A stretch of DNA of 50,342 nucleotides, taken from the NCBI GenBank assembly GCA_012522415.1, contig JAAYKM010000044.1:1-50342 (forward strand), given 5' to 3'. This stretch comes from Deltaproteobacteria bacterium. GTDB lineage: Bacteria; Desulfobacterota; Syntrophia; Syntrophales; JAAYKM01. The notes beneath the pieces are model-generated. The model was not told the DNA's origin. It did not search any database and saw only the letters and a list, made by a program, of their open reading frames with translations. Made by a program: the position numbers and the translations under genes. Below, in pieces: positions 1 to 50,342 of the stretch (the first letter of the stretch is position 1; each line of letters begins with the position of its first letter).

Positions 1-51
1 AAAAAGGTCACGTTGCCGTTTTTTACTTTCTGATTGTTTTGGTTTCATCTG

Positions 52-102
52 TGTAATTTGCAAGAAAAATAGGGGTTAAGGGTTAAAATCTTGCAAATTA
101 CA
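52..102. repeat. 14-bp perfect inverted repeat with G/T-rich loop
   Basis: The arms at 52-65 and 89-102 are exact reverse complements and flank a 23-nt loop in which GGGTTAA occurs twice in tandem. It lies in AT-rich sequence just past the end of the shortened helicase gene. Neither side has the T-run of an intrinsic terminator, so it may be an operator, a recombination scar or one end of a small element. The repeat is seen directly; its function is unknown. Confidence 0.7.
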
Positions 103-163
103 TCGCATAAAAAATGATCATTGTCAAGTAATATTAAATGGTTATGATGTTTTTCAGATACGA

Positions 164-2860
164 CTATTTAAACTTCGCATGAATAACAGCGGCCCTTGCC
201 CTGATCGGGTGGAGCTGAACACGGTAGGCTTTGGGCAAACTTTTGAGAAGACCATGGATTTTTTCTCCCCTCAGGCCAGGTATTATCGGGTCATTCATAG
301 CGGAAACCACCATGGACAGGGCGCTGATCGGTACTTTCATGGTTACCCCGTCCCGTTCCGAACCCGGCGCAAGGGCATAAGAAAGTTGAAGGGGGATCCC
401 CCCGATCTGCATCGAATCTGGAAAATTGACCTGTATATCCTCGGGCAGAAGTTCCTTGATCAGCAGATCCCGCTCCGACATTCTCAAAAAATCATCTGAA
501 CCCCGTTGGAAAATTAGTTTCCGCAGTGCATGAACACTCGTCGTTCCCGAGGTTCGGCGGCGATAAAATGCGATTTGCCCGTCTCTGCTGATCAGCAGGT
601 TTCTTTTCCGGATTTTTTCCTCATAGCGCCTGATGCGTGCGATCAGTCTTTGGTTGTGAACAAGAAAAGGCATCTTTCGGGAAACATCCCCGTCAACGAG
701 TGCCTCGAGAAACACCGACTCCGATACATCCGGATCTATGTTCCCGTATGCAACGCGTCTTCGGGGAACGATGACCAAACCGAAGAGGCTAACCTGCATG
801 TAGGCCCTGACTTCCCCCTTTTCAGCGTCCCAGTGAGGATCCGTGTAAGTGCGTTTGCACAGATGGTCACCGAGTTTCTCCAGCCATTCTACCTTGATAT
901 TCGCAACGGTTCTGGCGTATGGCTTCGATGTTTCAACATATTCTGCTGCCACAATCCATCTGCCGCTTTTCGAAAAAAGGCCTGAGCCGGGAAAAATGAA
1001 AACGTTCCTGTTCCTGGCCGCCAGAAACAATTTGTTTTCTTTTTTCTGTGCAATATTCGAAAGATAGCCCGATACAATCGATTTATGGATTGCTTCGTAG
1101 GGTGGATCGTCCGGGGTCAGCTCAGAAAACGCGGCTGTTTCCAAAGAAGTTTGGGCCGAAGAAGAGTCCAGGGCCAATCGGTACTCCCGATGCTGTTGCA
1201 GGATGGTGACGATCTGATGATAAATGTCCCGCCATTCCCGCATCCTGTGATAGGATAAAAAGAACTCCCGACAGAAGACCCTCATTTTCTTTTCAGACCG
1301 GCGGGTTTCCCATGCCTCCCTGTAAAGCCGCCATATATCGAGCATAGTCAGAAAATCCGACTGCGTATTTTTCAGGCGGCCATGTATTTCATCCGCCGAT
1401 TTTTCCTTTTCCGCAGGCCTTTCGCGGGGGTCCCGAATGCTCAGGGCCGAGGCAATGACAATGACCTCATGAAGGCATTTTTCGCGGCGTCCCTCAATGA
1501 TCATCCGCGACACACGGGGATCGATGGGCAGAAGCGCCATCAACCGTCCATAATCGGTTAATTTGCAGTGAAAAGCCCCCTTCGTCGTTTTTCCTCGGGT
1601 CCACTCGATGGCCCCCAGTTCGTGGAGCAAATTGAACCCGTCCCGAATGGCTTTTTCAGCAGGCCTGTCAATAAACGGAAATATCTGGATTTTCGGCAGA
1701 TTCAGCGACAACATCTGGAGGATGACGCCCGCCAGGTTTGAACGGAGTATTTCCGGTGTGTTGAATTTTGGGCGCCTATGGTAATCGTCTTCATCGTAAA
1801 GTCTTACGCAGACACCATTTTGAATCCGTCCGCAGCGGCCTGCCCGCTGGTTTGCACTGCTTTGGGAAATGGGAAGGATGGGTAAACTGGTGGTTCCAGT
1901 TCCGGGATTGAAACAGAGTATTCTGGCCAAACCGGTGTCGATGACAAAACGGATGCCGGGTATGGTCAAAGACGTTTCCGCAACGTTTGTCGCCACAATG
2001 ACTTTTCTTTTCGTTCCCTGAAAGACTTTTTTCTGGTCTGACCAGGGCAGGCGGGCGTAAAGATGCAAAATTCGTACGTCTGTGTCATTTTTCCCCTTCA
2101 GCATTTCACAGCAGTCACGGATATCCTGTTCAGTGGGCATGAAAACAAGGACGTCACCGACGGTTTCTTCCATCAGAAGCTCCTCGATCGCATCAACGGC
2201 TGTGTCAATATAATTTAAATCACCCTTCTCCTCCGATTCGTGGTCAGGGGGCCGGTAACGCACTTCGACCGGATACATTCGTTCCGATACTTCAATGACC
2301 GGGGCATGGGAAAAGGCCCGGGAAAACTTTTCGCTATCGAGGGTGGCCGAGGTGATGATGAGTTTCAGATCTTTTCTTCGCTTCAGGAGGTCAACCAGGA
2401 TTCCCAGAATAAAGTCGATATTGAGACTCCGTTCATGCGCTTCATCAATGATAATTGTGTCGTATTGCCGGAGTTGTGGATCATGTTGCGTTTCGGCCAG
2501 GAGGATACCGTCGGTCATGATCTTAATGATTGATCGACGGCTGATTTTTTCCTCGAATCTAATTTTGTAACCTACAGTCCCTCCCACGGTTTCCCCAAGT
2601 TCTTCCGCGATGCGATGGGCGATGGTGACCGCGGCAATACGTCTTGGCTGGGTGCAAGCGATTTTCCCTTTTTTCCCCCGTCCCGCTTCGAGGCACATTT
2701 TGGGTATCTGCGTGGATTTGCCTGAACCGGTGGCACCACAGATGATGATCACCTGATTTTTGAGGATGGCCAGTTGAATGGCCTTTTTTTCCCGGAGAAT
2801 CGGTAGCGCTGGCGGATAGCGTATGTTGACCCGGTGGTGGAGTGAAGCGTTGTTTCGCAT
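164..2860 (-). CDS. hrpA: HrpA-type DEAH-box ATP-dependent RNA helicase, C-terminally short
   Basis: This is a cytoplasmic DEAH-box RNA helicase. Residues ~40-50 carry the Walker A motif GATGSGKST, the DEAH motif lies in IIIDEAHERS (~135), SAT follows (~170), and helicase motif VI is QRAGRCGR (~345). An HA2/OB-fold region and the start of the HrpA-type C-terminal domain (DUF3418) follow. The protein has 898 residues, while E. coli HrpA has about 1300. The sequence matches the family up to a GLRGEKIHGLLKSLPK-like segment and stops soon after, so roughly 370 residues expected from the family are missing. The DNA beyond the stop is AT-rich and non-coding. No clear Shine-Dalgarno precedes the ATG. 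The patatin gene lies 24 nt upstream on the same strand and may be co-transcribed. The family call is firm; whether the short form is functional is not known. Confidence 0.88.
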   Translation of the reverse strand: MRNNASLHHRVNIRYPPALPILREKKAIQLAILKNQVIIICGATGSGKSTQIPKMCLEAGRGKKGKIACTQPRRIAAVTIAHRIAEELGETVGGTVGYKIRFEEKISRRSIIKIMTDGILLAETQHDPQLRQYDTIIIDEAHERSLNIDFILGILVDLLKRRKDLKLIITSATLDSEKFSRAFSHAPVIEVSERMYPVEVRYRPPDHESEEKGDLNYIDTAVDAIEELLMEETVGDVLVFMPTEQDIRDCCEMLKGKNDTDVRILHLYARLPWSDQKKVFQGTKRKVIVATNVAETSLTIPGIRFVIDTGLARILCFNPGTGTTSLPILPISQSSANQRAGRCGRIQNGVCVRLYDEDDYHRRPKFNTPEILRSNLAGVILQMLSLNLPKIQIFPFIDRPAEKAIRDGFNLLHELGAIEWTRGKTTKGAFHCKLTDYGRLMALLPIDPRVSRMIIEGRREKCLHEVIVIASALSIRDPRERPAEKEKSADEIHGRLKNTQSDFLTMLDIWRLYREAWETRRSEKKMRVFCREFFLSYHRMREWRDIYHQIVTILQQHREYRLALDSSSAQTSLETAAFSELTPDDPPYEAIHKSIVSGYLSNIAQKKENKLFLAARNRNVFIFPGSGLFSKSGRWIVAAEYVETSKPYARTVANIKVEWLEKLGDHLCKRTYTDPHWDAEKGEVRAYMQVSLFGLVIVPRRRVAYGNIDPDVSESVFLEALVDGDVSRKMPFLVHNQRLIARIRRYEEKIRKRNLLISRDGQIAFYRRRTSGTTSVHALRKLIFQRGSDDFLRMSERDLLIKELLPEDIQVNFPDSMQIGGIPLQLSYALAPGSERDGVTMKVPISALSMVVSAMNDPIIPGLRGEKIHGLLKSLPKAYRVQLHPIRARAAVIHAKFK

Positions 2861-2884
2861 AGTTAAACCGTTTTTCCGATGGGT

Positions 2885-3838
2885 TTATCCTATTTGGCCA
2901 AGTTGCTCCAGAATGGAGGGGATGAGAGAGTTCGTCGACTCCCATCCGGCCTCGATGGCTTCCCTGGCCTTGTGAAATTCCAGCAGCCCAATCGCGGATA
3001 AGCGGGGTGAAATCAGGATGTCGGGACGGTCTTCGAGCAATCTCTGCCGTGTGATCCGGTCCTGCATGATATAGATGGCGTTAGCCATGACCTCGATCAT
3101 GTTTGGTGTTTTTTCTGTTTTCTCATCGGGGCGTTCAAAGCGCTTTATGAATGAAAGGTTGTTTCTGAGGAAGTCGGAGTGGAGGACATCGAACAATTTG
3201 TCATGCAGGCCGTTGTTGATCCGACTGTTTTTCCTTGAAAAATTCTTCCCCAGAATATCATCGTTTAAATTCACGGCGATCACCAGATCCGCCTCCATGG
3301 CGCGACACAACGAAACCGGTACGGGATTTACCAATCCCCCGTCGATGAGCCACTGTTGTCCTCTTTCAAATGGTGTAAAAAGACCCGGCAGGGAAAAGCT
3401 GGCCCGCATGGCATCCAGAAGCGGACCTTTGCGAAAACAGATTTCCTCTCCCGAGAGCAGATCCACGGCAACGGCACCATAGGGTAAGGGGAGATTTTCG
3501 ATCATTTTGTCGGAAATTATTTCCCGAAAAAAATTCGTTATGTTGTCGCCTTCGAGAAGACCCCGGCGTGACAGACTTACATCCATGAATTTAAGAAAAT
3601 CTATCCATGAAAATTCCCGGGCGAAATCTTCGAGAGCGTCGAGGATACCGGCGGCATAGGCTCCGCCGACAACAGCGCCCATCGAGGAACCGCAGACCAG
3701 GTGGATGGGAATCCCTGCATCCAGCAGACATTGGATCACGCCGATATGTGACCATCCCCTCGCTGAACCGCTGCCGAGAGCCAGACCGATTCTCTTTTCC
3801 TTTTTCCCGTGGTCAATATGATGTTGAAGATTATCCAT
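2885..3838 (-). CDS. Patatin-like phospholipase (RssA/YlbK type)
   Basis: This is a probable serine acyl hydrolase acting on membrane phospholipids. Near the N-terminus it has the oxyanion-hole segment GSGSARG (~22-28), then the nucleophile elbow GSSMG (GxSxG, ~50). The dyad Asp is in DGG, within LIDGGLVNPVPV (~165). The 317-residue length suits RssA-like single-domain patatins. No signal peptide is visible, so a cytoplasmic or membrane-associated location is inferred. The ATG at 3838 has only a weak, distant purine stretch upstream. It is divergent from the GH57-GT5 gene and precedes the helicase on the same strand. The physiological substrate cannot be read from sequence. Confidence 0.88.
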   Translation of the reverse strand: MDNLQHHIDHGKKEKRIGLALGSGSARGWSHIGVIQCLLDAGIPIHLVCGSSMGAVVGGAYAAGILDALEDFAREFSWIDFLKFMDVSLSRRGLLEGDNITNFFREIISDKMIENLPLPYGAVAVDLLSGEEICFRKGPLLDAMRASFSLPGLFTPFERGQQWLIDGGLVNPVPVSLCRAMEADLVIAVNLNDDILGKNFSRKNSRINNGLHDKLFDVLHSDFLRNNLSFIKRFERPDEKTEKTPNMIEVMANAIYIMQDRITRQRLLEDRPDILISPRLSAIGLLEFHKAREAIEAGWESTNSLIPSILEQLGQIG

Positions 3839-3891
3839 AATGTGTCTAATATACCTCTACTACCACAACATGAGGGTTTGTTTCCATGGGC

Positions 3892-3907
3892 ATCGTTTTA
3901 TAACGAT
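3892..3907. promoter_or_regulatory. Inverted repeat ATCGTT-TTAT-AACGAT, possible operator
   Basis: A perfect 6-bp inverted repeat with a 4-nt centre lies in the divergent region between the phospholipase and the GH57-GT5 fusion. It overlaps TATAAC, which could be a -10 element for the rightward gene, although no good -35 is correctly spaced. An operator role is only inferred. Confidence 0.25.
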
Positions 3908-3979
3908 ATTTTCTTGTGTTTTCCAGTCCATGAACACGTTGTCCCTTCATCATTAACTTTTCCGCGGGTCAGAGGATTT

Positions 3980-6682
3980 ATGCCGATATTAACCCTTTAC
4001 TTTCAGCTTCATCAGCCGATGCGCCTTCACCCGGACCGGGATCGTTTCCTCTGGGAGGAAATGAACCGCAATGTTTTTCTCAAGGTTTCAGAAAAATGCT
4101 ACATGCCAGCCTTGTCCATGTTCGACGAGCTCATCAGGAATTATCCGTCATTCAAGATCACCCTCAGCATGTCCGGCACGTTTTTGGAACAGGCTGAAAA
4201 ATACAAGCCCGACGTCATCAAAGCCCTGAAAACTCTGATCGAAACGGGAGAAAAGCATCGTCAAGTCGAGTATCTTGAAGAGACCTACTATCACTCATTG
4301 AGCAGTCTGTTCGAGGACCCGCGCAAGAAGGAATTTCGTGATCAGGTCAGTCTGCATCGTGACAAAATGCGCAGGTTGTTCGGTATCTTTCCGACATCGT
4401 TTCGGAATACAGAACTCATGTTCAACAATCAAATCGCCGAGGTGGTGGCGGATATGGGCTATATGGCCATGCTCTGCGAAAAAAGAAACGATATGTACAC
4501 CCTGGGAAACCACCCCATTTCTCCCAATGCGGTTTTCCGGGCGAAAGGCACGGACATCCTGGTGCTCCCCCGAAATCGTGATTTGAGCGACGATATCGCT
4601 TTCCGTTTTCCCCAGATGCCGATCAGTCCGGATCAGTATGCGGAATACATCGCCCAGGTTGACGGCGAGGCGGTCATCCTCGGTTACGATTTTGAACACA
4701 TCGGCGAACATATCTGGAAGGAGCGGGGAATATTTGAATTCTGGCGCAACCTGCCAGAGGCGCTGATGAGAAAGCCAAGCATTGTTTTACAAAACCCGTC
4801 GGAAATCGCCGAGTCCTTTCAAAACAACGTCGACTGTCCGGTTATCGACATTCACGCCCTTTCGACATCATCATGGGCGGACGCGGGAAGGGATACCTTC
4901 GGCTGGCTCGGCAACCCGACGCAGTACAGCTTGTTCCGGGACATCGAAATAATGGAAAGGGATGTCAAAAAAGCGGGCGGCGATCATTTGGAAAAATGGC
5001 GCTACCTGACCACATCCGATCATGTCTATTTCCTGCATGAACATATAGGTGAGGATCACGCCGTTCACTCCTATTTCAATCCATACGGCGGTTCCATCGC
5101 TCAGCCCACACATGTCCTGACCCGTAAAATTGATGACCTCGAAAATTCAATACGGCGTTATGAAATACTCAAAAGGGCGGAAAGAACGGCGGTCCTTTTG
5201 ATTACTCCGGAGACGGGAAAGCTTCCGGAAGATATGGGCGAACTGGCCCGGTATATTTCCGGAAAAAGCGGCGGGCAGGGAGAAGTGGTGTCGGCCTTGT
5301 GTGAAGGTTTGACGGATAGAGGCATCGACGTACATATCGCCACGCTCAATTTAAAGAAAAGATTTCAGAAAGAGTCGCAGGTTGATGAAAAAGAATGGAG
5401 GGAGATCCGCTACAAGATGGATTCGAAAAACATTCATCTTGTCAGTTCTTCCACCTTCGCGGACCATTTGAGCGCCTATTCCGGCGACCCGCTGTTGACG
5501 GCCGCTGAGTTTCAGGGGGCGGTCATTCAGCACGTTATCAAAAATGTTCGGGCACGCCACAAGGGAAACATGATCATGCACAGTCATGACTGGATGGCGG
5601 GGGGGATGATTTCCGCTTACGCCAAGGCCGCGGGTATTCCATTGCTTCATACTGTACACAATGATTTCACCGCTCTTATCCCCCTTGACACCTACACGGG
5701 GATCGCTGTGGAGGAATTGTCCGAAAATCTATATTTCGGCTTCATGGACGGGAGGCGCTGTGTCGATTGCCAGGCTACGGCCATCAAAAATTCGACGTTG
5801 ATCAATTTTGTTGGTGAGCGGTTTCTTCGCGAGGTCGTGGAAGGCTATTTCATGGACCGCAACATCATTCCATGGAGCGTTCGCAACGAGGTCAAGGCCA
5901 AATATTACAGTGATTCAGCCAGGTACATTATCAATGCACCGGCCTCCGCTATGTATCCGGAGAATTGCGAATACCTCATTCAAAAATACGATCCGGACAA
6001 TTTTTATGAAGCCAAGCAAGCCAATCTCGTGGAATTTCAACGAAGAACGGGCCTGAGCGTGGATCCAAACGCGATTCTCTTTTTTTGGCCTTCACGGCTT
6101 GATCCGACGCAAAAGGGCGTCCAGCTTCTCGAAGAGATAGCCGGACCCTTTGTTGACACATTTCCTGATACGCAGATTGCCGTTGTCGCGGACGGTGTCG
6201 GAAGTGATCGGACTCATGTGGATATCATGGGACGAATCGCCTATTCCTCGAAAGGGCGAATCGCCTACCATCCTTTCAGCGACAGTCTTTCCATGTTGGG
6301 GTTTGCCGCGGCAAGTGATGTGTTCGGCGCATCGTTGTATGAGCCCTGCGGCCAGATCGATCAGGTTGGCAACCTCTTCGGCGCCACGGCCACGAACAGG
6401 GACACGGGCGGGTATCATGACAAGATAAGGGAATTGCTCCTGAAAATCGACGGGGCCCCCGTTGATGTGGGAAACGGTTTTTTGTTTCGGGATTATGATG
6501 CGGGCGGTCTTTGGTATGGTATGCAGAAAAGCGTTCATTTTCACCGAAAACCGCTTGCTGTTCGGAACGAGCAAATTGAAAGGATTATGCGGGAAGCCAG
6601 GGAGCGTTACGATCTGAATAACATGATCGCGGAATACCTGCGTCTTTATGAAAAGCTCAACGCCGGTCGTCCGTTGGCATGA
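3980..6682 (+). CDS. Fused GH57 glucanase/branching-type domain and GT5 glycogen synthase
   Basis: This is a bifunctional cytoplasmic alpha-glucan enzyme of 900 residues. Residues 1-~395 form a GH57 domain that opens with the typical LTLYFQLHQP. The probable catalytic nucleophile is Glu145 in RNTELMF and the acid is Asp237 in GYDFEHIGEH. Residues ~403-900 form a GT5 starch/glycogen synthase with MHSHDWMAGG (~534), the basic PSRLDPTQKG segment (~705) and the GT-B motif LYEPCGQIDQVG with Glu788. The ATG at 3980 is preferred to an upstream in-frame start at 3809 because AGAGGA lies just before it and the family begins here. The upstream 57 codons overlap the divergent gene. GH57 members include amylases and branching enzymes, so the exact N-terminal activity is open. 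Elongation of glycogen by the C-terminal half is well supported. Confidence 0.92.
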   Translation: MPILTLYFQLHQPMRLHPDRDRFLWEEMNRNVFLKVSEKCYMPALSMFDELIRNYPSFKITLSMSGTFLEQAEKYKPDVIKALKTLIETGEKHRQVEYLEETYYHSLSSLFEDPRKKEFRDQVSLHRDKMRRLFGIFPTSFRNTELMFNNQIAEVVADMGYMAMLCEKRNDMYTLGNHPISPNAVFRAKGTDILVLPRNRDLSDDIAFRFPQMPISPDQYAEYIAQVDGEAVILGYDFEHIGEHIWKERGIFEFWRNLPEALMRKPSIVLQNPSEIAESFQNNVDCPVIDIHALSTSSWADAGRDTFGWLGNPTQYSLFRDIEIMERDVKKAGGDHLEKWRYLTTSDHVYFLHEHIGEDHAVHSYFNPYGGSIAQPTHVLTRKIDDLENSIRRYEILKRAERTAVLLITPETGKLPEDMGELARYISGKSGGQGEVVSALCEGLTDRGIDVHIATLNLKKRFQKESQVDEKEWREIRYKMDSKNIHLVSSSTFADHLSAYSGDPLLTAAEFQGAVIQHVIKNVRARHKGNMIMHSHDWMAGGMISAYAKAAGIPLLHTVHNDFTALIPLDTYTGIAVEELSENLYFGFMDGRRCVDCQATAIKNSTLINFVGERFLREVVEGYFMDRNIIPWSVRNEVKAKYYSDSARYIINAPASAMYPENCEYLIQKYDPDNFYEAKQANLVEFQRRTGLSVDPNAILFFWPSRLDPTQKGVQLLEEIAGPFVDTFPDTQIAVVADGVGSDRTHVDIMGRIAYSSKGRIAYHPFSDSLSMLGFAAASDVFGASLYEPCGQIDQVGNLFGATATNRDTGGYHDKIRELLLKIDGAPVDVGNGFLFRDYDAGGLWYGMQKSVHFHRKPLAVRNEQIERIMREARERYDLNNMIAEYLRLYEKLNAGRPLA

Positions 6683-6800
6683 TCATAAACGGTGTACACG
6701 GTGATCTCGACGACCTCTTCAATTTCATGAAGTCGCTTTTCCCGGGCAACGCCTGGAAATTGCATTAACCGTTCTACAGTACAAGAAGAGCAGATTTTCC

Positions 6801-6829
6801 TTGAAAACGGATTACGAATCGATTAAACC
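6801..6829 (+). promoter_or_regulatory. Probable sigma70 promoter of tRNA-Leu
   Basis: TTGAAA at 6801-6806 is followed after 17 nt by TAAACC at 6824-6829. The predicted start is about 10 nt before the tRNA. The -35 is good and the -10 is poor (3 of 6), so confidence is modest. Confidence 0.35.
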
Positions 6830-6846
6830 ATTTTTTGCTTTTGGTT

Positions 6847-6934
6847 GCCTGGGTGGCGGAACGGGTAGACGCAAGGGACTTAAAATCCCTCGGCTTTCGT
6901 AGTCGTGAGAGTTCGATTCTCTCCCTAGGCACCA
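6847..6934 (+). tRNA. tRNA-Leu (anticodon UAA)
   Basis: The acceptor arm GCCTGGG pairs with CCTAGGC through six Watson-Crick pairs and one G-T. A73 and an encoded CCA end the gene at 6934. The anticodon stem AGGGA/TCCCT holds the loop CTTAAAA with anticodon TAA at 6881-6883. The T-loop GTTCGATTC is canonical. The 88-nt length and long variable arm fit class II tRNA-Leu, which reads UUA and UUG. Confidence 0.97.
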
Positions 6935-6953
6935 TTTTTCAATGAGATAATGT

Positions 6954-6981
6954 TTGCATATACAAAAACATGGTTTATAAT
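6954..6981 (+). promoter_or_regulatory. Strong sigma70-type promoter of the TolC-like gene
   Basis: TTGCAT at 6954-6959 and a perfect TATAAT at 6976-6981 are separated by 16 nt. The predicted start near 6988 gives a leader of about 180 nt before the chosen start codon. Confidence 0.6.
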
Positions 6982-6997
6982 ACATCGTTAAATACAT

Positions 6998-7016
6998 CTT
7001 ACACGTTCGTTGTAAG
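6998..7016. promoter_or_regulatory. Inverted repeat CTTACA-N7-TGTAAG at the start of the tolC leader
   Basis: Perfect 6-bp arms at 6998-7003 and 7011-7016 lie about 10-29 nt after the predicted transcription start. The position suits an operator or a 5' hairpin controlling the outer-membrane component. Function is inferred from location only. Confidence 0.3.
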
Positions 7017-7168
7017 TTATCCGTGACATTAAAATCTTTAGAAAGCAGGGTTCCTCATTGTCAGTTTTCATTGAGTTGCCGATTTTCAGAAGTGGGAGAG
7101 GATTGTAAATGTTTGATAACTCTGTTTTTCCACAGGTATTTTCTCAGCGAGAAAGGAGAATAAGGAAA

Positions 7169-8563
7169 ATGAGATTATTTTTGAGGTACGCCATTTCCCT
7201 TGTTGTGTTATTTCTTTTTTCTGGATTTGAACCCGTCCAAGGGGAAACGATTCAGGACGCCGTTCAGGCCATACTGAAATCGAATCCGGATATTCGTGCC
7301 GCCGCCTATAACAGGCTGGCGAGAGAGCAGGAGGTTGTGCAGGCTAAATCCAGGTTCTTTCCAACCCTGGATGCCCTCGGTCGGGCAGGATATTACAGAA
7401 AGGAGCATCCCTTCAAGGATCACGATTGGCCGAGGGAAGCGATCCTGAGTCTCAGGCAGAATGTGTTTGAAGGTGGCGCCACCTTGTCCGAAGTCCAACG
7501 CCAGCAGGCGCGGGTCAAATCGCAGGCCTACTTGCTGCAGGCCCAGTCGGAGGTCATCGGTTTACAGGCCTGCAAAGTCTATCTGAGTGTTTTGCAGCAA
7601 CAAGACCTGCTGGATCTGGCGAAAGAAAATCTCCTGATTCATGAACGAATTTACGATCAAATGAAAATGAGAAGTCAGGCCGGTATTGATCGGAGGGCCG
7701 ATCTCGAACAGGTTATGGGCCGTCTGGCCCTGGCCCAATCGAATCTGGTCGTTGCCAAGGCGAATCTTGAGGATGGGAGGACGGATTATCAGGCCGTCAT
7801 CGGCCATCTTCCGGAAGAACTGGAAAGGCCGGAATCGGTTGAAGCGGTTATTCCTCCCACCAAGGAAGAAGCGGAACAGACTGCCATCAAAAATTATCCT
7901 CTCCTGAAATCGGCACAGGCAGACCTGGAGGCGCGTCAAAAGCAGCACGAGACGGCAAAACGAGTCAATTATCCAAGCCTTGATCTCACCGTGGATTATC
8001 GATGGGCGGATGATGTTGATTCCATTCCCTACGAGGAAGATCTGACGGCCATGGCGAATGTGCGTTTCAACATTTTTAATGGCTTCAAGGACAAAGGGCG
8101 GATTGACGAAACCCGATACCTGATCAATGAAGCCGAAGAGATAAGGAACAGCACACAACGCCAACTGGTTCATTCCATTCGCCTCTCTTATGAGGCCTAT
8201 CTGGCGGCCCAGGACCGTGTCAAGAATCTCGAGGAATACGCGAAAGCCGCCGGCTTGACAGCGGAAGCATTTACGGCACAGTGGACAATCGGGCGCCGGA
8301 CGATGTTTGATGTTTTGGATACGCAGGCGGAATATATCAATGCAAAATCGGATCTCGTGACGGCAAAATACCAGAAGAGGTATGCTGAATACCGTGTTCT
8401 GAGCGGAATGGGGCTTTTGACAAAAACGATGGAGCTTGAATGGCCGGAAGAGAGCGTCGTCGAAAGAGATCAGGTCGCGGTGGTGAAGAAATCGGCTTCC
8501 GAAGAGGGGGCGGCACCGGATGAAGCATCGGCAGCAGAGGCGGAGATGGATCAGGAAGATTAA
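7169..8563 (+). CDS. tolC: TolC-family outer-membrane protein of the type I secretion locus (LapE-like)
   Basis: This is an outer-membrane/periplasmic tunnel protein for type I secretion, 464 residues from this start. Residues 1-~25 form a signal peptide (basic MRLFLR, a hydrophobic stretch, then a likely cut after VQG). Two outer-membrane efflux protein repeats rich in Ala, Gln and Glu follow, as expected for TolC coiled coils. The last ~30 residues are acidic and Ala-rich. An in-frame ATG at 7109 also has a good Shine-Dalgarno (GGGAGAGGA). I chose 7169 because it gives a normal-length signal peptide and has AAGGAG/AAGGA upstream, but the longer form is possible. It has its own promoter and a strong terminator. 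Its place beside LapG/LapD and an ABC-HlyD pair suggests it completes that exporter. Confidence 0.9.
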   Translation: MRLFLRYAISLVVLFLFSGFEPVQGETIQDAVQAILKSNPDIRAAAYNRLAREQEVVQAKSRFFPTLDALGRAGYYRKEHPFKDHDWPREAILSLRQNVFEGGATLSEVQRQQARVKSQAYLLQAQSEVIGLQACKVYLSVLQQQDLLDLAKENLLIHERIYDQMKMRSQAGIDRRADLEQVMGRLALAQSNLVVAKANLEDGRTDYQAVIGHLPEELERPESVEAVIPPTKEEAEQTAIKNYPLLKSAQADLEARQKQHETAKRVNYPSLDLTVDYRWADDVDSIPYEEDLTAMANVRFNIFNGFKDKGRIDETRYLINEAEEIRNSTQRQLVHSIRLSYEAYLAAQDRVKNLEEYAKAAGLTAEAFTAQWTIGRRTMFDVLDTQAEYINAKSDLVTAKYQKRYAEYRVLSGMGLLTKTMELEWPEESVVERDQVAVVKKSASEEGAAPDEASAAEAEMDQED

Positions 8564-8596
8564 CAACGGATCCGAAAATGAATCCACCAGACGGCA

Positions 8597-8631
8597 ATAC
8601 TCCCCGGTAAACACCGGGGAGTATTTTTTTT
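8597..8631 (+). terminator. Rho-independent terminator of the TolC-like gene
   Basis: A perfect 12-bp stem (8597-8608 with 8613-8624) with the loop AAAC is followed by seven T residues. It lies 34 nt after the stop codon and separates this gene from lapG. Confidence 0.95.
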
Positions 8632-8793
8632 ATGCTATCCGGATCACTTTCTTTATCTTCTGTCAATTATAACCCTTTAGGCACTTTCCCCATATTTACC
8701 AATTCTTCTAAAGTTTTAACAACATTTGACCGATTTGATGAATACGGAAAATTCATTATGATGACTTTCACGAGAAACTGCGACTGAAGGAAA

Positions 8794-9381
8794 TTGACTG
8801 GGAACAACAACATACTTAGATGGATAATACTTTTCCAGATATGCCTGTTCTTTTTCGCTATTTTGTGTTCCGCATTCACCAAAGAAAATTTTCGTTTGAA
8901 TCAGGAGCTCTTGGTCAAAGTGGAACAAAAATACGGTAAAGCGGCGGTGGACAGGCTTATGCAATGGGAGGAACTGATTCGTATCGGTAAGAGGTTGACC
9001 GATCTTCAAAAATTGGAAAAAACCAACCGTTTCTTTAACAGAATGGCGTTTGCGAATGACGTGGACCTCTGGGGGGTGAGGGATTACTGGGCCACTCCGG
9101 TTCAGTTCATCTGTAAAAACGCCGGAGATTGTGAGGATTTTGCCATCGCAAAATATTTTACCTTGAAAGCCATGGGGGTTTCCGAGAGCAAACTGAACAT
9201 CACCTATGTAAAAGCTGTTCGCTATAACATGCCCCACATGGTAGTGACATACTATGGTAAACCCGGATCTGAACCGATGATTCTTGACAATTTGATCGAT
9301 ACGGTTGAGTTGGCTTCGAAGAGAACAGATCTGGTGCCCGTTTTTACATTCAACGGCACGGGGCTTTGGCTGGCTCACTAA
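8794..9381 (+). CDS. lapG: LapG-like periplasmic cysteine protease, cut short by an in-frame TAA
   Basis: This is a bacterial transglutaminase-like cysteine peptidase. In the Pseudomonas Lap system LapG cleaves the N-terminus of a giant adhesin in the periplasm and is held back by LapD when c-di-GMP is high. It starts with TTG at 8794 after AAGGA. Residues ~7-27 are a signal or anchor segment. The catalytic triad appears as Cys113 (GDCEDFAIAK), His148 (PHMVV) and Asp165 (ILDNL). The 195-residue product ends in NGTGLWLAH-stop, whereas LapG proteins I recall continue with a Gln-Arg-Gly rich tail. That tail is present in frame after the TAA (9382-9468). The catalytic core is intact, so the short protein might still work. 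lapD starts shortly downstream. Confidence 0.88.
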   Translation: MTGNNNILRWIILFQICLFFFAILCSAFTKENFRLNQELLVKVEQKYGKAAVDRLMQWEELIRIGKRLTDLQKLEKTNRFFNRMAFANDVDLWGVRDYWATPVQFICKNAGDCEDFAIAKYFTLKAMGVSESKLNITYVKAVRYNMPHMVVTYYGKPGSEPMILDNLIDTVELASKRTDLVPVFTFNGTGLWLAH

Positions 9382-9468
9382 CGAGGACAGGGAAAACTCG
9401 CCGGCTCCAGCAGCAGAATCACGCCCTGGAATGACCTGCTGAAAAGAATATCGGAAAACGATCCTTAA
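9382..9468 (+). pseudogene. lapG: In-frame continuation of lapG beyond its TAA stop
   Basis: After the TAA at 9379-9381 the same frame stays open for 28 codons and ends at TAA 9466-9468. It begins RGQGKLAGSSSRITPWNDLL, which resembles the usual C-terminal segment of LapG-family proteases (LWLA-x-QRG-x-G...S-R-L-x-x-W-x-DL, from memory). Changing TAA to CAA would restore the expected Gln and give a protein of 224 residues. The extension also leaves only 14 nt before the lapD start, a more normal operon spacing. It may be a nonsense mutation, a sequencing error or a recoded stop. Confidence 0.7.
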
Positions 9469-9482
9469 ACGGGGGGAAGTGC

Positions 9483-11453
9483 ATGACCCTATACCGACAA
9501 TTATTTATTTTTACACTTTGTCTTTTCTTTCTCCTTTTTATGGGAAGCTGGCTGGCCAAATTCGAGAGTACCCGGACGTTTCTGATGAACCAGCTCGAAT
9601 CTCATGCCCAGGATACGGCGACTTCCCTCGGTCTTTCCATTACCACATCAGTGGTCAACAAAGACATGCCCACCGTGGAAAGCATGATCAATGCCGTTTT
9701 TGATCGGGGATTCTATGAATCGATTCGTCTGGCTGACAATGAAAATGAGACGACGCTCGAAAGGAATCTGAAGATAACCGTGGAAACGGTTCCTCAATGG
9801 TTTATTGCCCTCGTCCGCCTGCAAACACCGGAGGCATCGGCAAAGCTCATGTCGGGCTGGCGTCAGGTCGGTACCGTCCACGTGAAGAGTCATCCGGGCT
9901 ACGCCTACAATACCCTCTGGAACGATGTCGGGCACATGACACTGTGGTTCACGGCTTGCGGTGTTCTCGTGTTGGTCGGCGGCGCTCTTGGCCTCCGGGT
10001 TCTTTTGAAGCCCCTGATCCGTGTGGAAAAACAGGCCAACGCCCTTTGCCGGAAGGAATACGAGGTTCAAGAGGATCTGCCCTGGACGAAGGAGTTGAGG
10101 TCGGTCGTTCAGGCCATGAACCGGATGACCCTGAAAGTCCGGGAAATGTTCGAGGAACAGGTGGCCAACGCCGAGAGTTTGCGAAAACGCGCTTACACGG
10201 ATCCCCTCACAGGTCTGGGTAACCGGCGTTATTTTGACAGTCAGACAACCGCCTATCTGGAAAAACGGGAAATCGAGAAAAAAGGCATGCTTTTCCTCGT
10301 TCAGCTCCACGATCTGTCCGGCCTGAATCGGAGCCAAGGATTTCAGGCCGGTGATGAACTGCTCAGAAGGGTGGGGACTCTGCTGAGAGATTGCTTCATC
10401 TCTTACGAAAACAGCGTGCTTTCACGGCTTACGGGGGGTGATTTCGCCGTTTTTCTTCCAGATGCGTTTCAATTTGAGGCGGAATCGCTCTCAAGAAGAA
10501 TTACGGACCACCTGAAGCAGATAGCGACGGAAAAGATTTCCCTATCGGAAAACGTGGGGCACGTCGGGGTTGTTTATTTTGACGGGTTCGAAAGTCTTTC
10601 CCGCCTTCTTTCGGAGGCCGATGCGGCCCTGGCCTCGGCGGTTCAAAGCGGTCCGAACACCTGGCGCAGCAGGGCAATCGGAATTGAAAGCGCCGAAACA
10701 CCTTTGGGACGGCAGCAGTGGAAAGAATTTCTGGAAAAGTCGTTCAGGGAAGAGAAAATCACTCTGGATGCGCAGCCCGTCGTCAGGGCACAGGAAAAGG
10801 ATCAGCTTTTGCATCTCGAGGTTTTTGCCCGGATCATTCAGGAGAACGGTGAATTGCTGAACGCGGCGTCCTTCATGCCCTTTGCCGAACGCCTGGAGAT
10901 GGTATCGGCATTGGACCGTCTCGTCATTAAAAAAATCGCCTCCATCGACCGCCGAAGGCTTCCCGTCGATACAGTCGCCCTCAATATCTCTGCGGCATCG
11001 CTCCGGGATTCCTCCTTCTTTCAATGGATAGAAACGATTTTGGATGAATTGACGCCTTCCGCCCCGCGCCTGGTTTTCGAATTTACCGAATTCGGCGTGA
11101 TGCAGAATATGGATCTGTTGCGACAATTCAAAACGTTGGCGGGAAAACACGGCCATGCGGTGGGCCTTGACCATTTCGGACAAAGCTTCAGCCATCTGGC
11201 CTATTTACAATCGTTACAACCCGAATATGTGAAGATTGACAGCGCCTATACGAGCGAGATTAAGGAAGAGGAAAATGACAGCCGCTTTTATATTCGCGCT
11301 CTTTGCAGTGTGGCCCACAGTATCGATATTTCCGTCATAGCGGAGGGTGTCGAAACGGAGGAACAGTACAGACTTCTTAAAGACTTGAATCTGGATGGTG
11401 TCAAAGGCTATATGATTGAAAAACCAAGATCTCTTGAATCGTTTTTGGTGTAG
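9483..11453 (+). CDS. lapD: LapD-like inner-membrane c-di-GMP receptor with degenerate GGDEF and EAL domains
   Basis: This is a predicted inside-out signalling protein. Cytoplasmic c-di-GMP binding to the EAL domain would make the periplasmic domain sequester LapG. The 656 residues run TM1 (~6-27), a LapD/MoxY-type periplasmic domain with the family's GWRQVGTVHVKSHPGYAY segment, TM2 (~152-175), HAMP, GGDEF (~235-395) and EAL (~410-650). The GGDEF signature reads TGGDF and the DDFG metal motif of EAL reads DHFG, with LEVF in place of EAL. Both enzymatic activities are therefore probably lost, as in known LapD. The start ATG follows GGGGGGAAG. The neighbours lapG and the exporter genes strongly support the role. 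Confidence 0.92.
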   Translation: MTLYRQLFIFTLCLFFLLFMGSWLAKFESTRTFLMNQLESHAQDTATSLGLSITTSVVNKDMPTVESMINAVFDRGFYESIRLADNENETTLERNLKITVETVPQWFIALVRLQTPEASAKLMSGWRQVGTVHVKSHPGYAYNTLWNDVGHMTLWFTACGVLVLVGGALGLRVLLKPLIRVEKQANALCRKEYEVQEDLPWTKELRSVVQAMNRMTLKVREMFEEQVANAESLRKRAYTDPLTGLGNRRYFDSQTTAYLEKREIEKKGMLFLVQLHDLSGLNRSQGFQAGDELLRRVGTLLRDCFISYENSVLSRLTGGDFAVFLPDAFQFEAESLSRRITDHLKQIATEKISLSENVGHVGVVYFDGFESLSRLLSEADAALASAVQSGPNTWRSRAIGIESAETPLGRQQWKEFLEKSFREEKITLDAQPVVRAQEKDQLLHLEVFARIIQENGELLNAASFMPFAERLEMVSALDRLVIKKIASIDRRRLPVDTVALNISAASLRDSSFFQWIETILDELTPSAPRLVFEFTEFGVMQNMDLLRQFKTLAGKHGHAVGLDHFGQSFSHLAYLQSLQPEYVKIDSAYTSEIKEEENDSRFYIRALCSVAHSIDISVIAEGVETEEQYRLLKDLNLDGVKGYMIEKPRSLESFLV

Positions 11454-11473
11454 CCTGTTTTGAGGAGTGGTAT

Positions 11474-11523
11474 CGCATCGGGATGACACGCGGGTAAGCA
11501 TGCTTGTTCCCGTATCCGATGCG
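11474..11523. other. Extended stem-loop between convergent genes
   Basis: CGCATCGG-G-AT at 11474-11484 pairs with ATCCGATGCG at 11514-11523 (one bulge), with further pairs inside and the palindrome AAGCATGCTT near the centre. It lies just past lapD and before the end of the convergent small gene. No T-run follows on either strand, so it could be a weak two-way terminator or an RNA-stabilising hairpin. Confidence 0.4.
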
Positions 11524-11562
11524 CATGGGAGGGTTTCCTGAGTCAGGGGCACCCCGGTGCCG

Positions 11563-11895
11563 TCATATAATATCGTCAACGGTGAGGATGCTGTGGGAAG
11601 CGTGTTTTTCGCGGATTTTTTTCCGTTCCATGATTTTTTCCTGTGCTTTTTCAGGAAGTTCGGTAAAGATGATGACGTTTTTGCGGATCAGAAGATCGAC
11701 CATGTCTTCCAGAAGACGGATGAAGCCCATATCAGATATGGCAAGCAGGGTTTGCCAGGATTCATTTGTGGCATTTTGTTCCAGGAAATCCAGGATATCC
11801 TGGTCAATCGATTTTTTCTGTTCCGTGGCATTGTGTTTCGGCTTGTTGTGTAAAGCGATGATTTTTCCTTCCTTATCCCGTTCAACATACAACAT
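11563..11895 (-). CDS. Small conserved protein, often labelled tryptophan synthase beta-like
   Basis: A 110-residue soluble protein beginning MLYVERDKEGKIIAL, with a conserved-looking core (MGFIRLLEDMVDLLIRKNVI) and LPEKAQEKIMERK near the end. I recall short Pseudomonas proteins with this pattern annotated as tryptophan synthase subunit beta-like. That name is misleading, because no PLP-enzyme fold could fit and no catalytic motif is present. It lies on the opposite strand between lapD and lapB and so splits the locus. Function is unknown. It may be a stand-alone gene or an accessory factor. Confidence 0.7.
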   Translation of the reverse strand: MLYVERDKEGKIIALHNKPKHNATEQKKSIDQDILDFLEQNATNESWQTLLAISDMGFIRLLEDMVDLLIRKNVIIFTELPEKAQEKIMERKKIREKHASHSILTVDDII

Positions 11896-11938
11896 GGCAT
11901 TTACTCCGGTGTTTTATTGATTCGATTTTTCAGGATAT

Positions 11939-11952
11939 TTGTATATATACAA
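11939..11952. promoter_or_regulatory. 14-bp palindrome TTGTATATATACAA in a divergent intergenic region
   Basis: A perfect palindrome lies 44 nt upstream of the minus-strand small gene and about 130 nt upstream of lapB. The placement suits a dimeric regulator site. The LuxR-type protein at the end of this locus is one candidate. Binding is not shown. Confidence 0.35.
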
Positions 11953-12082
11953 TTACTACGATTCGTGCCAGTTCAAAATAAGGGCTAACCCGGACACCGA
12001 TGCCAAAGAGATCACAGGGTCCGGTGACTTTCAGTTGTGAAAATACATGTACCGGCAAAAGGAAAAAGGAAAGTAGAAATCT

Positions 12083-14260
12083 ATGTCCGAAGATAAAATG
12101 ATTGAATCCGTCGTGGAAGAATGGGGCATTGGCAAAGAAACGGATGGTCATGCCGATCCATTACTCGACTGCCTTGTGCAGATCAGTAAAATTCATGCCC
12201 GGCCATCCACCAGAACGGGCCTCAGTTCAGGCTTGCCCCTGGTCAACAACAGGCTGACCGTGGGATTGTTCGCCAGGGCGGCTGCACGGGCGGATTTATC
12301 AACACGCATTGTGGGCAAACCCCTTGCGGAAATTTTGTCCATCCAGTTGCCTGCGGTTTTGCTGCTCCATGAAAGGCAGGCCTGTGTCCTGATCGACGTC
12401 ATCGATGGCGGCAACCGGTTTAAAGTCCTTTTGCCCGAAACGGGTATGGGCGAGAAGGTGGTCGCCAAGGAAGAACTGGAGAAAATCTATACGGGTTACG
12501 CCATCTTTGTCAACCCCAAGTACCGCGTGGGGAACAAATCTCTGGACGATGCCGGTGCAGGCAAGACGACCCACTGGTTCTGGGGGACAATCTGGGAATC
12601 CTGGCGGGTGTATCGGGATGTACTGTTGGCCGCCTTTCTCATCAATGTTCTTGGGCTTGTCGGGATCTTTTACGTGTTGAATGTGTATGATCGGGTGATT
12701 CCAAACAGCGCCTACGAAACACTTTGGGTGCTGTCAGTCGGTGTGACGATCGTGTACATCTTTTCCGTCGTCATGAGGGGGTTACGCAGTCATTTTATTG
12801 ATGAAGCCGGTAAAAAAACGAACCTGAAACTTTCCTCGATGCTTCTGCAAAAGGTGCTGGATCTGAAAATGGAGGCGCGACCCCAATCCATTGGTTCCTT
12901 TACCAACAATTTACAGGAATTCGAAAGCATCCGGGACTTCATTACGTCGTTCTCCATTACGGCCCTCATCGATATTCCTTTCATGCTTCTGGGTCTTCTG
13001 GTGGTCTGGTACATCGGAAGTATCCTGGTGCTTCCGTTTTCTGTTGCCATTGTCTGTCTCCTCGCTTATGCTTATTTTGTTCAGAAACCTCTGCAGGATG
13101 CAGTGGAAAGGTCCGTCAAAGCCTCGGCGCAGAAGAACGCTATTTTGGTGGAAGGAGTCGCCGGTCTTGAAACAATCAAGATGCTCGGGGCGGAAAGCCA
13201 GATTCAGCGTGCATGGGAAGAAGCGGTCAGTTTTATTGCAAAATGGAGCAGTCGTTCCCGCTTTCTTTCTTCATCCGTACAGGATGTGGCTTTCTTTATT
13301 CAGAGCACGGTGGTCGTTGTCGTCGTTATCGGTGGCGTCTACATGATAAGCGACGCAAGGCTGACCCAGGGCGGTTTGATTGCTCTGGTCATCCTCTCCC
13401 GGCAGGTCTTGGCGCCCATGGCTCAGGTGGTCAATCTCGCCACCCGCTATCACCGCTGCAAGGAAGCCCTCAGAACGCTGGATGACATCATGAAGTTGCC
13501 CGTTGAACGTCCCGACGGCAAGAATTTTGTTTTAAGATCCCATTTTGACGGAGCCATCGGCGTTAAAAGCCTTTCTTTTGCCTATCCCAACCAGCTCAAC
13601 AAGGTTTTGAATAATATCAGCCTCCAGATCAACGCCGGAGAAAAAGTGGGGATCATCGGCCCGGTGGGTTCGGGAAAAACGACACTGGGAAAATTGCTCT
13701 TAGGTCTTTTCGAGCCGACGAACGGCATGGTCACGATGGACGGAACGGATATCCGCCAGATCGACCCGGCTGAATTGCGCCACTTCATCGGTTACGTTCC
13801 CCAGGATATTGTTTTGTTCAAGGGAACGGTGCGAGATAATGTCACCATGGGAACCCACGACATCGATGATCAGACTGTGCTCCGGGCCGCCGAATTGACG
13901 GGTGTTTATAATTTTGTTAAGAATCATCCTCTGGGTTTCGATATGGAGGTACAGGAGTTTGGAAGGGGGCTTTCCGGCGGCCAAAGGCAATGCGTGGTCC
14001 TGGCAAGGGCACTCCTGATGGATCCCCCGATTCTTGTTTTGGACGAACCGACCAGCAATATGGACAACCGAAGCGAGATTCGGTTAAAGAACAATTTGTC
14101 GAAGATCATTAAAAATAAAACCCTGATCCTGATTACCCATCGGGCATCGCTTCTCGAAATGGTGGATCGCTTGATCGTCATCGACAACGGCACGATTGTG
14201 GCTGATGGACCGAAATCATTTGTCATTGAGGCCATGAAGAAAGGCCAACTAAATATTTAG
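12083..14260 (+). CDS. lapB: Type I secretion ABC transporter, permease/ATPase (LapB-like)
   Basis: This inner-membrane exporter powers one-step secretion of large C-terminally signalled proteins. The 725 residues contain an N-terminal C39-like domain (~25-150) without the peptidase Cys, as in RTX exporters. A six-helix transmembrane domain (~170-460) and an ABC ATPase (~480-725) follow. The ATPase has Walker A GPVGSGKTTL (~526), signature LSGGQRQ (~629) and Walker B ILVLDEPT (~650). The ATG at 12083 has a purine-rich AAAGGAAAG some distance upstream. lapC starts 13 nt after the stop. A dead C39 domain usually means recognition without cleavage, which fits a giant adhesin or RTX-type substrate. 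Confidence 0.93.
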   Translation: MSEDKMIESVVEEWGIGKETDGHADPLLDCLVQISKIHARPSTRTGLSSGLPLVNNRLTVGLFARAAARADLSTRIVGKPLAEILSIQLPAVLLLHERQACVLIDVIDGGNRFKVLLPETGMGEKVVAKEELEKIYTGYAIFVNPKYRVGNKSLDDAGAGKTTHWFWGTIWESWRVYRDVLLAAFLINVLGLVGIFYVLNVYDRVIPNSAYETLWVLSVGVTIVYIFSVVMRGLRSHFIDEAGKKTNLKLSSMLLQKVLDLKMEARPQSIGSFTNNLQEFESIRDFITSFSITALIDIPFMLLGLLVVWYIGSILVLPFSVAIVCLLAYAYFVQKPLQDAVERSVKASAQKNAILVEGVAGLETIKMLGAESQIQRAWEEAVSFIAKWSSRSRFLSSSVQDVAFFIQSTVVVVVVIGGVYMISDARLTQGGLIALVILSRQVLAPMAQVVNLATRYHRCKEALRTLDDIMKLPVERPDGKNFVLRSHFDGAIGVKSLSFAYPNQLNKVLNNISLQINAGEKVGIIGPVGSGKTTLGKLLLGLFEPTNGMVTMDGTDIRQIDPAELRHFIGYVPQDIVLFKGTVRDNVTMGTHDIDDQTVLRAAELTGVYNFVKNHPLGFDMEVQEFGRGLSGGQRQCVVLARALLMDPPILVLDEPTSNMDNRSEIRLKNNLSKIIKNKTLILITHRASLLEMVDRLIVIDNGTIVADGPKSFVIEAMKKGQLNI

Positions 14261-14273
14261 CGGGAGAAAAAAA

Positions 14274-15635
14274 TTGGCCGAAACCGAAAAGAAACGAAAA
14301 ATCAATGAACTGTTCCGCCGGATGCCTGAGGATGTGCCCGATTACATCACCGACATCCGGCATGCAATCATGGCTCAGTCACCACGCGGAGGCCGTTTGA
14401 TTCTATACGCCACCACGCTTCTGTTTGTGATTTTTTTGATCTGGGCGGGATTGTCCGAAGTGGAGGAATCAACGCGCGGGGAAGGGAAGGTGATTCCTTC
14501 CGGCCATATCCAGGTCGTACAGAATCTCGAAGGTGGAATCATCGCGGAAATTCTGGTCAACGTGGGGGAGCTGGTCGAAAAGGACCAGCTTCTCCTGAGA
14601 ATCGATGAAACCCGTTTCGCCTCGTCCTTTCAGGAAAACCGTGCCAAATATCTGGCCGATAAAGCGAAAGCGGCGCGTTTGGAGGCGGAGGCTTCGGGAA
14701 CGCCGTTTCGTGTGCCGGAAGAGGTTCTGAAGGAAAAACCTGAAATAGCGGCTTTGGAACAGGAACTTTATCAATCCAGAATGTTCGAGCTTCAGTCCAG
14801 TTTGAGCATCAAGAAACAGCAGGCCCACCAGCGAAAGATCGAGTTACAGGAACTGAGAAGCAAACAGGAGGAACTGATACGTACAAACGCCCTGCTGCAA
14901 CAGGAGTTGAGGATGACCAAACCGTTGGTTGCGAAAGGCGCCGTGTCAGATGTGGAAATCCTGCGGCTCGAACGGGAGGTCAGCCAGAAGGAAGGAGAAA
15001 TTGTCTCTATTCGCCATGAAATCCCAAGGGCCCAATCGAAATACCAGGAGGCCATGATGGCCATCCAGGAATTGAATCTGAACTATTCGAACAAATCCAA
15101 GGCTGAACTAAACGAAGTGCTGGCGCAGGTCGATGAATCCTCCAGCACCTCCCTGGCCCTGAAGGATCGCCTGGAACGCACGGCGGTGCGCTCTCCCGTG
15201 AACGGTACCGTGAATCGTCTTTTGGTCACTACAATCGGGGGGGTCGTGCAGCCGGGCATGGACCTTGTCGAAATTGTACCTCGGGAAGGCAGCCTTCTGA
15301 TCGAAGCCCAGATCAAACCTTCAGATATCGCTTTCCTCCGGCCCGGCCAAGATGCTAATATCAAATTCACGGCGTACGATTATACGATTTACGGCAGTCT
15401 GCCGGCCAAACTGGAACATATCAGCGCAGACAGCATTACCGACGAGAGGGGAAACAGCTTTTATCTGGTCAGGCTTCGGACAAAAAAGAACTTCCTCGGC
15501 ACCACCCAGCATCAATTGCCGATCATTCCCGGCATGGTTTCAACCGTGGATATTTTGACCGGCAAGAAGACCATCCTTTCCTATATTCTAAAACCGGTTT
15601 TAAGAGCAAAGTCCTCGGCATTAAGGGAGAGATAA
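14274..15635 (+). CDS. lapC: HlyD-family periplasmic adaptor of type I secretion (LapC-like)
   Basis: This membrane fusion protein bridges the ABC exporter and the TolC-like tunnel. It has 453 residues: a short cytoplasmic N-terminus, one TM helix (~38-60, LILYATTLLFVIFLIWAGL), a split biotinyl-lipoyl domain (EGGIIAEILVNVGELVEKDQ), a long coiled coil (~150-290) and a beta-barrel with the HlyD-type C-terminal region. The start is TTG at 14274 preceded by GGGAG. It sits between lapB and the LuxR-type gene with gaps of 13 and 2 nt, so the three are almost certainly one transcript. Confidence 0.93.
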   Translation: MAETEKKRKINELFRRMPEDVPDYITDIRHAIMAQSPRGGRLILYATTLLFVIFLIWAGLSEVEESTRGEGKVIPSGHIQVVQNLEGGIIAEILVNVGELVEKDQLLLRIDETRFASSFQENRAKYLADKAKAARLEAEASGTPFRVPEEVLKEKPEIAALEQELYQSRMFELQSSLSIKKQQAHQRKIELQELRSKQEELIRTNALLQQELRMTKPLVAKGAVSDVEILRLEREVSQKEGEIVSIRHEIPRAQSKYQEAMMAIQELNLNYSNKSKAELNEVLAQVDESSSTSLALKDRLERTAVRSPVNGTVNRLLVTTIGGVVQPGMDLVEIVPREGSLLIEAQIKPSDIAFLRPGQDANIKFTAYDYTIYGSLPAKLEHISADSITDERGNSFYLVRLRTKKNFLGTTQHQLPIIPGMVSTVDILTGKKTILSYILKPVLRAKSSALRER

Positions 15636-15637
15636 AT

Positions 15638-16267
15638 ATGGCGAACATTCTGCTCGGAGCTTCAAACAGGGCTCTTATCAAGCGCTGGCTCGGATTATTA
15701 CCGAAAAATACAAAAACCGACACGGCCATGACCCTGTCGGAGTTCCTGCAAAAATGTGTTTCGAAAAACCACGATCTGGTCATCGTCCATCGTTCGTTCA
15801 TCGATGTGAAGGCATTCATGGAACTCAAAAAACTCACCCCCATGCTCAAATATTTTCTTCTTTCGGATGAACCCAACGAAGAGGAAGGGCTTGCCTTTCT
15901 GAAACTGGGCATCGTCGGATACGGCAATACATATATTTCTCCGAACCGCATGGCGGATGCCATCCGCGTTGTGTCCGGCGGCGGTGTCTGGCTGGGGCAG
16001 AAAGTCATTCAGTTTCTGATCCAGGAGACCTATAACCGGACAAAGAGAGGATCCTCCGAAAAAAAAGAAAGGACCTCTCTGGATGGCTTGACCAGAGCGG
16101 AGTGGCGCATCGCCGAAATGGTTGCCATGGGACGCTCCAACCTGGAAATTGCAGCGGATCTCGGGATCACCGAACGGACGGTCAAGGCCCACCTGACCTC
16201 AATCTACGAGAAAACAAAAACAGGGAGCCGCCTGAATCTGGCCCTGTTGATCAATAAGCTGGAATAA
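15638..16267 (+). CDS. LuxR/NarL-type transcription regulator with a degenerate receiver domain
   Basis: A 209-residue DNA-binding regulator. Residues ~145-205 form a GerE/LuxR helix-turn-helix (LTRAEWRIAEMVAMGRSNLEIA, then TERTVKAHLTSIYEKTKT). The N-terminal ~120 residues look like a response-regulator receiver fold, but the expected phospho-acceptor Asp after the third strand is replaced (DLVIVHRSF), so classical phosphorylation is unlikely. It starts 2 nt after lapC with AGGGAGA upstream, so it is co-transcribed with the exporter. I infer a local controller of adhesin or matrix genes, perhaps through a ligand or protein partner. A CsgD-like role is possible but not shown. Confidence 0.85.
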   Translation: MANILLGASNRALIKRWLGLLPKNTKTDTAMTLSEFLQKCVSKNHDLVIVHRSFIDVKAFMELKKLTPMLKYFLLSDEPNEEEGLAFLKLGIVGYGNTYISPNRMADAIRVVSGGGVWLGQKVIQFLIQETYNRTKRGSSEKKERTSLDGLTRAEWRIAEMVAMGRSNLEIAADLGITERTVKAHLTSIYEKTKTGSRLNLALLINKLE

Positions 16268-16588
16268 GCCTTTCTTTCCATCGTTCTTCAGAAAATCGGT
16301 TCATGCACCGCTGCATACCTGTCGGACCGGTTCTGTCTGGTGAAGAAGAATGGTTTTTCATTTTGGTCGTTGACCATCAGAAATTTACCGGGGTGTGGAT
16401 ATGGCGTCAACGCATGTAAATGGCCGTTGGAACTTTGCAGGTATTCATGTCGTTCCCGCGATCCAAAAGGCCTCAAGGACATTTTTTACAGCCCCTATTT
16501 TTCCAGGCTTATTGAAAAACAGGGGGTTAAACATCACGGTTGGAATAGACCAAGACTTCGAATCAAAATGCAACGGGAAGGAATGATC
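16268..16588. other. 321-nt region without a supported gene
   Basis: The frame of hisF is open upstream to 16340, but those 83 codons have no start signal and no resemblance to HisF. No convincing promoter, terminator or hairpin was found here. Confidence 0.5.
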
Positions 16589-17353
16589 ATGGAACCGATA
16601 AAACTGATGCCCTGTCTGGATATCAAAAACGGTCGTGTCGTCAAAGGCGTTCATTTCGCCGATATCAAAGACGCGGGAGATCCTGTAGGGAACGCCGCGT
16701 TTTACCAGGAAGAAGGGGCTGATGAGCTGGCCATGCTCGACATCGCCGCTGCGACGGAGAACCGTAAAACGCATCTCGAATGGGTCAAGCAGGTGTCCTT
16801 CGTCTTGAGGATCCCCCTGACCGTGGGCGGAGGCATCAACGAATTGAACGACATCGAACAGGTGCTGAGTGCGGGAGCCGCCAGAGTTTCGATGAACACG
16901 GCGGCGGTCATCAACCCGGAGTTGGTTTTGGAGGGGGCGAAACGATTCGGGGCGGAAAAAATCACCGTAGCCATTGATGCCAGGAGGAATGCGGGGATGC
17001 CGTCAGGTTTCGAACTGGTCATTTCCGGTGGAACGAAACCCGTCGGGGAGGACGCCGTCGAATGGGCAAAGCGCTGTCAGGAACTTGGGGCGGGGTTGAT
17101 ACTTCCGACGAGCATGGACGGCGACGGGACCCTGGGCGGTTATGACATCCGTTTCATCAAAGCCGTTTCGGAAGCCGTGTCTGTACCGGTTGTGGCGTCC
17201 GGTGGCGCAGGGAAACTGGAACATTTTTATGACGCCGTTGTCAAAGGGGGTGCCCGAATACTTCTGGCCGCATCGGTTTTTCACTACAGAACGTTTCGTA
17301 TTCGTGAGGTCAAGGAATACCTGAGTGAAAGAGGGGTTCCCGTACACTTATAA
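16589..17353 (+). CDS. hisF: Imidazole glycerol phosphate synthase cyclase subunit HisF
   Basis: In histidine synthesis HisF uses ammonia from HisH to convert PRFAR into IGP and AICAR. The 254-residue (beta/alpha)8 barrel opens with IKLMPCLDIKNGRVVKGVHF, which contains catalytic Asp11-equivalent CLD. The second acid is in VAIDARRN. The phosphate-binding segments TVGGGI and ASGGAG are present. The ATG at 16589 is chosen because GGAAGGA lies 6 nt upstream and the protein then starts like the family; ATG 16583 is too close to that site. No other his gene is nearby, so the gene stands alone here. A HisF-like role in surface-sugar amidation (WbuZ type) cannot be excluded, but the sequence looks canonical. 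Confidence 0.88.
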   Translation: MEPIKLMPCLDIKNGRVVKGVHFADIKDAGDPVGNAAFYQEEGADELAMLDIAAATENRKTHLEWVKQVSFVLRIPLTVGGGINELNDIEQVLSAGAARVSMNTAAVINPELVLEGAKRFGAEKITVAIDARRNAGMPSGFELVISGGTKPVGEDAVEWAKRCQELGAGLILPTSMDGDGTLGGYDIRFIKAVSEAVSVPVVASGGAGKLEHFYDAVVKGGARILLAASVFHYRTFRIREVKEYLSERGVPVHL

Positions 17354-17442
17354 ACTCGGTGATTTAACCTCCCCGCCTTTCCCCATCCAATATCCGTCAG
17401 GATCTGTACGGGTTGAATTCGATCGGCCGGTAAGCCCCTCCC

Positions 17443-19044
17443 TCAAACCGTCGGACCCGCAGCGAGAATTCCCGGGGGAACCGCATCCGCATATTTTCTG
17501 AAGTTTTCTTTGAACAGCCAGGCCAATTTGCTCGCCTGGGCATCATAGGCTTCCGGATTTGCCCAATTCGCCCGCGGATCGAGTACGTCGTCCGCCACAC
17601 CGGGGCAGGTTGTCGGTACAGCGATGCCAAAAAACGGGTCATTTCGGAAAGGGACGTCATCCAGCAAACCGTTGAGGGCGGCGTGAACCATGGTTCGCGT
17701 ATCCTGGATCCGGAACCTGCTCCCTATGCCGTAGGGCCCGCCGGTCCATCCCGTGTTGATCAGCCAAAGGCGAACATTGTGCCGGTTGATCTTTTCCCGA
17801 AAGAGTTGGGCATAGACGAGTGGCGAAAGAGCCAGGAAAGGCGCGCCGAAACAGGAACTGAAAGTTGCTTCGGGTTCGGTCACTCCCTTCTCCGTTCCCG
17901 CCACCCTGGCGGTATAGCCTGAAAGGAAATGATACTCTGCCTGCTCCGGAGTAAGCTTTGAAATCGGAGGAAGGACCCCGAAAGCATCCGCCGTCAGCAT
18001 GATGATGTCTTTCGGATGCCCCCCTATACCCTTCCGTGTTGCTGTGGGAATATGGCTGATGGGATAGGCGGCCCGGGTGTTTTCCGTCAGGGTGTCATCG
18101 TCGAGATCGATACGACATGTCGTGCTGTCGAATCCCACATTTTCCAGAATTGTGGCGAATTTCCTTGTCGTCTCATAAATTTCCGGCTCCGCTTCGGCGG
18201 AAATACGGATAATTTTCGCATAACATCCTCCTTCCAGGTTGAAGATTCCCTCTTCACTCCAGCCGTGCTCATCGTCTCCGATGAGAACACGGGTGGCGTC
18301 CGTGGACAGGGTTGTCTTGCCCGTTCCTGAAAGCCCGAAAAAGACGGCCACATCCCCTGTCCTGGTCATACTGGCGGAGCAATGCATGGAGAGAATGTTC
18401 TTTTGAGGCAGAATATAGTTGAGGACCGAAAAAATGGATTTCTTCATTTCACCGGCGTAATGGGTACCCCCGATGAGGACCAGGCGCTCGGCAAAGTTGA
18501 TGACGATAAAAACTTCGGAACGGGTGCCGTCTATTTGAGGAATGGCGTGGAAATTCGGCGCATGGAGCAGGGTAAAATCAGGGACATGGTTCGTGAGTTC
18601 CTCCCTCTGGGCCTGAATAAAAAGATTCCGTGCGAACAGATTATGCCAGGCCGTTTCCGTAATGACCCGGATGGGGATGCGATGCTCCATTGCCGCACCG
18701 GCGAAACAATCCTGAACATAGACGTCTTTACCCTGAAGATAGGCCAGCATGCGCAGGCGCAGGGTCTCGAAGTGCTGGGGAGACATGGGGCGGTTTGCTT
18801 CCCCCCACCAGATTTTTCCTTCGTTCGTCGGTTCGCGGACGATGAATTTATCCTGGGGAGAGCGTCCGGTGTGGTGTCCCGTACGAATGACCAGGGGACC
18901 GATATGGGCAACCCTCCCTTCCCGACGGTGGATTACCTCTTCATAAAGTCGGGGGGTGGGCAAATTCCAGTAGATGGTGTTCAGGTTATGAATACCGTGC
19001 ATGTCAAGACCGTAATGACTTTCGATCATACTCTGGTTGCTCAT
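17443..19044 (-). CDS. pckA: Phosphoenolpyruvate carboxykinase (ATP)
   Basis: Interconverts oxaloacetate plus ATP with PEP, CO2 and ADP in gluconeogenesis. The 533-residue length is typical for the ATP-dependent family. Seen are the RTGHHTGRSPQDKF segment (~55), the kinase-1a P-loop GLSGTGKTTLS (~235), the metal-binding region around FNLEGGCYAK, and the conserved INTGWTGGPYGIG near the C-terminus. The ATG at 19044 follows AAGGAG at good spacing. It converges on hisF with a 90-nt gap that shows no clear terminator. Confidence 0.97.
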   Translation of the reverse strand: MSNQSMIESHYGLDMHGIHNLNTIYWNLPTPRLYEEVIHRREGRVAHIGPLVIRTGHHTGRSPQDKFIVREPTNEGKIWWGEANRPMSPQHFETLRLRMLAYLQGKDVYVQDCFAGAAMEHRIPIRVITETAWHNLFARNLFIQAQREELTNHVPDFTLLHAPNFHAIPQIDGTRSEVFIVINFAERLVLIGGTHYAGEMKKSIFSVLNYILPQKNILSMHCSASMTRTGDVAVFFGLSGTGKTTLSTDATRVLIGDDEHGWSEEGIFNLEGGCYAKIIRISAEAEPEIYETTRKFATILENVGFDSTTCRIDLDDDTLTENTRAAYPISHIPTATRKGIGGHPKDIIMLTADAFGVLPPISKLTPEQAEYHFLSGYTARVAGTEKGVTEPEATFSSCFGAPFLALSPLVYAQLFREKINRHNVRLWLINTGWTGGPYGIGSRFRIQDTRTMVHAALNGLLDDVPFRNDPFFGIAVPTTCPGVADDVLDPRANWANPEAYDAQASKLAWLFKENFRKYADAVPPGILAAGPTV

Positions 19045-19331
19045 GATTTCTCCTTTTTCTGTGACGGCCGGCCATGTTCGGCCTCTGAATGTTTCAAGTA
19101 TCCGTATCTATGAATCATTGCACTGTATCAGTATATCTGAAAAAAAGAAACATCATCCCGCACTGGTTTCCAATTCGAAATGGGCGGTTCAAAAAACGAT
19201 CTCATCTCGTCATTTTGTCGTCCGAAAAGATGGACGGATTAAATTTGCATGACAAGGTGTAACAGAGATGACAAAGAGGGCCCCTTCAGGAATTGGTCTG
19301 ATCAGTCGGTTCGGTTTAAGTTTACCGGCAT

Positions 19332-19643
19332 TCAGTCCTTGAACTGGGAACAGATTTCCGAAGATCCCGGCTCATAATTCCGGCACACATCGGGCCTGGT
19401 TTCATGAATCGCACAGGAATGAACCGTGCCTTCCCAGGTAAGGAACGGGCATCGGTTCAGGTAACGCCCGTCCACATCGGAAATCAGGTGGTCTCCAGCC
19501 CAGAATGCCTTTTCATGATCGATAATGTCCAGGATGTCCTTTCGTCCTTCCCGCCGCCAGCGTGCCATATCTTTCTCCGTCACGTAGGCGATAAAATCGA
19601 CCATGCAGCACACACCACAACGTTTGCAAATCAACGAAATCAA
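19332..19643 (-). CDS. YkgJ-family cysteine-cluster protein
   Basis: A 103-residue protein with a putative zinc or iron-sulfur binding cluster. Cysteines form CKRCGVCC at the N-terminus, with further Cys in NRCPFLTW, HSCAIHETRPDVCRNYEP and SEICSQF, the pattern of the UPF0153/YkgJ family. The start is TTG. TTG 19643 opens the frame, but TTG 19634 is better spaced from AAAGG and would shorten the protein by three residues. No function is established for the family in general. Confidence 0.8.
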   Translation of the reverse strand: MISLICKRCGVCCMVDFIAYVTEKDMARWRREGRKDILDIIDHEKAFWAGDHLISDVDGRYLNRCPFLTWEGTVHSCAIHETRPDVCRNYEPGSSEICSQFKD

Positions 19644-19715
19644 CCTTTCTTCAGATAGTTGCTTGCCATTTCAAAGAACGTCAAAGACACAGAGGGTGTC
19701 AGCACGTTTTCGGAC

Positions 19716-19853
19716 CATCACGCGAAAGACATTTCCTTGGGGCGTCTCGCCCCTGCGGTTGTGGGATATGGCGAAGCGTGATGTAAGAGGATTTCAATCA
19801 GAGGGAACGGGTTCAGCACAACGCCGGGATCGGCGTTGTGCCAGAACTTTTTT
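19716..19853 (+). ncRNA. Candidate structured small RNA ending in an intrinsic terminator
   Basis: This lies in a 287-nt gap between two minus-strand genes. An outer stem CATCACGC (19716-19723) with GCGTGATG (19776-19783) encloses the hairpin GGGGCG-TCT-CGCCCC (19739-19753). A terminator-like hairpin and T6 follow at 19816-19853. The T-run faces right, where no protein gene is ending, so a plus-strand RNA is suggested. I could not match it to 6S, SRP RNA, RNase P, tmRNA or a known riboswitch, and no strong promoter is visible. Confidence 0.25.
19816..19853 (+). terminator. Terminator-like hairpin with T6, no matching upstream gene
   Basis: A perfect 11-bp stem (19816-19826 with 19831-19841) has the loop GGAT and is followed 6 nt later by six T residues. 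It is oriented rightward, while both flanking genes run leftward. Confidence 0.6.
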
Positions 19854-19930
19854 CCTGTTAGATCTTTCCGGCCTCAGAATTCTTTAAAAACGTTCGGTTT
19901 CATTCCTTTGCATGATTTTCGTTCTTTCCG

Positions 19931-20872
19931 TCAACCCACCTGCCTCGTCAGGAGGAGGTATTCGTATTGGAAGAGATCCGCGACGAAATGTCGAAGAACC
20001 TCGTGCTCGTGCCTGGTGGAATGGCGACGCTTAAGCAGCCACAGAAGGGAATCGCTGAAATCGGCCCTCACGAAATCCGCCAGGGGGCCCCTGCGGACGT
20101 GATAGCCGTGATGGGCGGCCACGATTTCCAGGAGGGAGAACTTGATCGTGTATTCATCATGCCCTTTGAGAACAATCCGCTCCGGATTCCCGGGGGCCGA
20201 AACGGGTATAATGTCCCGGTATTCGTCCGGAACCGTTGCCTCGCAACTGTGTTCGCTCATGAAAATATAAGGAATGCCTTCCTTGCAGAGCTTCTCCGTT
20301 ACTTCCACAGCTCCGAGATTGAAGTTGAATGTATCCCGCTCTGGAAGGGGAAACGCGTAATACCTGAAAAGAGAACGCATTCTTTGAAGATCGGTGTCGC
20401 CTCCAGTCCGTTCCATGAGGGAGGAAACGGCGATATTCACTCCTGTTGGAAAATCCCCGATATTTTCATTGAGAATCACCAGGTCGAATTTCCGCAGGCT
20501 ATCCCCGGGAATATCAAATATATCCGCGAGCTGGAACTGCACGGGGTAGCCGTGAAGAATTTTTTTCTGTTCTTCCAGTAAAAACGGGGAGATGTCAATC
20601 ATGGTCGCCTGAAAATCCGGGTTCATTTTGAGCAGGTCATGCATGAGGTATCCATAGCCGCCCCCTATTTCCAGGACCGATGAAATATTCGCAATAGGCA
20701 GGGTGCTCCTCAAAAAATCGTATAGATGACACCCGTAAGAAACACGGTTGGCCAAAACGGTTCGGCAAGGACTCCGGTCCGGGTAAAGGCTGTTGCACAC
20801 GGTCAACTCCCAGCCGAGAGAATTCATATCCCGGATGTGGTACATCCGTGTCGAGTTGATAAAATAGGCCAT
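19931..20872 (-). CDS. Class I SAM-dependent methyltransferase, 5' end probably frameshifted
   Basis: A 313-residue protein with the SAM-binding motif I VLEIGGGYGYL (~66-76) and an acidic strand-2 end (TMIDIS). FDLVILNENIGDFP follows where motif IV is expected. The glycine-rich motif resembles sugar O-methyltransferases, but the substrate is unknown. The ATG at 20872 has no Shine-Dalgarno, only GGGGACCGGGACA. A different frame from GTG 20984 encodes about 37 plausible residues running into this start. Losing one base in the C4 run at 20882-20885 would join them smoothly. The functional gene, here or in relatives, may therefore be about 350 residues long. Confidence 0.75.
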   Translation of the reverse strand: MAYFINSTRMYHIRDMNSLGWELTVCNSLYPDRSPCRTVLANRVSYGCHLYDFLRSTLPIANISSVLEIGGGYGYLMHDLLKMNPDFQATMIDISPFLLEEQKKILHGYPVQFQLADIFDIPGDSLRKFDLVILNENIGDFPTGVNIAVSSLMERTGGDTDLQRMRSLFRYYAFPLPERDTFNFNLGAVEVTEKLCKEGIPYIFMSEHSCEATVPDEYRDIIPVSAPGNPERIVLKGHDEYTIKFSLLEIVAAHHGYHVRRGPLADFVRADFSDSLLWLLKRRHSTRHEHEVLRHFVADLFQYEYLLLTRQVG

Positions 20873-20984
20873 TGTCCCGGTCCCCGTAGGTAATGAAGAC
20901 GATTTTGGCTTCTATACCACGAATATCGCCGGTATTGAACAAATATTTCTTGACAAACGCGATCAAAGGGCGTAGCTTCCTCAC
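20873..20984 (-). other. Probable detached N-terminal coding segment of the methyltransferase gene
   Basis: Read from GTG 20984 this segment encodes a basic start (RKLRPLIAFVKKYLFN) and GIEAKIVFITYG before leaving the frame of the downstream gene. Joining across the C4 run at 20882-20885 gives ITYGTGTMAYFINS, which reads as one protein. The join is inferred from sequence only. Confidence 0.5.
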
Positions 20985-21199
20985 CTTTACCGCAGGCCGT
21001 CCGGATCACGGTCGCAGATACTGCAGACGGTGGTTGATTTCCAGACGGCTTCTTGAAGGGAATCCCACCCACGGAACATGCCGTGCAGCCGGACCCGAAT
21101 CCAATTCATCAGACAACCATTCAAGTTGCAGTCTGCTTCCCAAGGGTCGGACATGCAGGCACCAGGGGGAGCCGTTTTTTGAGTAAAGAAGGAACAACT

Positions 21200-23287
21200 A
21201 TGCCACAAACAACGAACAATATAAGGAATATCGGGATCAGCGCCCATATCGACTCGGGAAAAACGACCCTGACTGAACGCATTCTTTTCTATACGAAACG
21301 AATTCACGCGATCCATGACGTGAAGGGGAAGGATGGCGTCGGTGCGACCATGGATTCCATGGATCTTGAGAAGGAACGCGGCATCACCATTGCCTCGGCC
21401 GCGACCTATTGCAACTGGAACAGCCATGTCATCAACATCATCGATACCCCCGGCCATGTCGATTTTACGATTGAGGTGGAACGATCCCTTCGGGTCCTCG
21501 ACGGGGCCGTTCTCGTTCTCTGTTCCGTAGGGGGCGTTCAGTCCCAGTCGATCACGGTGGATCAGCAAATGAAACGTTACAAAATACCCTGCATCGCCTT
21601 TATCAACAAGTGTGACCGCAACGGTGCCAACCCCCTGCGTGTCATTTCCCAGTTGAGAACGAAGCTGGGGCACAACGCCGTGGCCATGCAGATCCCCATC
21701 GGTCTCGAGAGTGAATTCCAGGGTGTTGTCGATCTGGTTGCCATGGAGGCGATTTATTTTGACGGCGGAAGAGGAGAAGTTGTACGACGGAGCCCCATCC
21801 CCGACGCCCTTCTGCCCATGGCCCACGAAAAACGGGAGGCATTGATCGACGCCGCATCCATGTTCTCCGACGAATTGACAGACGCGGTCCTGGAAGGGAG
21901 CGATGTTTCCACGGAATTGATCATGGAAGCTGTGCGCAAAGGAACCCTCGAGCGCAAGCTGACCCCGGTGTTTCTCGGATCCGCCTATAAGAACAAGGGG
22001 ATCCAGCCCCTGTTGGACGCCGTGAGTTCCTATCTGCCGAGCCCAAGGGAAGTGATCAACGAGGCGATCGATACGGAAGATGAGACCCGCACGGTCGTTC
22101 TGACCGGTGAGGCGGGCGATCAGCTCGTTTCGCTGGCTTTTAAGCTGGAAGACGGCCCTTACGGGCAGTTGACCTACATCCGGGTTTATCAGGGCACCGT
22201 CGCACGGGGCGATACGATTGTCAATACGCGGACACGGAAAAGAGTCAAGGTCGGTCGTCTGGTCCGCATGCACGCCGAACAGATGGAGGACATCGACTCT
22301 ATTGGCGCCGGTTCCATCGGCGCCCTCTTCGGTATCGAATGCGCCTCGGGCGACACGTTCGTCATGCCGGGGGTGAACCTGACCATGCTTCCCATGTTCG
22401 TTCCGGACCCGGTTATCTCCCTGGCCCTCAAACCCAGCGACGAGAAGGCCCAAATCAGTATGTCCAAGGCACTGAACCGTTTCACGAAAGAAGATCCGAC
22501 GTTTCGTACCCATGTCGATACGGAAACCAACGAGACGATTATCGAGGGAATGGGTGAGCTGCATCTGGAAATATATGTGGAGCGGATGCGTCGCGAATAT
22601 GGCGCCGAGGTAACGACGGGCAGTCCAAGGGTGGCTTATCGGGAGACGATTACCCGCCATGCCGAGTTCAACTACACCCACCGGAAACAGACCGGCGGAG
22701 CCGGCCAGTTTGCCAGGGTTGCCGGTTTTCTGGAGCCCTATGGGGAGGGGGATTTTCTCTTCGAGAATAAAATCACGGGCGGCGCTGTTCCCTCCAACTA
22801 TATTCCAGCTTGTGAAAAGGGTTTCCGGCAGTCCCTGGAAAAAGGACCGAAAATGGGCTTTCCTGTAACGGGGCTCAAGGTGTCTATAAACGATGGGGCT
22901 TTCCATGCCGTCGATTCCTCCGAAATTGCCTTCATCGCCGCGGCAAAGGGTGCTTTTCGGGAAGCCTACGCCAAGGCGGCCCCGGTCATCCATGAACCCA
23001 TCATGAAGGTGGTCATCGAAACCCCAAGCGAATATCAGGGCGCGGTCATGGGACTTATCAATCAACGGCGGGGGATCATCGTCGGCGTTCAGGACGAAGG
23101 CGTCGTGAGCGAGGTCGAATCCCAGGTTCCTTTGGCGGAGATGGTCGGGTTTGCTACCATTTTGCGCTCCGCAACACAGGGTAAGGCCCAATTCACAATG
23201 GAATTTGCAGTCTACCGGCAGGTACCCCAATCCATTGCCGAAAAGATCCTTGAAGAGATTGCCTTGCGCAAGGAAAGTGCCGCATAA
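21200..23287 (+). CDS. fusA: Elongation factor G, spd-type subfamily
   Basis: This GTPase drives ribosomal translocation. The 695 residues carry G1 AHIDSGKT, G2/switch I ([13 protein letters not shown]), G3 DTPGH and G4 NKCD, then domains II-V. The motif [17 protein letters not shown] and the switch region match the subfamily shared by spirochaetes, planctomycetes and some deltaproteobacteria, which is related to mitochondrial EF-G1, rather than the usual AHIDAGKTT form. ATG 21200 is chosen because AAGAAGGA precedes it and EF-G homology begins here; the frame is open to 21053. It stands alone, outside a str operon, so the genome may hold other EF-G copies. Confidence 0.95.
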
Positions 23288-23383
23288 TATAAAGGTTGGC
23301 GGATATCATTAAAAGAATATTCCATCGGGTACGCAGTACACTGCCCGGGACAAGTCATTCACCCGTCGGATAGGAGCGATGCC

Positions 23384-24082
23384 ATGATGCTGAAAGAACT
23401 GGACGAAAGAAATCCTCTGGGACAACTGAAATTGGACCTGGAAGCACTCAGGAAGAACGGCACATTTGGTGCGGTGATGGCTCCGGCCGGAGTTGGGAAA
23501 ACGGCCCTGCTGGTCCAGATCGCCCTCCAGGCCATGGTGAGGAAATCTTCGGTGTTTTATGTGAGTCTTCAGGATCCGATCCAGAAGGTTACTTTATGGT
23601 ATGATGAGATCCTTCAGGATTTAGGAAAAAGTATGCCACCGGAAAGTGTAAGCGAACTGAGGGAAAAAATGCTTCTGCATCGCTTCATCATGACGTTCCG
23701 GGAGGACAACTTCACCGTGCCCAAACTCGCGGAGCGCCTGAATGATCTTATTGTACAGAATATATTTCAACCACACATTTTAATCATAGACGGCCTGTAT
23801 TTTGATGAAAAATGCGAAGGTGTCTTGAAAGAAATGAAAACCCTGGCGTGCGAACGGGGTTTGTTCGTCTGGTTTTCCATTCACATCCATCGGAACGAAC
23901 AAGCGAATTCATCGGGAATCCCTTTATCCGTCGAGGGGTTAGAGCAATATTTTCAAGTACTCCTTAAGATTGATGAAAAGAACGGTTCCTTTTTTCTGAA
24001 GACAATCAAGGGGGGGGATGCGAGCAGGGCCGTTGAGGCTGAGCCACGTCTCGATCCCACGACGATGTTGATCGCCACTTGA
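23384..24082 (+). CDS. P-loop (RecA-like) ATPase of unknown role
   Basis: A 232-residue cytoplasmic protein with Walker A APAGVGKTAL (~32-41), a strand typical of RecA folds (SSVFYVSLQDP) and Walker B PHILIIDGLY (~127-136). It looks like a single RecA/AAA-type core without added domains. Two adjacent ATG codons at 23384 follow GGAGCG. It lies 97 nt after fusA and before initiator tRNA, and could be linked to translation by position only. I recall similar hypothetical proteins in deltaproteobacteria but know no function. Confidence 0.75.
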   Translation: MMLKELDERNPLGQLKLDLEALRKNGTFGAVMAPAGVGKTALLVQIALQAMVRKSSVFYVSLQDPIQKVTLWYDEILQDLGKSMPPESVSELREKMLLHRFIMTFREDNFTVPKLAERLNDLIVQNIFQPHILIIDGLYFDEKCEGVLKEMKTLACERGLFVWFSIHIHRNEQANSSGIPLSVEGLEQYFQVLLKIDEKNGSFFLKTIKGGDASRAVEAEPRLDPTTMLIAT

Positions 24083-24090
24083 AAAACTCC

Positions 24091-24118
24091 TTGACAAAGC
24101 GCATCGGGATGGCATAAA
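24091..24118 (+). promoter_or_regulatory. Promoter of tRNA-fMet
   Basis: Consensus TTGACA at 24091-24096 and CATAAA at 24113-24118 with a 16-nt spacer. The predicted start is about 30 nt before the tRNA, which leaves a short 5' leader. Confidence 0.6.
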
Positions 24119-24157
24119 CAGTGGATTCACGCGGTCCATGCTGGACAAAGACTACAT

Positions 24158-24234
24158 CGCGGGGTGGAGCAGTCCGGTAGCTCGTTGGGCTCATAACCCA
24201 CAGGTCGATGGTTCAAATCCATCCCCCGCTACCA
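24158..24234 (+). tRNA. Initiator tRNA-fMet (anticodon CAU)
   Basis: A 77-nt tRNA with encoded CCA. Initiator marks are the three consecutive G-C pairs at the base of the anticodon stem (GGG/CCC around CTCATAA) and no Watson-Crick pair at 1-72. That position reads C1-T72 here rather than the E. coli C1-A72. Position 27-43 is also a T-C mismatch. The remaining six acceptor pairs and the T-arm are canonical. Confidence 0.95.
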
Positions 24235-24241
24235 AATAAAC

Positions 24242-24276
24242 AAGCACTTAGGGTGATCCCTTAAGTGCTTTTTTTT
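24242..24276 (+). terminator. Rho-independent terminator after tRNA-fMet
   Basis: AAGCACTTAGGG pairs with CCC-T-TAAGTGCTT (12 bp, one bulged T) around the loop TGAT, and the T-run continues to 24276. It begins 8 nt after the tRNA CCA. Confidence 0.9.
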
Positions 24277-24324
24277 GCCCCGGACGGATCAGTTGAGCCG
24301 GTTCGGGTCTGGTCGAGGCATGTC

Positions 24325-25140
24325 CTAGTTCTTCCAGAACTGCCACCATGGCTTTCTGTGCATCTCGGGGATTTTCCTTTTTTTCCTTTCCTGCAACTTG
24401 AAGTAGGGGATGAAGATGTCCTCCATCCGATAGAACCCCCTGGGTTTATCCTTCAAATTTTCAATCGCAAACAGTATGCCGTTCCCGAAAGCTTCCGGAG
24501 CGATCGTTTCATGCCTCAGACGCACCGTTTGGTGAGGAAAACCGAAGAGGATCTCGTGAACACCCGTAATCCCTCCCGCCCGCACGGCCTTGATGTCTTC
24601 ATCGGGTACATCCAGTTCCCGTGCGAGGATTTTGGCAGTACCTGAAATTTCGGTTTTGGCCTTGAAATGTTCCTCCGATATAATAATATCCGTGTGGGGG
24701 GCTATGTTCTTTAATATTTTGGCCGCTATCATGATGAAATTGATGCCCAGGGTGATGTTTGGCGAGTGCATGACCACGGTATGTTTTGCAAGCTCCTCAA
24801 GTTTTTTCAGTTTGATATTCTCGTAGTGAGAAATGGCGCTGACAATGGTGATCTTTCTCTTTGCCGCCTCATCTCCATAATAATCGAGGCCGATTTCGGA
24901 AGAAAAATCGATGATCGCATCAACAGGATGCCTGTTCAGGAGTTCCCCTGGGGGAAGATCATCTTTCCTGTAAATTAAGGCGGGATTATCCGAGTCGATT
25001 CCCAGAAACTCCGGTATCGACCGGTTTTCAAGTTGGGACGATTGCCGTATGACCCACTGCAAGTTCGTTTTATTTGACTCGAGCAGAATGGTTGCGACGG
25101 AACGTCCTGTTCTGCCAAAACCAATGAGACCAACCTTCAA
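24325..25140 (-). CDS. Dihydrodipicolinate reductase (DapB)-like oxidoreductase
   Basis: A 271-residue NAD(P)-dependent protein. It has the N-terminal nucleotide-binding motif GFGRTG (~7-12), the DFSS segment of DapB, SPNITLGINF (~126), and SEEHFKAKTEISGTA (~154-168), the counterpart of the DapB active-site motif. In canonical DapB that motif is E-x-H-H-x-x-K-x-D-x-P-S-G-T-A. Here only part of it is kept, so activity on the lysine/diaminopimelate intermediate is uncertain. The C-terminal tail is basic and Trp-rich (KPWWQFWKN). TTG 25140 follows AGAGGAGG at good spacing. It is monocistronic by position, between initiator tRNA and a 566-nt gap. Confidence 0.78.
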   Translation of the reverse strand: MKVGLIGFGRTGRSVATILLESNKTNLQWVIRQSSQLENRSIPEFLGIDSDNPALIYRKDDLPPGELLNRHPVDAIIDFSSEIGLDYYGDEAAKRKITIVSAISHYENIKLKKLEELAKHTVVMHSPNITLGINFIMIAAKILKNIAPHTDIIISEEHFKAKTEISGTAKILARELDVPDEDIKAVRAGGITGVHEILFGFPHQTVRLRHETIAPEAFGNGILFAIENLKDKPRGFYRMEDIFIPYFKLQERKKRKIPEMHRKPWWQFWKN

Positions 25141-25450
25141 ATCTTCCTCCTCTAATACCCGATTCGTTTTTGTCGGTATTGGATACCCAATGGCGGAGCC
25201 CGGCTACGGCCCGAAGTCTGTCGGGACACACGGCGTTTCATGCTCCCCATGGATGGAGCCGCAGCGCCAACGGGTCGTGCAGCAGCTTCGTTTTATCGAT
25301 TACCGGAAGTAATCCAATACTATTTTTCTCAAAATGTAAAGAAAATGCTGCATGGGGAATCAGGATGAATTGGACTTTCCCTGCCCGGCATTTCGTGATA
25401 ACAAGGGGACCGTCAGCCCGGCCGGCCCTCATGAAGAATGTCTTCAATGT

Positions 25451-25506
25451 AAAAAAACCCCGTGTTTTTCCCCGCTTTCCGGTCTTTTCGGCAGGGGAAA
25501 AACGGG
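25451..25506 (-). terminator. Leftward intrinsic terminator with no known gene
   Basis: Read on the minus strand, CCCGTTTTTCCCC (25506-25494) pairs with GGGGAAAAA-CA-CGGG (25473-25459) and seven T residues follow (25457-25451). No minus-strand gene lies between this hairpin and the rightward galE gene, so it may end a small RNA or be a relic. Confidence 0.55.
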
Positions 25507-25571
25507 CGTCGGGGAAGAATATTTTCCATTATGCCTGGCGGTTCTGCAATTTTTGGGGACCTGCCGATTAA

Positions 25572-26687
<1,116 letters not shown>

Positions 26688-26740
26688 GAAGTATCCTCAG
26701 TGGGGTTCAAGGATACATTCACAACGACAGGGAGAAAACA

Positions 26741-27748
26741 GTGAAAAACGTATTGGTAACCGGTGCCGCGGGGTTCATCGGTTTTCATCTTTCCCGAAGG
26801 CTCCTGGACGAGGGGCGCTGTGTGATCGGCCTGGACAATATGAACGATTATTATGATCCGTCCCTGAAAGAGGCGCGTCTGGCCATTCTTTCCAGGGAAA
26901 GTCGCTTCCGTTTTTACCGGGCCGATCTGGCCGACCCCCCGGCGGTTGAGGATGTCTTCGAACAGGAAAAACCGGAAATCGTCGTCAATCTGGCCGCTCA
27001 GGCCGGCGTCCGCTATTCGATTACAAATCCGCGGACTTACGTCGACAGCAACCTTGTCGGTTTCATCAATGTCCTGGAAGGATGCCGTCATCATCAAGTC
27101 GGACACCTGGTCTTCGCGTCCTCCAGCTCCGTCTATGGCGCCAACACGAAGATGCCTTTTTCACCGCATCAAAACGTGGACCATCCCGTCAGCCTCTACG
27201 CGGCGACAAAAAAGGCGAATGAGCTCATGGCCCACACCTATGCCGCCCTTTACGGCCTCCCCTGTACGGGTCTCCGGTTCTTCACCGTCTATGGACCCTG
27301 GGGACGTCCCGATATGGCCTTGTTCCTATTTACCAGGGCCATTCTGGCCGACCGGCCCATCGAGGTCTTTAACAACGGGAAGATGAAACGCGATTTTACC
27401 TACATCGACGACATAATCGAGGGTGTCGTGCGTGTCGCGGACAGGGTTCCCGTCCCAGATGCGGCCTGGAACGGCGAAGAGCCGGACCCGGCTTCCAGTT
27501 TCGCTCCCTACCGAATCTGGAACATCGGCGGCAACAACCCTGTTTTGCTCATGGAATTCATCGAACAGATAGAAAAGTATCTGGGTAAAACGGCAAAGAA
27601 GCACTTCCTGCCCCTGCAGGCGGGGGATGTTCCGGTGTCGTGGGCCGATGTGGACGACTTGGAGGCCTATGTGGGCTTCAAGCCCGCGACGCCGGTTTCG
27701 GTGGGGATCAGAAAATTTCTCGACTGGTACCGGGATTATTATGGTTGA
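26741..27748 (+). CDS. UDP-glucuronate 4-epimerase (CapI/GAE type)
   Basis: An NAD-dependent extended SDR of 335 residues that would make UDP-galacturonate from UDP-glucuronate. It shows [17 protein letters not shown] (~6), the subfamily marker [17 protein letters not shown] (~30-46), SSSSVYG (~123), YAATKKANE (~149) and [19 protein letters not shown] (~175). GTG 26741 is chosen over the upstream open frame because GGGAGA precedes it and homology starts there. It lies 53 nt after galE and 51 nt before the dehydrogenase, so one transcript is likely. No UDP-glucose dehydrogenase that would supply its substrate is obvious here. Confidence 0.88.
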
Positions 27749-27799
27749 GCAATGCCGGATATGGAAACCAACTTGAAAGGATTCTGAAAGGAGAGATGG

Positions 27800-29080
27800 G
27801 TGGACAGGAATGTCGCGGTGATCGGGCTGGGTTATGTGGGGCTCCCCCTCGTGCGTGCGTTTGTGGAAAAAGGATTCCGTGTGATCGGATTCGATATCGA
27901 CCCCATCAAGGTCGATACGCTCAACAGCGGGAAAAGCTATATCCAGCATATTCCCGATAAATTGATCGACTCATGGGTGAAAGGCAAAAGCTTCTCGGCC
28001 ACGACGGATTTTTCCAGGCTCCGGGAAAGCGACGCCATTCTCATATGTGTTCCCACCCCTTTGGACCGTCACGATCAGCCCGATTTATCCTTCATCGTCG
28101 GCACCTGCGAGAGCATTTCACGGAACTTGAGAAAAGGCCACTTGGTTGTGCTGGAAAGCACCACCTATCCGGGTACGACGGAGGAAGTCATGAAGCCGAT
28201 TCTCGAAGAATCGGGTCTGAAAGCGGGCGTGGATTTCCATTTGGCCTTTTCCCCGGAGCGGGAGGACCCGGGGAACCCCTCCTTTTCCACGTCGAAGATT
28301 CCCAAGGTGGTGGGCGGTTGTACGCCCGGGTGCCTGCAGCGGGCCATCAAGCTTTACGGGGAGATCGTCGACATTGTGCCGGTTTCCTCCACCGCCGTCG
28401 CGGAAGCGTCAAAGATTCTCGAAAACACCTACCGGGCCGTGAACATCGCTCTTGTGAACGAACTTAAAATGCTGTTCGACCGGATGGGCATCGATATCTG
28501 GGAGGTCATTCAGGCGGCCGCGACGAAACCCTTCGGTTTCCAGACCTTCTATCCGGGTCCCGGTCTCGGCGGACACTGTATTCCAATCGACCCCTTCTAT
28601 TTAACCTGGAAGGCGAAGGAGTACGATTTCAACACACGGTTCATTGAACTGGCCGGTGATATCAATGCCCAGCAGCCCTACTATGTCATCGAGCGCCTCA
28701 TTCGGGCCGTGAACCACGAGGGTCTTTCTCTCGTCTGTGCGAAGATACTCGTTGTAGGCCTGTCCTACAAACCCGATGTCGCGGACATGCGCGAAAGCCC
28801 GGCCATCAAAATCATTGAACTCCTGCAGAAGGAGGGGGCGGAAGTCGATTATCACGATCCCTATTTCCCCTCCGTGCCGCCCACCCGTAAGGGTGAATTC
28901 AGCATGAAGTCGGTCGATCTCATGAAAATCGGAGACGACCATTACGCCGCCGCCGTGATCGTTACCGACCATAGCCGCGTCGATTACGCCCGGATCCTGA
29001 AAAAGGCGAAGATAATCGTGGATACACGTAATATCATCAAGCGGCGCGGTTTGCCGGTGGACAAGCTTTGGACGGCATGA
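27800..29080 (+). CDS. wbpA: UDP-N-acetylglucosamine 6-dehydrogenase-type nucleotide-sugar dehydrogenase (WbpA-like)
   Basis: Performs two-step NAD-linked oxidation of a UDP-sugar to a UDP-uronic acid. The 426 residues contain the Rossmann start VAVIGLGYVGLPL, CVPTPL (~82), ESTTYPGTTEE, and the subfamily marker AFSPEREDPGN (~153). The catalytic Cys is in GPGLGGHCIPIDPFYL (~260), and C-terminal GLSYKPDVADMRESPA follows. The PEREDPGN form is typical of UDP-GlcNAc dehydrogenases (WbpA/TviB group) rather than UDP-glucose enzymes, but specificity is inferred. The start is GTG at 27800 with GGAGAG upstream. Together with galE and the epimerase it points to an acidic surface polysaccharide whose glycosyltransferases are elsewhere. 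Confidence 0.88.
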   Translation: MDRNVAVIGLGYVGLPLVRAFVEKGFRVIGFDIDPIKVDTLNSGKSYIQHIPDKLIDSWVKGKSFSATTDFSRLRESDAILICVPTPLDRHDQPDLSFIVGTCESISRNLRKGHLVVLESTTYPGTTEEVMKPILEESGLKAGVDFHLAFSPEREDPGNPSFSTSKIPKVVGGCTPGCLQRAIKLYGEIVDIVPVSSTAVAEASKILENTYRAVNIALVNELKMLFDRMGIDIWEVIQAAATKPFGFQTFYPGPGLGGHCIPIDPFYLTWKAKEYDFNTRFIELAGDINAQQPYYVIERLIRAVNHEGLSLVCAKILVVGLSYKPDVADMRESPAIKIIELLQKEGAEVDYHDPYFPSVPPTRKGEFSMKSVDLMKIGDDHYAAAVIVTDHSRVDYARILKKAKIIVDTRNIIKRRGLPVDKLWTA

Positions 29081-29338
29081 GGTCCCGTTTTTATTCTGCC
29101 GTCCTGGCTGGCAGGGGGCTTTTGCCCAGGATCTCACCCGGGGCCATGAACTTTTCCGGGACCGACCGTGAAAGGGCGAAGCAGGCGGAAAGAGGTCCTG
29201 TTCCAACCCGGCTCCGACAGGTCGGTTGCCTCATAATACAATATAACGGGAGAGGACCTGTTTGAGGGACTTTCCATCTTGAAATGAATCGAAAATTACG
29301 CTACTTTTGCACCAATCAATTTTCAAAAGGAGATTACG

Positions 29339-29836
29339 ATGAAAAAAGTTTTAGTCGCTTTCTTTTCCCAGACCGGAAATACCGAAAAGGTCGCCCGGGC
29401 AATTTGCGATGCTCTGGAATGTGAAAAGGAAATCAGACGGATCGACGAGACTCTGCCCGTCGAGGGGTATGAACTCATCTTCTGCGGATTTCCCGTTCAG
29501 GCGCACAGCGTACCCGCCCAGGTTGTCCTCTATCTGAAAAAACTCCCAAAGGATCAGAAAGTCGCCTTTTTCACGACCCACGGTTCCCTCAGAGGCGGCA
29601 GCCTTCCGAGACAGGCCCTGGAAGATGCCATGGGCCTGACGAAGCATGCCAAAATTGTGAGCACATTTACCTGCCGGGGCAGGGTCAAGGAAGAGGTTAT
29701 TGCCGCTCTCGGGAAAAAGCCCCAGCATGAAGCATGGGTAGAGGAAGCCCACAGCGCCCATGAGCATCCGACCACCGCCGATCTGGAGGATGCGGCGGCC
29801 TTCGCCCTGGAAGCCTGCAGGAAAGCCCGGATTTGA
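29339..29836 (+). CDS. Flavodoxin-like protein
   Basis: A 165-residue FMN-binding domain protein. The N-terminal phosphate-binding loop FSQTGNTEKVA (~9-19) is diagnostic. FCGFPVQAHSVP (~49-60) and FFTTHGSLRGGS (~77) correspond to the loops around the flavin ring. AAAAGGAG precedes the ATG. It may be an electron carrier or a flavodoxin-domain reductase. The partner is unknown; a nitroreductase lies convergently downstream. Confidence 0.85.
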   Translation: MKKVLVAFFSQTGNTEKVARAICDALECEKEIRRIDETLPVEGYELIFCGFPVQAHSVPAQVVLYLKKLPKDQKVAFFTTHGSLRGGSLPRQALEDAMGLTKHAKIVSTFTCRGRVKEEVIAALGKKPQHEAWVEEAHSAHEHPTTADLEDAAAFALEACRKARI

Positions 29837-30002
29837 CGTTCATCGACCGCTGGCTGAAGGCGAGAACCCCTTCCGCTCATTTCGGAAGAAGGTATGCAGA
29901 GTCAGGGTATGTCCGGGAATGGGGGGAGGACAAAAAACCCGGGGACGGCCTTGCCGCCGTTCCCGGGTCGGTTGCCGGGCGTCGGGATCCGGCGTGTCTG
30001 AC

Positions 30003-30548
30003 CTAGAATCCATTGTAATGAATGAATTCCTCCATATCCTTCCGAGGTGAATCTCTGACAGCCGCATCGGGAACCGGTATCCCGATCGGAACCAGGGCGA
30101 CCAGTTCGTGCTTGGGCGGCAACGACAGGATTCTAGCCGCTTTTGCATGATCGAAAAGGCCGACGACGACGGTGCCCAGGCCGAGGTCATAAGCGGTCAG
30201 GCAGATATTTTGCGTGACAATGCCCAAATCGAACATGAACCAGTCTCCGAACTTGGTCGGTGTCACGCCCTGATAGTAACCGGAAACCTCGAGTCTGGCG
30301 CAGAGCGCCAGGACAACCGGCGCTTTTTCGATGGCATTGAAGGACGGGTTTCCCTGGGGCAGGGCGTCCTGAACGGCTTTTTTCACTACAGGGTCCGTGA
30401 GGACGATGATTTCCCAGCACTGGTTGTTGGCCCAGGACTGTGAGTGCTGCACGGCCTCAAGAATGGTCCGCAGGGATTCCGCGGGGATTTCATCGGACTT
30501 GAAATCACGGACGCTCCTTCTGTTTTTAATGTGATCGATCATGGTCAT
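30003..30548 (-). CDS. Nitroreductase-family FMN enzyme
   Basis: A 181-residue NAD(P)H-dependent flavin enzyme. It begins with the family signature IDHIKNRRSVRDFKSDEIP (Arg-rich FMN phosphate site). It then shows HSQSWANNQCWEIIVL (~43) and GLGTVVVGLFDH (~127), where the family's second flavin-binding segment lies. ATG 30548 is chosen because AGGTGA lies 7-8 nt upstream; the frame is open to 30632 without support. The substrate is unknown. It converges with the flavodoxin-like gene and diverges from uvrC. Confidence 0.88.
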   Translation of the reverse strand: MTMIDHIKNRRSVRDFKSDEIPAESLRTILEAVQHSQSWANNQCWEIIVLTDPVVKKAVQDALPQGNPSFNAIEKAPVVLALCARLEVSGYYQGVTPTKFGDWFMFDLGIVTQNICLTAYDLGLGTVVVGLFDHAKAARILSLPPKHELVALVPIGIPVPDAAVRDSPRKDMEEFIHYNGF

Positions 30549-30721
30549 TACCGTCACCTCCGAATTTATTTCATCGTTCCGACCATAATTCTCATAAACC
30601 CCGATAAAAGGCAAAAAAATTTTGACGCCCATGGGCCATCTCCCTTTGACCGGCCGGGATTGACAAATCTGGCCCCCGGTGGCATAAAAAACCGAAAAGA
30701 TAACGAGCGCAAAAACACCTC

Positions 30722-32554
30722 ATGACCGAAATCATCCACCAGAAACTTGCCCATGCCCCGAGAGCACCGGGGGTTTACCTGATGAAGGACGATCAGGGAA
30801 CGATCCTGTACGTGGGCAAATCAAAGGATCTGAAGAGCCGTATCCATGCCTATTTCAGCGGTACCGATTCCCGCTTCATGATTCCCTTCCTCGTTGCCCG
30901 AACGCGGGACATCGATTTCATCGTTACGGAAACGGAAAAGGCCGCCCTGATCCTCGAGAATCACCTGATTAAAAAACATCGTCCCAAGTACAATGTCAAT
31001 TTCCGCGATGACAAGGCCTATTTCCATATCCGGATCGACTTAGGAACCCCCTTCCCGAGATTCCAGATGGTCAGAAAACCGCAAAAGGACGGTGCCCGCA
31101 CGTTCGGCCCCTATCCGTCGAGTGCTGCGGCCAGGGAAACCCTGCGGTTTCTGCAGGCGATCTTTCCCCTTCGAACCTGCAGCGACAATGAATTGAAGAA
31201 TCGGACTCGTCCGTGCGTGGAATACCAGATCAAGCGTTGCTGTGCTCCCTGTGTGGGACTCATCGAAAGGGGGGCTTACCGGAGCCTGGTCATGGAAGCC
31301 GTGAGTTTTCTTGAAGGAAAGGGGAAAACACTCCTGCGGCAACTGAACCGGGACATGGCCCGGGCCTCCGAAACATTGCGTTTCGAGGAGGCCGCCTCCC
31401 TGAGGGACAGGATTGCGGCGATACGCCAGACCATCGAAAAACAGGTTGTCGATTCCGGCGTCGCCAGGGATCAGGACGTCTGGGGTTTGCGGTATGATGC
31501 GGGACGCACGGAAGTCTGCATTCTTCATGTTCGCGGTGGCAAGCTTCTGGGGAAACGGGCCTTCGCCCTCGAAACGGTGCCCTTGGAGCCGGAGGAGAAA
31601 GTATCGTCACTCGTCACGCAATATTACGATGACAAAGCCGATGTACCCGCATGGATCCTTCTCCCGTTTTTGCCGGAGGATCGTGGCCTGATAGAAGAAT
31701 GGCTTTCCGAAAAAAAAGGCGCAACGGTCCGGCTGTCTCTTCCCCGGCGGGGCAGGCTGTTTTCACTCCTGAAAATGGCCGAAAGGAATGCCGCCGAAAA
31801 CCTCAAAAGCGGCCTCGCCGCAAGGGAAGGGGTCGCTGAAAATCTGGCGGTTCTCCGGGAGGCCTTCCAGTTGAGCAAAACCCCCTCCACCATGGCCTGT
31901 TTCGATATCTCCCACATGGGCGGGAGCAACCCCGTGGCGTCCATGGTGACATTTCGGGAGGGGAAACCCTGGAAGCAGGGATACCGGCGTTTCAAAATTC
32001 GGGCCGTGAAGGGCGTCGATGATTACGCCATGATGTTCGAAGCCCTGAAGCGCCGCTTCGCAAGAGACGGAGAACGGCCCGACCCCCTGCCCGACTTGCT
32101 GGTGGTGGACGGCGGCCGCGGTCAATTGGGGGTCGCCCTGTCCGTCATGAGGGATCTGGGCATCGCCGATCAGGATGTCGTTGCCATGGCCGAGGAACGG
32201 CATGAATATCCCCCCAGGGGTGTGCGCAAAAAAGAGGACCGATTCTATCTGCCTGGACGAAAAGATCCGGTTTACCTGACGAGATCCCCCCGGGCCCTCG
32301 CCATCATGCAGCATTTGAGGGACGAAGCCCACCGCTTTGCCGTTGCCTATTATCGCAAGGTCAAGAAAAAAAGCGATTTCCACTCGATCCTCGATGACAT
32401 ACCGGGAATCGGTGAGAAGAGGAAAAAGGCTTTGCTGGGAACCTTCGGTGATCTCGAGGCCGTCGAATCCGCGTGTGTCGAGGAGATCAGCGCGGTCAAG
32501 GGGATCGGACCGAAGCAGGGGCGGATTGTTTACAATTTCCTGCATTCAAGATAA
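30722..32554 (+). CDS. uvrC: Excinuclease ABC subunit C
   Basis: UvrC makes the two incisions in nucleotide-excision repair with UvrA and UvrB. The 610 residues show the N-terminal GIY-YIG nuclease domain (GVYLMKDDQGTILYVGKSKDL, ~16-40), four Cys near RTCSD...RCCAPCVG (~145-180), and a UVR coiled coil binding UvrB (~200-240). The RNase H-like second nuclease (FDISHMGGSN, VVDGGRGQL) and C-terminal HhH motifs (DIPGIGEKRKKALL, AVKGIGPKQG) follow. The start context is weak (GAGCG), but family homology fixes the N-terminus closely. Confidence 0.97.
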   Translation: MTEIIHQKLAHAPRAPGVYLMKDDQGTILYVGKSKDLKSRIHAYFSGTDSRFMIPFLVARTRDIDFIVTETEKAALILENHLIKKHRPKYNVNFRDDKAYFHIRIDLGTPFPRFQMVRKPQKDGARTFGPYPSSAAARETLRFLQAIFPLRTCSDNELKNRTRPCVEYQIKRCCAPCVGLIERGAYRSLVMEAVSFLEGKGKTLLRQLNRDMARASETLRFEEAASLRDRIAAIRQTIEKQVVDSGVARDQDVWGLRYDAGRTEVCILHVRGGKLLGKRAFALETVPLEPEEKVSSLVTQYYDDKADVPAWILLPFLPEDRGLIEEWLSEKKGATVRLSLPRRGRLFSLLKMAERNAAENLKSGLAAREGVAENLAVLREAFQLSKTPSTMACFDISHMGGSNPVASMVTFREGKPWKQGYRRFKIRAVKGVDDYAMMFEALKRRFARDGERPDPLPDLLVVDGGRGQLGVALSVMRDLGIADQDVVAMAEERHEYPPRGVRKKEDRFYLPGRKDPVYLTRSPRALAIMQHLRDEAHRFAVAYYRKVKKKSDFHSILDDIPGIGEKRKKALLGTFGDLEAVESACVEEISAVKGIGPKQGRIVYNFLHSR

Positions 32555-32615
32555 GGGATATGCCCCCTTGCTTCCGGCAGGTTAACGATTGTTGCGGGGA
32601 GGGGAGAGGAAAAGC

Positions 32616-32645
32616 ATGAATTTCCTCTCAGCTCCGCTGAGATGA
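32616..32645 (+). CDS. Possible nine-codon leader peptide upstream of uup
   Basis: ATG 32616 follows a very strong Shine-Dalgarno-like run (GGGGAGAGGAAAAGC) and encodes MNFLSAPLR before TGA. Its last codons overlap the hairpin TCTCAGC-TCC-GCTGAGA at 32626-32642. Its stop overlaps another ATG at 32642 that opens a five-codon frame. Leader peptides control some ABC-F genes, but mostly drug-resistance ones, so this is a low-confidence call. Confidence 0.25.
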   Translation: MNFLSAPLR

Positions 32646-32675
32646 GAGAATTATCATGAATGAAACGGGATCGTC

Positions 32676-34571
32676 ATGGCTTTGATCGCCCTGAAAGATA
32701 TGGTTTTCGGTTTCGGCGCCCCGCCCCTTTTGGACCGGATCAACCTGCAGATTGAACGGGCCGAACGTATCTGCCTCGTGGGCCGAAACGGGACGGGGAA
32801 ATCCACCCTCCTGAAAATCTTAAACGGTGACCTGAACCCGGACAGTGGAACCCTGACCCGGGCCCAGGGCCTCAGGACCGCTTTTCTTCCCCAGGAGGTG
32901 CCCGCCGAACTGACGGGCAGCATCTACGATGTCGTCGCCGGCGCCGTGCCCCGGCACGCATCCTGCCTTTCGGACTACCGGCGTCAGGCCTCGTCCCCCG
33001 AAGCGTCTCGTAACGGGGCTTTGCTCGACGGGACCAATCACACCCAACACGACCTGGAGGCGTCGGGCGCCTGGGGATTCCATCAGGAGATCCGGATGGT
33101 CCTCTCCCGGATGGAGCTCGCCCCCGACGCGGACTGTGCCGCCCTGTCCGCGGGCATGCGGCGGCGCGTTCTGTTGGCCCGGGCCCTCGTGACGGACCCG
33201 GACATTCTGTTCCTTGACGAACCGACGAACCATCTCGACATCGACACCATCCTCTGGATGGAAGAGTTTCTTCTGCGCTCCGTCCAAACCATGGTCTTCG
33301 TCACCCACGACCGGGCCCTCCTGAGGAAGCTCGCCACCCGGATCGTGGAAATAGACCGGGGGGTTCTGACCTCTTTTCCCGGCGACTATGACCGCTACCT
33401 CAGCCGGAAAGAGGAACTCCTGAAAATCGAGGAGAAGCGGAACGGCGAATTCGGCAAGGTCCTTAAGCGGGAGGAGGCCTGGCTGCGCCGGGGTATCAAG
33501 GCGCGCCGCACCCGTAACGAGGGTCGAGTCCGGGCGCTTCTGGCCATGCGGGCCGAAGTCGCCGGACGCCGGGCCCGGGCCGGAAACATACGCCTGTCGC
33601 AGCAGGAGGCGGAAAAATCCGGCCGCCTCGTCATGGAAGTCAAAAACGTGCATTTTGCCTACACGGACCTGCCCGTGATCCGGGACTTCACCCTGACCGT
33701 CATGCGGGGGGAGAAGATCGGCGTCAGCGGTCCGAACGGGTGCGGCAAGACAACCCTTCTGCGTCTTCTGCTGAAAGAACTCGAACCGCGGGACGGATCG
33801 GTCCGCCACGGTCTCCACCTGGAGGTGGCCTATTTCGATCAACTGCGGATGCAGCTCGATGAAACGAAGACCCTCCAGGAAAATGTCGTCGAAGGGGGGG
33901 ATATGGTGATGGTCAACGGCAAGGCCCGGCACATCATCGCCTATCTTCAGGACTTTCTTTTCACCCCGATCCAGGCGCGGGCGCCCATTACGGCCCTGTC
34001 CGGCGGGGAACGGAACCGGCTCCTCCTGGCCAAACTCTTCACCCGCCCCGCCAACGTGCTGGTCCTCGACGAGCCGACCAACGATCTGGATGTGGAAACC
34101 CTGGAACTTCTGGAAGCGATGCTGGTCGAATACGAGGGCACGATCCTGCTGGTCAGCCATGACCGCACCTTCCTGGACAATGTGGCGACGTCCACCCTGG
34201 TTTTCGAGGGGGAGGGGAGGGTGCAGGAATACGTCGGTGGCTATGAGGACTGGATGAAAGGGCGGATGCCGGAAAAAAAGGCGACGCCGGAAAAGCCGAA
34301 GAAGGAGAAACCCAAAAGTGCCCCGACCGGCCCCCGGAAACTGACCTACAAGGAGGAGCGGGAATTGGAGTCCCTGCCCGGAGAGATCGAATCGCTGGAG
34401 ACGGAAAAAGAGGACCTCTTTGCGGCCCTGTCCGACCCGGATCTGTACAAAACGGCAGGCCACGACGTGGCCCGCCTCCAAAACCGCCTGGATGAACTGG
34501 AGGGGGAACTGCAGGTCGCCTACAACCGGTGGGAACGACTGGAGGATATTGATCTGCAGTCAAAAGGATGA
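32676..34571 (+). CDS. uup: ABC-F ATPase, Uup type
   Basis: A soluble twin-ATPase protein acting on ribosomes or branched DNA intermediates in the Uup group. It has 631 residues. ATPase 1 carries Walker A GRNGTGKSTL (~36) and an altered signature LSAGMRRRV (~155) with LFLDEPTNHLDID. ATPase 2 carries GPNGCGKTTL (~350), LSGGERNR (~440) and VLDEPTNDLDVE. The linker between them is Arg-rich. A Lys/Pro-rich segment and a C-terminal coiled coil (~550-625) follow, the mark of Uup. The Shine-Dalgarno is weak (CGGGA). Translation may be coupled to the short frames just upstream. Confidence 0.9.
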   Translation: MALIALKDMVFGFGAPPLLDRINLQIERAERICLVGRNGTGKSTLLKILNGDLNPDSGTLTRAQGLRTAFLPQEVPAELTGSIYDVVAGAVPRHASCLSDYRRQASSPEASRNGALLDGTNHTQHDLEASGAWGFHQEIRMVLSRMELAPDADCAALSAGMRRRVLLARALVTDPDILFLDEPTNHLDIDTILWMEEFLLRSVQTMVFVTHDRALLRKLATRIVEIDRGVLTSFPGDYDRYLSRKEELLKIEEKRNGEFGKVLKREEAWLRRGIKARRTRNEGRVRALLAMRAEVAGRRARAGNIRLSQQEAEKSGRLVMEVKNVHFAYTDLPVIRDFTLTVMRGEKIGVSGPNGCGKTTLLRLLLKELEPRDGSVRHGLHLEVAYFDQLRMQLDETKTLQENVVEGGDMVMVNGKARHIIAYLQDFLFTPIQARAPITALSGGERNRLLLAKLFTRPANVLVLDEPTNDLDVETLELLEAMLVEYEGTILLVSHDRTFLDNVATSTLVFEGEGRVQEYVGGYEDWMKGRMPEKKATPEKPKKEKPKSAPTGPRKLTYKEERELESLPGEIESLETEKEDLFAALSDPDLYKTAGHDVARLQNRLDELEGELQVAYNRWERLEDIDLQSKG

Positions 34572-34735
34572 ATTAGGAATCCTGTACCCGGAATTCCGCG
34601 AGACGGAGCATTCGCTTATAAAGGAACAATTGAGCCTTGTTATCGTAGGCTTCCCCTGAAGGCAGACCATACGAAAATAGCGTTTTCCAGGTGAAACCCG
34701 GAACACGTCGCGTATCTTTGTGCTGATTAACAAAT

Positions 34736-34757
34736 AATCCGGGAAGCACCCCGGATT
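34736..34757. terminator. Hairpin between convergent uup and the M48 gene
   Basis: An 8-bp stem AATCCGGG/CCCGGATT with a 6-nt loop. On the minus strand ATTTGTT follows; on the plus strand C-rich sequence follows. It is a weak leftward or two-way terminator for the converging genes. Confidence 0.45.
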
Positions 34758-34776
34758 CTCCCCCCCACACAAAATC

Positions 34777-35979
34777 TCATTGTTCTATGTTCTTTATCCG
34801 ATTGCTCCATGAAGGGTGGGTCGCCCAGAAACCACCGCCATCCCCGTGTTTTGAACTCTCTCGTATTCGCTCCATGATTTCTATTTGTTTTTCCTTCGTT
34901 ATACCAAAACATTTTTCACATGCCTCTGAAGCCAGCTTATCCGCTTCATATTCCTGGGTCTTGCTGTAATTGTTGACCACTGCCGGGTTCAAGGCGTGGT
35001 TCAGATAACCCACACCGGGAAGGAATATGTTGGCGACGATCATGGCCGTTGTTGTTGCCCCGCTGACGGCGAGCTTTTTTCTGACATGTCCCATTATATC
35101 ATGAGCCATTTCATGGGCCGCAACAAAGGTGAGGGTGTCGTCATCCCACTGCCTGAGGGCTTCACGCGTAAAGGTGATGTGGCCGGAGATATTGATGAAA
35201 GCGTTCGCGTTGTCGTCGTCGCTGATCGTTATATGATAATCCTTTCCGCCGGGTACCATACAATCCCTCACCCGATTTACAATGGTCCTGATCCTTGACA
35301 ATGGGTCGGGTTGACTCAGGGCGAACTCCGGTCTGCTTTCGGCAAGCTTCAGCAGAGCATGGGCTTTTTTATTTTTGTAAATCATGGCGTAGTCACGGGC
35401 GGATTTCCCGTATACGTCACGGTATGTCGGGTCTGCCCCCAGGTCGAGAAGGTATTCGACAATGGCGGGTTCACCGTAAATGACGGCATACATCAGCGGT
35501 GTGGCCCCCCGATCGTTCTGCACATTTGTCGTTTTCGTTTCATCGACCAGGACCCTGATTAACCCTTTATCGGTAAACATGACCGCTTCGAAGAGTAAAT
35601 CGGCCCAGAAAGCGGGTGGCCTTTCCGTGGTTCTGTATTTGTCAATCAGGTACACGGCGGTTTTCGGTTTGCCGTATGAAACGGCAAGGGACAAAGGCGT
35701 GCTGCCGACCGTATCTTCGGCATCCAAATTTGCACCGCCCTCCACAAGGGTTTTGGTCATTTCCAGGGCCTTTTCGTCATCACAGGCGTACAGGGGCCAA
35801 TGGAGGGGCGAAGCGGTCCATTTGCCCGTGCTCGCTTCGTTGACGTCCATACCCCGGTCAATGAGGTTTCGTGCCGTCACCACATCGCAACGCTTTGCCG
35901 CTTTGGTCAGGGGCGTCATCGTCGTGCATGCCGACAGTAAGAGAAGAGACAAGAGGGTCATTGCGGTTTTTGTTCTCAT
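34777..35979 (-). CDS. Lipoprotein with ankyrin repeats and an M48-type zinc metallopeptidase domain
   Basis: A 400-residue envelope protein. The start ATG 35979 gives a lipoprotein signal (MRTKTAMTLLSLLLLSAC, acylated Cys18). Residues ~25-220 hold several ankyrin-type repeats (DRGMDVNEA, GSTPLSLAVSYG, GATPLMYAVIYGEPAIVEYLLDLGADP). Residues ~230-400 are an M48-like peptidase with HEMAH (~286-290), EYEAD providing the third zinc ligand (~340) and a C-terminal THPSWSNRI. All zinc ligands are present, so activity is likely. The combination resembles a BepA/LoiP-type quality-control protease with an added protein-binding array; this role is inferred. GTG 36015 and other upstream starts would disturb the signal peptide. 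Confidence 0.9.
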   Translation of the reverse strand: MRTKTAMTLLSLLLLSACTTMTPLTKAAKRCDVVTARNLIDRGMDVNEASTGKWTASPLHWPLYACDDEKALEMTKTLVEGGANLDAEDTVGSTPLSLAVSYGKPKTAVYLIDKYRTTERPPAFWADLLFEAVMFTDKGLIRVLVDETKTTNVQNDRGATPLMYAVIYGEPAIVEYLLDLGADPTYRDVYGKSARDYAMIYKNKKAHALLKLAESRPEFALSQPDPLSRIRTIVNRVRDCMVPGGKDYHITISDDDNANAFINISGHITFTREALRQWDDDTLTFVAAHEMAHDIMGHVRKKLAVSGATTTAMIVANIFLPGVGYLNHALNPAVVNNYSKTQEYEADKLASEACEKCFGITKEKQIEIMERIRESSKHGDGGGFWATHPSWSNRIKNIEQ

Positions 35980-36113
35980 TCCGATTGGCTCCACCCGTGA
36001 AACACCCTGTTCTGATCCCGCATACAAGCCATTGTCATCCGGCAGCCCGCCATTGTTTCAGCCGCCTCGGTAAAATCAAAAAAGGGAAGGGCCGCCGTTT
36101 CCCGGTGGGGGGA

Positions 36114-36149
36114 CAAAAAAATCCTGCCGGAAATCATTGCGACAGGATT
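36114..36149 (-). terminator. Rho-independent terminator downstream of hemW
   Basis: On the minus strand AATCCTG-T-CG pairs with CG-G-CAGGATT (7 + 2 bp, one mismatch) and a run of seven T residues follows (36120-36114). It ends the leftward lepA-hemW transcript about 150 nt after the hemW stop. Confidence 0.8.
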
Positions 36150-36298
36150 CATGTGGTTTCTGCATGGCGCGACCCCAAATTCTTTGATGTTATTCCATGC
36201 CAAAACTTAGCGATATTCGAGGACTTCAAGAGTGATTCTTGTAATCCATTTTCATGTGCCTGTCAACGGATTCCCCGAATACCCACCCCATAGGTCGG

Positions 36299-37438
36299 TC
36301 AGATGAGGGCCAATTGATCGGCTATGGCCATGCCCCGCAGGGTCGGGCGGATGAAACCGTTTTCGATTGTGATCAGCCCCTCCTGCTTCAGGTCGGCCAG
36401 GATGAGGGCCTTTTCAGCGAGCAGATCCGTTTCGAAACGCTTGTCAAAGGCCCCGACATCGATCCCCTCCGCCGTGCGAAAACCAAGAAAAAGGACTTCC
36501 AGGCGCCGTTGTTCCCGGGTCAGACGTTCTTCTTCCGCCACCGGTTTTTTGCCGTCGTTGAGATCGGCCAGATAGGCATCCAGTGATCCGTGGTTGTGCC
36601 AGCGTCTTTTTCCGTCGAAGGAATGGGCCGCCGGTCCAAGCCCCAGGTAGGGAATGTGCCGCCAGTATTTCCGGTTGTGACGAGCCAGGGCCGCGGCGCC
36701 TTTGGCGAAATTCGAGACCTCATAATGGATGAATCCGGCGGCGGCCAGGAATTGGGACGTATCCAGGAAGAATTCCAGTTGGAGTCCCTCGTCGGGCAGG
36801 TTGAACTCTCCCTTCCGGAAACGTCCGTCCAGGGGAGTCCCCCCCTCGATGGTAAGCTCGTAGCAGGACAGGTGATTCACGGGCTGCTTCGTCGCTTCGC
36901 CCAGATCCTTCATCCAGGCAGCCGTCGTCTGTCCCGGAACCCCGTAGAGCAGGTCAAGGCCGAGGTCCCTGAAGCCTGCCCCGTAAGCCGAAGAGAGGGC
37001 CTCTTTCGCCTCCCCGGCCCGATGGCGCCTGCCGAGGAAGGCCAGCGTGTCGTCATGAAAGGACTGCACACCGATGTTCAGGCGGTTGACCCCGCAGGAT
37101 CGGAGCAGGGAAACCATGGGGACACTCAAATCGGCCGGATTCACCTCCACCGTGATCTCCGCATGGGGGGTCAGGGGGAAGCAATTCCTCAGGAGGTGAA
37201 ACAGGGTTTCAAACTGATTTTCATTCAGGACGGACGGGGTCCCCCCTCCAATATAGAGGGTGTCGAACATGGGAAACAGACCGCGGTACGAAGCCGCCTC
37301 CAGGGACAGGGCGTGCAGAAACGGGTCGATTTGCGCCAGGTCCGTCGTCGAGTAAAAACTGCAATAAGGGCACCTGGTCTTGCAGAAGGGGATATGGACG
37401 TAAAGTCCCGGATATGGCTTTTCCGTTACTCGATTCAT
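36299..37438 (-). CDS. hemW: Radical SAM heme chaperone HemW-like protein
   Basis: A 379-residue radical SAM protein of the HemN/HemW group. The cluster motif is HIPFCKTRCPYCSF (CxxxCxxC, ~20). The HemW-type first Cys context lacks the fourth Cys typical of true HemN (CNFCGC), which favours HemW, a heme-binding chaperone. IGGGTPS (~73), EVNPADL and NIGVQSFHDD (~125) support the fold. ATG 37438 is chosen because the protein then starts close to the family N-terminus; a GTG at 37510 would add 24 unlikely residues. No clear Shine-Dalgarno is seen. It follows lepA by 127 nt, a common pairing. Confidence 0.9.
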   Translation of the reverse strand: MNRVTEKPYPGLYVHIPFCKTRCPYCSFYSTTDLAQIDPFLHALSLEAASYRGLFPMFDTLYIGGGTPSVLNENQFETLFHLLRNCFPLTPHAEITVEVNPADLSVPMVSLLRSCGVNRLNIGVQSFHDDTLAFLGRRHRAGEAKEALSSAYGAGFRDLGLDLLYGVPGQTTAAWMKDLGEATKQPVNHLSCYELTIEGGTPLDGRFRKGEFNLPDEGLQLEFFLDTSQFLAAAGFIHYEVSNFAKGAAALARHNRKYWRHIPYLGLGPAAHSFDGKRRWHNHGSLDAYLADLNDGKKPVAEEERLTREQRRLEVLFLGFRTAEGIDVGAFDKRFETDLLAEKALILADLKQEGLITIENGFIRPTLRGMAIADQLALI

Positions 37439-37565
37439 ATGTTGCGAAGAGGAGGGGTCTTTCCCGTCCGGGCCGGGTTCCCCCGGCTGAGTCGATCCGG
37501 CTGGACGCACACAGCCTCAGCGGACCACGGACGTCACCGCCCGGGGAGGGCGGGGCCGTATCCGG

Positions 37566-39362
37566 TCAGGTGCCCTCTGTTTTCAGGACCGCGAGAAACG
37601 CACTCTGGGGAATACTCACCTGGCCGATCATTTTCATGCGTTTCTTCCCCTTTCTCTGTTTTTCCAGGAGCTTTCGTTTCCTCGAGATGTCGCCGCCGTA
37701 ACACTTGGATGTCACGTCCTTTCGGAAGGCGTTGATTGTTGATCGGGAGACGATTTCCCCACCGATGGCGCCCTGGATGGCGATCTTGAACATCTGCCGG
37801 GGGATCTCCTCCTTCAGGCGGTCGCAGGCCAGCACGCCGCGGGCGCGGGCCCTTTCTCGATGAACGATCTGCGAGAGGGCATCGACCTTTTCCCCGTTGA
37901 CGAGGATATCCAGAAGGACGAGATGGCTTTCCCGGTAATCGATGAGATCGTAATCGAAGGAGCCGTAACCCTGGGTGGCCGATTTGAAACGGTCATAAAA
38001 ATCGTAAATGACTTCGGACAGGGGCATTTCGTAGACCAGCTCGGCCCGTCCGGGACTGGGGTAGTTCAGGGTGGAATTGGCGCCCCGTTTTTCCATGCAG
38101 AGCTTCATCACCGTGCCGACGTAGCGTTCCGGCAGCATCATCGACGCCCGGATGTAGGGTTCCTCGCCCTTCTCGACAGCCATGGGATCGGGGTATTCCG
38201 ACGGATTGTCCACGTAAAGGACCGTTCCGTCCTTCAGGGTGAAACGGTAACGGACGCTGGGAACGGACAGGATGATGGAGAGATCGTATTCCCGCTCCAG
38301 CCGTTCCTGCACGACATCGAGGTGGAGCAGGCCGAGGAAGCCGCAGCGGAAGCCCTGGCCCAGGGCGACGGAGGAGTCTTTCTGGTAAACGAAGGAGGCG
38401 TCGTTCAGCTTGTATTTGTCGAGAGCCCCCGCCAGATCTTCGTAGTCGTCGGAAGCAATCGGGTAGATGGACGCGAAAACGACGGGTTTCACCTCCCTGA
38501 AGCCGGGAAGGGGTTTGTCGCAGGGACGGTTCTCGTGGGTGATCGTATCGCCCGTGTGGACGTCGGAGACGGTCTTCACCCCGGCGATGATGTAGCCCGT
38601 TTCCCCCGCTGAAAGGCGGTCCGCCTTCCGGCGGTCGATGAGAAAATGCCCCACCTCCTCGACCTTGTAGGTGGCCCGGTTGTGCATGAAGGAAATGATG
38701 TCGCCGCTCTTCACCGTGCCGTCCATGATACGGCAGTGGATGACCGTACCGCGGAAGGAATCGTACTTGGCGTCGAATATCAGGGCGGCCAGGGGTGCTT
38801 CCGGATCGCCTTTGGGCGGGGGGATGCGTTTCACGACCGCTTCGAGGATGCCCTCGATACCGATGCCCTCCTTGGCCGAACAGGTCAGGTGCAAATCCGG
38901 GTCGAGGCCCAGTTCGGAATCGATCTGTTCGATAACCCTTTCCACGTCGGCCGCGGGCAAATCGATCTTGTTGATGACGGGGATGATCTCCAGGTTGTTT
39001 TCCATGGCGAGGTAGAGGTTGGCCAGGGTCTGGGCCTGAACCCCCTGGGCGGCGTCGATCAGGAGGAGGACTCCCTCGCAGGAGGCGAGGGAACGGGATA
39101 CCTCGTAGGAAAAATCCACATGGCCCGGCGTATCGATGAGATTCAGCGTGTAGTCGAGTCCGTCCTTTCCGCGATAGGGAAGCGCAATGACCTGACTTTT
39201 AATCGTTATGCCCCGTTCCCGTTCGATATCCATGTTGTCCAGGATCTGGTCCTGGAACGTGCGGGCATCGACAACGCCGGTGTGCTGGATCAGCCGGTCC
39301 GCCAGGGTGGATTTGCCGTGGTCGATATGGGCGATGATGCTGAAATTACGAATGTGTTTCAT
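37566..39362 (-). CDS. lepA: Elongation factor 4 (LepA)
   Basis: A ribosome-associated GTPase that acts in translation under stress and in 30S biogenesis. The 598 residues match the usual ~600. It starts IRNFSIIAHIDHGKSTLADRL (G1), with [15 protein letters not shown] (G3), NKIDLP (G4), EF-G-like domains II, III and V, and the unique C-terminal domain with RKRKLLEKQRKGKKRMK. It is the second-last gene of the leftward fmdB-adk-lepA-hemW run. Confidence 0.97.
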   Translation of the reverse strand: MKHIRNFSIIAHIDHGKSTLADRLIQHTGVVDARTFQDQILDNMDIERERGITIKSQVIALPYRGKDGLDYTLNLIDTPGHVDFSYEVSRSLASCEGVLLLIDAAQGVQAQTLANLYLAMENNLEIIPVINKIDLPAADVERVIEQIDSELGLDPDLHLTCSAKEGIGIEGILEAVVKRIPPPKGDPEAPLAALIFDAKYDSFRGTVIHCRIMDGTVKSGDIISFMHNRATYKVEEVGHFLIDRRKADRLSAGETGYIIAGVKTVSDVHTGDTITHENRPCDKPLPGFREVKPVVFASIYPIASDDYEDLAGALDKYKLNDASFVYQKDSSVALGQGFRCGFLGLLHLDVVQERLEREYDLSIILSVPSVRYRFTLKDGTVLYVDNPSEYPDPMAVEKGEEPYIRASMMLPERYVGTVMKLCMEKRGANSTLNYPSPGRAELVYEMPLSEVIYDFYDRFKSATQGYGSFDYDLIDYRESHLVLLDILVNGEKVDALSQIVHRERARARGVLACDRLKEEIPRQMFKIAIQGAIGGEIVSRSTINAFRKDVTSKCYGGDISRKRKLLEKQRKGKKRMKMIGQVSIPQSAFLAVLKTEGT

Positions 39363-39425
39363 AGTTGGTACGGCCGGGGGCCCCCTTACTCCGGGCGCCT
39401 GCGGGGAATGATGTCAAGTACACAA

Positions 39426-39450
39426 AGCCCTCCGAAAAGCCCAGAGGGCT
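39426..39450 (-). terminator. Weak hairpin between adk and lepA
   Basis: AGCCCTC/GAGGGCT form a 7-bp stem around an 11-nt loop. On the minus strand only TTTGT follows, so termination may be partial and lepA may still be reached from the adk promoter. Confidence 0.4.
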
Positions 39451-39476
39451 CTGGCAGTAAAAGGTTAAGATTGTAC

Positions 39477-40154
39477 TCAGGTCTCCAACATCTTCAGAAG
39501 TGCGTCGGAGACTTCCTTCACGCCGGGGAGGCCGTCCACTTCCAGAACCTTCACCTTGGCCTTGAAGAAATTGACCGCCGCCAGGGTGCCCGTCGTCGTG
39601 TCATAGTAGATGCCGTGACGTTTGTCGATGGCCCCCTCGTCCTGGTCATCGGCGCGGGTGGTCAGTCTCTCGTCCCCGCACACCCGACAGACCATCTTGC
39701 CGTCTTTTTCCGCCGGCTTGATGGCGTCGATATAGATGTTGTTGGGGTGGTTGTTGTCGGTCGCGCAGAGACGGCGCCCCATGATGCGTTTCTTGGAGGT
39801 GTCCCGATCCAGAACGATTTCGATCACGTAGTCGAGTTTCATGTTCGCGGCCGCAAGGGCGTCCCACAGGGCCTCCGCCTGCGCCAGATTGCGGGGGAAC
39901 CCGTCGAGGAGCCAGCCCTTGGCGCAGTCCGCTTCCTTCAGGCGGTTCAGGATCATGGGGACGGTGATGTCGTCGGGCACCAGTTCTCCCTGATCGATAA
40001 AGCCTTTGGCCTTCTTACCCAGTTCAGTGCCCTTCGAAATGTTTTCGCGGAAGATCACCCCCGTCTCGACGTGGGGAACTCCGAATTTTTTCTGGACTAC
40101 CGCGCCCTGTGTACCTTTGCCGCTGCCGTTGGGGCCAAAAATCAAAATATTCAT
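39477..40154 (-). CDS. adk: Adenylate kinase
   Basis: Converts ATP plus AMP to two ADP. The 225 residues show the P-loop FGPNGSGKGTQ (~6-16), the AMP-binding WLLDGFPRN (~80) and the LID Arg in RIMGRR (~121). The LID region includes CRVCGDE and a long insert with TRADDQDEGAIDKRH. This form matches what I recall of Desulfovibrio adenylate kinases and differs from the E. coli LID, which supports the Desulfobacterota assignment. AAAGGAG precedes the ATG. Confidence 0.95.
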   Translation of the reverse strand: MNILIFGPNGSGKGTQGAVVQKKFGVPHVETGVIFRENISKGTELGKKAKGFIDQGELVPDDITVPMILNRLKEADCAKGWLLDGFPRNLAQAEALWDALAAANMKLDYVIEIVLDRDTSKKRIMGRRLCATDNNHPNNIYIDAIKPAEKDGKMVCRVCGDERLTTRADDQDEGAIDKRHGIYYDTTTGTLAAVNFFKAKVKVLEVDGLPGVKEVSDALLKMLET

Positions 40155-40267
40155 ACAAAAAAACTCCTTTCCAAGGGGACGTTGAAATGGTCCTTCTTAT
40201 AATGGATTGTTCCCGATTTGGCAATGGAAATTAGAGACGACCGCCGGCCGCCCCGTTATCCGTGTCC

Positions 40268-40474
40268 TCAGGAGGGGGGGCATGACGTGGCGGAGCAGGA
40301 ACCGCAACCGGCGCCCGAAGCGCTTCCCGTTCTGCCGGCGAAGGCGGACATGAGTTTTGTGATCTTTGCCGATCCGCATTCCGGACAGGTCAGGGTTTCC
40401 GCCTCCCCGCCGGAAAGGCAAAGATGTTCAAAATGATGCCGGCACTTCCCGCATTCGAACTCGAAAATAGGCAT
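40268..40474 (-). CDS. FmdB-family zinc-ribbon protein
   Basis: A 68-residue protein starting MPIFEFECGKCRHHFEHL with a second CxxC (CPECGSAK, ~30), the FmdB/PxxYxC zinc-ribbon pattern. The tail is Gly, Ser and Cys rich (GAGCGSC). ATG 40474 follows GAGGTGA at correct spacing; the frame is open much further upstream (to 40720) without support. It likely acts as a small regulator or metal-binding protein. It is divergent from miaB and precedes adk. Confidence 0.85.
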   Translation of the reverse strand: MPIFEFECGKCRHHFEHLCLSGGEAETLTCPECGSAKITKLMSAFAGRTGSASGAGCGSCSATSCPPS

Positions 40475-40528
40475 GGGGGTCACCTCGAATTTGTCTTCAT
40501 ATGGGTCTGGTTGAAATGTAACGACCCT

Positions 40529-40637
40529 TTGACGTTCGTCAACGTCTCTAGGCGAAAAGATTTCTTCTGTCAAGGGAACGGAGCCTCGATGACGTAACCA
40601 TACCAGATTTATCCGTTTTGACAAAGGGACGTCAAAA
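40529..40637. promoter_or_regulatory. Two inverted TTGAC...GTCAA repeats between fmdB and miaB
   Basis: TTGAC-GTTC-GTCAA lies at 40529-40542 and TTTTGAC-N8-GTCAAAA at 40616-40637, both perfect, within the 263-nt divergent region. Further TGACG/TGTCAA words lie between them. Shared half-sites with different spacings suggest a regulator-binding region for one or both genes. The repeats are direct observations; regulation is inferred. Confidence 0.4.
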
Positions 40638-40737
40638 TCGGGGAAGGGGGAAGACCATCCTCTAAAAATCAGTTGACTATCCTCGGGGGACATACTAATG
40701 GACACCCAAGGAACAAGCATTCAGGAAAATTCGGCTG

Positions 40738-42081
40738 TTGGCGACTAAGAAACTCTACATCCAGACATTCGGCTGCCAAATGAACGTTCACGATTCGGAA
40801 CAGATCGCGACCCTTTTGCGGCCCCACGGTTACGAACCAGCGGATCGGCCCGCCGAAGCGGACGTGATCCTCGTCAATACCTGCAGCATCCGGGAGAAAG
40901 CCGCCCAGAAGGCCTACAGCCAGCTCGGCCGCTACTCCCTGCTGAAAAAGCGCAAGCCTGAACTCCTTATCGCGGTCGGCGGTTGCCTGGCCCAGCAGTA
41001 CGGCAGAAAAATTCTGAAAAGGGTTCCCCTTGCCGATCTGATCTTTGGCACACACAACAACCATCTTCTCCCGGACCTTCTGGCCAGAGCCGCGGCGGGA
41101 CGATCCGCCGTGGTCGAGACGGCATTCAGGGAAAGCGTGCCGTCCATCGGGTTTCCGGCGGAACCGGACAGGGACGCCGTCAGCGCCTTCGTGACGATCA
41201 TGCAGGGGTGTAACAACTTCTGTTCCTTCTGTGTTGTCCCCCATGTTCGGGGCAGGGAAGAGAGCCGGCGGACCGGGGCGATCCTCGAAGAGATCCGGTG
41301 GCTTGTTGACCGGGGCATCCGGGAGGTCACCCTCCTGGGACAGAATGTGAATTCCTACGGATCAACCCTGGACGACGGCGCCGGTTTCCCCCGCCTCCTC
41401 AGGGAAATCAACCGGATCGACGGGCTCATGAGGATCCGCTTCACCACCTCTCACCCCAAGGATCTGTCCGACGACCTGATCGGGTGTTTTGCTTCCGAGG
41501 CCAAACTCTGCCCGCACATACACCTGCCTGTTCAGTCGGGCTCGAACCGGATCCTGAAGAGGATGAACCGGCGTTACACCCGGGAGGATTACATGGGAAA
41601 GGTGGAAAAATTGCGGTCGGCCTGTCCGGAGATCAGCATCACGTCCGACATGATTGTGGGTTTCCCGGGGGAGACCGAGGCGGATTACGAACAGACCCTC
41701 GACCTGATGCGCCGGGTTCGCTTTGACGCCCTCTTCTCCTTTCAGTATTCCGAACGGGAGGGGACGGCGGCCACGGCTTTGCAGGGGAAGGTGCCCGATC
41801 ACCGGAAGAGGGAGCGGCTGCGATTTCTCCAGAAACTCCAGGACGAACATACCCTGGAGAAGAACAGGACCATGCTGGGACGGGATGTTCTCGTCTTGGT
41901 GGAGGGGCACAGTAAAAACGCAAGGGAAGACATGTCCGGAAGAACGACAACCAACCGGATCGTGAATTTCCCGGGGGAAGCGTCACTGGTCGGGAAGGTC
42001 GTTCCGGTCAGAATAACCGGAGCCTACCTTCACTCGCTTCACGGAGAAAGGTTTAAGATTGCAGGAGAGGGATCATGTTGA
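40738..42081 (+). CDS. miaB: tRNA-2-methylthio-N6-dimethylallyladenosine synthase
   Basis: A radical SAM methylthiotransferase that modifies A37 in tRNAs. The 447 residues show the UPF0004 domain with three cluster Cys (FGCQMN, NTCSIREKA, GGCLAQ), the radical SAM motif CNNFCSFCVVP (~159) and a C-terminal TRAM domain (VLVEGHSKN...). The best start is TTG 40738; the frame is closed at 40696 and contains no ATG or GTG before it. AGGAAAA lies about 12 nt upstream. A 16-codon frame (ATG 40698 to TAA 40746) overlaps the start and might couple translation. The downstream DUF151 gene overlaps by 7 nt. Confidence 0.95.
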   Translation: MATKKLYIQTFGCQMNVHDSEQIATLLRPHGYEPADRPAEADVILVNTCSIREKAAQKAYSQLGRYSLLKKRKPELLIAVGGCLAQQYGRKILKRVPLADLIFGTHNNHLLPDLLARAAAGRSAVVETAFRESVPSIGFPAEPDRDAVSAFVTIMQGCNNFCSFCVVPHVRGREESRRTGAILEEIRWLVDRGIREVTLLGQNVNSYGSTLDDGAGFPRLLREINRIDGLMRIRFTTSHPKDLSDDLIGCFASEAKLCPHIHLPVQSGSNRILKRMNRRYTREDYMGKVEKLRSACPEISITSDMIVGFPGETEADYEQTLDLMRRVRFDALFSFQYSEREGTAATALQGKVPDHRKRERLRFLQKLQDEHTLEKNRTMLGRDVLVLVEGHSKNAREDMSGRTTTNRIVNFPGEASLVGKVVPVRITGAYLHSLHGERFKIAGEGSC

Positions 42082-42578
42082 TAGAGATGAAGGTTTCCGG
42101 ATTGACGCTTGACCCCATTACGGGCATGCCGATTGTTATCCTGAAGGACTTGCAGGAGAAAAAAGCCATTCCGATCTGGATCGGTATCTTCGAGGCCAGC
42201 GCGATTGCCACGGAACTGGAGAAGATCAGGTTTTCCCGACCCATGACCCACGATCTGCTGAAGGAAATGCTCCAGGCGATGGAGGTGAAAATTTCGCGGA
42301 TCGAAATTCAGGATCTGCGAAACAACACGTTTTTTGCCTGTATTTTTATGGAAGGGAAGGACGGCGAGACCCGCACGGTGGACGCGCGCCCGAGCGACGC
42401 CATCGCCCTGGCGCTGCGCATGGACTCCCCGATCTTTATCGAGGAGAAAGTGATCGAAAAATCACGGAGTATCGATTTCGAAGTCAACCTGATGGAAAAG
42501 GACAAATTGACGGATGAAAAGCTGAAGGAATTTCTCGAAAACCTGCCTCTCGAGGATTTCGGAAAGTATAAAATGTAG
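42075..42578 (+). CDS. DUF151 bifunctional nuclease-family protein
   Basis: A 167-residue protein of the BFN/DUF151 family, which includes plant proteins with DNase and RNase activity and many uncharacterised bacterial members. Seen are the N-terminal MKVSGLTLDPITGMPIVILKD, IPIWIGIFEASAIA (~32) and RPSDAIALALRMDSPIFIEE (~105). The C-terminal part is a short charged UVR-like tail (DKLTDEKLKEFLENLP). It overlaps miaB and is followed by xerC/D, so it belongs to the rightward operon. Enzymatic activity here is not established. Confidence 0.9.
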   Translation: MLIEMKVSGLTLDPITGMPIVILKDLQEKKAIPIWIGIFEASAIATELEKIRFSRPMTHDLLKEMLQAMEVKISRIEIQDLRNNTFFACIFMEGKDGETRTVDARPSDAIALALRMDSPIFIEEKVIEKSRSIDFEVNLMEKDKLTDEKLKEFLENLPLEDFGKYKM

Positions 42579-42672
42579 ATTGCTCCACTATCCTCTCCAA
42601 GGGCCGCGAGATCGACACCCTGCTTTCGCGGTTCTTGTTTTTGAAGGGGAGGGCGGTAGTCGGGCCGATGCC

Positions 42673-43617
42673 ATGCTGAACAGGGAACTGGAAGAATTCA
42701 TTCGATATATCGATCTGGAAAAGGGCTATTCCCCCCGGACGGTGGAAGGCTACCGATCCGATCTCCTGCAATTTCAGGCTTTTCTGGGAAAAAACGGCTG
42801 GGCCGTCGAGCTTGACGGTCTGGGAAGGACCCGGGGGATCGATCCCGTCGCTATCAGGAAGTACCTCGCCCAGCTCCATCGGGACAAGTTGAAGAGGACG
42901 TCGATCGGGCGAAAACTGGCGGCCCTCAAGTCCTTTTTCAGGTATCTGGCCAAGAGGGGTCTTCTGGAGCGGAACCCCGCTGAATTCATCGGGACCCCCA
43001 AAAAGGAAAAGCACGTTCCCGTCTTCTTGACAGTGGACGAGGTCTTCGCCATATTGGACAAACCCTTGCCCGAGGGACGCGCGGCCCTGCGAAACCGGGC
43101 CATGATCGAGCTTTTATACACCTCGGGCATTCGTCGCGCCGAGCTGGTCGGACTGAACTGCGCCGATATCGATTTCAACGGGGCTCTGCTGAAGGTCAGG
43201 GGGAAGGGTAAAAAGGAAAGGATCGTTCCCGTCGGGGCCGAGGCCCTGGAGTCCATGGCCGCTTATCGGGATCGGGAGCGCGTGGAACCCCTGCCGGAGG
43301 AGTCGCGGGGTCCGGAGGATCCCTTTTTCACAAACCCGAAGGGACGGCGTCTGAGCCCGAGAACGATTTCCCGTATCGTCGATGACGTGGCCGCCCGGGG
43401 AGGGGTGAATCGGAAAATCACGCCTCACGTATTCCGCCACACCTTCGCCACACACCTCCTGGACGGGGGGGCCGATCTTCGGGTGATCCAGGAAATGCTG
43501 GGCCACGAGAGCCTGTCCACGACACAGAAGTACACATCCGTGAGCGTGGCGAAACTCGTGAAAATATACGACGCGGCCCATCCCCGATCGAGGAGGGATG
43601 GCAAGAAAAATGAATAG
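42673..43617 (+). CDS. xerC: XerC/XerD-type tyrosine recombinase
   Basis: A site-specific recombinase that resolves chromosome dimers at dif. The 314 residues have an N-terminal SAM-like core-binding domain (~1-100) and a catalytic domain with the complete set: Arg in TSGIRRAEL (~155), Lys in [10 protein letters not shown] (~180), HxxR in [12 protein letters not shown] (~250), His in [10 protein letters not shown] (~276) and Tyr in QKYTSVS (~285). ATG 42673 is used because homology starts here; the frame is open to TTG 42580. XerC and XerD cannot be told apart by eye. The neighbouring hslVU is a common partner of xerC. Confidence 0.92.
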
Positions 43618-43649
43618 CAGACGCCGTACCGGCGCGGGGAGTTGAAATC

Positions 43650-44246
43650 ATGCAGATAAGAGGGACGACCATCCTGGCGGTGCGCGGGGAGGGACGGGTC
43701 ACCGTGGCAGGTGACGGGCAGGTGACGTTCGATGTAACGGTTTTGAAACACGGGGCGCGGAAAGTGCGCCGCCTTTACAACGACCAGGTCATCGTCGGCT
43801 TCGCCGGCGCGACGGCGGACGCCTTCACCCTGTTCGATCGCTTCGATCAGAAACTCGAACAGTACAAGGGGAATCTTCTGAGGGCATCCGTGGAATTGAC
43901 GAAAGACTGGCGGACCGACCGGGTTCTGCGCCATCTGGAAGCGCTCATGATCGCCGTGAGCCGGGATCATTTTCTCATGATCTCCGGAAACGGTGATGTC
44001 ATCGAATCGGACGACGAGGTCATGGCCATCGGTTCCGGCGGCCCTTACGCCCTGGCCGCGGCGAGGGCTCTCATCCGCCATTCGGACCTGTCGTCCTCTG
44101 AAATCGCTCTGGCGGCCATGAAAATCGCCGCGGAGATCTGCATCTATACGAACGACAACATCACGATTGAGGAACTGGACTTGTCGGAGGAACCGCCTCA
44201 GAACGTCAAAAACCTCAGGAACAGGAAGAAAGGATCGCAGGGTTAG
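43650..44246 (+). CDS. hslV: ATP-dependent protease peptidase subunit HslV
   Basis: The proteolytic dodecamer of the HslUV (ClpYQ) machine. The 198 residues have the N-terminal catalytic Thr exposed after removal of a short MQIRG leader (TTILAVR). The family's [12 protein letters not shown] and [25 protein letters not shown] follow, then [14 protein letters not shown] (~125). The longer leader differs from the single Met in E. coli. hslU begins 5 nt after the stop, a typical tight pair. Confidence 0.95.
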
Positions 44247-44251
44247 GTATA

Positions 44252-45637
44252 ATGTCATCAAACGTATTGACGCCACGAATGATCGTGGAGAAACTGGATC
44301 AGCATATCATCGGCCAGGACGAGGCCAAACGGGCCGTCGCCATCGCCCTTCGCAACCGCTGGAGGCGGCAGAATGTACGGAAGGATCTGGCGGAGGAAAT
44401 ATCACCGAAAAACATCATCATGATGGGCCCCACCGGGGTCGGCAAGACCGAGATCGCCCGCCGCCTGGCGAAGCTCGACAATTCGCCCTTTCTGAAGGTC
44501 GAGGCGTCGAAGTTTACCGAAGTCGGTTATGTGGGGCGCGACGTCGAGTCGATGATCCGCGATCTCGTGGATACGACCATCGGCATGGTCCGGGTGGAGG
44601 AACAGGAAAAGGTCCGGGCCAAGGCCGCCGAGAACGCGGAGGAGCGGATTCTCGACATCCTCTTGCCCCTCAGGCAGGCGGAAAAACCGGAGAGCGCCGT
44701 CCCGGCCATGCAGGATTCCAGAGACTTCGCCACGGCGGAATCGCTGCCCATGTCGGACACGACCCGGGAGAAACTCCGAAAACTCCTCCACGACGGGCGT
44801 CTCGACAACCGGCTGGTGGACATCGAAACGGTCGAGGCCCGTCAGGGACCGATGATCGAGGTCTTTTCCTCCTCCGGCGTGGAGGACATGGGTTTGAACA
44901 TCAAGGAGATGTTCGGGAACTTCTTCCCCCAGAAGAAAAAAAAGGTCCGCATGAAGGTTCCTGAGGCCATGGAAGTTCTCAAGGAGGAGGAGGCCCAGCA
45001 TCTGGTCGACATGGAAAAGGTCACCCGGATCGCCCTGGATCGGGTGGAACAGTCCGGTATCATCTTCCTGGACGAGATCGACAAGATCGTCGGGGCCGAC
45101 AATCCCCAGGGGCCCGATGTATCCCGTGAGGGGGTCCAGCGGGACCTGCTGCCCATTGTCGAGGGTTCGAATGTCAACACGAAATACGGCATGGTGAAAA
45201 CGGACCACATCCTGTTCATCGCCGCCGGCGCTTTCAGCGCCTCCAAACCCTCCGACCTGATTCCGGAGCTGCAGGGGCGTTTCCCCATTCGGGTGGAACT
45301 CAATTCCCTGGGCAAGGAGGAGTTCATCAGGATCCTGCAGGAGCCGAACAACGCCCTGATCAAGCAGTATATCGAGATGATGGCGACGGAGCATGTCGTC
45401 CTGTCGTTTACGGAAGAGGCCATCGCGGAAATCGCTGAATATGCGACCCTCGTCAACGAACGCACGGAAAATATCGGCGCCCGCCGGCTGTACACGATCA
45501 TGGAGACCCTCCTGGAGGATATTTCCTTCGACGCCCCCGACCTGGAGATAAGGGAACTGGTCATCGACGAGCAGTACGTCGCTGAAAAACTGGGGGACGT
45601 CATCGAGGACGAGGATCTGAGCCGGTACATCCTGTAG
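44252..45637 (+). CDS. hslU: ATP-dependent protease ATPase subunit HslU
   Basis: An AAA+ unfoldase that feeds HslV. The 461 residues show the start [24 protein letters not shown], Walker [13 protein letters not shown] (~55), the pore motif [11 protein letters not shown] (~90), an intermediate I domain (~110-245), Walker [12 protein letters not shown] (~270), sensor 2 [11 protein letters not shown] (~410) and a C-terminal YIL tail that docks into HslV. The I domain contains a Lys-rich stretch ([15 protein letters not shown]). Confidence 0.97.
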
Positions 45638-45678
45638 GCGGGGTGGGGCGCGGCGAAACATGAGAGGGAGAAGAAACG

Positions 45679-46572
45679 ATGAACAATGTTGAAATATCGA
45701 TGGAGCGGGCCGACATTCTGCTCGAGGCGCTTCCCTATATCCGGCGTTTTTACAACAAGACCATCGTCGTCAAGTACGGCGGCCATGCCATGGTTGACAA
45801 TGTCCTGAAGGACAGCTTCGCCCGTGACCTGGTTTTGATGAGGTATATCGGCATCCACCCCGTGGTCGTTCACGGAGGGGGGCCGCAGATCGGGGATTTT
45901 TTGAAAAAGGTCGGGAAGGATTCGCGGTTTATCCGGGGGATGCGGGTCACCGACGAAGAGACCATGAGCATTGTGGAAATGGTCCTCGTGGGGTCCGTGA
46001 ACAAGGAAATTGTCGGGATGATGAACCGTCACGGCGGCAAGGCCGTCGGCCTGAGCGGCAAGGACGGCAACCTGATCGAGGCGGAAAAGTACTACCTCAG
46101 CGAGGAAAAGGCGAAGGATACGCCGCCGGAGATCATCGACATCGGGCTGGTCGGGAAGGTGACCTCCATCAACGCCGAACTGATCCGTTCCCTGGTGCGT
46201 GACGGTTTCATACCCGTCATCGCCCCCACCGGCGTCGGCGCCGGGGGAGAAACCTACAACATCAACGCCGATCTCGTGGCGGGGGCCGTCGCGGCGGCCC
46301 TGAAGGCGGAAAAGCTCGTTCTCCTCACCGACGTCCCCGGCGTCATGGACGAGAAGAACGAACTGATCAACACGATGGACCGGCTCCAGGGGCTGCGCTT
46401 GATCGACGAGGGGGTGATCGGGGGGGGCATGTTCCCGAAGGTGAAGTGCTGCCTGAAGGCCCTGAAAGGCGGGGTCGGCAAATCCCATATCATCGACGGC
46501 AGGCTGAAGCACGCCGTCCTTTTGGAAATGTTCACGGACCGGGGTATCGGAACGGAAATCGTGGAGGCGTGA
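45679..46572 (+). CDS. argB: Acetylglutamate kinase
   Basis: The second step of arginine synthesis, phosphorylating N-acetylglutamate. The 297 residues show VKYGGHAM (~29), the [11 protein letters not shown] glycine loop (~65), [12 protein letters not shown] (~120), and nucleotide-binding [19 protein letters not shown] (~195). AGAGGGAG precedes the ATG. It heads the arg genes and follows hslU by 41 nt. Feedback inhibition by arginine is usual in long forms; the N-terminal helix needed for the hexameric form appears present. Confidence 0.96.
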
Positions 46573-46573
46573 C

Positions 46574-46676
46574 CCCGTATCCGGAACCGGCGATCCCTTG
46601 ATACGCCGGAAAGCAACCTTTTCGTCATGCCGGACCCGATGGGGAATCCAGTGCAGCAACATGCTCCGGATACGGG
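46574..46676. repeat. 12-bp perfect inverted repeat enclosing a REP-like palindromic segment, argB-argD gap
   Basis: CCCGTATCCGGA (46574-46585) and TCCGGATACGGG (46665-46676) are exact reverse complements, starting right after the argB stop. Inside is TTCGTCATGCCGGACCCGAT and, further on, GGAATCCAGTG, which look like the dispersed CGTCATGCCGGA...ATCCAG repeats of many proteobacterial genomes. It may stabilise the argB mRNA or tune argD expression. Confidence 0.65.
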
Positions 46677-46742
46677 CCCTCGCTGGTGTGACGACTGAAG
46701 TGACTTTTCACGGGTTCATCAAAACGCGACGAAGGAGAGGAC

Positions 46743-47945
46743 ATGGAGAGATCGGACAGACCAACAGAGGAATGGATCGCCCTGGGCGAAAAGTATGTGA
46801 TGGCGACCTACAAACGCTTCCCCCTCGTCCTGACCCACGGGTCGGGAATGCGGCTCTGGGATTGTGACGGGAAAGCGTATCTCGATTTCATCGGTGGTAT
46901 CGCGGTCTGCGCCCTGGGGCACTGTCACCCGAGGGTCGTCGAAGCGATACAGGCCCAGGCGGCGGCCCTGGCCCATGTATCGAACCTGTATAACATCCCC
47001 CCCCAGATTGAACTGGCCGGGCTCCTGGTGGAGAACTCCTTCGCCGACAAGGTCTTTTTCTGCAACAGCGGCGCCGAAGCGAACGAGGGGGCCATCAAGC
47101 TGGCCCGGAAGTACGGCTGCGACATCCTGGGCGGAAAGTACGAAATCATCGCCATGAAGAATTCCTTCCACGGACGGACCTTGGCGACGGTCACGGCCAC
47201 GGGCCAGGAAAAGTTCCAGAGAGGCTTCGCCCCCCTGCCAGACGGTTTCGTCCATGTCCCCTTCGACGACCTCGAGGCTCTGGAAAACGCGGTGAACGAA
47301 AAAACCTGCGCCGTCCTCCTCGAACCCATCCAGGCGGAGGGCGGGGTCCGGGTGCCCCGTGAAACCTACCTGCAGGGGGTCAGGCGGATCTGTGACGAAA
47401 ACAACCTCCTCATGATCCTGGACGAGGTGCAGACCGGGATGGGCAGAACGGGAAAGCTTTTCGGGCACATGCACGAGGGGGTCGCCCCGGACGTCATGAC
47501 CCTCGCCAAAGCCCTGGGGAACGGCTTCCCCGTCGGGGCGATGCTGGCGACGGACCGGGTCGCCTCGGTTTTTTCGCCGGGTGATCACGCCTCCACCTTC
47601 GGGGGCAACCCCCTGGCCATGGCCGCGGGGAAAGCGGTTTTCAAAACCCTGACGGAGGAGGGGGTCATCGAGAAGGGCGCCCGTACGGCCCTTTACCTCG
47701 AAGAAAAATTGATCACCCTCAAAAACCGGCATGCCTGCATCAGGGAGATACGGGGACGGGGATTGCTCGTCGGGGTCGAACTGGATCGGGAAGCGGCTCC
47801 CATCATCGGCCGCTGCATTGACGAAGGGATCCTCATCGGTTCGGCGGGGACGCACGTACTGCGCTTCCTGCCTCCCCTGATCGTTGAACCGCGGGATGTG
47901 GACCACCTCATCACCACCTTGGACAGGATTTTGGAGGACGCATGA
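46743..47945 (+). CDS. argD: Acetylornithine aminotransferase
   Basis: A PLP enzyme that converts N-acetylglutamate semialdehyde to N-acetylornithine and may also act in lysine synthesis. The 400 residues show GIAVCALGHCHPRVVEAI (~48), NSGAEANEGAIKLAR (~105), SFHGRTLATVTATGQ (~140), DEVQTGMGRTGKLF (~223) and the PLP Lys in TLAKALGNGFPVGAM (~254). GAAGGAGAGGAC precedes the ATG. Its stop overlaps the argF start by 4 nt (ATGA), indicating translational coupling. Confidence 0.95.
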   Translation: MERSDRPTEEWIALGEKYVMATYKRFPLVLTHGSGMRLWDCDGKAYLDFIGGIAVCALGHCHPRVVEAIQAQAAALAHVSNLYNIPPQIELAGLLVENSFADKVFFCNSGAEANEGAIKLARKYGCDILGGKYEIIAMKNSFHGRTLATVTATGQEKFQRGFAPLPDGFVHVPFDDLEALENAVNEKTCAVLLEPIQAEGGVRVPRETYLQGVRRICDENNLLMILDEVQTGMGRTGKLFGHMHEGVAPDVMTLAKALGNGFPVGAMLATDRVASVFSPGDHASTFGGNPLAMAAGKAVFKTLTEEGVIEKGARTALYLEEKLITLKNRHACIREIRGRGLLVGVELDREAAPIIGRCIDEGILIGSAGTHVLRFLPPLIVEPRDVDHLITTLDRILEDA

Positions 47946-48862
47946 AAAAGGACCTTCTTTCTGAATATGAACTGGAAAAAGCCGATTTCGACCGGATATT
48001 CGACCGGGCCGCCGTCCTGAAGGACCTGCACCGGAACGGGCGTCACCCGGCGACCCTTGCGGGAAAGGTGCTCGGCATGTTCTTCGACAAGGCTTCCACG
48101 AGGACCCGCCTGTCATTCGAGGTCGGCATGTACCAGCTTGGCGGCATGGCGCTGTTTCTGAGCGGCCGGGACACCCAGATCGGCAGGGGGGAAACCGTCG
48201 CCGACACGGCCCGTGTCATGTCCCGGTACCTAGACGGCATCATGATCCGGACCTTCAGCCAGGAGATGGTGGAGGAGTTTGCCCTGAACGCCCCCATCCC
48301 GGTGATAAATGGTTTGACAGATCTCCTGCATCCGTGTCAAATACTCACCGATATTTTTACGATTCTTGAAAAAAAGGGAACTTATGAGGGAATCCGGGTC
48401 GCCTACGTCGGGGACGGGAACAATATCGCCAATTCCTGGATCAACGCGGCCGCTAAGTTGCCCCTCAGACTCTCCCTGGCCTGTCCCGAGGGATACGATC
48501 CCGATCCGGAGATTTTGGCCAGGGGGCTGGAAGAAGCAAGGCTGGGTATGACCCTTCACCGCGATCCCGTGGAAGCCGTCCGCGACGCGGAGGTGATCTA
48601 CACGGATGTCTGGGCCAGTATGGGCCGGGAAGACGAGCACGAAGAGCGGGTGAAGCGCTTTCAGGACTATCAAATCAACGAACAACTGGTCGGCCGGGCC
48701 GCCCGGGATGTCATGGTCATGCATTGCCTGCCCGCCCATCGCGGTGAGGAAATCACGGCCGGGGTCATCGACGGGCCCCATTCCATCGTTTTCGATCAGG
48801 CGGAAAACCGGCTGCATGTACAAAAAGCCGTCATGGAAATACTGATGTCAGGAGGAAGTTAA
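47942..48862 (+). CDS. argF: Ornithine carbamoyltransferase
   Basis: Makes citrulline from ornithine and carbamoyl phosphate. The 306 residues have the carbamoyl-phosphate motif STRTR in [14 protein letters not shown] (~51), HPCQ in [10 protein letters not shown] (~130), the ornithine-binding DVWASMG (~227) and [11 protein letters not shown] with the catalytic Cys (~262). The start ATG overlaps argD, and argG follows 1 nt after the stop. Confidence 0.97.
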
Positions 48863-48863
48863 A

Positions 48864-50072
48864 GTGAAGGATGAAGTAAAGAAGGTGGTTCTCGCCTATT
48901 CGGGCGGGTTGGATACCTCGGTCATGGTGCGCTGGCTGCTGGAAACCTACGGATGCGAAGTCATCTGCTTCGCCGCTGATGTGGGACAAAAGGAGGAACT
49001 GGACGGTCTCGAAAAGAAGGCCATTGAAACGGGGGCGTCGAAGATCTACATCGACGATCTCCAGGAAGAATTCGCCCGGGATTTCATCTTCCCGGCCTTG
49101 CGGGCCAATGCCATCTACGAGGGCACCTACCTGCTCGGGACATCCCTGGCCCGGCCCCTCATCGCGAAGCGGCAGGTGGAGATCGCGGCCCTCGAAGGGG
49201 CGGACGCGGTTTGTCACGGCGCCACCGGCAAGGGGAACGACCAGGTGCGGTTCGAACTGACCTACATGGCCCTCAACCCGCACATCCGGATCATTTCCGT
49301 CTGGAAGGACCCGAAGTGGACCCTCCATTCCCGGGACGCCATGTTCGATTACGCGGAGAAGCGCGGCATTCCGCTGCCCCTGACCAGGGACAAGCCCTAC
49401 AGCAGCGACCGCAATTCGCTCCATATCTCCCACGAGGGGGCCATTCTCGAAGATCCCTGGGCGGAAGCGCCGGAGGACATTTTCGTTCTGACGACCTCAC
49501 CGGAAAATGCCCCGGACAAACCGACCTATGTCGAAATCGACTTTGAACAGGGCAATCCCGTGGCCATCGACGGAGAACGTCTCAGTCCGGCGAACCTGAT
49601 GGACCGGATCAACAAGATCGCCGGAGAAAACGGGGTCGGCCGGATCGATCTCGTGGAGAACCGCTTCGTCGGCATGAAATCGCGCGGGGTTTATGAAACC
49701 CCCGGCGGCACCGTCCTGTGGACGGCCCATCGGGGCATCGAATCCCTCACGATGGATCGCGAAGTGATGCTGATGCGCGATTCCCTGATCCCCAAATACG
49801 CGCAGCTCGTGTACAATGGTTTCTGGTACGCTCCGGAGATGAAGGCGCTTCAGACCTTCATCGACCAGACCCAGGAAAACGTGACAGGCACAGCCAGGAT
49901 GAAACTCTACAAGGGCAACGCCATCTTGGTCGGCAGGAAGTCGCCTCATTCCCTGTACCGTGAGGATTTTGCGACGTTCGAGGAGGACGAGGTTTACAAC
50001 CAGATGGACGCGACGGGTTTCATCCGCCTCAACGCCCTGCGCCTGCGCATCGAGGCCATGAAGGGGAAATGA
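48864..50072 (+). CDS. argG: Argininosuccinate synthase
   Basis: Joins citrulline and aspartate with ATP to give argininosuccinate. The 402 residues start with [18 protein letters not shown], the PP-loop ATP motif (~8-25). [15 protein letters not shown] (~118), [25 protein letters not shown] and the C-terminal [13 protein letters not shown] follow. GTG 48864 is preceded by GGAGG at good spacing. argH, the last step, is expected but is not in the window. Confidence 0.97.
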
Positions 50073-50103
50073 CGGGAAAGGTTGTTATTGCGACCACGCC
50101 GGA

Positions 50104-50239
50104 CATTGCGAGGAACGCTCCCATGTCATTGCAAGGAACGCCCCAAGTCATTGCGAGGAGCGCCCCAGGTCATTGGGAGGAACGCCCCAGGCCATTGCAA
50201 GGAACGTCCCAGGTCATTTCGAGGAGTTGCCTCCCATGT
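50104..50239. repeat. Six tandem ~22-bp repeats downstream of argG
   Basis: Units begin at 50104, 50127, 50149, 50171, 50193 and 50215, with the consensus CATTGCGAGGAACGCCCCAGGT. Four are exactly 22 bp; the first is 23 and the last 25. They are contiguous with no spacers. The unit resembles the dispersed TCATTGCGAGGAGCG repeat known from several bacterial groups, here amplified in tandem. Confidence 0.85.
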
Positions 50240-50338
50240 CATTTCGACCCGGCGGATGCCGGGGAGAAATCTTAACCCCTGAGGTTTAGGAGGCGGCGTT
50301 ACGTTCAAGACTTCTCACGTTCGTTCGAAGTGACATGG
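50234..50338. mobile_element. 105-bp MITE-like or REP-like element with terminal inverted repeats
   Basis: The ends CCATGTCATTTCGA (50234-50247) and TCGAAGTGACATGG (50325-50338) are inverted copies with one mismatch. Inside, GGAGAAATCTT and AAGACTTCTC form a second, imperfect pair. It has no coding capacity. The sequence resembles the widespread TGTCATTTCGA...GAGAAATCTT palindromic repeat. Movement by an outside transposase is inferred, not shown. Confidence 0.55.
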
Positions 50339-50342
50339 AAAA

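Follow-up and report, generated by a model that had tools for sequence, protein, structure and literature searches.

We propose that a recent nonsense mutation, at codon 196 of 224, has probably crippled or wholly inactivated lapG in this genome, in which case the adhesin it acts on would stay anchored. The stop is most likely an ordinary loss-of-function allele in a known system, with no new mechanism. In the window, by which we mean the whole stretch of 50,342 nucleotides analyzed, lapG sits in a cluster with the canonical order tolC-lapG-lapD-lapB-lapC, and all of these genes but lapG are intact. The features are as follows.

7109-8563, + strand: tolC/lapE-like outer-membrane channel of a type 1 secretion system, intact
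8794-9381, + strand: lapG up to its premature stop, a cysteine protease of the BTLCP type (Peptidase_C93); 195 codons and the TAA
9379-9381, + strand: premature in-frame TAA (ochre) in lapG, where homologs have Gln, Glu, Asp or other sense residues
9382-9468, + strand: remainder of lapG past the stop, linker and C-terminal helix, 28 codons and the ancestral TAA
9483-11453, + strand: lapD with LapD_MoxY_N periplasmic domain, GWRQ LapG-binding loop and degenerate GGDEF and EAL motifs, intact
12083-14260, + strand: lapB-like ABC exporter with C39-like domain, intact
14274-15635, + strand: lapC-like HlyD membrane-fusion protein, intact
15638-16267, + strand: LuxR-type (GerE) response regulator, last gene of the cluster

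A lapG frame interrupted by a premature stop

The interrupted gene is a true lapG ortholog in a canonical Lap cluster, as the earlier note had recognized. Its product matches Pfam Peptidase_C93 at 55.3 bits (cutoff 27 bits), and the 195-aa product retains the complete catalytic triad (C113, H148 and D165) and the GDCED calcium motif at 111-115, all in invariant or nearly invariant columns. The neighboring LapD matches PF16448 at 152 bits, with GWRQ at 125. The open reading frame starts at TTG 8794 and ends at TAA 9379-9381, giving a C-terminus of GTGLWLAH. The TTG is the only start available and has a Shine-Dalgarno sequence very close to it; we do not claim start-codon loss as a second lesion, as several intact relatives have no early ATG and carry TTG at the matching place. 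Past the stop, the same frame continues as RGQGKLAGSSSRITPWNDLLKRISENDP for 28 codons (9382-9465) before a second TAA at 9466-9468. Taken alone, this open tail means little, because other genes in the window happen to be followed by 10-60 further open codons after their stops; it is the homology of the tail that counts. At the far end of the contig, positions 50073-50342 hold short tandem-like repeats that are open in three frames (e.g., HCEERSHVIARNAPSHCEERPRSL); they probably belong to a dispersed repeat at which the assembly broke off.

Homologs continue across the stop

We compared 80 named loci, in a scan of named genomes that skipped those closest to the genome of the window itself. All 80 align past the stop site, and none ends there or at LWLAH, the ending that the earlier note had named as evidence against its reading. 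The LapG chains of known structure, 4u65 and 4fgo, likewise align across the stop and include the tail. The residue in the stop column is Ala in 23 loci, Gln in 18, Glu in 9 and Asp in 7, with others in the remainder; the nearest homologs have Gln, Glu or Asp. The tail by itself aligns with one homolog at 73% identity over 26 aa (E = 4 × 10−13). These results bear out the earlier note's reading of the tail as the conserved end of the family and its expectation that homologs would cross the site with Gln or another sense residue. Its proposal of a single CAA-to-TAA change is plausible, because many relatives carry CAA at that codon, though unproven; others carry CAG, GAA, GAG or GAC.

Within the same order, a lapG match was found in 17 of 155 genomes, 15 of them strong. 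Among the strong matches, a stop inside lapG occurs only in the window's genome and in a second genome of its genus, to which we return below.

Age of the lesion

The tail of the window gene is as similar to its relatives as the body of the gene would predict (residual +0.05), and its erosion does not exceed that seen in relatives with an intact gene. The share of total tree length on the window branch is 12.6% (0.126) for lapG, against 14.5% for lapD, 10.6% for tolC and 11.5% for lapB, so that lapG has no excess divergence over these three genes on the window lineage. Given the similar branch share and the uneroded tail, lapG has been under constraint for nearly all of its lineage. A simple simulation of unconstrained tail drift put the 95% upper bound, by interpolation from 0.15 to 0.2, at ~0.16 neutral substitutions per site, and the lack of excess divergence and the intact tail thus point to a young lesion, below about this value. 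The comparison supports a stop that would be recent on this scale or, alternatively, a product or frame that may still be used and constrained, the same pair of options that the earlier note had put forward.

The missing C-terminal segment

The truncated product lacks a conserved C-terminal segment that is encoded beyond the stop. In this tail, W212 is invariant in 80 of 80 homologs, and R208, L215, G198 and G204 are nearly invariant. In an AF2 model built from 47 aligned sequences (mean pLDDT 85.2), the stop sits just after the last strand, and the tail forms a loose linker that leads into a helix at 193-207 in model numbering (window residues 206-220). We also modeled the truncated form. The LapG core was still modeled at high confidence, and the mean pLDDT of the last hairpin (residues 171-180) fell from 70 to 44. 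Because AF2 responds poorly to truncation and the alignment behind this second model ends unevenly, the comparison would favor destabilization of the truncated protein only weakly. Published work locates the LapD Trp pocket in the C-terminal lobe, at strand beta-4 and the motifs before it (PMC4359373). In the literature, we found no published test of LapG without this C-terminal helix and nothing relevant on natural lapG truncations. The stop draws attention to this helix, with its invariant Trp, as a part of LapG that lends itself to functional tests.

It is conceivable, though unlikely, that the truncated LapG still functions, either fully or with changed regulation. The helix would then be dispensable for catalysis, and its loss might shift stability, LapD docking or substrate docking. 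The intact catalytic Cys, His and Asp and the GDCED motif, the high-confidence core without the tail, and the unaccelerated evolution of the body are all in keeping with such a protein. A recent mutation, however, predicts an unaccelerated body equally well, and the conservation of the tail in every homolog, with its invariant Trp, and the poorly supported last hairpin speak against this reading.

Sequencing error, readthrough and switching

We consider it rather improbable that the gene is really intact and that the TAA reflects an error of sequencing or assembly or belongs to a minority variant of a mixed population. In favor of this are the draft state of the genome (158 contigs, 2.38% contamination) and a tail that shows no decay. 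On the other hand, the site has no homopolymer or repeat, no recognizable gene in the window other than lapG is interrupted, and single substitution errors are uncommon in assembled contigs.

The earlier note had also raised readthrough of the stop, which would yield some full-length LapG at a low or regulated level. We find this very unlikely. The downstream frame and its conserved residues have been kept, and the lapG stop is followed by C, in general a less tight context. Yet among stop codons TAA is usually the one that leaks least, and it ends eight intact genes or frames in the window (tolC, lapC, luxR, EF-G, uvrC, argF and others), of which tolC ends in the same TAAC context. None of the 45 tRNA matches in the genome has the ochre-reading UUA anticodon. 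Neither a decoding tRNA nor a conserved stop with a downstream signal, either of which would mark programmed readthrough, was found; the stop is absent from every homolog compared, and the preserved tail is explained by the youth of the mutation. Also highly improbable is a regulated or leaky TAA at which the ratio of 195-aa to 224-aa LapG sets adhesin release, with the short form acting as a decoy that binds LapD or substrate.

Two further candidates were rejected. An ochre suppressor tRNA was discarded: the 45 matches contain none, and the sole match left unassigned by ARAGORN reads as a Leu-like tRNA with a CAA anticodon. An alternative genetic code was set aside given the eight intact genes or frames ending in TAA and the TAA at another site in the lapG of the second genome of the genus. 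Separately, the genome encodes a tRNA-Sec (anticodon tca; L170, G000:C21:9368-9458) and probably makes selenoproteins, so in-frame TGA codons elsewhere need care.

A reversible phase-variation switch, also suggested in the earlier note, has nothing in its favor beyond adhesin release being, in general terms, something that could plausibly be switched, and with a single codon affected, no simple-sequence tract visible there and a single-base change not being a known high-frequency switch, we regard it as extremely unlikely.

A candidate substrate and the predicted consequence

A LapA-type retention module was found elsewhere in the genome (NF033682, 61.7 bits against a cutoff of 50 bits; G000:C108:669-1067), which rules out absence of a LapG substrate. 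The gene carries EPEAPAAGGE, that is, PAAG, which fits the LapG cleavage consensus [T/A/P]AAG (PMC13090378). It is a 383-codon open frame cut by the end of its contig (L127, 1-1120), unlinked to the lap cluster, and no match to the TIGR03661 (T1SS_VCA0849) profile for the adhesin C-terminus was found in the genome. As judged from these matches, the substrate N-terminus is present, with the adhesin seen as its N-terminal part only, and the retention-module protein is the probable substrate of LapG.

Under the nonsense mutation that we favor, LapG would lack the conserved linker and C-terminal helix after the last beta-strand and would most likely lose either its stability or its ability to cleave the adhesin, a step from truncation to inactivity that we infer. 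The LapA-type adhesin would then remain anchored whatever the c-di-GMP state, and the predicted phenotype is a stuck, hyper-adherent cell. P. fluorescens cells that have lost lapG no longer release LapA into the supernatant, carry twice as much of it on their surface and are hyper-adherent (PMC3032545). Of the earlier note's idea of a truncated protease that shifts adhesin release, the truncation stands, and the effect on release is a prediction. If the stop is fixed, this would be a natural Lap system that keeps its receptor, secretion system and adhesin with the release enzyme lost or altered, and its cells are predicted to be unable to detach by the usual route.

A decayed lapG relic in the same genus

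Genome G002, which matches Syntrophobacterales bacterium Xx448_bin26, belongs to the same genus as the window's genome (lepA 86% identical over the part compared). It carries a lapG relic (L051/L009, G002:C155, about 9791-10324) adjoining flgL, which lies upstream. The relic has its own in-frame TAA at a different site, GNCKD in place of GDCED, and a replaced N-terminus that resembles part of another gene. In the tree, it groups with the window lapG (support 67), and its branch (0.71) is 2.2 times the length of that of the window gene (0.32). At the column of the window's stop, the relic has CAG (Gln), which indicates that the window's stop is specific to its lineage and the two lesions independent. 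In G001 and G002 (72% and 75% complete), lapD and the retention module were not detected, and there was no lapB ortholog, the best matches being 40% and 34% vs. 70-72% elsewhere.

Interrupted lapG is thus seen in 2 of 2 lapG-bearing genomes of this genus and in 0 of the 13 other strong matches in the order, a pattern noticed after the fact that rests on draft genomes. Loss of LapG may have happened on two occasions in the genus, and the window lapG and the independently decayed G002 lapG hint at repeated loss of adhesin release.

Comparison with known Lap systems

The clusters of Geomonas, Syntrophobacterales GWC2_56_13 and Desulfobacteraceae S02.Bin041 have the same genes in the same order as the window (tolC-lapG-lapD-lapB). 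Unlike the window, their lapG is uninterrupted, and they lack the 110-aa minus-strand open reading frame that lies between lapD and lapB in the window (11563-11895). The adhesin adjoins lapG in two other genomes (G052 and G015), whereas it is unlinked in the window's genome. Compared with the LapG structures from Pseudomonas fluorescens (4u65 in the PDB) and Legionella pneumophila (4fgo, 4fgp and 4fgq), the window gene shares the fold, the catalytic triad and the calcium motif, likewise has a LapD neighbor with a GWxQ loop, and encodes the same C-terminal segment in its frame beyond the stop. The difference is that the window product ends 28 residues (plus the stop codon) early, before the conserved C-terminal helix.
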